Assembly (NCBI RefSeq): GCF_000518885.1
Contig: NZ_JAEL01000034.1
Coordinates: 1 to 51,503, forward strand
DNA from: Bacillus sp. J33
GTDB taxonomy: Bacteria > Bacillota > Bacilli > Bacillales > Cytobacillaceae
Direction of reading: 5' to 3'
Length of the DNA: 51,503 bases
This document shows positions 1-51,503 of this stretch, one piece after another. The translations under genes were made by a program, and so were the position numbers. A model generated the notes under the pieces. The model made no database searches, was not told the DNA's origin, and saw nothing but the letters and a program-made list of their open reading frames with translations. Positions within the stretch are counted from its first letter, which is position 1, and the number at the start of each line of letters is the position of its first letter.

Positions 1-171
1 CGGAGCGGCCCTATTCTGTCTTTTCTTTGGCTTTTGGTTGAAATCCTCCATTTCTGCATACTTCTTAATGGTTCGCGGATCTCTCCCTGTCCTTTTAGCT
101 ACACTTGAATATCCGCAGTCTTTATTGTTAACCTCATGTCTGATATAATTAATCTCGGCCACTGCCAACAT
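1..171 (-). CDS. istA: IS21-family transposase IstA, N-terminal part (runs off the window)
   Basis: The minus strand reads 57 codons without a stop from an ATG at 171 to the window edge. It begins MLAVAEINYIRHEV and continues through a helix-turn-helix typical of IstA (GYSSVAKRTGRDPRTIKKY). IstA is the DDE transposase of IS21 elements and works with the ATPase IstB; the catalytic part lies outside the window. An AGGAGG lies 11 nt upstream of the ATG. The flanking DNA at 251-322 has the repeats expected of an IS21 end. Whether the element is complete cannot be judged here. Confidence 0.8.
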   Translation of the reverse strand, partial: MLAVAEINYIRHEVNNKDCGYSSVAKRTGRDPRTIKKYAEMEDFNQKPKKRQNRAAP

Positions 172-250
172 CTCCTTAAATACCTCCTGCACGTTTTGTA
201 CCCAACAGGAAGTGTATGTGTATTTTGGAATGTTGACAAGTGGCCATTTT

Positions 251-322
251 TAATTTGTGCAGGCCCCTAGGGGCCAGCACAAATTAAATGCCATAACCTA
301 CATTTTTATGATGCCATAAACA
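251..322. repeat. IS21 terminal region: near-perfect palindrome and repeated transposase-site-like motif
   Basis: Positions 251-286 form a palindrome of 36 bp with only one mismatched pair (arms TAATTTGTGC / GCACAAATTA around GGCCCCTAGGGGCC). The motif ATGCCATAA occurs at 288-296 and again at 311-319. IS21 ends carry several short repeats bound by IstA, and the element should end in ..CA on this strand, so the boundary is probably near 302 or 322. The exact end cannot be fixed without an uninterrupted reference. Confidence 0.5.
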
Positions 323-411
323 AAATTCACTGCAGACGTAGATCAATCCAATTAAAATCTAATACTAACTTGGCCTTGTCTCTTCCTTTCATTTCATACA
401 TATAAACGTTT

Positions 412-451
412 GCCTAAAGACTGTTAAATGCCTCAATAACAGTCCTTAGGC
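412..451 (-). terminator. Probable tyrS terminator hairpin
   Basis: A 15-bp stem with one mismatch (GCCTAAAGACTGTTA paired with TAACAGTCCTTAGGC, 10-nt loop) lies just beyond the tyrS stop. The T-run on the tyrS side is weak (AAACGTTT), so termination strength is uncertain. Confidence 0.6.
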
Positions 452-468
452 AGATTTTACTTTTATTC

Positions 469-1713
469 TTATAATTTTACTTTTACAAATTTACGTTTTC
501 CTACCTGAACAATTAAGCCGTCAGTGATGGTTAGCTGCAATTGCGGATCGTCTACCTGGTTTCCATCTACTCTAACACCTCTATTCGCAATCATTCTTCT
601 GGCTTCACTTTTGGATTTTAACAATTCCAATCCCACTAGCAGCTCAATGATTGAAATTTCCCTTTCACCTTCCCACTCGATAACAGGAATTTCATCAGGC
701 ATAGATCCATTTTGGAAGACTGAGATAAAATGATGTTCTGCCCTCTCTGCCGCTTCCTGTCCGTGGTACATTCTCACTATCGTCCTGGCAAGCAGCATTT
801 TTGCGTCCCTGGGGTGCAGTTCCCCTGTTTTCAATTGCTCTTTGATGGTTTGAATTTGATCTGGTGTAAAATCTGTTACTAACTCAAAGTATTTATTCAT
901 TAATTCATCGGGAATAGACATTGCTTTACCGTACATTTCTTGTGGAATTTCATCAATTCCAATGTAATTTTTCTTTGATTTTGACATCTTTTCAACACCG
1001 TCAAGTCCCTCTAATAATGGCATCAGCAAGGCAACCTGCTTTTCTTTGCCATACTTTTCCTGAAAATGCCTTCCCATCAATATGTTGAAATGCTGGTCTG
1101 TTCCACCAAGCTCAATATCACACTCTAAAACGACCGAATCATATCCCTGCATTAGGGGGTAAAAGAATTCATGCAGCGAAATAGGCTTGCCAAAAGCAAT
1201 TCTTTCTTCAAAGTCATCCCTTTCCAATAGTCTTGCTACGGTTATTTTTCCTGCTAGCTGAATAACATCTTCAAGGTTTAATTTGGACAGCCACTTAGAG
1301 TTGTAATGTAACTCGACTTTTTCCATATCAATAACCTTTGCAAATTGTTCGAAGTATGTTTTGGCATTATGCTTAACTTCTTCCTCTGTTAATTGTTTCC
1401 TAGCTGCAGATTTTCCAGTTGGATCTCCAATTTTTCCTGTAAAGTCGCCAATTATAAGTTGAATAAGATGGCCATTCTCTTGGAATTGCCTCATTTTGTT
1501 GAGTACCACCGTATGTCCAAGGTGTACATCTGGGGCAGAAGGATCTAAGCCTAGTTTTATTTTTAGTGGTTTATTTTCTAATATGGACTTGGCAATTTTA
1601 TATTCAAGCTCTTCAGCTGGAATAATTTCTTGAACCCCTTGGCTGTAAATGGCCATTTGCCTCTTTACTTCTGTACGTTGTTCATCATTTAATTGCGCCA
1701 GTAAATTTCTCAT
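469..1713 (-). CDS. tyrS: Tyrosyl-tRNA synthetase
   Basis: Class I aminoacyl-tRNA synthetase that charges tRNA-Tyr in the cytoplasm. The protein has 414 residues, normal for bacterial TyrRS. The HIGH-type signature appears as HLGH ([11 protein letters not shown]), the KMSKS loop is intact ([13 protein letters not shown]), and an S4-like RNA-binding domain closes the protein ([18 protein letters not shown]). I chose the ATG at 1713 ([12 protein letters not shown]) because AGGAGG stands 7 nt upstream; the longer reading frame runs into the T-box terminator and cannot be translated sensibly. Expression is controlled by the T-box leader directly upstream. The HLGH and S4 features fit the TyrS group rather than the divergent TyrZ group, but that split was not tested. 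Confidence 0.97.
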
Positions 1714-1721
1714 TGTGTTTC

Positions 1722-1769
1722 CTCCTATAAAAAATATAAAAACCACATCCCTAAAAAAGGGACGTGGTT
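1722..1769 (-). terminator. Regulated terminator of the tyrS T-box
   Basis: Arms AACCACGTCCC and GGGATGTGGTT form an 11-bp stem (one G:U-type mismatch), followed by TTTTTATATTTTTT just before the tyrS ribosome binding site. It is the terminator that competes with the T-box antiterminator. Confidence 0.9.
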
Positions 1770-1970
1770 TTGCACGCGGTACCACCCTAATTGAAGGATA
1801 ACAATCCTTCCACTCTGCGAATAACGGATCGTCCGTTCTTTGCTGCGTTATTTAGCAAAGAAAGCTCAGGGAATGTAATTCGTGTTATCTATGTGCCGGT
1901 TTGCACCAACCACCGACTCTCTGTTAACAGGGAGATAACGACTACTGGGTTTCCCATCATCACTTTTTCT
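1741..1970 (-). promoter_or_regulatory. T-box riboswitch leader (tyrosine) of tyrS
   Basis: The invariant T-box AGGGTGGTACCGCG lies on the minus strand at 1775-1788, and the conserved stem I element GGTTGGTGCAAACCGG lies further upstream. A TAC triplet at 1875-1877 sits where the specifier codon is expected, which fits tyrosine. Uncharged tRNA-Tyr would stabilise the antiterminator and allow tyrS transcription. The motif is seen directly; the specifier assignment is an inference. Confidence 0.93.
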
Positions 1971-1987
1971 TTTTAAAATTGTGTTTT

Positions 1988-2491
1988 TTAGAAATTATTT
2001 TCCCTTATAACCCTTCTTAGAACTTTCGTTATGTTTTTTTGTTCATTGATCGTTAAACCGGAAACAATTTCAGATTCACCTTTATGAAACCGCGGATAGA
2101 GTTCCTCCATTACTGCCTTTCCCTTATCTGTCAAAGAAAGGGAGGTAATTCTTCGGTCTCTGTTATCCGTTTTCCTGACACATAATTCCTTTCGTTCAAG
2201 CGTTTTAGTTATATTGCTTATAGTCGCTTTTGAGACACCAGCTGACTCGGCTAATTTCTTTGTCTCAATTGAGTCCCAAATCCACAAATCATAAAGCATG
2301 GAAAATGCTGTCCAAGATAAGCCATAATCCGCTAAGACTTCTTGTTCCATTTTATTTCTTACTCCTTGTGCAGCCCGATATATATTGGTGACAACTGCGA
2401 TCGCATCTAAATTTAGTGAATTAATCGGAATTTTTGTCAGCCGTTTAATTGTATCTATTTCTTCAGGGAGCCATTCCCCTTCTTCATTCAT
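1988..2491 (-). CDS. MarR-family transcriptional regulator
   Basis: A 167-residue winged-helix DNA-binding protein. The recognition region reads LAESAGVSKATISNITKTLERK, followed by the wing DNRDRRITSLSLTDKG, the classic MarR DxRxxxxxLT signature. MarR proteins act as dimers that release DNA on binding phenolic or other small ligands. The N-terminal 40 residues (WLPEEIDTIKRLTKIPI) extend beyond the minimal fold. The AAGGAGGGG upstream is 14 nt from the ATG, a long spacing. It lies upstream of tyrS on the same strand, so its 3' end probably overlaps the tyrS promoter region. The regulated target is not obvious; no efflux or catabolic gene is adjacent. Confidence 0.9.
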   Translation of the reverse strand: MNEEGEWLPEEIDTIKRLTKIPINSLNLDAIAVVTNIYRAAQGVRNKMEQEVLADYGLSWTAFSMLYDLWIWDSIETKKLAESAGVSKATISNITKTLERKELCVRKTDNRDRRITSLSLTDKGKAVMEELYPRFHKGESEIVSGLTINEQKNITKVLRRVIRENNF

Positions 2492-2798
2492 TAAATGAAT
2501 AACAACCCCTCCTTCATTTTCGGAATCGTTAGCTATGAAACAATTCTAGCAAATAAAATGAAAGAAGACAATAGTGTTCTCCATTATTATATACTTCCAT
2601 CTAAAAGAGGCGGCAAAATTCTATGCTCTTAATGATGTAAAGCCATTGTCATTGTTTATGCACTAATAAAAAGCGGGCTGCTAAACACTATGTGGTTGCC
2701 CCCTAATTACAGCGCTATATAATATTTTCTCACCTGGAACTGAAGCCATTAACATTTTTACAGGATTTCTTAATACAATTCTTTTAGAGGTGATAAAA

Positions 2799-3239
2799 AT
2801 GCCAAGAGTACAATATACCGACAGTGACGTAGCTTTAATGGCAAGGATGATGAGAGCAGAAGCCGAAGGTGAAGGGAAACTGGGGATGCTTATGGTTGGG
2901 AATGTAATTGTCAATCGACGAAAAGCTAATTGTCTTGATTTTGAAGGTTTAAGGACAATACCTCAAGTGATTTTTCAAATACAGGGAGGAAATTATTCTT
3001 TTGAAGCAGTACAGAAAGGGAATGTTTTTTATAACAGAGCAAGAAGTGTAGAAAAAAGATTAGCCAAACAAACCTTAGACTACTGGAGAGAACATCCTTC
3101 GAAGTATGCTCTTTGGTACTTTAATCCGTATGCTCCATGTCCGCCAACATGGTACGACCAGCCATTTGCAGGACAATTTAAACAACATTGTTATTATGAA
3201 CCGAAGGCTAATACATGTGAAAGTGCCTATAGATGGTAA
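2799..3239 (+). CDS. cwlJ: Spore cortex-lytic cell wall hydrolase CwlJ
   Basis: A 146-residue hydrolase_2 family protein with the CwlJ pattern: LMARMMRAEAEGEGKLGM near the N-terminus (catalytic Glu in the AEAEGEG loop), the GNVIVNR segment, and an aromatic Cys-rich end (PYAPCPPTW). CwlJ degrades the modified peptidoglycan of the spore cortex during germination and is needed for Ca-dipicolinate-triggered germination. There is no signal peptide, as in known CwlJ proteins. I chose ATG 2799 because AGAGGTGA lies 5 nt upstream; a GTG three codons earlier lies inside that site. Partner gerQ, next to cwlJ in B. subtilis, is absent here, so it may lie elsewhere. Confidence 0.92.
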   Translation: MPRVQYTDSDVALMARMMRAEAEGEGKLGMLMVGNVIVNRRKANCLDFEGLRTIPQVIFQIQGGNYSFEAVQKGNVFYNRARSVEKRLAKQTLDYWREHPSKYALWYFNPYAPCPPTWYDQPFAGQFKQHCYYEPKANTCESAYRW

Positions 3240-3241
3240 TA

Positions 3242-3268
3242 AAAACCCCCACAATTGTGGGGATTTTT
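3242..3268 (+). terminator. cwlJ terminator
   Basis: Stem AAAAACCCCCAC / GTGGGGATTTTT with a short central loop, directly after the stop codon and followed by a T-run. Confidence 0.85.
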
Positions 3269-3360
3269 GTGTGTTATCCCTTCTTTTCTTCGATCAGCTT
3301 GCCCATTCGTGGAATAACAACCATGCGAGAACAGCCTTCTTAAAAGAGGGGTCTTTCTAG

Positions 3361-4152
3361 TTATAAAGATTGATTAGCATCTATCCTAGTGGAATTTTCC
3401 CCCTTGACCTGCTTTAATGTCGCGACTATAAGAAAGCTGACAATCACTAATAAAAGCCATGAACTCACCTTTCCTAGATGAACGAGACTCCATGCATCGG
3501 TTTGGTTTGGATATTCCCAAGCTCCAAAGAACGTTGCGATATTTTCGGCTATCCATATAAAAAATCCGATGAGTACAAAAGAAAGTGCGAGTGGCATACG
3601 GTAACGAGTTCCATTAACCTCGTATGTGACCCATGTTTGCCAAAAGACGATCATTACAAGTCCAGATAACCACCAGCGAACATCAATCCAATAGTGGTGG
3701 GTAAAAAAATTCAAATAGATTGCAGCGGCAAGCGGTACAACTAACAAAAGCGGCGGCCACTTAACCAGATCAACCTTAAGCCTCCTCCACGCCTGGCAAA
3801 GATAACTCGCTACACTTGCGTACATGAACCCGCTATACAAAGGCACTCCAAAAATTTTGGAATACCCTTCCTCCGGATAAGACCATGAGCCCATATGTAC
3901 CTTAAAAAGTTCAAGGGCAAGCCCAATAAGGTGGAACAATGTGATAACCTTTAGTTCATCCCGTGTTTCAAGCCCAGATCGCACCATCTGCCACTGCATT
4001 AGAAGACAGATAATGAGCAGCCAGTCATAACGTGGCAGGAAGGGAAGTGTCAAGATTTGTGTAATAGCCAACGAGGCAAAAATAACGACAGGAAACAAAC
4101 AGGATTGGGCCTGTTCCCAGCCAAAACGAACGAGTTGTTTTAGTGCTCTCAA
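3361..4152 (-). CDS. yoaT: DUF817 integral membrane protein (YoaT-like)
   Basis: A polytopic membrane protein of about 263 residues with seven or eight hydrophobic segments and conserved pieces typical of DUF817 (FKVHMGSWSYPEEGY, YASVASYLCQAWRR, VNGTRYRMPL, GAWEYPNQ). Function is unknown. I prefer a TTG start at 4152 because GGAGG stands 8 nt upstream of it, while the ATG at 4167 overlaps that site and has none of its own; this is not certain. It follows yoaS and yozG in the same order as in B. subtilis, which suggests a conserved unit, although about 110 bp separate it from yozG. Confidence 0.85.
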   Translation of the reverse strand: MRALKQLVRFGWEQAQSCLFPVVIFASLAITQILTLPFLPRYDWLLIICLLMQWQMVRSGLETRDELKVITLFHLIGLALELFKVHMGSWSYPEEGYSKIFGVPLYSGFMYASVASYLCQAWRRLKVDLVKWPPLLLVVPLAAAIYLNFFTHHYWIDVRWWLSGLVMIVFWQTWVTYEVNGTRYRMPLALSFVLIGFFIWIAENIATFFGAWEYPNQTDAWSLVHLGKVSSWLLLVIVSFLIVATLKQVKGENSTRIDANQSL

Positions 4153-4262
4153 GATTTGTGCCTCCATTTTTGAATAGTTAGATTCATAAGTAACTCCCCT
4201 ATTATGAAATAACGGAAAAAGAAAGCTTTATTTTCCTTTCAATCGTAAATTTCCCTGCCTTA

Positions 4263-4484
4263 TTAATTTTGGATGTCATCATCACTTCGGTATTCTAAAA
4301 TATCTCCGGGCTGACATTCCAATGCTTTGCAAATTGCCTCTAAAGTTGAAAGCCTAATCGCTTTTGCCTTTCCATTTTTCAATATAGAGAGGTTAGCCAT
4401 CGTTATTCCAACCCTCTCCGAAAGCTCTGTTACGCTCATTTTCCTTTTAGCCAGCATCACATCAATATTGATTATAATCGCCAT
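4263..4484 (-). CDS. yozG: Cro/CI-type (XRE) helix-turn-helix regulator, YozG-like
   Basis: A 73-residue single-domain HTH protein (MAIIINIDVMLAKRKMSV, then LSERVGITMANLSILKNGK as the HTH, and LEAICKALECQPGDILEY at the end). This small HTH group is usually co-encoded with DUF2975 membrane proteins, exactly as here. The ATG at 4484 follows TGAGGTGA, whose first three bases are the yoaS stop codon, so the two genes are tightly coupled in translation. It probably autoregulates the yoaS-yozG pair; no ligand is known. Confidence 0.9.
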   Translation of the reverse strand: MAIIINIDVMLAKRKMSVTELSERVGITMANLSILKNGKAKAIRLSTLEAICKALECQPGDILEYRSDDDIQN

Positions 4485-4494
4485 GTTATTCACC

Positions 4495-4977
4495 TCAGAC
4501 CGTTAAATCATTTTCTGATTTTATATCAATTGCTTCTTGTAAAAGCCTTTGGAGAACAGCCGCAAAAACTGCGATCACCATTGAAGCAAAAGGAACAACC
4601 AATCCTATGAAGATGACACCTGGGGCGTCGTCTTTCTCTGCAAAGAGATAAAAGAGCGGCAAGACTAGCACATGCAGACTACTGATTATGATTGCACAGT
4701 ATTTGATTTTCTTTAAAGCCTTTACAGAAAGCTCGGAGAAAGCTTTATTTTTGTCAATATAGCGTAAAAGTTTGAATGCCTGATACAAAGCAAAATAAAA
4801 AGGTACTGCCGATGCATAAAAAACGATGGAAACGAGATATTTTATAAAAGCAAACTCTGGAAGCAATTTTTCTGTAATATTCCCTATCTCAGGAACTAAA
4901 AAGATGCACAAAGCAAGAACGGGGACTCCCAAAAGAAAAACAGCTATTTTTAAAAACAACGTTGTTACTTTTTTCAT
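4495..4977 (-). CDS. yoaS: DUF2975 membrane protein, YoaS-like
   Basis: A 160-residue protein with four hydrophobic segments, near residues 5-30, 45-70, 90-115 and 125-150. A basic/charged loop (FKLLRYIDKNKAFSELSVKALKKIKY) typical of DUF2975 follows the second segment. Function is unknown; the constant partnership with a YozG-type HTH suggests a membrane sensor or transported-signal role, which is inference. ATG 4977 is preceded by GTGAGGTG at 6 nt. A GTG at 4986 lies inside that site. Confidence 0.85.
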   Translation of the reverse strand: MKKVTTLFLKIAVFLLGVPVLALCIFLVPEIGNITEKLLPEFAFIKYLVSIVFYASAVPFYFALYQAFKLLRYIDKNKAFSELSVKALKKIKYCAIIISSLHVLVLPLFYLFAEKDDAPGVIFIGLVVPFASMVIAVFAAVLQRLLQEAIDIKSENDLTV

Positions 4978-5032
4978 AAAAAGCACCTCACTAATTTATT
5001 ATCAAATTGAATTTAACATAATATTTATCGTT

Positions 5033-5257
5033 TTACAATAAATAATTACTGATTATAGTTATGTTTTTATCGACATGGAAATATTCCTTTGGATTTAGGC
5101 AAAGAAAAAAGCATTTCTCAAGGCGAAGAAATGCTTTTTTCTTTGAACTATTCAATTTATAACTTGTGCAGCTGCCCTGCCGCGTTAGTTCAGCAGCTTT
5201 AACAAAAAGAGCGTCAATCCTTCTTGGATCAACACCCCGATGTGAAGGTTTTAACAT
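5033..5257 (-). CDS. Small unrecognised ORF overlapping the DNA-repair gene; probably a remnant
   Basis: A 74-codon frame starts at an ATG that overlaps the stop of the upstream gene (ATGTTAA), the arrangement of coupled genes. The first 40 residues (LKPSHRGVDPRRIDALFVKAA) look protein-like, but the remainder runs straight through the transcription terminator at 5104-5141. It may be the start of a gene whose 3' part was lost. No family was recognised. Confidence 0.3.
   Translation of the reverse strand: MLKPSHRGVDPRRIDALFVKAAELTRQGSCTSYKLNSSKKKAFLRLEKCFFLCLNPKEYFHVDKNITIISNYLL
5104..5141 (-). terminator. Terminator downstream of the AlkD-like gene
   Basis: A 14-bp stem (AAAAAAGCATTTCT / AGAAATGCTTTTTT) with an 8-nt loop and A/T tails on both sides; it could act on either strand. 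Confidence 0.85.
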
Positions 5258-5958
5258 CTTACATATTTACGTTTAAAACCAAGTCTCCCTCTATCAATTT
5301 CTTTTTGAATACTTTCGTAAGCGTTTAGGAAACTGCTTTTTTTCTTGTCCCGTTTGACTTCTACTGTACCGACTTCCTTTGCGGTCTCAACTGCCTTTTC
5401 ATGTAGCGGCAAAAATGAAATCCCCACGGTGTATAGAAAATTATTCATTGCGGATTTCGTTCGTTCTGGTGAATGATGTATCGTATCTTTCACAATATCA
5501 AGCAAATTGGAAATCTTGCTTTCGGAAAATTCACTGTCTGCGCGATTCCCTAAAAGCCAGCAGTAGCAACTCCAGCCTCCAGACATTCTCAGCTCTTCAC
5601 CGCTTGTAATCCATTTATCAGCAACGTCTTGTGCAATATCTGACTCTGATAAAGTTACTGCCACCACATAATCCGACAGCATATAAAAATACGCTCCATC
5701 CATCCAGCGGTCAAAATCTGACTCGGTCATGGCTTTTGGATCTGCAATAATGCCTGCAAAATACATTGCATCATAGTTACCTGTGGCATATAGCTCTTCA
5801 GCTAAAGGCTGATTTATTTTTATTTTCTTTGCAATTGGTTTCATAGCACCTGTAGCCACGCCAAAAAGCGGCTCGTGAGCACCATTGGATATGTACATTT
5901 TTTTAGTTCGTTCCTTACCGAGGGCTTCAAGCTCCTGCATAACTGTATCGAAATCCAT
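5251..5958 (-). CDS. DNA alkylation repair protein (AlkD-like HEAT-repeat family)
   Basis: A 235-residue protein of the PF08713 family (alpha-helical, HEAT-like repeats) related to the glycosylase AlkD, which removes bulky or cationic alkylated bases. Recognisable segments include HEPLFGVATGAMKPIAKKI near residue 30, the NYDAMYFAGIIADP helix turn, and DRWMDGAYFYMLSDYVV. These match the subfamily of shorter AlkD relatives found in Bacillus, whose activity has mostly not been tested. The C-terminus is basic (KRDKKKSS, GFKRKYVRC), as expected for DNA binding. The start has a weak AGGGAGG site upstream. The gene stands alone, apart from a short overlapping ORF. Confidence 0.85.
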   Translation of the reverse strand: MDFDTVMQELEALGKERTKKMYISNGAHEPLFGVATGAMKPIAKKIKINQPLAEELYATGNYDAMYFAGIIADPKAMTESDFDRWMDGAYFYMLSDYVVAVTLSESDIAQDVADKWITSGEELRMSGGWSCYCWLLGNRADSEFSESKISNLLDIVKDTIHHSPERTKSAMNNFLYTVGISFLPLHEKAVETAKEVGTVEVKRDKKKSSFLNAYESIQKEIDRGRLGFKRKYVRC

Positions 5959-6305
5959 AGTTTTGCACTTCCTCCCTAATTTTAATACTATTTAATTGTA
6001 ACCAACTAGTTTAGATTTTTTATCAAATTTTCCACACACTCAATTTTACCATTAATCTTACCCATGGAATCTGCCCTTTTCATAAAACCCCTTTATAAAA
6101 TTCTCCATCCACTAACCTGTATGTCAGCTTAACAAGAAAATCTCCCCTGGAAAGGCAGTTAAATCTCCAATTAACGGAGCCGTTATTTAAATAAAAATTT
6201 CTCAGATGATTAATTGTGATATGTTATGATGAACAAGTGCGTTAACCTATTCTTTTTTTAGTTAACATTCGAACGTGAGCGAACCTGTCGAAGTGGGGGA
6301 AATTT
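5959..6305. other. Intergenic region without a gene
   Basis: AT-rich DNA between divergent genes. No coding frame, hairpin terminator or clear operator was found. A degenerate piece of the dispersed repeat (AATTAACGGAGCCGTTA, near 6170) is present. Confidence 0.5.
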
Positions 6306-6722
6306 ATGTATAAACTACGAGGTCATCATCTTTTTTGCCTTCTTGGGTATCGGGGAATGGGCTATTCCAAAGAATACGTGGAAAATATGACACGTTTGCA
6401 TCAAACATTGAGAAACAACCCCAAGACGTGGATTCAGCTTGTAAAAGGACCTGATCAGTTGTGTGAAAAGTACCCAAACTCAGGGGAATACCACTGCCAA
6501 CACGACAATATTTATGAAAGAGATGCCGCTATTTTAGAGAAATTAGGGCTTAAAATAGGGCAAATACTGAAGTGGGAGGACATTGAGTCGCACATCCAAA
6601 AGTATGTTGTCCCCTCCGATATTCAAACTGTGTGTGAAACTTGTTCCTGGCGTTCATATGGGGTTTGTGAAGAAGGTATTCAAGAGATTCTTGAAGGGAA
6701 AGGCTTAAGGGAGGTTAAATAA
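6306..6722 (+). CDS. DUF1284 domain protein, Cys-rich (putative Fe-S)
   Basis: A 138-residue protein opening with the family signature YKLRGHHLFCLLGYRGMGYS. Cysteines occur as LFC, DQLC, YHCQH and the CETCSWRSYGVC cluster at the end, which suggests metal or iron-sulfur binding as proposed for DUF1284. No activity is known. AGTGGGGGAAA lies upstream of the ATG. The gene is apparently monocistronic and followed by a short hairpin. Confidence 0.85.
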   Translation: MYKLRGHHLFCLLGYRGMGYSKEYVENMTRLHQTLRNNPKTWIQLVKGPDQLCEKYPNSGEYHCQHDNIYERDAAILEKLGLKIGQILKWEDIESHIQKYVVPSDIQTVCETCSWRSYGVCEEGIQEILEGKGLREVK

Positions 6723-6741
6723 GTCCTCCCCTTTATTTAAT
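6708..6741 (+). terminator. Possible terminator of the DUF1284 gene
   Basis: GGGAGG (overlapping the end of the ORF) pairs with CCTCCC, followed by CTTTATTTAATT. The stem is short, so confidence is modest. Confidence 0.45.
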
Positions 6742-6827
6742 TGTTCCGTTCTGTGTAATATTTAAAAACGGTTTGGCATTTTAAATGAATAGATCAAAAT
6801 ACACTAAGAACTTCTTGAAATAGAGAC

Positions 6828-6928
6828 CTTTGTCCTTCAGGAAAAGTGCCAGATTGCTGAAGGTCAAAGGCTGTTGCAGCTAGCCCGTACTTATTTAACT
6901 CAAGCCCCCCGTTAATGGAATAACATTC
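6828..6928. repeat. Dispersed-repeat copy with hairpin
   Basis: CCTTTGTCCTTCAG (6828 onward) pairs with CTGAAGGTCAAAGG about 16 nt later with one mismatch. It is followed by a degenerate copy of the window-wide repeat (TTTAACTCAAGCCCCCCGTT..). No gene lies between 6723 and 7052. Confidence 0.5.
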
Positions 6929-7052
6929 TTATCTTTCAGAAGAAACGTCTCCTGCTTCCCAATAAACTTCACTTAATCTATACACTGAGTTTACTGGGCT
7001 TTAATATTCAGATGATATGATTGGTTTAGCAACGAAAGAGGAGGCAGTATAA

Positions 7053-7850
7053 ATGAATGTGCGTGCAATATTTATTGATATGGATGGTACACTGCTAAAA
7101 GCCTCAAACTACATTTCCCGCCGAAATATGGAAGCCATTAATAGGCTCATTAATCAGGGAGTCAAGGTTTTTCTAGCCACTGGCCGGCACTATGAAGTAA
7201 CCGCTCCCTACCATAAAGAAATTGGATTACGGACTCCGATGATCTGTTTGAATGGTGCCGCTATTCACGATGCAGAGACAGGAAGAGTTATGCAAATGAC
7301 AACCGTCCGATTAAACGAAGAACGATTTCACCATCTGACCGCTGAAAGTCCTTGTAATGTTATTATCCATACAGCAAATGGGCTTTATTGTAAGGAAACA
7401 AATGAAGAAATTGATTATTGGACAGAAGTTGGGCAAATTCCGCCACGGTATATTGGAGATTTAAGACAGGCAACTTATCAAGATGTTCTTAAATATAGTG
7501 TTCGTACAGGTGCATCAAGTACTGAATTATCCGCTTTGTTTAAAAAGGAAGGAGAAGTAATCGATTGGAATGACGGGTTTGAGATAGTTGCTCCTAATGT
7601 TTCCAAATGGTCTGCTATAAAAAGCTTACTTACCGAATTTCAAATTAGTCCAAATGAAGTCGCAGCTATTGGAGACGGACCTAATGATATAGAGATGCTT
7701 CGTCATGCCGGTATTGGTGTGGCAATGGGAAACGCTAGCGAAAAGGTTCAAGCAGCAGCTGATATTGTTACAGGACACCACGAACATGATGGATTAGCCG
7801 AATTTATAGAGCGATATCTTCTTAAATCATATGAGCCATATGCAATTTAA
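7053..7850 (+). CDS. Cof-type HAD-IIB family phosphatase
   Basis: A 265-residue HAD hydrolase. Motif I is FIDMDGTLL (nucleophile Asp 9), motif II is the FLATGRH segment, motif III is the Lys in SKWSAIKSLL, and motif IV is AIGDGPNDIEML. The C2B cap between motifs II and III places it in the Cof/YkrA group, which dephosphorylates sugar phosphates, flavin mononucleotide or similar small phosphates; the substrate cannot be read from sequence. AGAGGAGG lies upstream of the ATG at normal spacing, and the gene has its own terminator. Confidence 0.93.
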   Translation: MNVRAIFIDMDGTLLKASNYISRRNMEAINRLINQGVKVFLATGRHYEVTAPYHKEIGLRTPMICLNGAAIHDAETGRVMQMTTVRLNEERFHHLTAESPCNVIIHTANGLYCKETNEEIDYWTEVGQIPPRYIGDLRQATYQDVLKYSVRTGASSTELSALFKKEGEVIDWNDGFEIVAPNVSKWSAIKSLLTEFQISPNEVAAIGDGPNDIEMLRHAGIGVAMGNASEKVQAAADIVTGHHEHDGLAEFIERYLLKSYEPYAI

Positions 7851-7874
7851 GGTTTTTTTTATAATGATTTTTGC

Positions 7875-7915
7875 AATAAAAAAGACAGGTGTGATGTGTA
7901 CCTGTCTTTTTTATT
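7875..7915 (+). terminator. Terminator of the HAD gene
   Basis: A 16-bp perfect stem (AATAAAAAAGACAGGT / ACCTGTCTTTTTTATT) with a 9-nt loop, ending in T6. Confidence 0.93.
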
Positions 7916-8077
7916 AGCAATATTTTTTATAGGGTATCTTTAATAGAACATTTTCTTGGGTTTTTAACAATATCAACCGCTTCGACATTGCTAATTAGCT
8001 CCAATTTCCAAATCTCTCTTATTCAAAGATTATTTAAAACTTAGAGTCCGTATTTCTTTGTATGTGCTTCATAAAAC

Positions 8078-8854
8078 CTATAAAATATCCATCCAAATTT
8101 TAATAGCTGTTGCTAAAATTAATAATGCCAGAACAACTTGCAGAATCTTAGTATTTATTTTCTTTCCAGCCATTGCACCTAGTGGCGAGGCGACTAAGCT
8201 TGCAACAACCATAATGAATGAAGGCAGGAATTCTACTTGTCCGGTTGTAATCTTTCCGACGGTTGCACCGATTGAAGAAATAAATGTAATGGCTAATGAT
8301 GAGGCAATAGTCATTCGCGTAGGAATTTTTAACACCACGAGCATGATAGGCACTAATAAGAATGCACCAGCAGCACCAACGACTCCAGAGCCAATACCAA
8401 CAATAAGTGCGAGCGATGTAGCCAACCATTTATTAAACTTCACTTGGTTAAGAGGAATATCGTCAATTCCTTTTTTCGGAACAAACATCATAACAGCTGC
8501 AATTAATGCTAAAATACCATAAACTAGGTTAATTCCGCCCTCCGTCATTAACCTTGATCCATAACTGCCAACAAAACTCCCAATTAAGATACTTGCTCCC
8601 ATATATCCAATTAGCGTTTTATTTAAATAGCCCCCTTTACGGTATGCCCAAACACCACCAATAGTTGCAAAAAATACTTGAACAGCGCTAATTCCTGAAA
8701 CCTCGTGGGCACTAAAAGCAGCTAAGCCGAATAGCGGTGGGATATATAAAAGCATCGGATATTTAATAATGGAACCACCTATTCCTAACATTCCTGATAT
8801 ATATGAACCAATAAAGCCTATTAAAAAGATTGTAATTATAAATCCAATATCCAT
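8078..8854 (-). CDS. TauE/SafE-family sulfite/sulfur anion exporter
   Basis: A 258-residue membrane protein with about eight hydrophobic segments and the duplicated Gly-rich motifs of TauE/SafE ([15 protein letters not shown] near the N-terminus and [19 protein letters not shown] in the second half). The family moves sulfite, sulfoacetate or related sulfur anions across the membrane. As the last gene of a CstR-controlled persulfide locus it probably exports sulfite or thiosulfate made by the dioxygenase upstream. ATG 8854 was chosen because AGGGGGAG lies 8 nt upstream. A hairpin separates it from tusA, so its expression may be lower than that of the upstream genes. Confidence 0.9.
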
Positions 8855-8870
8855 TGTACTGACTCCCCCT

Positions 8871-8905
8871 AAAAAAAGGGAACCCAAATCCGGTTCCCTT
8901 TTTCT
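8871..8905 (-). terminator. Intercistronic hairpin between tusA and tauE
   Basis: Stem AAGGGAACC / GGTTCCCTT with a 7-nt loop and a T-run on the minus strand (GGTTCCCTTTTTTTAGGG side). It lies between two genes of one operon, so it may act as a partial terminator that reduces tauE expression. Confidence 0.75.
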
Positions 8906-9132
8906 TAAACTTTTCTGATCCAAAACTTGAAAACATTTTCATCAACTTCTTGTTTAATTAACTCCTGACCACCTGATTTCGCCCATGCAGTAAGGTCATT
9001 TTTGGCCCCTTTATCAGTTGCATGTATTTCTAAAACTTGACCAGTTTCCAGTTCATTCATTGCTTTTTTAGTTTTTACAATTGGCATTGGGCAAGCTAGC
9101 CCCTTTGCGTCTAATACTTTTGTTACTTTCAT
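8905..9132 (-). CDS. TusA-family sulfur carrier protein
   Basis: A 75-residue protein with the TusA signature [19 protein letters not shown]; Cys14 of the CPMP motif carries the persulfide. TusA-like proteins pass sulfane sulfur between rhodaneses, DsrE proteins and acceptors in the cytoplasm. GGGGGG stands 6 nt before the ATG. It follows the dioxygenase gene by 17 bp, so both are almost certainly co-transcribed. It closely resembles the N-terminal domain of the protein encoded at 10740-11315. Confidence 0.93.
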
Positions 9133-9149
9133 TTTATTCCCCCCTATTT

Positions 9150-10277
9150 TTAGCGAACCGCACAGCGATTTGGTCCAATTTCCATCTCGCGCTGTTTATC
9201 TAAGCCGGGATTGATTTTCCCCATATTCGTTTCACGAATATCTTGATACGCGTTTGGCTGTGGTGGTAAGTTTTCTGTTACTAATTTTCTAAATTCAGAT
9301 TCATCTTCAATATTGAGTCCGTGATTTCTTGCGAACAATGTACCTAATTTTTCTGACACACTACCATCCTCATTTAACTCTTCTATGATCATAAAATGTG
9401 CTGGTAGGACAATCAGTTCTTCTGACAACTCTCTGTAGCGTTTATATAGAGTTTCTCTTAAATCACCAGCCCAATCTTCTGCCTTACCTGCCAGGTCGGG
9501 TCTTCCGATTGAATCAATGAACAAAATATCGCCTGAAAGCAAGAACTTTTTATCAACTACAAAAGATGTAGAACCAATAGTATGACCTGGTGAATATAAT
9601 GCTGCAATATTAATGGTTGTGTTGCCGATTGTTACATCATTACCATCTTCTAATGGTTGGTAATCAAAAGTAACTTCTGTTGCATCCTTTGGTGGCAGCC
9701 AATACGCTGCGCCAGTTTTCGCGACAATTGAGCGTCCTCCGGAAATATGGTCAGCATGAAGGTGCGTATCAAATACGTGTGTAATTTTTGCACCCATGCT
9801 TTCGGCAAAATCAAGATAGATATCTGTCATACGTGCTGCATCAATCACTGCTGCTTCACCACCTGAAAGCACCATGTATGATAGACAGCCTTTACCGATT
9901 CGAACGAATTGATAAACTTCGCCACCATCATTTATCTCGCCCACTTTAACCGGTTCTAAATGTTCACTCCATACCTTCATTCCACCCTTAAGGTATGACG
10001 CGTTTAATCCGGCATCAGAAAGCATTTCTGCTACCATTATCGATGAACCTTCCTTTGCGCAAACAACCAATACTTCCTTATTAGCAGGAATATTCTCCAT
10101 AATTTCTTCAACGCCATCAAGCAATTCAAAATAAGGAACATTTAAATACTCAAAGTTTTCTCCTTCGATCTTCCAATCATTAAAATCACTTTCATTACGA
10201 ACATCAAGAATAAACAACTCTTCTTTATTGAAAACCTTTTTCGTCAATTCTTTTGAAGTCAATGCATTTACAGTCAT
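9150..10277 (-). CDS. Rhodanese-persulfide dioxygenase fusion (MBL fold, CstB/Blh-like)
   Basis: A 375-residue two-domain enzyme. Residues 1-110 form a rhodanese domain with active Cys73 in the loop CAKEGSS. Residues 115-345 form a metallo-beta-lactamase fold with THLHADH (His172, His174, Asp176), SPGH (His232), SGD (Asp250) and LPAHF (His294), the iron-binding pattern of persulfide dioxygenases. The family oxidises low-molecular-weight persulfide to sulfite, and the rhodanese can join sulfite and persulfide into thiosulfate. In staphylococcal CstB the active rhodanese is C-terminal, so the domain order here is reversed. ATG 10277 follows AGGGGG, which overlaps a CstR-type operator. Confidence 0.92.
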
Positions 10278-10282
10278 CAATA

Positions 10283-10298
10283 ATACCCCCTATGGTAT
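10283..10298 (-). promoter_or_regulatory. CsoR/CstR-type operator upstream of the dioxygenase gene
   Basis: ATACCCCCTATGGTAT, an ATACC-N6-GGTAT inverted repeat lying between the DsrE pseudogene and the dioxygenase ribosome binding site. It has the same size and spacing as four other sites in this locus. Confidence 0.75.
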
Positions 10299-10324
10299 TT
10301 TTAGGTTTAAAAAATATATATGAT

Positions 10325-10719
10325 TTAAAAAGTTAACGTTACATCTGCATCCTTTGCAAATTCTAAAAATGTTACTGCCCCACCTACTTCAATTCCTTTA
10401 ACAAAGTCTTCTTTTTTCAATCCCATTACATCCATTGTCATTTGACAACCTATAAATTTAACACCCATTTCTTGTGCCAATGCAGCCAATTCCGGAATGG
10501 AAGGTACATTTGCTTTTGCAAATCCGTCTGCAAAATGTTCTTTACCTTCAGGCATTGGAAGTTGTTTGTATGCTTCCTAATGAATTAAATTCAAACCTTC
10601 GAATGTAAAGAAAATGGCTACTTCTTGATCGGTTGCTGCTGCTGCCGTTAAATATTAAATACCTTGTATGCATCAAATAATCCGCCATTACTTTCAATAA
10701 TCGCTACTTTTTTATTCAT
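10325..10719 (-). pseudogene. DsrE/DsrF-family sulfur-transfer protein, inactivated
   Basis: A start with good Shine-Dalgarno at 10719 gives MNKKVAIIESNGGLFDAYK and then a stop. Shifting frame near 10650 continues the protein (ATDQEVAIFFTFEGLNLIH), which then meets an in-frame TAG at 10577-10579. The last 76 codons are open and contain the DsrE hallmark FIGCQMTMDVMGLKKEDF with its conserved Cys. One frameshift plus one nonsense codon therefore break the gene. The intact gene would have been a DsrE2-like sulfurtransferase of about 130 residues. A paralogue at 11667-12146 is intact. Confidence 0.88.
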
Positions 10720-10739
10720 TGTTTATTCCTCCTGATTTT

Positions 10740-11315
10740 TCAGTTGCTGATATCTGTTGTTTTACCCTTCCATTGACTCATGCCAGGTACAACATTAATT
10801 ACGTTAGTAAAGCCATTTTCGGTTAATTTCTGTGCAGCTAGATCGCTGCGATTTCCTGTTCGACAAACTAAGTAAAATTCATCGTCTTTGTTTAATTCAT
10901 TTAATTTGTTTTCCAATTCGCCTAATGGAAGGGAGATTGCAGTTGGAATATGGCTAAAAGCGTATTCTGCACTTTCTCTTACATCGATAACCACTATGTT
11001 CTCATTTGCTTCAAGCTTTTTCTCCAGACCTTCATTATTGATAACATCTGGATGCTTTTTTTCAATGGATTCATCATTAGAAAATCTGCGAATATAATGC
11101 TTCATCACTTCGCCTTCTTCGATTGTCCCCAAATAATGATGTCCTGTGCTTTCAGACCATGCTTTCAAGTCAGCTTTGAACCCTATATCTGTTGCTTGAA
11201 CTTCTAATACTTGCCCTGCCTCTAGGTTATTTATTGCCTTTTTTGTTTTAATAATAGGCATCGGACATGCTAATCCTTTTGCATCTAAAATCATATTAGC
11301 TTTTAAGTTTTCCAT
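10740..11315 (-). CDS. TusA-rhodanese fusion protein (CstA-like)
   Basis: A 191-residue sulfur-relay protein. Residues 1-76 are a TusA domain with Cys17 in CPMP; residues 95-187 are a rhodanese domain with the active loop CRTGNRS (Cys151) and the CH2A-type segment DVRESAEYAFSHIP. Staphylococcal CstA carries TusA, rhodanese and DsrE domains in one chain; here the DsrE part is a separate gene. It likely accepts persulfide sulfur and hands it to the dioxygenase or another carrier. AGGAGG lies 7 nt before the ATG, and a CstR-type operator lies 20 bp upstream of the start. Confidence 0.93.
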   Translation of the reverse strand: MENLKANMILDAKGLACPMPIIKTKKAINNLEAGQVLEVQATDIGFKADLKAWSESTGHHYLGTIEEGEVMKHYIRRFSNDESIEKKHPDVINNEGLEKKLEANENIVVIDVRESAEYAFSHIPTAISLPLGELENKLNELNKDDEFYLVCRTGNRSDLAAQKLTENGFTNVINVVPGMSQWKGKTTDISN

Positions 11316-11334
11316 CTTAAATCCTCCTATTTTT

Positions 11335-11350
11335 ATACCTATATGGGTAT
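11335..11350 (-). promoter_or_regulatory. CsoR/CstR-type operator upstream of the TusA-rhodanese gene
   Basis: ATACCTATATGGGTAT, an ATACC-N6-GGTAT inverted repeat immediately upstream of the ribosome binding site. Confidence 0.78.
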
Positions 11351-11368
11351 TATTTTTATTAAAAAATT

Positions 11369-11623
11369 TTATTCAACTCTACCTTCCCAAGCAAGCATTC
11401 CACCAACCATAGTGATTACGTTAAATCCATAACTTTCAAGGAATTGCGTAGCACGACCAGTTCTTCCTCCAGAACGACATGCCATGATATACTCTTTTTA
11501 TTTATCTAATTCATGCATACGAAATTCTATTGTGGAAAAATGGTTAAGACATTTTGATGGTAAGAACCTCCTAAACATAAAGAATAAAAATAGCACAATA
11601 ACAAGATCATATACCTATTCCAT
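11369..11623 (-). pseudogene. Membrane-anchored rhodanese, inactivated
   Basis: A single frame of 85 codons runs from an ATG at 11623 (GGAGG 7 nt upstream) to a stop at 11369-11371, broken by TAG at codon 3 and TAA at codon 42. It encodes an N-terminal membrane segment (LVIVLFLFFMFRRFLP) and then the active-site half of a rhodanese (ACRSGGRTGRATQFLESYGF, VGGMLAW). The N-terminal half of the rhodanese domain is missing, so an internal deletion accompanies the two nonsense codons. The intact relative would be a short membrane-anchored rhodanese of about 120 residues. Confidence 0.85.
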
Positions 11624-11666
11624 TTGATAACCTCCATTTTTACGCAGTGGAACCCCCTATCTCGTA

Positions 11667-12146
11667 CTATATAAACAGATTAATATTACCTTCCTCAGCA
11701 TCCGCTAGATAAGCAGCAACTCCTGCATATTCAATATTATCTAATAGCTCTTCTTGTTTAAGACCTAACAAATCCTGCGTCATGGTACATGCTACAAGTT
11801 TAACTTCTTGTTCTTGGGCCATTTCAATTAATTCTGGTAAAGGTATAGCGTTATGTTTTTTTATAATATCTTTAATCATTTTGGGACCAAATCCAGCAAA
11901 GTTCATTTTTGAAAGTCCCATTTTATTAGCACCTCTTGGCATCATTTTGCCAAACATTCTTTCCATGAACCCTTTTTTGACCGGAATATTTTCATCTTTA
12001 CGTAAGGCATTTAATCCCCAAAACGTATGGAAAATTGTTACTTCATGGTCATAAGCAGCTGCACCATTTGCGATAATATAAGCAGCCATTGCTTTATCGT
12101 AATCGCCGCTAAATAAGACAATTGTTGTTTTTTTCTTTTCTGTCAT
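11667..12146 (-). CDS. DsrE/DsrF/DrsH-like sulfurtransferase (DsrE2 type)
   Basis: A 159-residue protein starting TTIVLFSGDYDKAMAAYIIAN, with a Met/Lys-rich central insert (MERMFGKMMPRGANKMGL) typical of the DsrE2 group and the conserved Cys in VACTMTQDLLGLKQEEL. Such proteins carry persulfide sulfur between rhodaneses and TusA. AGGAGG lies before the ATG. Two CstR-type operators stand between this gene and cstR, so it is probably the first gene of a derepressible unit. Confidence 0.9.
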   Translation of the reverse strand: MTEKKKTTIVLFSGDYDKAMAAYIIANGAAAYDHEVTIFHTFWGLNALRKDENIPVKKGFMERMFGKMMPRGANKMGLSKMNFAGFGPKMIKDIIKKHNAIPLPELIEMAQEQEVKLVACTMTQDLLGLKQEELLDNIEYAGVAAYLADAEEGNINLFI

Positions 12147-12178
12147 GTTAGTACCTCCTAAAAGCGATTTTACAACAT

Positions 12179-12194
12179 ATACCGGTATGGGTAT
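12179..12194 (-). promoter_or_regulatory. CsoR/CstR-type operator upstream of the DsrE gene (proximal)
   Basis: ATACCGGTATGGGTAT, ATACC-N6-GGTAT, about 33 bp upstream of the dsrE-like start. Confidence 0.78.
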
Positions 12195-12251
12195 TTTGAA
12201 ATTAAAAAAAATAACCCTTTTTCATCGTTTTCCGGCTAACCCAAAACACAA

Positions 12252-12267
12252 TTACCCCAAAGGGTAT
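12252..12267 (-). promoter_or_regulatory. CsoR/CstR-type operator upstream of the DsrE gene (distal)
   Basis: TTACCCCAAAGGGTAT, one mismatch from the ATACC-N6-GGTAT consensus, between the cstR stop and the proximal site. Confidence 0.65.
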
Positions 12268-12303
12268 ATGTGAAAGAAAATAAAAGAGGGTATCACCCCT
12301 TTT

Positions 12304-12564
12304 TCATCGACTTTTTACCAGTAGGCTTACAGCTTCTTTTACCAGCTCTTCTGTATTTTCACCATTTTTATCAGCATTCCGAACACACTCGACTAAATTT
12401 GAGCTAACAATTAATCCAATTGTTCGGTCAAGGGCAGTTCTTGATGCAGATAATTGAGTAATAACTTCTTTGCAGTCTTTATTCTCTTCCATCATTTTTA
12501 AAATTCCTCTTAACTGTCCTTCAATACGTTTTATTCTATTTTTCATTTGATCATTGTAATCCAC
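12304..12564 (-). CDS. cstR: CsoR-family persulfide-sensing repressor (CstR-like)
   Basis: An 86-residue all-helical DUF156 repressor. It has Cys31 (KDCKEVITQLSASR) and Cys60 (NLVECVRN). The His that copper-sensing CsoR proteins place four residues before the second Cys is Asn56 here, which removes the Cu(I) site. That pattern is the hallmark of CstR, which forms di- and polysulfide bridges between the two Cys and releases DNA. The surrounding sulfur-transfer genes fit the role. Translation starts at GTG 12564, with AGGAGG 7 nt upstream. A promoter with an embedded operator lies about 210 bp upstream and probably gives autoregulation. Confidence 0.92.
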   Translation of the reverse strand: MDYNDQMKNRIKRIEGQLRGILKMMEENKDCKEVITQLSASRTALDRTIGLIVSSNLVECVRNADKNGENTEELVKEAVSLLVKSR

Positions 12565-12659
12565 TGTTTTTCCTCCTTTAACAATTCATTTTTATATTTA
12601 GCAAGGTTTCATTTAAATATAACTTGTGATGAATAATCATGTATTGAATAAAAGGGTAG

Positions 12660-12730
12660 ACATAAATCCGGGAAATAGCTTTTATATAAAATAAATGCAA
12701 TTCATATTGCAGCTAAAATTAAAATATCAT
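12660..12730 (-). pseudogene. N-terminal remnant of another membrane-anchored rhodanese
   Basis: Behind a perfect AAGGAGG, an ATG at 12730 reaches a stop after three codons. In a neighbouring frame the DNA reads ILILAAI, stop, IAFILYKSYFP, the membrane anchor that starts short rhodaneses of Bacillus. An insertion near the start and a TGA in place of Trp disable it, and the rhodanese domain is gone. It occupies the first position after the operator-controlled promoter. Confidence 0.65.
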
Positions 12731-12772
12731 TTTAACCTCCTTCATTATAAAAAAATGTCATTAACAAGTTTC

Positions 12773-12801
12773 ATATTATACCCCAACAGGTATATTGTCA
12801 A
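12773..12801 (-). promoter_or_regulatory. Sigma-A promoter with an embedded CstR operator
   Basis: On the minus strand TTGACA (12801-12796) and TAATAT (12778-12773) are 17 bp apart. The operator ATACCCCAACAGGTAT (12778-12793, read on the plus strand) fills the spacer. A repressor bound there would block RNA polymerase. The promoter reads toward cstR. Confidence 0.85.
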
Positions 12802-12970
12802 CGATAATATTTTATTTAAGTAAAAATAAACCGCAATGAACAAGGTGGTCAAATAAGATTATAGTTGCTAATCTTTTGTTCTAAGACATAAATATTACAC
12901 ACCTCTCCATTAATTTTTATGTATGGTGAATTGGGCTGTATCCGAGATTACAAAGATTTTTATCAATCAG

Positions 12971-13006
12971 AAAAGCTCTGCTGAGATTTCCCTCAACAGA
13001 GCTTTC
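12971..13006 (-). terminator. Terminator hairpin downstream of the MprF-like gene
   Basis: AAAGCTCTG and CAGAGCTTT arms with an inner TGAG/CTCA stem. A short T-rich tail follows on the minus strand. Confidence 0.7.
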
Positions 13007-13030
13007 TTCAAATGATTGCCTTTTCAGGCT

Positions 13031-13057
13031 GGGACACTGAACCTGTCCCCGTGTCCC
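13031..13057. repeat. GGGACAC..GTGTCCC dispersed palindrome
   Basis: GGGACAC at 13031 pairs with GTGTCCC ending at 13057, with an inner GGGAC/GTCCC alternative. I recognise this GGGACA/TGTCCC element from intergenic regions of many Bacillus genomes; here it abuts the MprF-like stop codon. Confidence 0.6.
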
Positions 13058-13063
13058 TTTTAT

Positions 13064-14170
13064 TTATCCAGCATTTTTAAACAAATACTTAATCTTATCT
13101 ATTACATACTTTGGATGTGGCTGGCTGTTGATTAATAATAGCAATTGAATAACGACAATTGGCAGGAAGGATTTTTTGTATGCTAAATACTTCGGTTCCC
13201 ACGTGCAGGCAAATTTACTTTTGAATTCTTTCAGCCCTTTAAAATTATAAAATGAATTTCCGTGAAGATAGGCTAATCGTGCCAGCTTTTCTTTTTTAAA
13301 AGAAAATGGACTATCCCCGACATGTGCAAGAGGCGCCATTCCTAAGCTGCAGTGCTTATAGCCCCTTTCTTTTGCCCATTTAAAAATGTGAATAAATAAA
13401 ACATCCATCGTTCCATGCGGGCTCTCGGAAGATTTCCTCATTAAATCAATGGCCATGGTCTTTTTATAATCATCCGCCAGTGTCGCAAACGCTACGATAT
13501 TTCCCTCTGGGTCCGAAACACAAGCAATTGGAAAACAAGAAACATACTCCTCACTGAAAGAAACGACTGAAAATCCCTTTTCCTTTTGGTCCCCCAGCCA
13601 TGAATCCGAAATCACTCTAAGCTCCGACAGTAAATCATTGGAGTAAGGAGGATTAATAACTTTAAAGGTGTAAGCATTACGGGTGAATTTATTAAGCCTC
13701 GTCCGCAGCTTTGCCCCCTGTTTTCCCTCAAGGGTAAATTTATCGAGGTTGACAATCGCCTCTTCCCCTAATTTGAGGAACCGATAACCAGTGTCATGGT
13801 AAAAGTGCATGTATCGAGGGCTAATTTGATAAAAAACAGGTGTAAGCCCTTTGCTTTTACTTAATTCATTAAATTCTCTAATGGCCGCTTGAAAAGCCGG
13901 TTCTTCGCCAATCGGGTCACCGAGAACAACCAATTTATTTCCAATTTTCTTATATGAAATTAGTACTCTTCCATCCTGCGCCCAGTACACATCTTTATCC
14001 TGCAGCAAGATGAGGTGTGACAGATGGTTTCCGCCTTTTTCCTGTAAAAAAGGAATAATCTGCTCCAGTTCAAGCTCTTCGTTAGCTGAAGAAAATCTCT
14101 TGTTAACCCTATTAAAAAAATAATTTGCAAAACCAATAGTAAATAAAAAGAAAAGTGTCAATTCAATCAT
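13064..14170 (-). CDS. DUF2156 / phosphatidylglycerol lysyltransferase-like domain protein (short MprF relative)
   Basis: A 368-residue protein with one N-terminal membrane helix (IELTLFFLFTIGFANYFF) and then the double GNAT-like fold found at the C-terminus of MprF. Typical pieces are DGRVLISYKKIGNKLVVLGDP, GEEAIVNLDKF, KLRTRLNKFTR, SWLGDQKEKGFS and LFIHIFKWAKERGYKHCSLGMAPLA. MprF adds lysine or alanine from charged tRNA to phosphatidylglycerol, using a large flippase domain that is absent here. The substrate of this soluble-domain version is therefore uncertain. ATG 14170 follows AGGAGG at 8 nt. Confidence 0.85.
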   Translation of the reverse strand: MIELTLFFLFTIGFANYFFNRVNKRFSSANEELELEQIIPFLQEKGGNHLSHLILLQDKDVYWAQDGRVLISYKKIGNKLVVLGDPIGEEPAFQAAIREFNELSKSKGLTPVFYQISPRYMHFYHDTGYRFLKLGEEAIVNLDKFTLEGKQGAKLRTRLNKFTRNAYTFKVINPPYSNDLLSELRVISDSWLGDQKEKGFSVVSFSEEYVSCFPIACVSDPEGNIVAFATLADDYKKTMAIDLMRKSSESPHGTMDVLFIHIFKWAKERGYKHCSLGMAPLAHVGDSPFSFKKEKLARLAYLHGNSFYNFKGLKEFKSKFACTWEPKYLAYKKSFLPIVVIQLLLLINSQPHPKYVIDKIKYLFKNAG

Positions 14171-14321
14171 TAAGGTAAACCTCCTGATAAAATTCACCTT
14201 TTTAAAGATAACATACAAATACTTGAATAAATAGATATTTTCTTTTCCAAAAGTTTAAAAAATTCATCCACTCTTCTATTTTTAGGAGGATTGTTATGGT
14301 CAAAGCAAATTAGAGGATTTA

Positions 14322-14405
14322 ATGGTAAGAATCGAAGAAATTTCAATGCAAATCCAGCGTAAATCATACTATTTTGGTAGAACCGAATATGGCTGGAAGA
14401 TCTAA
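14322..14405 (+). CDS. Possible micro-ORF or remnant (27 residues)
   Basis: ATG at 14322 opens MVRIEEISMQIQRKS and ends YGWKI. The same frame is open upstream (GQSKLEDL) next to an AGGAGG at 14284 whose own ATG is out of frame by one base. This looks like a short gene with a frameshift at its start. No family was recognised. Confidence 0.25.
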   Translation: MVRIEEISMQIQRKSYYFGRTEYGWKI

Positions 14406-14673
14406 GGGTAATCAGCTAAAATTAAGACAGACTATCATCATGCATTCTCGAAAATGATAGTTAGGGAAATTGAAAAAGTTACAAGGTTTCGGCTTCTACG
14501 ATCTTTAAAGGTATTTTTATAGAGTAAACTTCCTAAGAAGAGTACTTTTTATACTTACTATTCAATACAAATTTGATTTTGTGAGCTCTACTAGTACATA
14601 AAGTTCTAAAGACACTCAAACATTTGATCATTAGGGGTCTTAAGCTATGTGCAATACCTAATTAAAAGATGAG

Positions 14674-15513
14674 GTGAGGAAAGTTTCAATTTTGCATTTA
14701 ACTCGAAAAATTTACCAGTTTTTTGTAGATATACCTATTAAAGAAGGGACGGTTTTGAACGATCGTTATGAGATTTTGAGTGTAATAGGGTCTGGAAGCT
14801 ATGGTATTGTTTATCTATGTAATGATTTGAAGTCAAATGAAAAAAGAGTGGTTAAACAGCTTCGTCCAAGTAAACGTCGCAGCAAAAAAGAGGTTGAGCT
14901 GTTTGAAAGTGAAATCTCTGTTTTGCGTACATTGAACCACAAAAATATGCCAAGAATATATGAATCTTTTTCAAATAATAAATATTTTTTTTATGTAATG
15001 AGTTTCATTGAAGGCGACAATTTAGAAGACCAAATTTTTCACGATAAGAAAACTTTTAACGAGAAAGAATCTCTGCTAATTCTTGATAATCTGCTCGAAT
15101 TAGTCGATTATCTTCATAAAAAAAACATTTATCATCGAGATTTACGTATTCCAAACATTATACTAAAAAATAACGAGCCCTTTTTGATTGATTTTGGTTT
15201 GTCTGAGCAGAGAGCTGCCGCTGATCCATTTCAAACATCCTCTTGTTCTTCACAAAATAAACAAGAAAGTATCCTCCAGGAAATGAAACAGCAGGACTAC
15301 TATGATTTAGGTGAAATACTTTTATATTTGCTTTATACATCGTACTCTTCCAAAAATAAAAAAGCTCTTCCTTGGACAGAAGAACTTTCTTTAGAAAAGG
15401 GAACCGTTTATTTGCTGAAAAGGCTTTTACAAATTAAAGAACCCTATTCAAGTATTAGTGAAATTTCAGCCGACCTTCATGCAGTACTTAAAGAGAAAGA
15501 AAAGGTACATTAA
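14674..15513 (+). CDS. Hanks-type Ser/Thr protein kinase, YbdM-like
   Basis: A 279-residue cytoplasmic kinase without membrane anchor or sensor domain. Glycine loop GSGSYG (39-44), ATP-binding Lys61 in KRVVKQL, helix C Glu near 78, catalytic HRD at 154-156 (HRDLRIPN) and DFG at 173-175 (LIDFGLSEQ) are all present, so it should be active. The activation segment (residues 180-205) is Ser/Gln-rich and lacks the usual APE motif. The length fits the compact YbdM type of Bacillus. The start is uncertain: GTG 14674 overlaps a GAGGTGA site, and TTG 14692 is possible. A Ser/Arg-rich small gene lies tail-to-tail 16 bp away. Confidence 0.9.
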   Translation: MRKVSILHLTRKIYQFFVDIPIKEGTVLNDRYEILSVIGSGSYGIVYLCNDLKSNEKRVVKQLRPSKRRSKKEVELFESEISVLRTLNHKNMPRIYESFSNNKYFFYVMSFIEGDNLEDQIFHDKKTFNEKESLLILDNLLELVDYLHKKNIYHRDLRIPNIILKNNEPFLIDFGLSEQRAAADPFQTSSCSSQNKQESILQEMKQQDYYDLGEILLYLLYTSYSSKNKKALPWTEELSLEKGTVYLLKRLLQIKEPYSSISEISADLHAVLKEKEKVH

Positions 15514-15528
15514 CCGCGGAGAGGGAGA

Positions 15529-15693
15529 TTAGCTGCTGCTCCGACCCTTCCGTTTGTAGTAGTTACTTCCATTCATTGGAGATCGTTTATACCGGCGGTT
15601 GCTGCTACTGCTGCCTCGGCGATAATGACCATGTCTTCTCGCGCTGCTGCCTTGGGAAAGTTGCTTGATTTGTTTTAATATTTTTTTAAACAT
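15529..15693 (-). CDS. Ser/Arg-rich basic small protein
   Basis: A 54-residue protein: an amphipathic N-terminus (MFKKILKQIKQLSQGSS) and then repeated Arg/Ser/Tyr residues (RRHGHYRRGSSSSNRRYK, ending GRSSS). AAAGGAGG lies 7 nt before the ATG, good evidence that it is translated. The composition suits nucleic-acid binding or a phosphorylation substrate. It converges with the Ser/Thr kinase gene 16 bp away, which makes a kinase-substrate link tempting but unproven. No named family was recognised. Confidence 0.7.
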   Translation of the reverse strand: MFKKILKQIKQLSQGSSARRHGHYRRGSSSSNRRYKRSPMNGSNYYKRKGRSSS

Positions 15694-15769
15694 TTTTACC
15701 TCCTTTGATCTTTTACAGTGCATGTTATTTTGTATAGTCTAGCATAGATTAAAGGGATACCGCTAGCAA

Positions 15770-15850
15770 AACGCGGATTTACAACGTTAAGGGTATTATA
15801 GTATTAAAAAATCCCGATCTCTCAGTGACATAATTGAGAAATTGGGATTT
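15770..15850 (-). repeat. Dispersed repeat with terminator-like hairpin, copy 1
   Basis: On the minus strand a hairpin (AAATCCCAATTTCTCA / TGAGAGATCGGGATTT) is followed by TTTTTAATA and then TTAACGTTGTAAATCCG. The same arrangement recurs at 36493-36578. Confidence 0.7.
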
Positions 15851-15951
15851 AATCCAGCATTACGCCCGTTGATTGAATTAGAATTTAATACTTAATTAAT
15901 TTTTTATCTTTTACAAACCGGACATTCCTCTGCCTCTTAACCCTCGTAATA

Positions 15952-16173
15952 TTACCACTTATTTTTGTTACTATATATGTTCCTGTGTACATAATCAGCA
16001 TTTTTATGGGAAGTCCACTGACCTAAAAAGGTAGCCACAACCATAAAAACCCCACCAACTGCAAAGCCAATCATATAATGCCCAATGAAAAATAATACGA
16101 AGGAGCCAACCAGTGATAGCACCATTATAATCAGCAGCCAAGTTTTTATTTTTTCTTTCTTTTTTTCATCCAA
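15952..16173 (-). CDS. Small two-helix membrane protein, hypothetical
   Basis: A 73-residue protein: charged N-terminus (DEKKKEKIKTW), two hydrophobic helices (LLIIMVLSLVGSFVLFFIG and a second Gly/Val-rich helix), then a polar tail (SHKNADYVHRNIYSNKNKW). The start is TTG at 16173, six nt after AGGGGGG; a nearby ATG is in the wrong frame. Function is unknown, and no operon partner is evident. Confidence 0.7.
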   Translation of the reverse strand: MDEKKKEKIKTWLLIIMVLSLVGSFVLFFIGHYMIGFAVGGVFMVVATFLGQWTSHKNADYVHRNIYSNKNKW

Positions 16174-16422
16174 TTGAAGCCCCCCTTATTTAGTCATATT
16201 TTATAATTTTTAAAAGTATGGATTATCCTTCAATTAAATAAAGGGACTCTATATCTTATTGGCTAACTATTATTTTCTCTAAATACATTAAAATTTTGGC
16301 CCAATATAAAAAACACCTTTTTAAAGAACAGCGCCAGATGGTGGAAGATTATGCAAAGCCTTTATTGTGAACTTTAAGCACCTGTTATTAGAATAAGAAA
16401 GGGTATAACCTGATCCTCCTTA
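16174..16422. other. Intergenic region with a dispersed-repeat copy
   Basis: AT-rich DNA without a gene. Positions 16366-16397 hold a copy of the TGAACTTTAAGCACC repeat found at many sites of this window. Confidence 0.45.
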
Positions 16423-16611
16423 TCATTTAAGTTCTTTTTCAAAGATAAGCTGTATTTCCAGTGCTTGCCCGCCAGCCCCGAATGGCAATGGTTGAAAAGT
16501 GTGTAAACGCCATCCTTCTTGCGCGTATACTCTAATAATATCCTCATAATTTTCTTTCGGTTTGCCACTTAACACACCGACTTGAACTTTAATAAACTTA
16601 TAATCATACAT
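16423..16611 (-). CDS. DUF4177 domain protein
   Basis: A 62-residue protein covering the whole DUF4177 fold: MYDYKFIKVQV, then YEDIIRVYAQEGWRLHTFQPL and the closing strand LEIQLIFEKEL. The family is small, cytoplasmic and of unknown function. GGAGG stands 7 nt before the ATG. It appears monocistronic. Confidence 0.88.
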   Translation of the reverse strand: MYDYKFIKVQVGVLSGKPKENYEDIIRVYAQEGWRLHTFQPLPFGAGGQALEIQLIFEKELK

Positions 16612-17099
16612 GACAATACCTCCGATTTTAAAATTTGATTATACCCTTTTATACGATTTGGAAAATAATAGGTTTCGTTTTTCTATTAAATATAAAAAAG
16701 TTACATCTTCCTGCACTACCCTGCATCCTTTAGTTGAACAAATAGGCCGCCTGATTCGGCAGATAATAAACACCCCTTAGCTTTAATAAAAGCCTTCTTT
16801 TAAGATTATGTTGCCGGTTTTTCATAGGAAGATGGAAAACTCAATGAAAAACGGTTGGGTTCATATGTTCCATAATGCTTAAAAAAGGTAAGTCAGGACT
16901 ATCTATTTTCCGCCCCTTAAAACAAAAAAATTGACTATTTGTAAATTAATTTCATCCTTTCGACCTACAAAAACTAATAAAACTTCAAAAGTAAATTAAC
17001 ATCCATTAGTTATTTTATAGATATATTCCCATTTTTATGAAAGGATGAATCTATTACTCTATTGATTTTTACCATTAGATTAAGGAAAGGAGAATAAAA
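16612..17099. other. Intergenic region without a gene
   Basis: No coding frame or strong hairpin was found on either strand. It is AT-rich and presumably carries the promoter of the secreted glycosidase downstream, but no convincing -35/-10 pair could be assigned. Confidence 0.4.
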
Positions 17100-20000
17100 A
17101 TGAAGTACAAATGGTGGATGAATGTATTCCTCGCTTCACTTATTACGGTTCCTTCAGCACCAGCGGCACAGGCGAAAAACGAGCCTTCTGATGTTGCCCA
17201 AGCCAGGTCAACCTCTTCAGACAGAACGGAACCGGTCATTTTCGTTGGTCCGGCTGGTGAAACGCTAGTATCGAACGAAAAGACAACTACAATTGGTCCA
17301 GGAATTGAGCTTACAAATTTTGAACGGTTTGATGCACGCGGATGGTTGAATGGAGAGGTCATGGCGATTGAGTTGCAAAATGAAAACATTTCGACGGATC
17401 TTCTGTATCCCGGTTCGATCTCTTCAGCGAAGCCATTGTCTGAAATGGCAAAGGAAGCAGGTGCTGTTGCTGGAGTAAATGGTGATTTTTTTGACATTAA
17501 CAATACGAAGGCTCCGCTTGGAACGGCAATCAAAGAAGGATCGATTATTAAAGGACCTCAAGGTGGACATACCTTAACAGCAAGTGTGGATGAAAACGGA
17601 CTTGGTCACATTTCCGCGATTTTACTGGATGGAAAGGTAACGCTTCCCAAAGGAGAATTTACTCTTGCTGCACTTAATCAATATGCCATACCAAGGGATG
17701 GGATTGGTTTATATACGTCTGTTTGGGGAGCTGCAGAAAGATCACCTAGCGGCAGTCCTGTGTATGAAGTTATTGTTCAGAATGGAAAGGTATCGGCAGT
17801 TTCCGAACAAGCAGGAAGCGGTGCGATTTCCGAGAATGCATTTGTTCTTGTAGGACGTGAAAAAGGGGCTGAAGTATTAAAAGCTTTATCCATTGGGGAT
17901 GAGGTAAGTGTAGAATATACTCCAAAATGGGACAATGATGGAGCGCTTGCGTTTTCAGTCGGCGGAAATATTAAGCTCATAGAAAATGGACAAGTGATTG
18001 AACATTTAGATGATACAACGGCAGCTCCACGAACAGCGGTCGGATTCTCGGAAGATCGAAAAAAGATGATCTTGGCTGTGGTTGATGGACGTCAAACAGA
18101 TAGCCGTGGGATGACGTTTAAAGAACTTGCTGAGTTAATGAAGGAATATGGTGCATATTATGCCCTCAATCTTGATGGCGGCGGATCAACAACAATGGTT
18201 GCCCGTAAGCCGGGCAAAGATGATGCAGAGGTCATAAATCAGCCATCTGATGGGTCTGAACGTGCTGTGCCAAATGGGATAGGTATTTTTGCAAAAGCTG
18301 GAAGCGGTAAATTAAAAGGCTTTAACGTTGAAACGGTATTTAACTCGGAAAATAGCAATCGGGTTTTTCCAGGTTTAACAAGAACATTTATCGGCCGTGG
18401 ACATGATGAAAATTATTCGCCGGTTTCGGTTGGTGACATTACCTGGAAGGCACTTCCTTCAGATGTAGGTACATTTGAAGACAATGGTGTTTTTCTGGCG
18501 AAAAAACCAGGGTCAGCTGTTGCTGAGGCTCAAGTGAAGTCTGCAAAAGGTACGATGGAACTGACTGTGCTTGGTGAATTGAATCGTATTGAAGCATCAT
18601 CCTCAAGACTGAGTCTTGAAGCTGGACAACAGACAAGCTTTTCAGTGGTCGGGTATGACAAAAACGGATATCTTGCTCCTATTGAAGCACATGATGTGGA
18701 ATTAGACTTTGATTCTTCCGTCATTTCCATTATGGAAAATGTAAACGGAAGCTTTACAGTTGTTCCTAAAAAAGATGGAGAGTCCTCATTGATCACCATT
18801 ACGGTTCAAGATCAAACAACATATCTTCCAGTTACGATTGGTCTTGCTGCAAAGAAAGTGTCTGATTTTGAAAAGGCGGATGGCTGGTCTTATACGAAAT
18901 ATCCCAGTGCTGTTGGTGCTTCAATGAAGCAAGTAGAGGGCAGAGTTGGCCAAGGCTTACAGCTAAGCTATGATTTTTCAACGACAACCGCTACTCGTGC
19001 AGCATATTTACAAGCCGTACCAAAGCTTGAGCTTCCAGGTGAGGTACAAAAGATTGGGGTATGGGTAAAAGGTGATGGAAACGGCGCCTGGCTTCGCACC
19101 GTGATTACGGATGCAGCCAACACAAACTATACGTTAACCCTTGCAGACAAAGTCAATTGGACAGGCTGGAAATATGTTGAAGCGACCGTACCGGAAGGCG
19201 TTCGTTATCCAGTTCAGCTGTATCGTATTTATCCAGTAGAAACGAATCAAAACAGCCAGTACACAGGTCAATTGATTTTTGATGACCTTACTGTTAAAGT
19301 TCCAACATCAATAGAGGTTCCTGAACAGGAACAGGCACCAGACCCGCTTATTATTCAAAATGGCGAAATTGGAAAAAATCGCTGGACATTTGCCGTTCTC
19401 GCCGATAGTCAGTTTGCCGCAAAATCACCTAACAGTCCTCAAGTCCAAATGGCCCGAGAATCACTGCGTCAAATTGTCGACGCAAATCCTGATTTCTTAG
19501 TGATTAATGGAGATTTAGTTGATACTGCATGGGGGGAAGATTTTGAACTTGCTGAGCAAATATTAGAGGAAGAAGTTGGGGATAAGCTTCCTATCTATTA
19601 TATTCCTGGCAACCATGAAATCATGGGGCCTGGCACCTTGCATAACTTCTTAAGTGTTTATGAGAATAACCGCTATACGTTTGACCACAAAGGTACGAGA
19701 TTTATTTTGTTGGATTCATCCACTGGCAGTTTTCGCACAAGTGACTTTCAGCAGCTGATTGACTTGAAAAGAACAATCAATGAAGCGGCAAAGGATCCAA
19801 ATGTAAAAAATGTGGTAGTTATGGCACACCATCCAACTCGGGACCCGCTTCCGACGAAAAACAGTCAGCTTAGCGATAGAAAAGAATCAGGACTTCTCGA
19901 GCAATGGTTAACCGAATTCCGCCAAACATCCGGTGGCAAAGGCGCGTTATTTATTGGGGGTCATGCTCATACCGTAAGCGTTGAACGTGTAGAAGGCGTA

Positions 20001-20492
20001 CCATATATGGTCGTTGGACCAGCTGGAAAAGCACCTTATGGAGCAGCTGATTCAGGCGGATTTTATGAATGGACATTATTTGGTGTTGATCCAACAGCAG
20101 TACCAGATCAAGCAAAAGGTCCGGAACGTTCACAGAGTCAAATTTCTGGTTCAGATTGGATCCAGGCAGAAGTTCGTCCATTATTATTATCCATCACTCT
20201 TCAAGCATCAGAATCCATCAAAACTGGTGAAACGGAAAAAGTACAGGCCATCGGACAACAAAGAGGCAATTTGAACTTCCCGCTTCACTATCCTGCCACA
20301 GTCAAATGGAATGGCAGCGACAATGTCTTTATCGGCAAAGAGGAAGAACTGAACCGGGCAGAAGCATCTGGAAAATATGCAGCCCTCTTTAATCCGGAAA
20401 CTGGGGAGTTAAAAGCTTTAACGGCTGGAGAAATTATGCTGCAGATTGAAGCGAACGGGTTAACTGAGAAAAAACGGATAATCATTCAATAA
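17100..20492 (+). CDS. Secreted phosphodiester glycosidase (NAGPA) - metallophosphatase fusion
   Basis: A 1130-residue exported protein. Residues 1-25 are a signal peptide (MKYKWWMNVFLASLITVPSAPAAQA). Residues about 95-390 form a NAGPA domain (VNGDFFDINNTKAPLG, PRTAVGF, LNLDGGGSTTM), which cleaves N-acetylglucosamine-type phosphodiesters. Residues 400-600 look like Ig-like strands, and 600-735 like a jelly-roll binding module. Residues 760-990 are a calcineurin-like phosphoesterase with LADSQF, NGDLVD, PGNHE, AHHP and GGHAH. A last beta-rich domain closes the chain, and no LPXTG anchor is seen. It may unmask and dephosphorylate sugar phosphodiesters in wall polymers or teichoic acids; the substrate is inference. 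AAAGGAG precedes the ATG. Confidence 0.9.
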   Translation: MKYKWWMNVFLASLITVPSAPAAQAKNEPSDVAQARSTSSDRTEPVIFVGPAGETLVSNEKTTTIGPGIELTNFERFDARGWLNGEVMAIELQNENISTDLLYPGSISSAKPLSEMAKEAGAVAGVNGDFFDINNTKAPLGTAIKEGSIIKGPQGGHTLTASVDENGLGHISAILLDGKVTLPKGEFTLAALNQYAIPRDGIGLYTSVWGAAERSPSGSPVYEVIVQNGKVSAVSEQAGSGAISENAFVLVGREKGAEVLKALSIGDEVSVEYTPKWDNDGALAFSVGGNIKLIENGQVIEHLDDTTAAPRTAVGFSEDRKKMILAVVDGRQTDSRGMTFKELAELMKEYGAYYALNLDGGGSTTMVARKPGKDDAEVINQPSDGSERAVPNGIGIFAKAGSGKLKGFNVETVFNSENSNRVFPGLTRTFIGRGHDENYSPVSVGDITWKALPSDVGTFEDNGVFLAKKPGSAVAEAQVKSAKGTMELTVLGELNRIEASSSRLSLEAGQQTSFSVVGYDKNGYLAPIEAHDVELDFDSSVISIMENVNGSFTVVPKKDGESSLITITVQDQTTYLPVTIGLAAKKVSDFEKADGWSYTKYPSAVGASMKQVEGRVGQGLQLSYDFSTTTATRAAYLQAVPKLELPGEVQKIGVWVKGDGNGAWLRTVITDAANTNYTLTLADKVNWTGWKYVEATVPEGVRYPVQLYRIYPVETNQNSQYTGQLIFDDLTVKVPTSIEVPEQEQAPDPLIIQNGEIGKNRWTFAVLADSQFAAKSPNSPQVQMARESLRQIVDANPDFLVINGDLVDTAWGEDFELAEQILEEEVGDKLPIYYIPGNHEIMGPGTLHNFLSVYENNRYTFDHKGTRFILLDSSTGSFRTSDFQQLIDLKRTINEAAKDPNVKNVVVMAHHPTRDPLPTKNSQLSDRKESGLLEQWLTEFRQTSGGKGALFIGGHAHTVSVERVEGVPYMVVGPAGKAPYGAADSGGFYEWTLFGVDPTAVPDQAKGPERSQSQISGSDWIQAEVRPLLLSITLQASESIKTGETEKVQAIGQQRGNLNFPLHYPATVKWNGSDNVFIGKEEELNRAEASGKYAALFNPETGELKALTAGEIMLQIEANGLTEKKRIIIQ

Positions 20493-20502
20493 ATATATTT
20501 GT

Positions 20503-20537
20503 GAGAGGCGTGGCCGGAAAGGGCGGCGTCTCTTCTC
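20503..20537 (+). terminator. Possible terminator of the glycosidase gene
   Basis: GAGAGGCG pairs imperfectly with CGGCGTCTC, followed by TTCTCC. The stem is GC-rich but the T-run is poor. Confidence 0.5.
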
Positions 20538-21013
20538 CCCTGCCCTGTTAATGATTGAATTTTTTATGTGATGATTGACCTTTTAGCTAAGCTATACAAG
20601 TGTTTTAAGTAATCTTCAATTGAATGGCGGCACCGTAATAGTTTTCGATGGAGAAGAAATTGGGATTTGTGTAATGGCTGCAATAAGAGTATTAGAGCCC
20701 TTCTGCAGAATTGCTGGACTGGTTTTCAGGATGAGCCAGTTTTCTCCGGAAATAATATGTTAAGAATTTCTCCAAATTCTTTGAAAGAAAGATCCTCAAG
20801 CTCCCATTTCAATCTATCGGTTATATTGAATGTATTTGGAAAAAATAGAGTAAAAATGGTGCCCTTCGATTTTATAAAAATGGTTGTTTTATTAGGTTTA
20901 GCCGGAATGATGGGTAGAAATTGACTGGGTAACAGTATAGCGTTATGAGATCGTTTTTATTTCGTTATATTGAAAATATTAAATGCCACATAATTCTTGG
21001 TAAGGGTGATAAA
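20538..21013. other. Intergenic region; no recognisable gene
   Basis: Several short frames are open, but none has a Shine-Dalgarno or family resemblance. One frame (about 20610-20760, NGGTVIVFDGEEIG) looks protein-like and may be an old remnant. Confidence 0.3.
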
Positions 21014-22138
21014 GTGAGTAAAAAGGTCTTAATCCTGTCTGAAGCTATTGGTAATGGCCACACTAGGGCAGCAGAAGCATTAGTACAAGGAATTTCTCAT
21101 CTTGATCCATCAATTCATACAAAGATACTAGAGGTCGGAAGGTCCCTTCATCCGATTACATCTAAGCTACTGGTTAATTCATACCTCAAAATGGTGATCT
21201 TATGTCCCTCTTTATGGAGAAAAATGTATCAATATAAACAAAACATGCCCATATCCAATTTAAGAAAATTGGTTATTTATCAGCTGTTTCATCGCAAAAT
21301 TGAATGTATTATTGAACAGGAAAAACCACACCTAATCATCTGTACACATCCCTTTACTAGTTCTTCTGTATCTCGGCTTAAGAATCGGGGGCATTCCTTC
21401 GAACTTTGTACGTTAGTTACTGATTATCATGTGCATGGAGCATGGGTTCATAAAGAGGTAGACTTTTATTTGGTTTCTTGCAAGGATGTTTCTAATCAAT
21501 TAATGGAAATGGGAATTCCCAATAATCGCCTGATCGTAACAGGCATGCCCATCGATTCGAATTTTTGGGTTAAGAAAAATAAAGAGGACGCCAGGAAAAA
21601 ATTAGCGCTCAATAATATTCCTACAGTAATGGTTATGGGAGGAGGATTGGGTTTAGGCGGTATTAAGCAGATTGCCTCAGAACTTTTAAAATGGAAAGAA
21701 AAACTTCAGGTAATTATATGTACAGGGAAGAATGAAAAACTAAGAAGGTCCTTATTAAAAGATGAAATAGATCAGCATCCTAACGTTCATATTTTAGGAT
21801 ATGTTGAACATGTAGATGAATGGATGGCATCAGCCGATATACTTATTACAAAGCCTGGCGGGCTCACCTGTTATGAGGCTATATCTAAAGGGCTTCCTAT
21901 TTGTATTTATCAGCCTATTCCCGGGCATGAAGAGAATAATTGTGATTATTTAGTTAAAAAAGGTTTAGCTATAGAATTTAGTGATTTAAAGAAAATCAAT
22001 AATCTAATTGAAAAATTACTTTATTCCCCAAAGGAAATTGAAATTTCAAAAGATAAAATTAAAGAATTTCAAAAGAATATTGACCCGCTGGCAAGTGCCG
22101 GAAGCATTATTCAAATCCTTTGTAAACCAAGCAGTTAA
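21014..22138 (+). CDS. UgtP/MGDG-synthase-type glycosyltransferase
   Basis: A 374-residue GT28-like enzyme. The N-terminal MGDG_synth domain reads VLILSEAIGNGHTRAAEAL, and the glycosyltransferase C-domain contains VMGGGLGLGGI and the nucleotide-sugar motif KPGGLTCYEAISKGLP followed by PIPGHEENN. Family members transfer glucose or galactose to diacylglycerol to make glycolipids and lipoteichoic acid anchors at the inner membrane face. I chose GTG 21014 (MSKKVLILSE) because AAGGGTGAT stands just before it; the longer frame adds an unconserved leader. It could be a paralogue of the main UgtP. Confidence 0.9.
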   Translation: MSKKVLILSEAIGNGHTRAAEALVQGISHLDPSIHTKILEVGRSLHPITSKLLVNSYLKMVILCPSLWRKMYQYKQNMPISNLRKLVIYQLFHRKIECIIEQEKPHLIICTHPFTSSSVSRLKNRGHSFELCTLVTDYHVHGAWVHKEVDFYLVSCKDVSNQLMEMGIPNNRLIVTGMPIDSNFWVKKNKEDARKKLALNNIPTVMVMGGGLGLGGIKQIASELLKWKEKLQVIICTGKNEKLRRSLLKDEIDQHPNVHILGYVEHVDEWMASADILITKPGGLTCYEAISKGLPICIYQPIPGHEENNCDYLVKKGLAIEFSDLKKINNLIEKLLYSPKEIEISKDKIKEFQKNIDPLASAGSIIQILCKPSS

Positions 22139-22268
22139 TATTAGATTGCCTATTTTAGACTCTAATATTGACTCTCTGTACCCTTTATGTTACCTGAATT
22201 GCTGATGGAAGGGAGATTAATGTAATACGTAAATTTAAAAATGGCAGACGAGGCATCTATGGGCTTTC

Positions 22269-22472
22269 TCAGCAGCATTTTCTTGTATCTCCCTTCTTGG
22301 TCCTATTCCTGTTTTCTGTGCATTTCAATTGGTTAATTATTGCCTTTGGCCAAAACTCCCTTAAACGGCTTGCTTTATATTTTTCTTTTCTGACTTGTAA
22401 GTACTTCTTTAAATCTTCTAAAGAAGAAGAGGTTATTGATACAGTATCTTTTTTCACCTTTTCTGATACCAC
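22269..22472 (-). CDS. Unrecognised small ORF, possibly a remnant
   Basis: A 67-codon minus-strand frame, Lys/Glu-rich (SSSLEDLKKYLQVRKEKYKA, then WPKAIINQLK). The composition is protein-like, but the only start is a GTG without Shine-Dalgarno, and an in-frame stop lies a few codons upstream. It may be the 3' part of a damaged gene. Confidence 0.3.
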   Translation of the reverse strand: MVSEKVKKDTVSITSSSLEDLKKYLQVRKEKYKASRLREFWPKAIINQLKCTENRNRTKKGDTRKCC

Positions 22473-22530
22473 TGATTTCGGTTGTGCTAAATTTTACATC
22501 TTTGATTCGCAAATGTTTCAGGTCATGTTC

Positions 22531-22920
22531 TTATGATAAAGTAATAAATAAACATAAGATAAAAGCAATGCTTGATATTGGTGTCATAATAAACCTTTCT
22601 TTCTTACTTCGAGATATTAGGTTTGCTATTGTATTTAAGCCGAGGAATATGGTAATAAACCATACTAGTTTGTTTGTAGGCAAAAAATTATAACCATTTA
22701 AGACATCAGCATGCAGCAGAAAAACAAAGCCCATAAATAAGAGAATAATGGCATTTATTACACTCATAATACGTAATTTTTTTGGTAAAACCTTATAATA
22801 ACCACCCATTGCATACTCACCTAATGGATAACCAAGTGAAAGGAATACCTGAAAGACTGATATGGACACAAACATTATGGCAACAACAATTGCTGATATA
22901 TAGACAAATTCCGTCTCCAT
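22531..22920 (-). CDS. Four-helix membrane protein, hypothetical
   Basis: A 129-residue protein with four hydrophobic segments (residues about 5-30, 50-70, 84-100 and 110-128) and a conserved-looking loop, LGYPLGEYAMGGYYKVLPKK. This loop is familiar from uncharacterised Bacillus membrane proteins, but I cannot name the family. TTAGGAGG stands upstream of the ATG with normal spacing. No neighbour explains its function. Confidence 0.75.
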   Translation of the reverse strand: METEFVYISAIVVAIMFVSISVFQVFLSLGYPLGEYAMGGYYKVLPKKLRIMSVINAIILLFMGFVFLLHADVLNGYNFLPTNKLVWFITIFLGLNTIANLISRSKKERFIMTPISSIAFILCLFITLS

Positions 22921-23031
22921 ACATTTCCTCCTAATTCTCTTTAAAGTTTTTTCTTCTGCTTAAAATAACCTGCCCGAACCAGAAAAAACGCTGCTGAGCC
23001 AACTGGTTCCACAACTCTTGATACCCGCTGG

Positions 23032-23241
23032 TTAAAAAAGACGTATAAACAATAAAAGCATTATTATTCCTATAACAGCAAAACCACCAATGGTTCTCCC
23101 ATAAAAGGCTCTTTTCCAAGCATCATCTGTATTTATTTTGCTATTATCTTTATCCTTGGAATCCCTTTCATTAACCAACTCCACCAAAGCAGATATATTT
23201 TCCTTTTTACACTTATATTCTAGTTTTTTTAGAATTATCAT
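23032..23241 (-). CDS. Small tail-anchored membrane protein, hypothetical
   Basis: 69 residues: a charged N-terminal half (KKENISALVELVNERDSKDK), then NTDDAWKRAFYGRTIGGF and one C-terminal membrane helix (FAVIGIIMLLLFIRLF). No Shine-Dalgarno is seen before the ATG, so the start is uncertain and an internal TTG is possible. It lies about 110 bp upstream of the four-helix membrane protein on the same strand, perhaps in one unit. Confidence 0.5.
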   Translation of the reverse strand: MIILKKLEYKCKKENISALVELVNERDSKDKDNSKINTDDAWKRAFYGRTIGGFAVIGIIMLLLFIRLF

Positions 23242-23316
23242 TGTTCAACTATCAGTTAACACAATAGGAAAAAGCTGTCTCAACTACAGCCCCTCCTCTT
23301 TTGTCAATTTAAAATG

Positions 23317-23557
23317 TTAGTCCAGTTCAATAAAATAATGATCCTTTCGATATGACACTGCCTCCATGGTCGCAATCAAATTTTGCTCATGGTAAACGTC
23401 GAATCGATAAAATCCTGTACGAAAGTTTCGTTTAGCTTCTCTTGCTTGAGCTACTATCCTGTCGCCTGGTTTTTCGCTTCAACTTTGAAATCAAATTTGA
23501 CAATTTTATTTTGATCCTCGGGATAAACCTGGTGTTTCTTTGCAAATAATAAGATTG
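23317..23557 (-). pseudogene. PaaI-type hotdog thioesterase remnant
   Basis: The last 50 codons read GDRIVAQAREAKRNFRTGFY and then YRKDHYFIELD, the C-terminal strand pattern of PaaI-like thioesterases. Near 23472 the frame shifts; the other frame continues upstream as HQVYPEDQNKIVKFDFKVE. No start and no N-terminal half with the catalytic Asp/Asn remain. It is a broken acyl-CoA thioesterase gene. Confidence 0.6.
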
Positions 23558-23585
23558 TTAAAAAAATAAATCGAGGAGGATTAGT

Positions 23586-23744
23586 ATGCAACAGAACCGA
23601 CCAGCTAAAGAGAATTTGAATTCAATTATGAAACCAACCTTTTCAGGAACTAGTGCAGAAAAAGTAAAACAGGAAATTCAAAAAGATGTAAGCGAGGGAC
23701 AAGGTGCAATGACTTCCCGAGAGGCAGGAGCAATGCAAGATTAA
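23586..23744 (+). CDS. Small hydrophilic protein, spore-protein-like composition
   Basis: A 52-residue protein (MQQNRPAKENLNSIMKPTFS, then SAEKVKQEIQKDVSEGQGAM, ending SREAGAMQD). It has no Cys or Trp and is rich in Gln, Lys, Glu and Ala. CGAGGAGG stands 7 nt before the ATG and a strong terminator follows the stop, so it is a real gene despite its size. The composition recalls small acid-soluble spore proteins, but none of the known SASP motifs is present. Confidence 0.75.
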   Translation: MQQNRPAKENLNSIMKPTFSGTSAEKVKQEIQKDVSEGQGAMTSREAGAMQD

Positions 23745-23768
23745 AAAACCACTCAAAGTGGTTTTTTC
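23743..23768 (+). terminator. Terminator of the 52-residue gene
   Basis: AAAACCACT / AGTGGTTTT with a 3-nt loop and T6 tail, overlapping the stop codon. Confidence 0.92.
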
Positions 23769-23934
23769 TGCCTTACAATTAAACACTTTACATCTCTCAT
23801 TTCGATATAATGATTCTGTCTAAGAAGAAAACTGGATCTTTAACTCTTGCACCCGATAGTTTAAGTACCATATTTGACATTCTTAAATTCTTACTCTAAA
23901 CAATAGATCGTTTTATACTAGGATTTAATATATA

Positions 23935-24687
23935 CTAATCACAATAACGAGAAACTATTTTCATCAAAAGCATCCTATTTTCAGATGAAATACTTTCAGC
24001 CAATCTCGCTCCTGCAATGATAGGAGCCCATTGAAGAATTTCAACACTTGATAAACCAGTATTCTTAGAATATATGGACAAATACATTTCAGCTAATTTT
24101 ACTGAAGTCTGTGAAAACAACAGATATGTTCGATAAACGTCTGCGCATATATCTCCAGAACTAGAATCAACCCAATCAATAACTTTTACTTCGTCATTGC
24201 ACATAATTAGATTAAACGGATGAAAGTCTCCATGACATAACTTGGATTCATATATCAATGAATCTAACTTTCTAAATAATATGTCCTTTTGCTTCTTATT
24301 AAGGTTATGCACTGATTCAATTTGGCGATACAATTTTGCTGACATTGGTTCAAGTACATCTGAATCTACCGCCACCGCATGTATTTTTTGTTGTACTTTC
24401 ACTAAAACAGTTATATAATGCTCAGCTAGTTCCTCATTATTTATTAAGAGCTCACCTATTGTTTTCCCTCTTACATATTCCATTATGATTGCCTGTCTAT
24501 TGTTTATTTCTGTTACTTCAAATATTTTTGGGACGTGTAGCCCACATGAGTATACGTATTCTTGTTTCTTTGCCTCATATAAAGATAAAGTCAGTGGTAC
24601 ATATTTTTTATACACTTTAACCATTTTATTATCCCAAAGATATAGGTCGGCTGTATTCCCACTGGCGATTGGATTCCTTAATTCCAC
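23935..24687 (-). CDS. Aminoglycoside phosphotransferase (APH)-fold kinase
   Basis: A 250-residue small-molecule kinase. The nucleotide-binding start is PIASGNTADLYLWDNKMVKVYKK, the hinge is IIMEYVRGKTIGELL, the catalytic loop LCHGDFHPFNLIM has Asp for HxD, and the metal-binding segment is VKVIDWVDSSSGD. APH-fold enzymes phosphorylate aminoglycosides, choline, homoserine, fructosamine and others, so resistance should not be assumed. It starts at GTG 24687 after GGGAGAG. It is unaccompanied by related genes. Confidence 0.88.
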   Translation of the reverse strand: MELRNPIASGNTADLYLWDNKMVKVYKKYVPLTLSLYEAKKQEYVYSCGLHVPKIFEVTEINNRQAIIMEYVRGKTIGELLINNEELAEHYITVLVKVQQKIHAVAVDSDVLEPMSAKLYRQIESVHNLNKKQKDILFRKLDSLIYESKLCHGDFHPFNLIMCNDEVKVIDWVDSSSGDICADVYRTYLLFSQTSVKLAEMYLSIYSKNTGLSSVEILQWAPIIAGARLAESISSENRMLLMKIVSRYCD

Positions 24688-24944
24688 TTTTTTCTCTCCC
24701 TAAAGAAATTTAATCCCATACTTTTGTCTAAATTCGGTGTATTTGTTGAGTACTCTTTCTGGTACTAACCCACCATTGAGTCGAATAATAAAAAAGGATT
24801 GCCTCAGCAACCCCTTGTTAGTCTCAAGCGCTCTATTGTTGAAGAAGACTGGATATAGAATGCAGTCTTTTGCTTACGGAATACGTTGTAAAAAATACTT
24901 CCTAAAATTGACTAAGCACCCCAGTTAATTTAATGGAAAAGAAC
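24688..24944. other. Intergenic region with dispersed-repeat copy
   Basis: Contains AAGGATTGC / GCAACCCCTT, a small hairpin, followed by the repeat variant GTCTCAAGCGCTCTATTGTT near 24818-24845. No gene is seen. Confidence 0.4.
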
Positions 24945-25415
24945 TCACCCTCTTTCTTTTGCCCTCTGTGCATCTCTAATGTTCTTTTGAACCGTGACTG
25001 CAGCAAATAAACTAAGAACAAAAGACATACCATAAAAACCCTTTTCGCTTAAGACAATGCTTCCTGCATTATATAATCCGATAGCCATTAGTGCTATAGA
25101 TACAATAAGTGCAAACCAGCTAATACCATAATAAATATTAGTTACTGGTATTCCCTCATCTTTATCTCTTACGGCTTTTTGTAAAGAAACTGCTGAATAA
25201 AGTCCAAATACTAAAACAGCAAAGTAATATCCTTTTTCGTTCAATTGCATCGATGCGTTATACAAACCAATGAGATAAGCAGCAACACCCACTAACAGCG
25301 CTGTCCAAGAAGCCCCTTTGTACGCTGGAGTCGGTTCTCCTTCTTTCCTTTCTATTTTCATTTTTGAATCATTTTGTTTTCCTTTATCTAATAAAACCTC
25401 ATGATCATTAGACAT
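24945..25415 (-). CDS. YiaA/YiaB-family membrane protein
   Basis: A 156-residue protein with an acidic/basic N-terminal tail and two tandem YiaA/B two-helix domains. Each unit repeats the pattern W-x-ALxV...GLYNA...LSEKGYY...VQKxxRD ([19 protein letters not shown] and [20 protein letters not shown]). The family is common in bacteria, lies in the inner membrane and has no known activity. GGAGGGG stands 10 nt before the ATG. A GC-rich hairpin at 25453-25482 lies upstream. Confidence 0.88.
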
Positions 25416-25452
25416 TCAATTTGTCCCCTCCATCTTTTTGATCTAATAAAAT

Positions 25453-25482
25453 GGAGCACCGCAGATACACTGCAGTGCCCCC
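25453..25482 (-). other. GC-rich hairpin upstream of the YiaA/B gene
   Basis: GGGGCACTGCAG and CTGCGGTGCTCC (minus strand) pair with two mismatches around TGTAT. It lacks a T-run and sits about 40 bp before the start codon, so it may be a leader structure rather than a terminator. Confidence 0.35.
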
Positions 25483-25589
25483 ACATATATCCATTATATA
25501 GAAATTTCTTGCAAATAATAGATAAATTTATTCTTAATTTCAAATTACGATTTCTGTACTCATGACTAGACAAACTAGTCTGCCCTATA

Positions 25590-25660
25590 GTTAAACAAAA
25601 AAGGCGCCTAGTTTGGCAGCTGATCTTGAACATAAACACTCCTATTTGTTTAAGTACAAT
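25590..25660 (+). repeat. Dispersed-repeat copy (GCCTAGTTTGGCAGCTGATC form)
   Basis: Reads GGCGCCTAGTTTGGCAGCTG then TCTTGAACATAAACACTCC. A close relative lies at 49405-49462. Confidence 0.6.
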
Positions 25661-25757
25661 CTGTCATATGTATTTGGATCCATTGATTAATTTATAGATA
25701 AAAAAATAAATTTCCAATATTTTTTGAAAAGATTATTTCGGGATAAGTGATTAGAAC

Positions 25758-25793
25758 AAAAAGAGGAGCCTCCAAAATAATTGGAGAACTCCA
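25758..25793 (-). terminator. Terminator of the GH30 gene
   Basis: On the minus strand GGAGTTCTCCAA pairs with TTGGAGGCTCC and is followed by TCTTTTTG. Confidence 0.85.
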
Positions 25794-25851
25794 TGCGGGA
25801 ATTTCATTGAGTTGAATTCAATAGATTACTGGTCATAAGTAATTTATTTAA

Positions 25852-27885
25852 CTATTTATTACCCGTCACATTGATTGGTGGTTCAAGATTGCCATCATTG
25901 AATTCAAAATAATCAACATTAAACATCTTTATATTGCTGCTGTTGTCACCCTTGAAAACTAAATATAAATCATGGAAGCCGTAGGCACCATCGATGGAAT
26001 TGGTATCAATCATGGTTGACACTTTAAACCATCGATTTGGATCATTCACTTTTGGAATTTCCATCTCACCTACAACTTTACCTGAATGTGGATTATCTAA
26101 CCTGACTTCAATCGTCCCGCCATTAATGGATGCAACATGGGCATTCATACTAAGCACACCTCGTTTGTGGGCCTGTCCATTTGCTGTACCATCCGCAAAA
26201 TTTACATTGGAGTATTTTACAAATGTACCATTGCGAATATTGGTAAGCACCTTGTTACCTCCAGCGTCTTCGCTCGCTTGAAGACCAGGTGACTGACCGT
26301 CATTTTCCTCTGCCAAATAAGTTGAAAACACATCCTTCATATCCGGTAATGCTGGAAGTTCGAAGCTTTTTGGAATGAAGCTTGTAACACTTGATCCTCT
26401 TAATTCCATTGTAAAGGCGCCGTCTTCCACTTTGATTTCATCCAGCTTTTTAAGGTTTTCACTAGCCGACGTACGATATGGAACGACAGCGTTTGTACCG
26501 TCAGGGAAATCATTTAATTTAAACGAAATCTTACGAGTTTCGGAGCTGTTGTTAACTGCTACAATGGTGAAGTTTCCTGTTTCAGGGTCTTTGAATGCGG
26601 TCACCATCACATCATCGACTGGATGTTTTTCTGCTCCAATCATCACATAACCCGGTTGGATGAATCGGCTATAGTTCCCAAAGGAATAATAACGTTTAAA
26701 CACCCTGAATAACCCGTTTTCAGTAGCAGCAACCCCTTGATTAGAACCGTCATTGACTAGGCGGATTAGATCAGAACCGTCTGCGCCGTTATTTGCAGCC
26801 GGCCACCACCAGAAATAAGCACTGATACCAGTAACGGTATACATGTTCCCGATTAGGTTCGCATACTTCATTGCATCCGTGATGATATTATCTTGGAACC
26901 TCTGTTTGTCGTTCCCTTGATTCATATATTCTGTTTGCCAAATCGTTTTTCCTATGCTTTTTGATACTTGGAATTCTTCAGGGTCAGGAGTGGTGTCACC
27001 ATTTTGCAAGCCTGTGTATCCATGAGCCGCAACAACATCAACGTAATCAACCGTATTCGGATCGTTTAATGCGTCAAGCACAAACTTTTCACTGAAGCCT
27101 ATTCCTTCACCTAAAACAATCTTCGCTGGTACATTTCTTTCTTCAAAAACAGGTCCGAGATAGTCGCGAACAAAGATATTTAGCTCCTCAGCTGTCCAAA
27201 GACTGCTGGAATAGCCTCCGGAGTGGTCCGGCTCATTCGCAGGAGAAATATAGCCAATGTCGATACCAAAGTGTTCCTTGTATCCAAGTACGTAATCCGC
27301 TAAATAATTGGCAAAATCATCGTACATATCCCTCCTTAATTTATTCGGAAGACCATTGTTAGTTTGTATTACACTGTTATTTTCCTTCATCCAGGCAGGT
27401 GCACTCCAAACGCTGCTGAAGAAGGTTTTTACACCGCGTTTTTGGGCTTCCTTCATAAGCCATATCTGATACTTGTCAAATTCATCCTTTTTCGTTTCCC
27501 ATTCAGGATCATCCCATACAAATTTGCCTGGTGCTGGCATAATCGTATCCGTCGGACCATCATAATGAGCGTTTCCCCATGTTCCGCCATCACCCACCAT
27601 GGTACGCACAATACTTAGACCGATGCCATTGTCCTGGTTAAATATCATATCAAGTATTTGTGTTCTTACAGGTTCCTTCAGCCTCATAATCGATCCGGCT
27701 TTGTGAAAAGCAAATGCTCCTCCAAAGCCATCTACGTTTTGAAGTTCTTCTTCCCAATTTACGATACTAACTGGTACATCTTCTTTGCTTTTTGCAGCAG
27801 ACAAACCATTCAAAGCAAAACCGCCGAATGCCAAGGAAAAGCACAAACACATTGAAATGATCAGCTTTAAATACCTAAAACGCAT
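25852..27885 (-). CDS. Secreted glycoside hydrolase family 30 enzyme with C-terminal CBM6-like module
   Basis: A 677-residue exported enzyme. A signal peptide (MRFRYLKLIISMCLCFSLAF..) ends near residue 34. The GH30 (beta/alpha)8 barrel spans about 45-420, with acid/base Glu218 in ANEPD and nucleophile Glu319 in QTEYMNQG. A beta-rich side domain covers 420-505, and a CBM6-like module 520-660 (GTFVKYSNVNF, GGTIEVRLDNP, DYFEFN). GH30 enzymes act on xylan, beta-1,6-glucan or glucosylceramide; the exact substrate is not decidable here. I chose ATG 27885 because AAGGAG is 10 nt upstream. The promoter carries a perfect cre, so glucose repression is expected. Confidence 0.92.
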   Translation of the reverse strand: MRFRYLKLIISMCLCFSLAFGGFALNGLSAAKSKEDVPVSIVNWEEELQNVDGFGGAFAFHKAGSIMRLKEPVRTQILDMIFNQDNGIGLSIVRTMVGDGGTWGNAHYDGPTDTIMPAPGKFVWDDPEWETKKDEFDKYQIWLMKEAQKRGVKTFFSSVWSAPAWMKENNSVIQTNNGLPNKLRRDMYDDFANYLADYVLGYKEHFGIDIGYISPANEPDHSGGYSSSLWTAEELNIFVRDYLGPVFEERNVPAKIVLGEGIGFSEKFVLDALNDPNTVDYVDVVAAHGYTGLQNGDTTPDPEEFQVSKSIGKTIWQTEYMNQGNDKQRFQDNIITDAMKYANLIGNMYTVTGISAYFWWWPAANNGADGSDLIRLVNDGSNQGVAATENGLFRVFKRYYSFGNYSRFIQPGYVMIGAEKHPVDDVMVTAFKDPETGNFTIVAVNNSSETRKISFKLNDFPDGTNAVVPYRTSASENLKKLDEIKVEDGAFTMELRGSSVTSFIPKSFELPALPDMKDVFSTYLAEENDGQSPGLQASEDAGGNKVLTNIRNGTFVKYSNVNFADGTANGQAHKRGVLSMNAHVASINGGTIEVRLDNPHSGKVVGEMEIPKVNDPNRWFKVSTMIDTNSIDGAYGFHDLYLVFKGDNSSNIKMFNVDYFEFNDGNLEPPINVTGNK

Positions 27886-27933
27886 ACATTTTCCACTCCT
27901 TTGTTTGTTCATTGGATAAACTAATGCCATTTT

Positions 27934-27963
27934 ATTGTAATTAGTTTATGTAAGCGTTGTCAA
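27934..27963 (-). promoter_or_regulatory. Sigma-A promoter with overlapping CcpA cre box for the GH30 gene
   Basis: Minus strand TTGACA (27963-27958) and TACAAT (27939-27934) are 18 bp apart. ATGTAAGCGTTGTCAA at 27948-27963 matches the WTGNAANCGNWNNCAW cre consensus at every fixed position and covers the -35 box, the position expected for repression. Confidence 0.88.
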
Positions 27964-28647
27964 TCACTTTTAAAAAATTCTGACTATTATAGTTATTTCG
28001 GTTTGCAAAATGGGATATCTTGGATTCCTGTTCGTTCTAAAGAAACGAATAGTAGGTGCATCTTCAGCAAGTTTCGCTATATTGTAAATTTTATCGTGGA
28101 ATAAATTAAATATTAAAAGGAGTGAGCTTGAAGCCTCACTCCAACATGATGAATTTCCATTCCGTTCTTCTGTAATTATTTCAAGTGCCTCATCATAACA
28201 TTCAAGTTAACAAATAAACCACAATTAGTGAATTACTAATATTAGATGCTGATCTTGAAAAGTACATTAAGAATCTTAAAGTATACAAATACCCATTCTT
28301 TTACTGGTGTTTTCTTAAAATAGCAATATTTCAGGATTGGCGGTTTACTGCTACACAAATGGCTGTTGTGTATTGTGCTGCGAAGTTTGCTGTTGGCACT
28401 ATATCTGAGGGACTCTATATGGAGGCTGGAGATTCAATTCGATCTGTGTAATAAATATTTCGCCAGGTGTACCGGGTCAGATCTGGCTGATAGCATTTCG
28501 GATGAATATCCTTATCAAGTCATGAAGGAATATCGAGGAATTTCGCTTTCACATGAGCCAATTGCTCGTTCGATTATGTTTTTCGATTGAACAGCCAGAG
28601 GACGTTTATATGAATGCGATCATCCTCCAGCCTGTCAATTGCTGCAT
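27964..28647. other. Intergenic region; no supported gene
   Basis: Holds a perfect 8-bp hairpin (GGAGTGAG / CTCACTCC, near 28121-28144). A short plus-strand frame around 28366-28590 has a protein-like end (SDEYPYQVMKEYRGISLSHE) but no start signal. It may be a worn gene fragment. Confidence 0.35.
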
Positions 28648-28686
28648 TAAAAATAAGGGCCAGATTTTGTCTGACCCTTCCTTTTT
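28648..28686 (-). terminator. Terminator of the Bce-type operon
   Basis: AAGGGTCAGA and TCTGGCCCTT pair around CAAAA, followed by ATTTTT on the minus strand. Confidence 0.85.
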
Positions 28687-28700
28687 GTATTCCTATTCAT

Positions 28701-30563
28701 TTATATCGACGCCTTAATCTGCTTTGTATAGAAAAAGCGTACAATGAAGAAGTAAACAACCTGGATGGCTAAGAAAACACCCAGAACAATAACTGATTCC
28801 TTAAATAGATTAAAATAGAACAGGTTCGATAACGCTGTCAGCGCTACAGCTCCGTGGATGAGAGCGACAAGTATTGGCGCGAAAAACAGAATCATGGTTT
28901 GTCTGTTTAATACTTTTTTCAGTTCTTTATCGGTTAACCCCATTTTTGAGATCGACTTAAATTTTTGTTTATCTTCATCCAAGTCCATGTAAAGCCGGAA
29001 GTATAGGAAACTGCCAGCAGATACGAAAAAGACAATCCCGATAAATAGTCCGACAAATAAAATGGGCCCGTAGCCTTTCATGATTTCGTGTATTTCATAG
29101 TCTACTGACATAATTTCATATCTTGGCAGTTTCTTGTATAGCTTTTCAGAAGCAGCCATTACCCCTTCTTTTCCATCTATTGCTTGCCACGCATAATAGC
29201 TTTGCTGATCCTTTGGTTCAGGAAGCTTTTTATAGTCTTCATCTGACACAATATAATACGAATCTGTTGCAGGCAAGGCTTTTGAATGAATGACTTCTTT
29301 TGGTTTTAAGGATGCACCAGAAGTAAGTGTAATTGCTTCATTTAGCAGTTCCTTAGTTTGCCCGAAGTTTGTCCCTTCAAATTCCACCACCATTACTTGC
29401 CCGTCTTTTAAGTCAATGGCATCTTCGCCAATGAGCGCGGCAAAGCGGTTAAAATCGGATTGATTGGCAATCAGAATGGTATCCCCGCCAATTTCAAAGT
29501 AGCGTAATACTGTATGCTCTGAAGCTGTTTCAATCTTTTCATCCTTTAACGTTTGATTGATAAACGCTACATTCTGTTGTTCATTTTCCTCATATGTCTG
29601 ATAGGAAAACGTAGTGGCATTCACATTTTTTATGCTTGATGTCAGGAAGGATTGAAATCCAAATAAAGAACCGATCGCACAAAACGCGACCGTTGAAACC
29701 ATAGCTACCATGAAAAAGGTCCGCGCATTATCCTTCATGCGAAAGGCTAAATCCGAAAACAGCAGCATATTGGTTTTAAACCAAAAAACACGTTCATTCT
29801 GCTTTAACTTTCTAATAATAAAAACGCTTAATTGCGTAAATAACAAATACGTGCCAATACAAACAACGATAATAACAGGCACCATTGCTGCTACAACCAG
29901 CATGCCTTCTACTAGTAGGGCAACAGCATACCCCGCCCCTAGTAAAAGTACAGCTAACAGCGTTAAAAAAAGATTCGCTCTTGGCTCACCCTTTGACATT
30001 TTATTCCCTTTAATTAATTCAATCAGCTTTTTACTGCGCAGAACATACGTAACAAATAAAGAAATAAAGAAAAATAAAATAATAAAGGAAACAAAGGTGA
30101 CTATGATTGCTTTCGCTGGAAAATAAAAAGTCAGCGCACGTTCAATAATCAATACATTTTCAGCTAATAGTAAAATAGCCTTTGCAAAAACAACGCCAAG
30201 GAATATACCGCCTAGTGTTGCTAAAAATCCAATGAGCATATTTTCCAAAAAGACCATGAGACGGATTTGTTTCATTGACATGCCTTGCATGACTAATAAA
30301 CCAAACTCTTTTTTCCTGGATTGTAAAAATGAGCTCATCGAATATAAGACAAAAAAGAATGAAAACACATAAATAATCCCTGCTGCAGCATTCATTCCTT
30401 TCGTTACACTTGAGTTCATATTATCGCCGCTCAATACAGGATGATTCGCAAAAATGGAGAAGGTAAAAAAGACCATCACCGTAAATAAACTGCTGAGAAA
30501 GTAGGCTGCATATAATCTTTTATTGCGTATGACGTTGTTAAACGCGAACTGTCGAAAGGTCAT
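28701..30563 (-). CDS. BceB-type ABC transporter permease
   Basis: A 620-residue FtsX-fold permease with about ten membrane helices and a large extracellular domain between helices 7 and 8 (residues about 300-510), the layout of BceB, VraG and YxdM. The N-terminus TFRQFAFNNVIRNKRLYAAYF is typical. Such permeases detect peptide antibiotics such as bacitracin or nisin, signal to the partner histidine kinase and confer resistance by freeing lipid targets. I prefer ATG 30563 over ATG 30569 because GGAGGGG sits 6 nt before it. It overlaps the ATPase gene by 26 bp. The cognate antibiotic is not predictable. Confidence 0.93.
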   Translation of the reverse strand: MTFRQFAFNNVIRNKRLYAAYFLSSLFTVMVFFTFSIFANHPVLSGDNMNSSVTKGMNAAAGIIYVFSFFFVLYSMSSFLQSRKKEFGLLVMQGMSMKQIRLMVFLENMLIGFLATLGGIFLGVVFAKAILLLAENVLIIERALTFYFPAKAIIVTFVSFIILFFFISLFVTYVLRSKKLIELIKGNKMSKGEPRANLFLTLLAVLLLGAGYAVALLVEGMLVVAAMVPVIIVVCIGTYLLFTQLSVFIIRKLKQNERVFWFKTNMLLFSDLAFRMKDNARTFFMVAMVSTVAFCAIGSLFGFQSFLTSSIKNVNATTFSYQTYEENEQQNVAFINQTLKDEKIETASEHTVLRYFEIGGDTILIANQSDFNRFAALIGEDAIDLKDGQVMVVEFEGTNFGQTKELLNEAITLTSGASLKPKEVIHSKALPATDSYYIVSDEDYKKLPEPKDQQSYYAWQAIDGKEGVMAASEKLYKKLPRYEIMSVDYEIHEIMKGYGPILFVGLFIGIVFFVSAGSFLYFRLYMDLDEDKQKFKSISKMGLTDKELKKVLNRQTMILFFAPILVALIHGAVALTALSNLFYFNLFKESVIVLGVFLAIQVVYFFIVRFFYTKQIKASI

Positions 30564-31302
30564 GTGCATCCCCTCCCAGCAAAGAAAGCGTATCTATGAT
30601 CTTTTGGAAAAAGGCCTGGCGATTATCACCACGGTGAATCTCCGAATAGAACTTTCCGTCACGAATAAAGATAACACGATTACAATAGCTTGCTGCTTGC
30701 GCATCATGTGTTACAAGCATCATGGTTGTCTTCTCATTTTTATTAATGGACTCGAGCATTTCCATAACATCCTTTGAAGACTTGGAATCAAGGTTGCCAG
30801 TTGGTTCATCCGCTAATAGAAGCTTAGGTCTATGGATCATCGCTCTTGCAACAGCTGCTCTTTGCGCTTGCCCTCCTGATATTTCATATGTCCGTTTTTT
30901 CATAATGCCTGTAATCCCTAATTTTTCGGCAATTTCATATGCCTTGTCCTTCATTTCCCTCACTTTTTTCCCGTCTAATGTTAACGGCAGGACAATATTT
31001 TCTTCAACCGTTAAGGTATGAAGTAAATTGAAGTCCTGAAAGACAAAGCCTAATTCACGCCGGCGGAATTTTGCTAACGCCTCTTTTTTTAATGTATGTG
31101 GGTTGCTTCCATTGATCAGGATTTCTCCTGTTGTCGGTTCATCAATTGTAGCAATCATGTTCAGCAGCGTTGTTTTCCCGCTTCCTGAAGGACCCATGAT
31201 TCCGACGAATTCACCTGCTTCAATGGTTAAATCTATGTCCGTTAACGCACGGTACGCGATCTTTCCTTCATAAATCTTGCTTACTTGTTTCACTTTAAGC
31301 AT
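30538..31302 (-). CDS. BceA-type ABC transporter ATP-binding protein
   Basis: A 254-residue ATPase with Walker A GPSGSGKTTLL, Q-loop VFQDFNLLHTLTVEEN, signature SGGQAQRAAVARA, Walker B LLLADEPTGNLD and switch His in LVTHDAQA. Highly similar to BceA/YxdL/MacB-like domains that power FtsX-fold permeases by mechanotransmission. ATG 31302 is preceded by AAAGGAG. Its promoter region holds a BceR-type box, so it should be induced separately from the constitutive regulator genes. Confidence 0.94.
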   Translation of the reverse strand: MLKVKQVSKIYEGKIAYRALTDIDLTIEAGEFVGIMGPSGSGKTTLLNMIATIDEPTTGEILINGSNPHTLKKEALAKFRRRELGFVFQDFNLLHTLTVEENIVLPLTLDGKKVREMKDKAYEIAEKLGITGIMKKRTYEISGGQAQRAAVARAMIHRPKLLLADEPTGNLDSKSSKDVMEMLESINKNEKTTMMLVTHDAQAASYCNRVIFIRDGKFYSEIHRGDNRQAFFQKIIDTLSLLGGDAHDLSTVRV

Positions 31303-31338
31303 CACAAGTTCTCCTTTCCTTTCATTTGACTTGTGATC

Positions 31339-31403
31339 AGTATAACTTCTGTGCAATCTTCAAAAAATCGATTTTTCTTTCACTTACCTTACATCGCTGT
31401 AAG
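31339..31403 (-). promoter_or_regulatory. BceR-type operator and -10 box upstream of the ABC genes
   Basis: CTTACATCGCTGTAAG (31388-31403) is an inverted repeat TTACA-N4-TGTAA, the form described for BceR-like regulators. It overlaps the last codons of the kinase gene. A TATACT -10 (31344-31339) lies downstream on the minus strand with no good -35, as expected for an activator-dependent promoter. Confidence 0.8.
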
Positions 31404-32390
31404 ATTTTGCGTTGTTCCAAAAATCAATCGAAAGGCTGATCCTTCCCCCACCTTGGATTCAAGTTCAAGGCGATGGCCAAGGTGATCGGCTGCCTCCTTC
31501 GTCAAATACAGTCCCATACCTGTTGATTCTCTGAATTTCCGTCCATTTTCACCGGTATAAAAGGGATCAAAAACACGTCGCCTGTCCGTTTCTGGAATCC
31601 CAACGCCAAAGTCCTTTACCTCTAGAACAGCCTCTCCTTCCCTTTCGTAGATTGAAATATCAACCCGATTGCTTTTCCCTTTAGAATATTTGACCGCATT
31701 ATTGATCAGCTGTGAAAGAATAAAGAACAGCCATTTTTCATCCGTTTCAACGATGATATCCCTTTTTTGCTGCAGCAGATTCGGATACACCTTGTTCCGA
31801 ATATAAAACCGTTTGTTTTCACCATTTACTTCATTAATCATTTTGGATAAATTTACAGGCTTAATATGAAAATCCTGTTCGATGGTCCGAAGTCTTGCCA
31901 TGTAGAGGATGGTATTTAAGCCTGTTTTCATTCGATCTGTCTCTTCACGAATACTGGATGAGTCAGGTTCATCCAAGTTTTGCGCGATAAGCTCAATGAC
32001 TGAAAGAGGTGTTTTCATCTGATGGACCCATTGATCCATAAACTTTAAGTGCTCCTCTTGCTTGGATTCCAGCGCTTTTATTCTTGTTTGATATTGTTTG
32101 TACTGATCCTTCAGCAGCTGATCAAGCGCCTGTGAGATTGGAGTGGCTTCTGTCGTTTGAAAGGAATCGTCCAGGGAAGTAAGTTCGTTCGTCAGCCTCA
32201 TATAAAACTTCCGGCGGCTTAAAAAGTGGTAAGTAAGATAACCCGTGAGTAAGAAAAGACCGAGAAAGATCGCATAGAAGGCTGGTAAAAGATGACGATA
32301 GCCATCAAGCCAGTAGATGGCGAGAATCACAAAAAATTGGATGACTTGTACAGCCATTAACAATGCATGCTCTCTAAAGAATAATTTCAT
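31389..32390 (-). CDS. BceS-type sensor histidine kinase (intramembrane-sensing)
   Basis: A 333-residue kinase with two N-terminal membrane helices (about 13-28 and 35-56) joined by only a few residues, so it has no sensor domain of its own. The H-box is WVHQMKTPLSVIE (His123), and the N, G1 and G2 boxes are LINNAVKYS, VKDFGVGIP and STGMGLYLTKEAA. These kinases read the transport state of the BceAB transporter. ATG 32390 is preceded by GGAG; the regulator stop lies 15 bp upstream, so both are co-transcribed. Confidence 0.93.
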   Translation of the reverse strand: MKLFFREHALLMAVQVIQFFVILAIYWLDGYRHLLPAFYAIFLGLFLLTGYLTYHFLSRRKFYMRLTNELTSLDDSFQTTEATPISQALDQLLKDQYKQYQTRIKALESKQEEHLKFMDQWVHQMKTPLSVIELIAQNLDEPDSSSIREETDRMKTGLNTILYMARLRTIEQDFHIKPVNLSKMINEVNGENKRFYIRNKVYPNLLQQKRDIIVETDEKWLFFILSQLINNAVKYSKGKSNRVDISIYEREGEAVLEVKDFGVGIPETDRRRVFDPFYTGENGRKFRESTGMGLYLTKEAADHLGHRLELESKVGEGSAFRLIFGTTQNLTAM

Positions 32391-32404
32391 TTGTCTCCAA
32401 CCCT

Positions 32405-33094
32405 TCACCAATTAACAATCAAACGATAGCCGGCACCCCTCACTGTTTCTACTGATCCTGGAAGGCCAACAGCTTCAAATTTTTTCCTTACTCTTGCAAT
32501 ATTCACATTTAACGTATTTTCATCAACATAGGTTTGTTCATCCCATAGCTTTTCCAGCAAGTCTTCACGACCGGCAACACGAGGGTATCGTTCTAGTAAA
32601 CTTTCGATTATATCCGCTTCTTTTTTGGATAATGGGACGGTTTTATCACGAAATGTCAATTCCAGTCTTTCCGGGAATAGCTTTAACCCCTCTGTCTCTA
32701 AAATTCGTTCTTGGGCATGTGATGCATATTCCCCGTAGGCACGACGAAGCTGACTGCGTATTTTTGCCATCACAATTTCAGGATGAAAGGGCTTTGTGAT
32801 AAAATCATCACCGCCATTTTCAAGAGCCATTACCTGATCCATCTCCCCTACCCGTGCGGAAATAAATATTACCGGACAGATCGACTCCTTCCGTATTTGC
32901 CTGCACCAGTAATAGCCATCAAAGCTAGGAAGATTAATATCTAATAGTACAAGGTCTGGTTTCTGATTATGGAACTCATCCATAACATCATCGAAATTTG
33001 CCACGATGATGGCATTATAGCCATATTTCACTATATATGATTGAAGGTGCTCCGCAATTTTGGGATCATCCTCAATTATTAATACGTTTTGCAT
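32405..33094 (-). CDS. BceR-type response regulator (OmpR family)
   Basis: A 229-residue regulator: receiver domain 1-115 with acidic pair IIEDD, phospho-acceptor Asp52 (VLLDINLPSFDG) and Lys in FITKPFHP, then an OmpR winged helix (DENTLNVNIARVRKKFE, RGAGYRLI). It should bind the TTACA-N4-TGTAA site before the ABC genes when phosphorylated by the adjacent kinase. AAGGAGTGAGAGG precedes the ATG. Confidence 0.95.
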   Translation of the reverse strand: MQNVLIIEDDPKIAEHLQSYIVKYGYNAIIVANFDDVMDEFHNQKPDLVLLDINLPSFDGYYWCRQIRKESICPVIFISARVGEMDQVMALENGGDDFITKPFHPEIVMAKIRSQLRRAYGEYASHAQERILETEGLKLFPERLELTFRDKTVPLSKKEADIIESLLERYPRVAGREDLLEKLWDEQTYVDENTLNVNIARVRKKFEAVGLPGSVETVRGAGYRLIVNW

Positions 33095-33303
33095 CCTCTC
33101 ACTCCTTTTTCTCTAGAAAATTATGCCATATAAAGAATGTGAATTCAAAACACATATCCAACCTTACAAGAATGGGAGATGAGATAGAGTAATTCCTTAA
33201 CATTTATTTCATCCCCCCTCTTATTAAGATTTGGTTGCGAGCAATCAAATCGGCCTATCAATTTTATTACAACCTCTTCTTTGAGAAACTGCCCATAAAA
33301 ATG

Positions 33304-33342
33304 AAAAAGGACGCTTATCCTAATTAAAGAATAGCGCCCTTT
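33304..33342 (-). terminator. Probable rph terminator
   Basis: AAAGGGCGCTAT and ATAAGCGTCCTTT pair imperfectly and are followed by TTCATTTTT on the minus strand. The sequence also resembles a dispersed Bacillus hairpin. Confidence 0.65.
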
Positions 33343-33511
33343 ACAGAAGGATCGATTTAAAGGTTAACTTAATAGATATTAATATCGATCTTCAGATGCT
33401 GCCCCCTCATATGTCCTAGTGAAAGGGTTCTTGCCATGGAACGCAAAGCACCATGATGTCAATGATTCTCCTAATTCGAATTCACTTCTTTTATGATATG
33501 AATGTAAAGGA

Positions 33512-36142
<2,631 letters not shown>

Positions 36143-36191
36143 TTATCGCTCCATACCAAGACGAATCATATGACAAAAATGGTTCATCTGA

Positions 36192-36245
36192 TCAGCCCAT
36201 TTCACTGCCCAATCGTATTTGCTTCTGGCGAATTTCCATGTTCAT
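36192..36245 (-). CDS. Leader ORF upstream of rph (17 residues)
   Basis: AAAGGAGG, eight nt before an ATG at 36245, opens MNMEIRQKQIRLGSEMG and stop, ending 65 bp before rph. One base out of frame, the same stretch reads FARSKYDWAVKWADQMNHFC and then MIRLGMER, which looks more protein-like. It is either a regulatory leader peptide or a small gene with a single-base insertion (GAAATTC for GAATTC). Confidence 0.5.
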   Translation of the reverse strand: MNMEIRQKQIRLGSEMG

Positions 36246-36288
36246 ATCAAGTCCTCCTTTAAAAAATAAAAATTGGGGTTGACTACAA

Positions 36289-36338
36289 CGGATTTTATGA
36301 TATATAATTATAATAGGGATTAATATATGAAAAATCCG
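36289..36338 (-). promoter_or_regulatory. Inverted repeat spanning a -10 box upstream of rph
   Basis: CGGATTTTATGATATAT and ATATATGAAAAATCCG are near-complementary arms (14 of 17 positions). They flank TATAAT (36312-36307, minus strand). It could be the operator of rph and its leader ORF. Confidence 0.5.
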
Positions 36339-36492
36339 GTATTAGTGTATCTATATAAATTTACCACAGGGTCTCATTTTTTTCAATGTATTTACACAAC
36401 CAATATTGTTGAGGAAGAAAAACCCCATTTTACAAGACAAATGACTCACAAAAAATGATATGCAAATATCCAATCTTTTAGTGCAGCTTAAG

Positions 36493-36578
36493 GAAAATAC
36501 GAATTTACAACGTTAAGAATCTCCAATATTAAAAAGCCCAATTTCTTAGTATTAATATTAAGAAATTGGGCCTTTTTT
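36493..36578 (-). repeat. Dispersed repeat with terminator-like hairpin, copy 2
   Basis: The minus strand shows a 16-bp stem (GCCCAATTTCTTA / TAAGAAATTGGGC), then TTTTTAATA and TTAACGTTGTAAATTCG, the same order as at 15770-15850. Confidence 0.7.
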
Positions 36579-36641
36579 CGTTCCCTCATTAAAGTGCCAT
36601 TTTTGCGTAAGATCTTGAAAGGTGCCTATAAACGGATTCAT

Positions 36642-36866
36642 TTATAGATGAGTTAAACGATTGACGAGTTTTCCGAAAGGATCCCTAATGCCAAAACGCC
36701 GCCCATCCAGAATATGGCCGTATAGAAAAAGAATGAGCGAGATTCTTATCCCGGAATTGCAATATACGGCCCGCACCTCCTTTATTCAGGGAAAGCACCC
36801 GCCCGATTGTTGAAGATCTTATATAATATGTCTTGTTGAACTTAAGCACCTGATCGTTTAAGTGAA
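36642..36866 (-). pseudogene. Worn gene fragment and two dispersed-repeat copies
   Basis: One minus frame ends GIRDPFGKLVNRLTHL and stop (36642); the neighbouring frame reads IRPYSGWAAFW just upstream, so a frameshift splits a C-terminal protein fragment that I could not assign. Two repeat copies (AAAGCACCCGCCCGATTG at 36793 and TTGAACTTAAGCACCTGATC at 36836) lie beyond it. Confidence 0.3.
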
Positions 36867-36897
36867 CTATTTTACAAATCTATACCTTAAATATGTA

Positions 36898-36926
36898 AAA
36901 CCCCGACCTAACATTAGGACAGGGTT
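36898..36926 (-). terminator. Possible terminator downstream of the VOC gene
   Basis: AACCCTGTCCTAA and TTAGGTCGGGGTT pair with one mismatch on the minus strand, followed by TTAC; about 90 bp past the stop. Confidence 0.5.
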
Positions 36927-37018
36927 AACATAAAGTTGTTCAATTTTTGAAATAACACTTCACCGGTCTTAAACTTACCAATAGTGTCACATAGAAACTA
37001 GGTTCTTTCGTCATTTCG

Positions 37019-37408
37019 TTACTTCTGCTCTATCATCTGAATAAGGTTTCCGCATGTATCGTCGAAGACAGCTATTGTGACTTTGCCCATTTCTGTTGGC
37101 TCCATAGTAAACTTTACGCCTTTTTCCACTAATCGTTTGTACTCTTCGCGAATATTTGCAACCCCAAACATTGTTACTGGAATGCCATCAGCAAATAGCT
37201 TCTGCTGATACTCTTTGGCAGCAGGGTGTTCATTAGGTTCGAGTAAAAGCTCGGTACCGTCTTGTTCATCAGGAGAAACAAGCGTTATCCACCTATATGC
37301 TCCGCTGGGAACATCATGCTTTTTTACAAAGCCCAGCGTTTTTGTATAAAACTCTAATGCTTTGTCCTGATCTTGAACGAATATACTAGTAATAATGATT
37401 TTCATCAT
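37019..37408 (-). CDS. VOC-family (glyoxalase/bleomycin-resistance fold) protein
   Basis: A 129-residue single VOC domain: IIITSIFVQDQDKALEFYT, WITLVSPDEQDGTELLLEP, VPVTMFGVANIREEY-like middle and the closing FDDTCGNLIQMIEQ. Likely metal-binding positions include Glu in ELLLEP and Glu in the C-terminal MIEQ. Members range from lyases and dioxygenases to drug-binding proteins, so function is open. GGAGG is 7 nt before ATG 37408. It follows an ArsR regulator by 94 bp on the same strand and is probably its target. Confidence 0.85.
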   Translation of the reverse strand: MMKIIITSIFVQDQDKALEFYTKTLGFVKKHDVPSGAYRWITLVSPDEQDGTELLLEPNEHPAAKEYQQKLFADGIPVTMFGVANIREEYKRLVEKGVKFTMEPTEMGKVTIAVFDDTCGNLIQMIEQK

Positions 37409-37502
37409 GTTTTGGCCTCCTTTGATATATGCGGTATATGGTTCTCTTCTAACAATCTGGCTACAAATAGAATAACTCTTACATTCGTCATTCGTTATAA
37501 AA

Positions 37503-37781
37503 TTAATCTGCCCATCCTTTCAGCAAATTTTTAAGTGGCTCTTTATTAAACATAAGTACTCGATATTTCCCCTTTCGTTTTGATAGTACGAGCCCTGCAT
37601 CTTCCAATGTATTAAGATGTTTTGCGATTGCCTGTCGCGAAATAGAAAGGTTGTGTTTCATAACGAGACGTGCCGTAAGTTCATACAACGTCAGCTCGCT
37701 GCGTTCGGAAAGTTCATCTAATATAAGCCGCCGAGTCGAGTCGCCAAGTGCTTTGAATATAGCGTCTTTATCCCAATCCAT
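37503..37781 (-). CDS. ArsR-family winged-helix repressor, probably on a leaderless mRNA
   Basis: A 92-residue regulator: MDWDKDAIFKALGDSTRRLI, the recognition helix region ISRQAIAKHLNTLEDAGLV, and the wing SKRKGKYRVLMF. It lacks Cys pairs for metal sensing, so the signal is unknown; relatives of this type regulate adjacent VOC or SRPBCC genes. The ATG at 37781 has no Shine-Dalgarno and lies six bases after the -10 box TATAAT, so the transcript would begin at or next to the start codon. A longer upstream frame crosses that promoter and is unlikely to be translated. Confidence 0.85.
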   Translation of the reverse strand: MDWDKDAIFKALGDSTRRLILDELSERSELTLYELTARLVMKHNLSISRQAIAKHLNTLEDAGLVLSKRKGKYRVLMFNKEPLKNLLKGWAD

Positions 37782-37839
37782 ATGTTGATTATATGCAACT
37801 CTGCGGTTGCTTGTCAAGCATAGGCAACTGATTAGTTGC
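37782..37839 (-). promoter_or_regulatory. ArsR-gene promoter with two GCAAC-N6-GTTGC operators
   Basis: Minus strand TTGACA (37817-37812), 18-bp spacer, TATAAT (37793-37788). GCAACTCTGCGGTTGC (37795-37810) lies in the spacer and GCAACTGATTAGTTGC (37824-37839) lies upstream of -35; their centres are 29 bp apart. This looks like tight autorepression. Confidence 0.85.
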
Positions 37840-37950
37840 ATGATATAGAAACATATCATACAACCCTTAAAATCACATAAAAGTAGTTTGAATCATTAAA
37901 GGAAAATAAATTCTTAACACTTTTCATATGCAACTATACTGCCTTAAGTT

Positions 37951-37988
37951 GCTTAAAGACCGGCTGTCATAACAGCCGGTCTTTAAGC
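37951..37988. terminator. Perfect 17-bp hairpin, bidirectional terminator
   Basis: GCTTAAAGACCGGCTGT and ACAGCCGGTCTTTAAGC enclose CATA without a mismatch. It probably ends the exporter/DUF1048 transcript arriving on the minus strand. Confidence 0.75.
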
Positions 37989-38003
37989 AGCGCACCCGTT
38001 TTT

Positions 38004-38240
38004 TTAAATGAATTTCTCCACAACGTTAATCCATACTATAGCTACCCCAACCATGAGCCCGATATGCGAAGCCACGATAAAGGGCACTGAAGAAGCAGGG
38101 GATAGCGTAGTAAAGAACCATAACATGGCTGCAACGATCACGAGGCCAGGAATAACGAGCCATTTCGGTCCATATCTATCGAACAAACGCCCCACACGCG
38201 GTGAGAGGATATCATTCAGCGCGCTGCCCGGCAAAAGCAC
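38004..38240 (-). pseudogene. MFS drug-transporter fragment
   Basis: 79 codons resembling DHA2-type multidrug transporters (LLPGSALNDILSPRVGRLFD, YGPKWLVIPGLVIVAAMLWF). Only two or three of the expected 14 helices remain. The N-terminal half is absent, and the end (VAIVWINVVEKFI) does not continue the family sequence, so an internal deletion is likely. There is no start signal. Confidence 0.75.
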
Positions 38241-38315
38241 AAGTCGAGTTTGGGAGGATAGCGCAGTACTTAGGCAAAAGTTCGATAGAATTTTGCCGTC
38301 AAGTACTACGTCCTT

Positions 38316-38648
38316 CTATTTTTTTATCGCCTTATCGATTTTTGGATTGACCGATTCTTGATAGAGATCAGCGTAAGTTTTTGAATCTTCAATCAGCTCA
38401 TCGCAGAAAGCAGCAACGTCTGTTCCTGTGACTTCAAGCACACCTTTCCCAGTAGCTGCGCCTTCTTCAAAGAAGCTGAGAATTTCCGAGAGCAGTCCGA
38501 TACCTTCTTTTAGCTCAACAGGACCGACTTTGAAGAGATATTTTTGGATCTCTTTATAGACAATTTGGTAATCTTGTGGAAGTGCTTTGACACGCGAAAC
38601 ATGGGCTCTCCATTCTTTTTTGCCTTCGATGATTTTTTTGATGCTCAT
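38316..38648 (-). CDS. DUF1048 family protein (paralogue 1)
   Basis: A 110-residue helical protein: KKEWRAHVSRVKALPQDYQI, YKEIQKYLF, then SFFEEGAATGKGVLEVTGTD and VAAFCDELIEDSKTY. DUF1048 proteins are small, cytoplasmic and of unknown function, and often lie beside PadR regulators, as here. Its ATG overlaps the stop of the upstream DUF1048 gene (ATGA), indicating coupled translation. It is one of four paralogues in this locus. Confidence 0.9.
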   Translation of the reverse strand: MSIKKIIEGKKEWRAHVSRVKALPQDYQIVYKEIQKYLFKVGPVELKEGIGLLSEILSFFEEGAATGKGVLEVTGTDVAAFCDELIEDSKTYADLYQESVNPKIDKAIKK

Positions 38649-38998
38649 TTCAGTCCTCCTAATTTTCTTGCTACGTTCTTGTTGAGTTGGTCACGCCATT
38701 TATCTCTATAAGTTTTTGCGCCTTCGTCACCAACAAGCGCTGCGCAGAAGCCTTTGATATCATCTCCCAGTACTTCTTCGACGCTCTGGCCGTCTGCTGA
38801 GGTAACTTCAAGCAGTTCAAGAGCACTCTCAAGAATCGGCATCAGATTACGACCGGTGAAATCTCCATGAATCCAGAGATTACTTATAATTTCTTTCCAA
38901 GCAGTTTGATATTCAGCTGGCAAGACTTTTACTCGCGCTTCAAAACCTTTCATTTTTTTAGTCATATCGCTGCCGGTTATTTTTTCTAAAAAGTTCAT
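38645..38998 (-). CDS. DUF1048 family protein (paralogue 2)
   Basis: A 117-residue member with MNFLEKITGSDMTKKMKGFE, ARVKVLPAEYQTAWKEIIS and DIKGFCAALVGDEGAKTY. It diverges more than the others in the middle (HGDFTGRNLMPILESALELL). AGGAGG precedes the ATG. It shares a 4-bp overlap with the next paralogue. Confidence 0.88.
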   Translation of the reverse strand: MNFLEKITGSDMTKKMKGFEARVKVLPAEYQTAWKEIISNLWIHGDFTGRNLMPILESALELLEVTSADGQSVEEVLGDDIKGFCAALVGDEGAKTYRDKWRDQLNKNVARKLGGLK

Positions 38999-39041
38999 TT
39001 TAGTCTCCTCCTTTTAAGATATTAAGCTGTTCAGCAAAGTT

Positions 39042-39245
39042 CTAATATTTAAACGCATCGTTGAGTTTATGACGCTGCTTATCAACCTGCGATTTTGCAT
39101 CAATGAAGAGAACATCACACAAGGCTGCTACGTCGCTGCTGGTAAATTCTTTATCGCGCTTGCCATCGGCTGCGGCTTCTTCAAGAAGGTCGATGATGTG
39201 ATTAAAGACAAATATCGTTTCTTGCTGCCTTAAACATTTCCACAT
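39042..39245 (-). pseudogene. DUF1048 family protein, N-terminally truncated (paralogue 3)
   Basis: The C-terminal half is clear (IIDLLEEAAADGKRDKEFTS then SDVAALCDVLFIDAKS), but the N-terminal half that starts all other paralogues (MNF.EK, the ALP.EY helix) is missing. The apparent start lies 13 bp after the permease stop, and the leading residues do not fit the family. Probably a deletion remnant. Confidence 0.7.
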
Positions 39246-39257
39246 TCTCTGGTATTC

Positions 39258-40007
39258 TTACCCTAACTGGCGTTTAAATGCTTTACTGGCGATCAAGTAA
39301 GCGATGATCATGATCCCCACACACCAGGCGAGCGCAGTCCAGATATCATTGCCGACAGTCCCTTCATACAAGAGGGCACGAATCGAATTCACGATTGAAG
39401 TCACGGGCTGGTTCTCAGCGAACGCACGAACAATTTTAGGCATGGTTTCGGTGGGGACAAAGGCCGAACTGATAAACGGCAGGAAAATCAGCGGATACGA
39501 GTATGCTGTCGCCCCTTCCATAGACCCTGCTGTCAATCCGGGAATGACCGCCAGCCATGTCAGCGCCAGCGTAAACAGCCCGAGTATCCCAACTACCGCG
39601 AGCCAATCCAGGATATCAGCGTTAGATCGGAACCCCATCAAGAGCGCGACGAGGATAACCACCACGACAGTAAGCGCATTGGAAACAAGCGAGGTCAGCA
39701 CGTGAGCCCACAATACCGACGAGCGCTTGATGGGCATGGTAATGAAACGCGCCATCAGCCCGCTCTTTACATCCGTAAACAGCCTCAAGGAAGTATATGC
39801 AACGCCGGATGCGATAGTGATCAGCAGAATTCCCGGTAATAAATAATTGACGTAATTGTCCGTGCCTGTTTCTATAGCGCCACCAAATACATAGACAAAC
39901 AGCAACATCATCATAATCGGCGTAATCGCCACCGTTATGATCGTATCCGGACTGCGCATGATATTCCGCATTAAACGCCCTAGTAACACCCCTGTTTTAC
40001 TGTTCAT
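39258..40007 (-). CDS. ABC-2 type exporter permease (DrrB-like)
   Basis: A 249-residue permease with six membrane segments and typical DrrB/YadH pieces (IMRSPDTIITVAITPIMMML, FITMPIKRSSVLWAHVLTSL, LPFISSAFVPTETMPKIVRA). It pairs with the ATPase whose stop codon touches this ATG (TAAATG). The exporter family handles anthracyclines and other hydrophobic drugs or lipids. Confidence 0.92.
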   Translation of the reverse strand: MNSKTGVLLGRLMRNIMRSPDTIITVAITPIMMMLLFVYVFGGAIETGTDNYVNYLLPGILLITIASGVAYTSLRLFTDVKSGLMARFITMPIKRSSVLWAHVLTSLVSNALTVVVVILVALLMGFRSNADILDWLAVVGILGLFTLALTWLAVIPGLTAGSMEGATAYSYPLIFLPFISSAFVPTETMPKIVRAFAENQPVTSIVNSIRALLYEGTVGNDIWTALAWCVGIMIIAYLIASKAFKRQLG

Positions 40008-40769
40008 TTACTTCTCCTCCTTTTTGCCGATGATCGCGAGGAAAATTTCCTCCAATGTCGGCTGCTTCTCGATGTATTCCACTTTCGTTGGCGGGAACAT
40101 CTCCTTGAGTTCGGCAAGGGTGCCGGTCGTGATGATTTTTCCGCCATGCAGGATGGCAATACGGTCTGCAAGTTGTTCGGCTTCCTCCAGGTACTGGGTC
40201 GTAAGCAATATGGTCGTGCCACCCTCAGAAAGCTCCTTGACGGTATCCCAAACTTCAATTCGTGCTTCAGGGTCAAGCCCTGTGGTGGGTTCGTCTAGAA
40301 AAATAACTGCTGGAGTTCCGATCAGGCTCATTGCGATGTCAAGCCTGCGCTTCATCCCGCCAGAATACTTGTCAGCACGGCGGTTGGCCGCATCGGTCAG
40401 GTTGAATCTTGCAAGCAGATTGTCGGTGACTTGAGCGGGATTGGAAACTCCCCGCAACTTGGCAATCATCATCAGGTTTTCCCGCCCGGTTTGCATGCCA
40501 TCTAAAGCTGCAAACTGTCCTGTCAGGCTGATGCTTTGGCGAACATGTTCCGGTTGACGCTGAACGTCAAAGCCGCAAATGCTTAATTCCCCGCCATCTG
40601 GCTTCATAAGCGTTGAGAGGATGTTGACCACCGTGGTCTTGCCTGCTCCGTTTGAGCCCAGCAGTGCGAAAATTTCGCCACGCTGCACCTCAAAATCCAC
40701 CCCCTTTAAAACTTCCTTGTCTCTAAAGGATTTTTTTAACAATTTTACAGAAATCGCTGTATTGCTCAT
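40008..40769 (-). CDS. ABC exporter ATP-binding protein (DrrA-like)
   Basis: A 253-residue ATPase: Walker A LLGSNGAGKTTVV, signature YSGGMKRRLDIAMSL, Walker B VIFLDEPTTGLDPEAR and switch region LLTTQYLEEAEQLADR (Gln instead of His, as usual in the DrrA group). The C-terminal stretch VEYIEKQPTLEEIFLAI is the CREEM-like tail of DrrA proteins. AGGAGG precedes the ATG. It forms an operon with the permease and DUF1048 genes. Confidence 0.94.
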   Translation of the reverse strand: MSNTAISVKLLKKSFRDKEVLKGVDFEVQRGEIFALLGSNGAGKTTVVNILSTLMKPDGGELSICGFDVQRQPEHVRQSISLTGQFAALDGMQTGRENLMMIAKLRGVSNPAQVTDNLLARFNLTDAANRRADKYSGGMKRRLDIAMSLIGTPAVIFLDEPTTGLDPEARIEVWDTVKELSEGGTTILLTTQYLEEAEQLADRIAILHGGKIITTGTLAELKEMFPPTKVEYIEKQPTLEEIFLAIIGKKEEK

Positions 40770-41344
40770 GCTTTTTCCTCCTTATAATAGTCGCAGCAAG
40801 ATCGCTTGCTAGATCCGGAAATTTGGTGCTTTGTCTGATAAGTGAGCGGGTTGTTTGCCTTCAAACAAAGCGTAGTCATGATCCGGTCGATTGTCTTGTG
40901 TTTCTAAATTGTTTATACCTGCCTACCTAGTCTGACTGATATTCTGTATTACTTACTACCGGATTAAAATTGAACTGAATAGTGAAGATGGCAATTCTCA
41001 TTTATAGCCAGCTATTCAGTCAGAATGATCTATTGAATTTACTTCTTTCAATGGCTTTATGATACCCTAATTCGAATCTTCATAATATTTAGCCAATAGG
41101 TGTTGGTGTTTGCCGCTAGTTCGGCAAAAGACGCACTGTCGTCCCAGTGATTTTCCAAAAGTTGTCTGCCTGTGCTGCACCGGCTTTGAACAACTCGATT
41201 AATTTATACAATCGAGCAGTTTAGTTAAAGAAGGACAGAGAAATGCTAAAAAAACAAGAATATGATCAGAACGGAGCAAACTCGAAAAATAACTGCGGGC
41301 TGCTCTGTGTAGATGCTAGGCGAAAATCCACTAAAGTTCAGCCA
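40770..41344. other. 575-bp gap inside the PadR/exporter locus
   Basis: No gene. It holds the PadR-type operator at 40946-40962 and a repeat-like piece (ATCGAGCAGTTTAGTTAAAG, 41210). The promoter of the exporter genes should lie here; a TATAAA at about 40914 (minus strand) is a candidate -10. Confidence 0.4.
40946..40962 (+). promoter_or_regulatory. PadR-type operator candidate upstream of the exporter genes
   Basis: GTATTACTTACTACCGG differs in one base from the minus-strand sequence GTATTACTTAATACCGG in the padR promoter (42088-42072), in opposite orientation relative to the genes. Confidence 0.65.
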
Positions 41345-41683
41345 TTAGCCACGACCAATCGTATCGTTCAGCTTCTCGCGATATTTGTCCTTCCAAGTCT
41401 TCGCGTCCTTCACTAGTTCTTCGCAGAAAGAGGCCACGTCCTCACCCGTAAGGTCAGTGACTTTCTTGCCTGACGCTGCACCTTCCTCAAAAAGGTCGAG
41501 AATGCCGCCAAAAATACGGCTCATGTCCTTCCAGTCGGTGAGGCCACCAGCAGTCCACATATATTTTTGGATAGCTTTGTAAGCGTTATGGTACTCACTT
41601 GGAAGTGCTTTCGCACGAGCCTCCATCGCCTTCCATTCCCGCTTGTCATCCAGACTTCCGACAATTTTTTCAATAAAATTCAT
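41345..41683 (-). CDS. DUF1048 family protein (paralogue 4, next to padR)
   Basis: A 112-residue member with the canonical start [40 protein letters not shown], then [20 protein letters not shown] and [14 protein letters not shown]. It begins one base after the padR stop (TAAAATG) and uses the AGGAGAAGG inside the padR end as its ribosome binding site. The padR-DUF1048 pair is a recurrent arrangement in Firmicutes. Confidence 0.92.
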
Positions 41684-41684
41684 T

Positions 41685-42023
41685 TTACCTTCTCCTTTTG
41701 ATTTCTTTCGTTTTGAGTTCGTTCATTTTGCTTGAGATAAAATCCCATTTTCCCCAAAAAATTTCAAGTTGCTTTTGACCTGCTGCATTGAGTGTGTAAA
41801 ATTTTCTCGGCGGTCCCACAGTGGATCGCTTTTTCTCGATGTCCACCAGATTGTTTTTCTCAAGCCGCATGGTAATCGTATAAACTGTGCCTTCAACCAC
41901 ATCAGTGAAACCAAGTTCTCGCAGCTGCTGTGTGATTTCATAGCCGTAAGTTTCGCCACGGCTGATGATCTCAAGCACACAACCCTCGAGTATCCCTTTG
42001 AGCATTTCTGTGATGTTTTCCAA
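41685..42023 (-). CDS. PadR-family transcriptional repressor
   Basis: A 112-residue winged-helix regulator: [71 protein letters not shown]. PadR proteins repress drug-exporter or phenolic-acid genes and release DNA on ligand binding. I prefer TTG 42023 (MENITEMLK) after GGGTGA; ATG 42047 upstream has no ribosome binding site. The adjacent DrrAB exporter is its probable target. Confidence 0.88.
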
Positions 42024-42074
42024 ATTTATCACCCATTTGTATTTCATTATATTTTTCAGTACTTTGTATCACCG

Positions 42075-42131
42075 GTATTAAGTAATACTGATTACTAGTA
42101 TATAGTAACGCAGAATAGCGTCACTTGTCAA
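42075..42131 (-). promoter_or_regulatory. padR promoter and operator
   Basis: Minus strand TTGACA (42131-42126) and TACTAT (42107-42102) with an 18-bp spacer. GTATTAAGTAATAC (42075-42088), a GTATTA-N2-TAATAC inverted repeat, lies just downstream and fits a PadR autoregulatory site. Confidence 0.78.
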
Positions 42132-42783
42132 GCATAAATCTTTTCTTCAAAAAGCACATTATTACGGGGTTCATAGGCGCTTTTATCACATTGGATAGTT
42201 CATCATTCATTCTGATTTACAAACAATGAACCACAGGGCTTTTTGATAGAAGTTTCACTAACAATTGATCACTTTAACTGCTTCTTCAAATGTTTAGGAT
42301 ACACTGAATAGTCAAAATGATAATTACCATATTCACCTCATTTTTTATTGTTGTTATAGGTATAGACTTAACAATAAGTTTGTAAAGACGTTTGTTGCGC
42401 AATAACAGTCTAATACGCCCCATAGCAATTTATTTTTTTATTCCACTAACCAGCCCCTTTCGTATTAAAGAGGTTAACTAGGTTTTTCCTGGTTGACCTT
42501 AAGATTACACAATATGGTACTCCAGAACATGGTCATTTAGTTGATAAAGGTATTTGATTAATTTTCATAAAGGCATCAGACTTGCCGTTTAAGAGAGTTT
42601 TTATTTAAACCATAAATATATCCATTGAAAGTTCTGCTAAAGACAGGGATAGAAAGGAAGAAACCGAGCAGATCTAAGGGATAAAACTGGTGCTGCATTA
42701 AAATTTACAAGCGCATATTTTCACTTATATCAGGCAACATTACTATTGTTCGATCCAAACACATTCCCTAGGAGGTTTTCAGA
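42132..42783. other. 650-bp intergenic region with IS110 left-end fragment
   Basis: No gene was found. The only recognisable piece is the IS110 left-end remnant at 42458-42503, described separately. No clear sigma-B promoter for the YsnF-like gene was identified. Confidence 0.4.
42458..42503 (+). mobile_element. Orphan IS110-family left-end fragment
   Basis: TTTCGTATTA, then GAGGTTAACTAGG and TTTCCTGGTTGACC match the first 45 bp of the two IS110 elements at 47768 and 49878, including the hairpin arms CCAG/CTGG region in altered form. No transposase follows. Confidence 0.6.
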
Positions 42784-43263
42784 ATGGGCTTTTTTGATTA
42801 TTTATTTGGCGAAGATAAACCTAATATGGAAACTCGAAAAGGATTCCGTAAAACGGACGGCACTGCCGATACAGAGTTTGCAGCAGAAGAGGCACATCTG
42901 GATCTTCGCGAGGAAGAATTGGACATCGACAAACATCGGGTAGAGACGGGTGATGTCACACTTCATAAAGACATTGTTGAGGAAGAACAATCAGTGAATG
43001 TCCCTGTTTCACATGATCAAGTCGTCATTGAACAAAGAGCCGTTGATCACGAACCAACAGATGAACCAATTACAGAGGAAGAAACTGTTAGTATTCCAGT
43101 TACATCTGAAGAAATTGATGTCGGAAAGCATACGGTCATCACTGGTGAAGTCTCCGCTCATAAACGTTCAGTTCAGGAAACCGAACAAGTACACGACGTA
43201 CTTCGCAAAGAAGTTGCAGATATTGAATCACATGGTAATGCAGATATTATCAAAGAGGATTAA
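42784..43263 (+). CDS. YsnF/AvaK (DUF2382) domain stress protein, soluble
   Basis: A 159-residue acidic protein with a short N-terminus (MGFFDYLFGEDKPN) and a DUF2382 region made of repeated strands: LREEELDIDKHRVETGDVTL, EEQSVNVPVSHDQVVIEQRA, VSIPVTSEEIDVGKHTVITG, HKRSVQETEQVHDVLRKEVA. B. subtilis YsnF, the closest known relative, belongs to the general stress response. AGGAGG precedes the ATG. The next gene encodes a membrane-attached paralogue. Confidence 0.88.
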   Translation: MGFFDYLFGEDKPNMETRKGFRKTDGTADTEFAAEEAHLDLREEELDIDKHRVETGDVTLHKDIVEEEQSVNVPVSHDQVVIEQRAVDHEPTDEPITEEETVSIPVTSEEIDVGKHTVITGEVSAHKRSVQETEQVHDVLRKEVADIESHGNADIIKED

Positions 43264-43270
43264 ATATCCA

Positions 43271-43307
43271 CACCTACTTAACTTTTTAGTTAAGTAGGTG
43301 TTTCTTT
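43271..43307 (+). terminator. Terminator between the two DUF2382 genes
   Basis: A 13-bp perfect stem (CACCTACTTAACT / AGTTAAGTAGGTG), TTTT loop and TTTCTTT tail. Confidence 0.95.
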
Positions 43308-43345
43308 CCATTCACTATACATAATAAATAACTTCAGGAGGTCAT

Positions 43346-43873
43346 ATGGGGAAGTATATTATTATTGGTGCTGTAATAGGCAGCATTGCCGGTTGGGCAA
43401 CAGGCTTTTCTGTCGCAGCAGGATTCGTTTTAGGAGCAATCGCGGGGGCCATTAGTTATACAATAAAGACAAGAAGGAACTTCGAAGGACACGCTGAAAA
43501 AATAAGTGATAAAAAAGAGCAAACACTTCAATTGCGAGAAGAGCGGCTGGACATAAAAAAAGAACGAGTAAAAACAGGTGAGGTTAAGGTTCATAAAGAA
43601 GTCGTGGAAGAACAGAAAACGTTCACGATTCCGATTAAGCGTGAAGAAATGGTAATAGAAGCAGGAAATGAGGAAGAGCTTCGAATTCCTTTGAAAGTGG
43701 AAGAAGTAGAAATAATCAAACACCCTGTTCAAGTGAATGAGGTTTCAGTTACAAAACGTCAAATAGAAGAAGTGAAACAAATAAAGGAAACGCTGAAAAA
43801 AGAAACAGCACACGTTGACGTTTCAGGTGAAGCAGATGTAATAGAAAAGCCGCCATCTGAAAAGCAGGAATAA
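43346..43873 (+). CDS. YsnF/AvaK (DUF2382) protein with glycine-zipper membrane segment
   Basis: 175 residues. An N-terminal Gly/Ala-rich hydrophobic hairpin (IIGAVIGSIAGWATGFSVAA, GFVLGAIAGAISYTI) resembles glycine-zipper membrane segments. The DUF2382 strands follow (LREERLDIKKERVKTGEVKV, FTIPIKREEMVIEAGNEEEL, and the closing VTKRQIEEVKQIKETLKKET). It is a membrane-tethered version of the preceding protein, suggesting paired roles in envelope stress. AGGAGG stands 7 nt before the ATG. Confidence 0.88.
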   Translation: MGKYIIIGAVIGSIAGWATGFSVAAGFVLGAIAGAISYTIKTRRNFEGHAEKISDKKEQTLQLREERLDIKKERVKTGEVKVHKEVVEEQKTFTIPIKREEMVIEAGNEEELRIPLKVEEVEIIKHPVQVNEVSVTKRQIEEVKQIKETLKKETAHVDVSGEADVIEKPPSEKQE

Positions 43874-44254
43874 ACATTTTCGCCATATTAGGTATTAAAT
43901 ATCATTAAAACTTGCCCGTTAGCGGAAACAAGAAAAAAGAGCTGCCGATCCACACTGGATCTTCAACTCTTACACCCTTTAAAGTGATAACCTAAAAATC
44001 TCTTCACCCTTACCGAATACGTCTGAATTTGACTTTTAATTGAATTAAAGAACTTTTCATGGAACAAAGCTGGATTGTTGAGACTGCAGTGCTGAAATAA
44101 ATTTTGCTCAAAAATACCTATATCCAAAACAATTTACTGGGCAGGCTAAAAACCCTTGGAAAACTAATTAAGACGCTTCCCTTCTCTCCCCTGAACCCCT
44201 ATTAGCAAAGTAGAGTTACCAAGAAAAATGGCTGGATTCATTGGGTTTTTAAGC
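43874..44254. other. Intergenic region with dispersed-repeat copy
   Basis: Holds ACTGGATCTTCAACTCTTAC (43956 onward), a relative of the repeat at 23830-23875. No gene is seen. Confidence 0.4.
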
Positions 44255-44300
44255 TAGTGAAAGCTATTTTTTACCTTAATAAAGAAAATAGCTTTCACTA
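44255..44300. terminator. Perfect 16-bp hairpin, likely terminator
   Basis: TAGTGAAAGCTATTTT and AAAATAGCTTTCACTA, 14-nt loop. It lies downstream of the minus-strand genes at 44356-45322. Confidence 0.75.
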
Positions 44301-44355
44301 ATTTCAATGAAGGAAAAGAATGATCAAGTACAAAAAATGGCTGGATTAGCCTGCA

Positions 44356-44820
44356 TTAATATTCCCCTTTAATCACAAAAAACGATCCCCGAATGGTTCC
44401 AGCCAGTTTGGATTTCCGCTTAGCAAACTTAAATTTCCCTTCTAACTCCTTTGGTACTTCCATCCCCTCAGAAAGCTTAAAACCAACGGCCCGTTTCTTA
44501 GGGTCATCAACCGTATACATGACATTGACCTCTAGACCATCCTCAAAAAAGACGAAAGCCCATTTGATATTTTCGACTTGAAAACGCGACGTCTCTAAAG
44601 GTTTGGCCGCAAATTCAATATCACGTTCTTCTTTCAAAATTCGGTTCACATAATCAAGGGTCTCCTGGCTTTCGCTAGCTGGTACAACCGTAAATTCATG
44701 CTTATATTTAGTCATGAAGTAACGGGCTTCATTAGCACGCAAACCAGCAAGGGCATCCGCTGCCGGTGAAGACTCTAAACCAGCCGTAGACACATTTTTG
44801 AAATCAACAATATAGGACAT
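44356..44820 (-). CDS. Hypothetical cytosolic protein, WYL-regulated neighbour
   Basis: A 154-residue soluble protein without membrane segments or signal peptide (SYIVDFKNVSTAGLESSPAA, RYFMTKYKHEFTVVPASESQ, WAFVFFEDGLEVNVMYTVDD). I could not assign a family. ATG 44820 was chosen because AAGGCGGG is 6 nt upstream. It lies 21 bp after the frameshifted GyrI-like gene on the same strand, so both probably form one transcript divergent from the WYL regulator. Confidence 0.75.
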   Translation of the reverse strand: MSYIVDFKNVSTAGLESSPAADALAGLRANEARYFMTKYKHEFTVVPASESQETLDYVNRILKEERDIEFAAKPLETSRFQVENIKWAFVFFEDGLEVNVMYTVDDPKKRAVGFKLSEGMEVPKELEGKFKFAKRKSKLAGTIRGSFFVIKGEY

Positions 44821-44841
44821 TTTCAACCCGCCTTTTATTTC

Positions 44842-45322
44842 CTATTTCCTAACAACAGGAATCCACATTTCACCAAATACTAAGCCGTTTCGCTGCCCCA
44901 TCTCAACCGCTGCATTGGGCCCGCCAACATAGGCGAAATTCTCTGCTTCTGGCAAGACTTGACCAAAGGCAATGCCAGTCAGCATATTTCTCAGCTCTTC
45001 AGCTGAATTAGCCTCCCCCTTTAACAACGAGGTAATCCCCTTTAGGAAATTGGATAACTCTTGATGCTTCTGGCAGCGACTCCTCTGTCATGACGCCAGC
45101 ATAATGCATCATCTTGTTGTTCACCGCTTCGTTCACGGTAAAAATGTAATCATTTGTGGCGATGGCTTTTAAACTGTCAAGCCTTCCATCCTGTTTGACT
45201 GCCTGCCGAAAGTCTGCCTTTTCCTTATTTATGCCGGCATAGTCTGTGTAATCGCTCTTAAGTTCAGTCCCAATGCCTAAAACGGTAAAGCTTTCTTTTT
45301 CTTCTAGAGTATAATCTGCCAT
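44842..45322 (-). pseudogene. GyrI-like effector-binding-domain gene with a frameshift
   Basis: ATG 45322 opens ADYTLEEKESFTVLGIGTEL and runs to a stop at 45008. The protein continues one frame over: the junction VVKG / GEANSAEELRNMLTGIAF lies at a run of five G (about 45015-45019), and the frame ends VFGEMWIPVVRK at 44842. Removing one G restores a protein of about 160 residues with the SOUL/GyrI-like fold used for small-molecule binding. It could be a true mutation or a base-calling error in the homopolymer. It is divergent from a WYL regulator. Confidence 0.8.
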
Positions 45323-45406
45323 ATTCAAAACCATCCTTTTCTTTAAAATTGGCTCTTTTCTCTTAGATTGTTGTTTTTACTTATAAATTTTGTCTAAATT
45401 TTGTCC

Positions 45407-45530
45407 GTTGATTTCCGCTGCGGGCACTCGCTTTCCGCGGGGAGGAATGAGAGCCTCCTCGGCTTCGCCTGTGGGGTCTCCCACTTCCCTCTCTTCCCGC
45501 AGGAGTCAAGTGCCCTCCGCTACAATCAAC
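45407..45530. repeat. 124-bp GC-rich palindromic dispersed repeat
   Basis: Begins GTTGATTTCCGCTGCGGGCA and ends TGCCCTCCGCTACAATCAAC; the ends are near inverse complements, and CTTTCCGCGGG / CTTCCCGCAGG elements lie inside. I know closely similar blocks from intergenic regions of many Bacillaceae. It stands between divergent genes and is much richer in GC than its surroundings. Confidence 0.8.
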
Positions 45531-45679
45531 TCAGTTAGTTAAACTTAGTTTACCACCCGGAAAACAACAAACTTTACGAAAACAGCCTTAAAATTTGATC
45601 AAATGATTTGTCTTTTCACTTGATGAGTTTATAATAGCCTTAAATCATGTCAAAAATTGATACTGTTTAGGAGGCCCCA

Positions 45680-46642
45680 ATGAAAAAAGTTGAACGGATA
45701 AATGTTATGATGCGGTATATCAACAACCGCGCCCACTTTACAATTTCTGAAATCATGCGGGAATTTAACATCTCTCGTTCCACAGCCATTCGAGATATTC
45801 GAGAAATTGAAGCCATGGGGATGCCGCTTGTCGCTGAAGTTGGAAGGGATGGGGGTTATTTTGTCATGAACAACTCTGTCCTGCCCACTGTTCGCTTTAC
45901 CGATAATGAGATCAAAGCTCTTTTTATTGCCTTTATGGCTACAAGAAATCTGCAGCTCCCCTATCTAAAGAGCCGTCAGTCTTTAGCAGAAAAATTACTC
46001 GGCCTTATCTCAGAAGCCCAGCAGGAAGACATTGTTCTTTTAAATCAAATCTTGCTATTTGAAGGGACCAACCCCAATAATCCTGATCTGCTTGAACTGT
46101 CAGACCTCCCTCATCCGATGTTAGAAAAATTCATCCAAACCCTGCTTTTGGATAGCTATTTATTAATTACCATGAAAGAAGAGAAGGGAATCAGGTCGTA
46201 TCCAATTTATCTCTTGCACCTTTATCGTGAAAAAAGCATTTGGCTGATTGAGGGCTTTGACCTGCAGGAAGAAAGGAAACAAATTTTTCCAGCGGACAGT
46301 CTCACTGATGTCAAACCATACCCTTCGAAAAATAGAGTAAGCAGGAAAAATATTTTAGAAAAAATAAGAAAGCAGGAGGAAGTAATCAATCTTGTCCTTG
46401 AACTTGGTCCAAAGGCGATTGCCCAATACAAAAAATACCATCCTTTAGAAGTTTCAATTTCCTATACAAACCCTTACCAAACTACAGCTGTTTTAAAGAC
46501 ATTTATCAATGTTAATAATCCTGAAGAATTGACCGAAATAACCAATTGGCTGCTTTTCCTAGGTGAGGATATCAAGGTCAGGGAAATGCCGGAAGAAGTC
46601 TTAGAAGGTTTAAAAGAGAGATTATGCTTATACTTCCCATAA
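45680..46642 (+). CDS. YafY-type WYL-domain transcriptional regulator
   Basis: A 320-residue regulator. An HTH_11 winged helix (HFTISEIMREFNISRSTAIR, DIREIEAMGMPLVAEVGRDG) is followed by a GYFV wing, then a WYL-like effector domain around residues 150-215 (IYLLHLYREKSIWLIEGFDL in place of the canonical W-Y-L) and a WCX-like C-terminus. Members sense nucleotides or small ligands. AGGAGG precedes the ATG. It is divergent from the GyrI-like/hypothetical gene pair, its probable target. Confidence 0.9.
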   Translation: MKKVERINVMMRYINNRAHFTISEIMREFNISRSTAIRDIREIEAMGMPLVAEVGRDGGYFVMNNSVLPTVRFTDNEIKALFIAFMATRNLQLPYLKSRQSLAEKLLGLISEAQQEDIVLLNQILLFEGTNPNNPDLLELSDLPHPMLEKFIQTLLLDSYLLITMKEEKGIRSYPIYLLHLYREKSIWLIEGFDLQEERKQIFPADSLTDVKPYPSKNRVSRKNILEKIRKQEEVINLVLELGPKAIAQYKKYHPLEVSISYTNPYQTTAVLKTFINVNNPEELTEITNWLLFLGEDIKVREMPEEVLEGLKERLCLYFP

Positions 46643-47020
46643 GCAGTGGCCAGTTAAAATCAACTAATTTTAAGCTTGGGTAGTTACCAGGTATCCCCTA
46701 TTTCCGAGCACCCAGCGAAATTTTTTACTTGCACCCTGCTTTAAATGCTCTTCTATACATTAAACCGTTCCTATTCTGTCCGCAATTCTTCTATAAACTG
46801 ATAATTTTGGGTAGTACCAAAGAAGCTCTCACTACTCCTCTAAGATATATATTGTGAAATACAAGAACTGGTTATAACAGTAAAATGAGCATACCCATTA
46901 TGACAGAAGCTTCTTTGCTTTTTTAATATTTACTTCTCTTATTCAAATAATCTGGCCCGATTGTTAAACATAATTAATTCATTTAACACTTGCACCCAAA
47001 GGTTAACAAAACTCAATAAT
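46643..47020. other. Intergenic region with dispersed-repeat copies
   Basis: TTTAACACTTGCACCCAAAG (46982 onward) and TTTACTTGCACCCTGC (about 46725) are degenerate copies of the window-wide repeat. No gene is seen. Confidence 0.4.
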
Positions 47021-47686
47021 TTACTGTCTTAAATTTTCAATGATTAAAGGCAATTCCCCCAAATCATCTACAATGAAGTCTGCTTCAACATGGTTCCATT
47101 GAAAATCCTTTTTCCAAATTCCTTTCATTCCTGCATTTCGGGCAGCTTTTACATCATTGTCTGGATGGTCGCCAACAAATATACTTTCATTAGGTGACAC
47201 ATTAAGCTGGTCCAAGGCTCGCTTAAATATTTGAGGGTCAGGTTTTTTTATGCCTTCCCATTCAGATACTAAAATAACTTTAAAATACTCTACAATTCCC
47301 ATCGCCTTTATATTATCCATCTGAAATTGCCCTTTTCCATTCGTAATCAACCCTAAAACAAGGTTGCTTGTCCGCAATTCTTCTAGCATGCTAATGAGAT
47401 TTGGGAAAGAGATGCAATTATGCTTAAATTGGCATATGTAATCTTGAAGTAATTCCTCCCAAGTTATATCGGTAATCTCAAATTCATTGACTAGCTGTTG
47501 ATACACTTTATCTTTCCAAACATATCCACGATTATCTAATTCAATAAACCTTCTTACGTATTCCTCTTTTGGTATATGACCCATAAATTTATTTAGTCTG
47601 TCGTATTGCTTCTGTAGAAACATTTTTACTGATTCATCTCTATTTAACAAAGTTCCGTCTAAATCGAATATAACAGCTTTAATCAT
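47021..47686 (-). CDS. HAD-superfamily phosphatase (YjjG/PGP-like, subfamily IA)
   Basis: A 221-residue hydrolase: motif I VIFDLDGTLLN, helical C1 cap (residues 16-80), motif II LGLITNGKGQ, motif III Lys in IKKPDPQIFKRAL, motif IV FVGDHPDNDVKAARNAGM. This arrangement is typical of nucleotide, phosphoglycolate or haloacid-type phosphatases; the substrate is unknown. I chose ATG 47686; a GTG at 47698 is possible. Confidence 0.9.
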   Translation of the reverse strand: MIKAVIFDLDGTLLNRDESVKMFLQKQYDRLNKFMGHIPKEEYVRRFIELDNRGYVWKDKVYQQLVNEFEITDITWEELLQDYICQFKHNCISFPNLISMLEELRTSNLVLGLITNGKGQFQMDNIKAMGIVEYFKVILVSEWEGIKKPDPQIFKRALDQLNVSPNESIFVGDHPDNDVKAARNAGMKGIWKKDFQWNHVEADFIVDDLGELPLIIENLRQ

Positions 47687-47779
47687 TTCTGAGCCCACAC
47701 TCCCCGGTTAAGGTTCTTATATTTTTCTTTTCCGCTATTCCAGACTCCTTCTGCAAATATCCTGCCCTTTCGTATTATA

Positions 47780-48000
47780 AGGTCACCAGATATTTCTGGT
47801 TGACCTATTTTTTTATGGTCTTATTATATCAGTAGCCAGGGTAGAACGTAACTGCCCGTGGGGCTTCGACCCCGTCAGCTAAACGGTTCGCCCCCTACTT
47901 GTAGAAACATGATTGAGGCTGGTTGGGACTTAGATCTCGTATAACAAGCGAAGCTGTGACACTGCATGGAGGAATTAGGGATACTGGCAAATGACTAGTT
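47780..48000 (+). ncRNA. Putative bridge RNA in the IS110 left end, copy 1
   Basis: Non-coding but strongly conserved with the same region of copy 2: GGTAGAACGTAA, hairpin GGGG-CTTCGA-CCCC, GTCAGCTAAAC, CTACTTGTAGAAACATG, TTGAGGCTGGTTGGGACT, ATAACAAGCGAAGCT. Differences are clustered in short blocks such as CTG/GCA at 47851 and CTTC/CATT in the loop. IS110 elements encode a bridge RNA at this position that pairs with target and donor DNA. Boundaries are estimates. Confidence 0.6.
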
Positions 48001-48018
48001 TAGGAGGAGGAATTAGAA

Positions 48019-49254
48019 ATGAATCCAGTCATAGGTCTGGATGTTTCAAAAGGGGAAAGTCAAGTTCAGGCATTTTTAGATAAAGGCAAACCATATCGTA
48101 AGAGTTTTAAAGTTTCTCATACTATTGAAGGTCTTAATTTACTTGTAGAGTTTCTGGAAGTCGTAAAGAGAGAAACAGGTAAGAAACCACCTATCGTTCT
48201 AGAAGCAACAGGACATTATCATTCCTCTGTTGTTCAATACTTGGAGGAACGTGGATATTTATTGATCATCATTAATCCACTGATTTCTTATAAAGTTAAA
48301 AGTTCAAGTCTTCGGAAAGTAAAGACAGATGCGGTCGATGCTTACCATCTCTGCGAGCTATTTTATAAAGAGGATCTTGAGCCATATAAAAAGCGTGGAG
48401 TTCAACTTTTAAACCTTCGAAATCTTACCAGACAGCACGAGAATATAACTGGGGTATTAATTCAAACAAAGCTACAATTTCAAGCTATTCTGGATCAGGT
48501 CTTTCCTGAATATAGAGGGGTTTTTGGCGACTTATATTCAGTAGTATCACTGTTAACTCTTTCAGAGTTTTCCTCATCTGAAGATATATTAGAGGCAAGT
48601 ATTGAAACCATAGCTGACAAAATCGCTCAATTATGTAAAAGCCGTTCATACAGATGGGCTAATGAAAAAGCTATTCAACTCAAAGCTGCCGCAGACCGAA
48701 ATCCGTTTGAAAAGACTTTGTATCAGAGTCATATTTTGAGTCTAGGTATGTATATAAACATCATTCTTCAATACAAAGAGCACCTATCCAAGTTAGAGTC
48801 AGAGATAGATGCCCTCGCAAAAGAAGTTGAAGAATATAACATCATCAAATCTATCCCAGGTATCGGTGAAAAGATCGCTGCAACGATCATTTCAGAAATT
48901 GGGGAGATAGATCGATTTACTGATCCTAAAAAGCTCGTAGCTTTCGCTGGAGTTGATCCTAGTGTATTCGAATCTGGTAAGTTTACAGCCACCAAAAACC
49001 GAATCACCAAAAGAGGATCCAGTAGGCTTCGTCACGCCTTATATATGGCTGTTCGTTGTGCGATTCGTGACTGTCGCAAGAGCAAAACAAGCGATGAGAT
49101 CATTCCTCGTAATAAGAAATTACGAGAGTTCTATGATAAGAAACGTGAAGAAGGAAAACCCTTTAAAGTAGCTGTCATTGCTTGTGTAAATAAGCTCTTA
49201 CATTGGATATTTGCCCTTTTAAAGAATAAAACGACTTTCCAAGATATAGCTTAA
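48019..49254 (+). CDS. IS110-family DEDD transposase, copy 1
   Basis: A 411-residue recombinase with a RuvC-like N-terminal domain, predicted catalytic Asp8 (GLDVSKG), Glu62 (VLEATGHYH), Asp104 and Asp107 (KTDAVDAY). The C-terminal Tnp_20 domain has IPGIGEKIAATIISEIG and the Ser-containing GSSRLRHALY (Ser334/335), which acts as the nucleophile in this family. It joins donor and target with the help of the RNA from the element's own left end. AGGAGGAGG precedes the ATG. The frame is complete, so the element could be active. Confidence 0.95.
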   Translation: MNPVIGLDVSKGESQVQAFLDKGKPYRKSFKVSHTIEGLNLLVEFLEVVKRETGKKPPIVLEATGHYHSSVVQYLEERGYLLIIINPLISYKVKSSSLRKVKTDAVDAYHLCELFYKEDLEPYKKRGVQLLNLRNLTRQHENITGVLIQTKLQFQAILDQVFPEYRGVFGDLYSVVSLLTLSEFSSSEDILEASIETIADKIAQLCKSRSYRWANEKAIQLKAAADRNPFEKTLYQSHILSLGMYINIILQYKEHLSKLESEIDALAKEVEEYNIIKSIPGIGEKIAATIISEIGEIDRFTDPKKLVAFAGVDPSVFESGKFTATKNRITKRGSSRLRHALYMAVRCAIRDCRKSKTSDEIIPRNKKLREFYDKKREEGKPFKVAVIACVNKLLHWIFALLKNKTTFQDIA

Positions 49255-49280
49255 AACCTATATCTAACTAAATAACACAA

Positions 49281-49310
49281 AACCTTCCAAAATTAGTCTA
49301 ACGGAAGGTT
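49281..49310 (+). terminator. Hairpin after the IS110 transposase, copy 1
   Basis: AACCTTCC / GGAAGGTT with a 14-nt loop, followed by ATTTGG. It is conserved in copy 2 (51392-51421), which indicates a functional terminator or right-end structure. Confidence 0.65.
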
Positions 49311-49394
49311 ATTTGGTATGCGCATTTTTAGTATAGCATGGGATATTTTAAATTTTTATTGAAAAATATTGACAAACTATTAGCTGGTTTTGTT

Positions 49395-49462
49395 GAATAA
49401 GAAAAAGCCGCCTGGTTTGGCAGCTGTTCTTGAACAAAAGCACTCGATAGTTCAATAAGATA
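49395..49462 (+). repeat. Dispersed-repeat copy abutting the IS110 right end
   Basis: GCCGCCTGGTTTGGCAGCTG, then TTCTTGAACAAAAGCACTCG and TAGTTCAATAAG. The best preserved copy in the window; compare 25590-25660. Confidence 0.65.
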
Positions 49463-49464
49463 AT

Positions 49465-49868
49465 TTAATTTCCGTTCACTTTGCGGAGTATGTACTCTCT
49501 AAGAATATTACCAGTTTTATAAAAAGTCTCGAACGTTTTTAATGCATCTTTAATACTTAATATTTCATTCCTTTATACCGAGATTGCTCCCCTACTGTAA
49601 TTAATTGAAATAGGATTTTTGTTTTCCTTTTCTATACCTAATACAGAATGTATTTCTGATTGTTTATATTCTATAGTAAGCCTTAATTTAGCCCTTGCAT
49701 ATTGGATAAAGTCACCATTTTCTTTGGTTAAAATAAAAAAAGATTTAAAACGTGGATTGATTCCGTAAATGCTGCAAGATTATTTCTATGGTAGGATTAT
49801 TAATCTTTTTTGTTCCATTATCTGTTTCGTAGTCAATATCACTCAACTCACCACTTGTAAACTTCAAC
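49465..49868 (-). pseudogene. Decayed gene trapped between the IS110 copies
   Basis: Minus-strand segments in different frames read LKFTSGELSDIDYETDNGTK, then RFKSFFILTKENGDFIQYAR, AKLRLTIEYKQSEIHSVLGI, and after a stop SIKDALKTFETFYKTGNILR, ending RKVNGN. At least two frameshifts or stops separate them. The 5' end is cut close to the left end of IS110 copy 2, so the insertion probably killed it. No family was recognised. Confidence 0.55.
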
Positions 49869-49889
49869 TAAAGCTCCCGTTCGTATTAT

Positions 49890-50110
49890 ATGGTTAGCCA
49901 GATATTTCTGGTTGACCATATTTTATATGGTTTTATTATAACCATGTAGCCGGGGTAGAACGTAAGCACCCGTGGGGCATTGACCCCGTCAGCTAAACCG
50001 TTCGCCCTCTACTTGTAGAAACATGTTTGAGGCTGGTTGGGACTATGATCTCGCATAACAAGCGAAGCTATGATACTACAAGAGGAATTAGGGGTAACCG
50101 GCAATCTAAT
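49890..50110 (+). ncRNA. Putative bridge RNA in the IS110 left end, copy 2
   Basis: Carries the same conserved blocks as copy 1 (GGTAGAACGTAA, CCCGTGGGG, GACCCCGTCAGCTAAAC, CTACTTGTAGAAACATG, GAGGCTGGTTGGGACT), with the hairpin loop CATT instead of CTTC and GCA instead of CTG before the hairpin. Such local changes are what different target-guide loops would show. Boundaries are estimates. Confidence 0.6.
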
Positions 50111-50129
50111 TATTTGGAGGAGATTTAGA

Positions 50130-51365
50130 ATGAATCCAGTCGTTGGTCTGGATGTATCAAAAGGAGAAAGTGAAGTTCAAGGATTTTTAGATAAAGGAAA
50201 ACCTTATCGTAAAAGCTTTAGTATCCGACATGATCTAGAAGGTTTAGGATTATTACTTGAGTTTCTTAAAGAAATAAAAGATATAACCGGGCAACAGCCT
50301 CCGGTTGTATTAGAAGCTACAGGACATTATCATGCTCCAGTTGTTCAGTATTTGGAGGAGCGAAATTATTTATTAATAATCGTCAATCCATTGATTTCAC
50401 ATAGAGCCAAAAGTTCGAGTTTACGAAAAGTGAAAACAGATGCAGTTGATGCTTATCGCCTCTGCGAGCTTTACTATAAAGAGGAGTTAGAGCCCTATAA
50501 AAGGCGTGGAATTCGACTCTTAAATCTGCGTAATCTCACAAGGCAACATGCAAATATAACCGAGATATATGTACAAACCAAATTACAATTTCAAGCAGTA
50601 TTAGATCAAGTATTTCCAGAATATAAGGGGGTTTTTGGTGAGTTATACTCTGTAGTATCTTTACTTACTCTGCAAAAATATCCTACATCAAAAGATATCT
50701 TAGCTGCTAGTGAAGATGAGTTAGCTAATGGGATAAAAGAGTTATATAAACATGGATCAAAAAAATGGGTAAAAGAAAAGGCACAAAAACTTAAGAATGC
50801 CGCAGCCCGTAATCCATTTCAAGCAACTTTGTACAAAAGTCATTTATTAAGCATGAGTATGTATATTGATATGCTTCTTCAATATAAAGAGCATCTATCA
50901 AAGTTAGAGACAGAGATAGATACTCTCGCTAAGGAAATTGAAGAATATAAGATTATCCAATCTATCCCTGGCATTGGTGAAAAAATCGCGGCAACGATTA
51001 TTTCCGAGATTGGCGAGATAGACCGGTTTAATCATCCTAAAAAGCTAGTCGCATTCGCCGGAGTTGATCCAGAAGTATTTGAATCTGGTAAATTTAAAGC
51101 CACACTAGTACGAATTACAAAACGTGGTTCAAGCAGACTACGGCATGCCTTATATTTGGCTGTTCGTGCAGGAATACGTGACGCTCGTAAAAAGAAAACA
51201 AGTGATGAGATAATCCCAAGAAATAAGAGATTAAGAGAATTTTACGATAAGAAACGCAGTGAAGGTAAATTGTATAAAGTAGCAGTTATTGCTTGTGTTA
51301 ACAAGCTCTTACATTGGATATTTGCTATATTAAAAAACAAAACCACTTTCCAAGATATTGCTTAG
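50130..51365 (+). CDS. IS110-family DEDD transposase, copy 2
   Basis: A 411-residue homologue of the first transposase; 27 of the first 30 residues are identical, while the middle (residues 180-230) differs most. Catalytic residues are preserved (GLDVSKG, VLEATGHYH, KTDAVDAY, GSSRLRHALY). ATG 50130 follows GGAGGAG; a longer frame upstream runs through the conserved non-coding left end and is not a real extension. The gene is intact. Confidence 0.95.
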   Translation: MNPVVGLDVSKGESEVQGFLDKGKPYRKSFSIRHDLEGLGLLLEFLKEIKDITGQQPPVVLEATGHYHAPVVQYLEERNYLLIIVNPLISHRAKSSSLRKVKTDAVDAYRLCELYYKEELEPYKRRGIRLLNLRNLTRQHANITEIYVQTKLQFQAVLDQVFPEYKGVFGELYSVVSLLTLQKYPTSKDILAASEDELANGIKELYKHGSKKWVKEKAQKLKNAAARNPFQATLYKSHLLSMSMYIDMLLQYKEHLSKLETEIDTLAKEIEEYKIIQSIPGIGEKIAATIISEIGEIDRFNHPKKLVAFAGVDPEVFESGKFKATLVRITKRGSSRLRHALYLAVRAGIRDARKKKTSDEIIPRNKRLREFYDKKRSEGKLYKVAVIACVNKLLHWIFAILKNKTTFQDIA

Positions 51366-51391
51366 AAACTATGTCTAACTAAATACAGAAA

Positions 51392-51421
51392 AACCTTCCA
51401 GTAACCGTTTAACGGAAGGTT
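51392..51421 (+). terminator. Hairpin after the IS110 transposase, copy 2
   Basis: AACCTTCC / GGAAGGTT with a 14-nt loop, the counterpart of 49281-49310. An inner AACCGTTTAACGG element differs from copy 1. Confidence 0.65.
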
Positions 51422-51503
51422 ATTTAGCATGCGCATTTTTAGTATAACATGAGTAATTTAAGTTTTTTAGTGAAAAATGTTGACAAACTATTAGCTGGTT
51501 TAG

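What the first reader, a model, noticed from the sequence alone, without database searches (positions are those of the whole stretch)
47768..49390. Right-end -35 and left-end -10 boxes would join into a promoter in the circular IS110 intermediate
Seen: the right end of both copies has TTGACA (49369-49374; 51480-51485) followed by AACTATTAGCTGGTTT. The left end begins TTCG then TATTAT (47773-47778; 49883-49888). Joined end to end they give TTGACA, about 16 to 18 bp, TATTAT, close to a consensus sigma-A promoter reading into the putative bridge RNA and transposase. Junction promoters are known for IS110-type circles. This would restrict strong expression to the excised form.
Basis: partly seen in the sequence, partly recalled or inferred. 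Interest (0 to 1): 0.75.

Follow-up and report, generated by a model that had tools for sequence, protein, structure and literature searches.

The report
Split promoter rebuilt in excised circle
Both copies of this bacterial IS110 jumping gene carry half of a promoter-like sequence at each end, so that excision into a circle is predicted to complete it and switch on the element's guide RNA and recombinase, a trick already known for this family, and a conserved hairpin right behind the join would likely also shut out transcription coming from the host.

Summary
Uninterrupted sites in related genomes support a 2-bp TT core, so each predicted circle reads TTGACA-17 bp-TATTAT. Anchored without the -35 box, 78 of 84 distinct full-length relatives have TTGACA-16/17-TA[AT]TAT, as do all 11 of 14 more distant loci (to 44% identity) that keep both ends. 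Host flanks rarely supply the missing half. The elements are IS110-group, with a predicted bridge RNA whose guides match their flanks; the -10 box covaries with the donor guide in 91 of 91. Junction promoters are already published for IS110, so this is a well-supported instance of a known kind. 'Restricted to the excised form' is only partly supported: an internal TTGA[CA]C-type site at 16 bp spacing is present in 84 of 91 left ends. New and untested: all 72 distinct left ends carry a terminator-like hairpin starting directly behind the -10 box, placed so that host transcripts would complete it while circle transcripts probably would not. No complete junction of the window's own element was found.

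The parts
47769..49389 (+). IS110-group element, copy 1, with the TT core counted at both ends; predicted circle 1,619 bp
   Evidence: End alignment, uninterrupted related sites, script
47773..47778 (+). TATTAT, -10 half of the junction promoter, copy 1; also part of the right donor sequence
   Evidence: covariation with donor guide 91 of 91
47780..47806 (+). Hairpin directly behind the -10 box, followed by ATTTTTTT: predicted bridge RNA 5' stem-loop and terminator-like
47800..47827 (+). Internal promoter-like site TTGACC-16-TATTAT, copy 1
47850..47858 (+). Left target guide AACTGCCCG, copy 1 (predicted)
47875..47884 (+). Right target guide TCAGCTAAAC, copy 1 (predicted)
47917..47924 (+). Left donor guide GGCTGGTT, copy 1 (predicted)
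47940..47952 (+). Right donor guide TATAACAAGCGAA, copy 1 (predicted); its second base covaries with the third base of the -10 box
48019..49254 (+). IS110 transposase/recombinase, 411 aa, copy 1
   Evidence: PF01548, PF02371; NF033542
49369..49374 (+). TTGACA, -35 half of the junction promoter, copy 1
49390..49466 (+). Right flank of copy 1: member of a REP-like repeat family that holds the target sites
49880..51500 (+). IS110-group element, copy 2, with the TT core counted at both ends; the contig ends at 51503
49884..49889 (+). TATTAT, -10 half of the junction promoter, copy 2
49890..49919 (+). Hairpin directly behind the -10 box, copy 2
49912..49939 (+). Internal promoter-like site TTGACC-16-TATTAT, copy 2
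49964..49972 (+). Left target guide AAGCACCCG, copy 2 (predicted)
   Evidence: copy 2 was not in the guide statistics
50130..51365 (+). IS110 transposase/recombinase, 411 aa, copy 2
51480..51485 (+). TTGACA, -35 half of the junction promoter, copy 2

Best explanation
Each end of these two IS110-group elements carries one half of a sigma-A-type promoter-like sequence (TTGACA in the right end, TATTAT in the left end), and excision into a circle is predicted to join them at a 17-bp spacing and so to drive the bridge RNA and then the transposase. Shown: the boxes, the conservation, the guide-flank matches and the covariation of the -10 box with the predicted donor guide; the TT core and the spacing after the join rest on alignments and uninterrupted related sites. 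Inferred: circle formation, promoter activity and start site. The RNA made from the junction would guide insertion at that same junction, because its donor guide reads the -10 region; insertion would then split the promoter and silence it. In the inserted state two features would keep the element quiet: the flank rarely supplies the missing half, and a terminator-like hairpin right behind the -10 box would stop transcripts entering from the host, while a transcript starting about 7 bases behind the -10 box would begin inside the hairpin's 5' arm and escape. A weaker internal site (TTGACC-16-TATTAT) may supply basal expression for excision.
For: Exact boxes at 17 bp in both copies. 91 clean elements: spacer 17 in 76 and 16 in 15, TTGACA exact in 89, 10 or 11 of 12 consensus bases in all. 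Anchored without the -35 box: 78 of 84. Both-ended distant elements: 11 of 11, from 14 loci tested. Five distant multi-copy groups of 12 tried give TTGAC[GT]-16/17-TA[TC][AT]AT, read by eye. Flanks: -35 of 5/6 or better in 0 of 90, usable -10 in 5 of 88. Guides match their own flanks, 0 of 5,000 permutations. -10 third base covaries with the donor guide in 91 of 91. A chromosomal join of 28 right-end bases to a left end in a 38%-identical relative reads TTGACG-16-TATAAT. Junction promoters shown for other IS110/IS1111 elements (passages). Hairpin in 72 of 72 left ends.
Against: No complete junction of this family was found: 0 of 193 family genomes apart from two 3-mismatch hits that read as a right end plus flank and were not opened, 0 of 398 class genomes, none in viral contigs, none in plasmids after follow-up. 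The whole right end from the -35 box to the core is nearly invariant, so the box could be kept partly for other reasons. Relatedness of the elements is not corrected for in the counts. The internal site (84 of 91) weakens the circle-only claim. For the hairpin gate: a start at base 17 still leaves a structure of -8 kcal/mol or better in 45 of 72; 3 of 13 distant rows keep or gain a hairpin of -8 or better next to a T tract (L226, L230, L233); 5 of 6 distant multi-copy groups lack it. Folded alone, the copy 1 RNA is no more stable than shuffles (z 0.14), unlike copy 2 (z -3.59).
Confidence: 0.8

Rival explanations
1. The inserted element is mainly expressed from an internal promoter in the left end (TTGACC-16-TATTAT; 47800-47827 and 49912-49939), whose start would fall near the base of the target-binding stem; the junction promoter only adds to this.
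For: Present in both copies; TTGA[CAT]C at exactly 16 bp from TATTAT, TATGAT, TATCAT or TACGAT in 84 of 91 elements although the spacer sequence varies.
Against: The -35 hexamer is also the 3' arm of the conserved hairpin, so it may be kept for pairing. At 9 of 12 or better it is found in only 4 of 11 distant elements with both ends (scan limited to left-end bases 23-52), while the junction boxes are kept in all 11. The scanner finds no excess of promoter-like sites in the region (8 against 13.0).
Confidence: 0.35
2. The hairpin behind the -10 box is only the 5' stem-loop of the bridge RNA and does not act as a terminator; the junction transcript starts at left-end base 11-13 and contains all of it.
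For: A 5' stem-loop is part of the published IS110 consensus (PMC11208160, passage). A few two-sided changes keep an outer pair (columns 14/45), as expected if the junction RNA contains it.
Against: The stem starts at left-end base 11 in 31 and base 13 in 36 of 72 left ends, closer to the -10 box than a sigma-A start usually lies (recalled), and is followed by at least 5 T in 9 bases in 72 of 72. Only 1 of 6 distant multi-copy groups has it, so it is not a general need of the family.
Confidence: 0.45
3. The end sequences are conserved only because the bridge RNA and recombinase recognise them as donor, and the promoter match is a by-product.
For: The right end from the -35 box to the core is nearly invariant, and the -10 box covaries with the donor guide, so donor recognition does constrain it.
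Against: When the donor base changes, the box changes between TATTAT and TAATAT but keeps T1, A2, A5 and T6. In IS621 a 22-bp donor without the -35 box still worked once the bridge RNA was supplied from elsewhere (PMC11208160, passage), so TTGACA is not needed for recombination there. Distant elements with other donor sequences keep TTGAC and TANNAT at 16-17 bp.
Confidence: 0.08

Closest known systems
IS621 and orthologues (IS110 group, bridge RNA; PMC11208160 and PMC11208158, passages read)
   Same: DEDD/Transposase_20 recombinase; noncoding RNA in the left end with target- and donor-binding loops; -35 box in the right end and -10 box in the left end joined across the core in the circle
   Different: TT instead of CT core; targets are two sites in a Bacillaceae repeat family; T-tract hairpin directly behind the -10 box; internal promoter-like site. 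Whether IS621 has the last two was not tested here
ISEc21 (IS110) and ISEc11 (IS1111) minicircles (PMC11187229, passages read)
   Same: Abutted ends create a promoter in the circle; the element's RNA sets the target
   Different: Other hosts and targets; ISEc11 has its noncoding region downstream of the transposase
IS10/IS50 protection from read-in transcription (recalled, no call bears on it)
   Same: A hairpin that only transcripts from outside can complete, because the element's own start lies inside it
   Different: There the hairpin hides the ribosome-binding site; here it would be a terminator. Similar working only, no kinship

Membership tests
IS110 family, IS110 group (bridge-RNA type) | N-terminal DEDD domain (PF01548) and C-terminal Transposase_20 domain (PF02371) | tested here: met
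   Both copies above the curated cut-offs; NF033542 above cut-off
IS110 family, IS110 group (bridge-RNA type) | Noncoding RNA upstream of the transposase with target- and donor-binding loops | tested here: met
   By prediction: consensus fold, guide-flank matches, donor covariation; no RNA data
IS110 family, IS110 group (bridge-RNA type) | Scarless insertion at a 2-bp core | tested here: met
   2 of 4 aligned related sites are gap-free over the join, one is a base shorter, one aligns poorly; end alignment
IS110 family, IS110 group (bridge-RNA type) | Conserved catalytic serine in the C-terminal domain | not tested
   Domain match only
IS110 family, IS110 group (bridge-RNA type) | Circular intermediate | not testable with these tools
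   Needs PCR or reads; no junction of this family
IS110 junction promoter | -35 in the right end and -10 in the left end at 16-18 bp after joining | tested here: met
IS110 junction promoter | Transcription from the joined ends | not testable with these tools
   No expression data
IS1111 group | Noncoding RNA downstream of the transposase | tested here: not met
   The guides lie upstream, in the left end
IS1111 group | Subterminal inverted repeats | not tested
   No call

The most novel reading that the evidence does not exclude
The left end of this Bacillaceae IS110 clade is a two-lock control region. Excision assembles the promoter, and the promoter's start lies inside the stem of a terminator, so that only transcripts coming from the host complete the hairpin and stop there: the element is deaf to its neighbours and speaks only as a circle. 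An internal promoter that starts near the base of the target-binding stem supplies the short guide RNA and recombinase needed to leave the chromosome.
Probability: 0.3. Interest if true: 0.65.

Novelty: new variant of a known kind. Interest (0 to 1): 0.45.

Why it matters
Junction promoters of IS110 are known, so the main claim is a new, well-supported instance in Bacillaceae. What adds to it is the layout: the -10 box would serve at once as promoter and as the donor sequence read by the RNA it makes, and a terminator-like hairpin sits behind it in all 72 distinct left ends examined in the close family. If the gating works, it explains how such elements stay silent downstream of active genes. 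The internal site gives a handle on how an inserted copy makes RNA: the authors of the IS621 structure paper write that it remains unclear whether excision is mediated by the recombinase-bridge RNA complex (PMC11208158, passage). Compact circle-gated promoters could also help those who build bridge-RNA tools.

Tried and rejected
Searches for the joined promoter found nothing complete for this family. One search covered only the 16-bp class by mistake and was redone. Three Paenibacillus urinalis plasmid hits looked like junctions; the one read in full (L151) is an ordinary left end whose target flank happens to resemble the right end, and the other two have the same gene layout. A strict palindrome search for the target repeat in the own genome gave few and weak hits; the repeat showed only with the real flank as query. 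Rfam gave no match up to E = 1. Of 12 multi-copy groups the boundary script gave usable ends for 5 (G243, G529, G269, G323, G365); it failed or overran for G356, G317, G284b, G435b, G409, G768 and G892.

Rows dropped: two misplaced left ends (first rows of L100 and L109) were removed, 93 to 91 elements; one search repeats the counts on the clean 91. In one search, 4 of 91 elements had no readable guide by the script (L002, which is window copy 2, L009, L069, L103), and 85 remained after dropping unreadable flanks and duplicates. In one search one of 13 distant rows (the first L231 row) is a spurious site, and the second L232 row is; neither is counted. One search used 14 of the 17 loci (L227, L250 and L252 left out).

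differ on the shortened hairpin: with a start at base 17, 0 of 72 keep a hairpin of -8 kcal/mol or better next to a T tract, but 45 of 72 keep a structure of -8 or better without that demand. I considered that the third T of GGTTT belongs to the element, which would give 18 bp; rejected because of L064 and L077. The idea that the target repeat is itself mobile was not tested. Papers: passages of PMC11208160, PMC11208158, PMC11187229 and PMC8024623 were read; PMC1525189 only as a listing with the start of its abstract.

Full report
What was checked. The two copies were read directly. Copy 1 runs from 47769 to 49389 and copy 2 from 49880 to 51500, each counted with a TT core at both ends. Both right ends hold TTGACA followed by AACTATTAGCTGG and the core; both left ends begin with the core, then CG, then TATTAT. 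Joined with the core counted once, both copies give TTGACAAACTATTAGCTGGTTCGTATTAT, a 17-bp spacer.

How the ends were fixed. An alignment of ends in fetched loci (output cut in the middle) shows the element starting at TTCG and ending at GCTGG plus TT; the next T is usually there but is A in L064 and L077, so it belongs to the target. The joined flanks of copy 1 were searched in 36 genomes of the genus. Four matching loci were aligned: in L256 and L258 an uninterrupted site aligns over the join without a gap, L261 is one base shorter, and L257 aligns poorly beyond the join. This fits insertion at a 2-bp core.

Conservation. From the loci a motif search gave 93 distinct elements, two of them with misplaced left ends. 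On the clean 91, TTGACA is exact in 89, the spacer is 17 in 76 and 16 in 15, and the -10 box is TATTAT or TAATAT; 61 match 11 of 12 consensus bases and 30 match 10. Because that search used the motif, it was repeated with an anchor that leaves out the -35 box: of 84 distinct elements with a full transposase and enough flank, 78 have TTGACA-16/17-TA[AT]TAT. The other six are L087 (TTGGCA), L085 (left end not found), L075 (right end not found), L022 (anchored on a second right end), L115 (right end displaced) and L034 (unread bases). In more distant relatives from the class search (transposases down to 44% identity), 11 of 14 loci tested have both ends, and all 11 have TTGACA-16/17-TATTAT. Of 12 multi-copy groups tried, five gave usable ends; read by eye, with a TT or CT core, they give TTGAC[GT]-16/17-TA[TC][AT]AT at 30-38% transposase identity. 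The counts do not correct for relatedness.

Specificity of the join. With the -10 box fixed in the left end, the host flank supplies a -35 hexamer of 5/6 or better at 16-18 bp in 0 of 90 elements and 4/6 in 10 of 90; with the -35 box fixed in the right end, the flank supplies a usable -10 in 5 of 88. So in most inserted copies neither half is completed.

The element is a bridge-RNA IS110. The proteins match PF01548, PF02371 and NF033542. The consensus fold of 48 left ends shows a 5' stem-loop, a target-binding loop and a donor-binding loop, 45 pairs, 8 of them with a change on both sides in at least one sequence. Folded alone, copy 1 is no better than shuffles (z 0.14) and copy 2 is (z -3.59). 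The left target guide of each element matches its own left flank better than those of others (5.59 against 4.37 of 8), and the right target guide likewise (5.07 against 4.53), with 0 of 5,000 permutations reaching the observed value (85 elements). The two window copies have different left guides, AACTGCCCG and AAGCACCCG, and sit next to ...TCCTGCCCT and ...AAGCTCCCG; a left end on contig C40, identical over the 92 bases present, sits next to AAGCACCCG. Distant relatives use other targets with look-alike guides, for example L241 and L243 (read by eye). The donor guide reads the -10 box: its base varies with the third base of the -10 box in all 91 elements, T with A in 63 and A with U in 28; this may be few events.

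The hairpin. Behind the -10 box every one of 72 distinct left ends has a hairpin that starts at left-end base 11 to 15 and is followed by at least 5 T in 9 bases (mean -17.0 kcal/mol); dinucleotide shuffles reach -8 anywhere in 18 of 150. A transcript starting at base 17, the usual distance (recalled), no longer has such a hairpin next to a T tract in any of the 72, although some structure of -8 or better remains in 45 of 72 if the T tract is not demanded. Among the 11 distant elements with both ends, 8 have the hairpin at base 11-13, L226 has one that starts at base 17, and L236 and L243 have none; of six more distant groups only L189 has it. In L226, L230 and L233 a hairpin of -8 or better next to a T tract is present even with a start at base 17, which speaks against a simple gate there. 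The reading as a read-in terminator is an inference; the same hairpin is the expected 5' stem-loop of the bridge RNA.

The internal site. TTGACC-16-TATTAT is in both copies. At spacing 16 a TTGA[CAT]C with TATTAT, TATGAT, TATCAT or TACGAT is found in 84 of 91 elements. In the distant set it reaches 9 of 12 in 4 of 11. It may be a clade-specific basal promoter or a by-product of the hairpin arm. It is why I do not accept 'restricted to the excised form' as shown.

Looking for the circle. The joined sequence was not found in 193 genomes of the family with up to 3 mismatches (two hits read as a right end followed by flank, not opened), in 398 of the class with up to 2, in viral contigs, or in plasmids (followed up). 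L103 (Neobacillus sp. PS3-12) has CTATTAGCTGG directly before its left end, without a -35 box. In G243 contig C37, 28 bases of right end abut the left end of a relative (38% identity) and give TTGACG-16-TATAAT in the chromosome. Both show that such joins occur, at the predicted place, but neither is a circle of the window's element.

What is known. Passages of PMC11208160, PMC11208158 and PMC11187229 state that IS110 and IS1111 circles form a promoter across the joined ends; the first two tie it to the bridge RNA. So the core of the finding is a member of a known kind. I saw no mention of a phased terminator or a second internal promoter in the passages read or in the listings; those searches cover open-access papers only, and I did not read whole papers.

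Verdict. Observation confirmed; interpretation supported for the promoter and open for the restriction of expression. The hairpin gate and the internal site are the parts that would be new.

Noticed in passing
49390-49466 and 25598-25641: The right flank of copy 1 belongs to a REP-like repeat family: 16 places at E <= 2e-4 in the own genome, itself included, and matches to the joined flanks in 29 of 36 genus genomes. The unit seems to hold two target sites, one per side, used by elements with CTGCCC-type and GCACCC-type guides (by eye).
   Followed up: partly
51406-51503; contig C40 (L005, L007): Copy 2's last 95 and first 92 bases recur identically at the two ends of contig C40, so copy 2 is probably multi-copy and the window ends at an assembly break inside the repeat; its right flank is unknown.
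   Followed up: partly
L154 3001-3546; G021:C27:7004-7333: Shortened elements that keep both ends but lack much or all of the transposase gene: in a Peribacillus asahii plasmid and, from coordinates alone, in G021. They could be moved by a full copy.
   Followed up: no
L024 3125-3134: Two left ends face each other about 9 bases apart, as if one element had inserted next to another in opposite orientation.
   Followed up: no
49281-49310: A palindrome AACCTTCC...GGAAGGTT after the transposase gene in the right end, which could end the transposase transcript before the junction; similar in copy 2 by eye.
   Followed up: no
L254 (G243:C37), about contig position 108,600: An inserted relative carries 28 bases of right end directly before its left end, so a complete junction-type promoter sits in the chromosome; the retained piece stops just upstream of the -35 box.
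   Followed up: partly
L103 about 1242-1254: A left end preceded by 11 bases of right end without the -35 box.
   Followed up: partly
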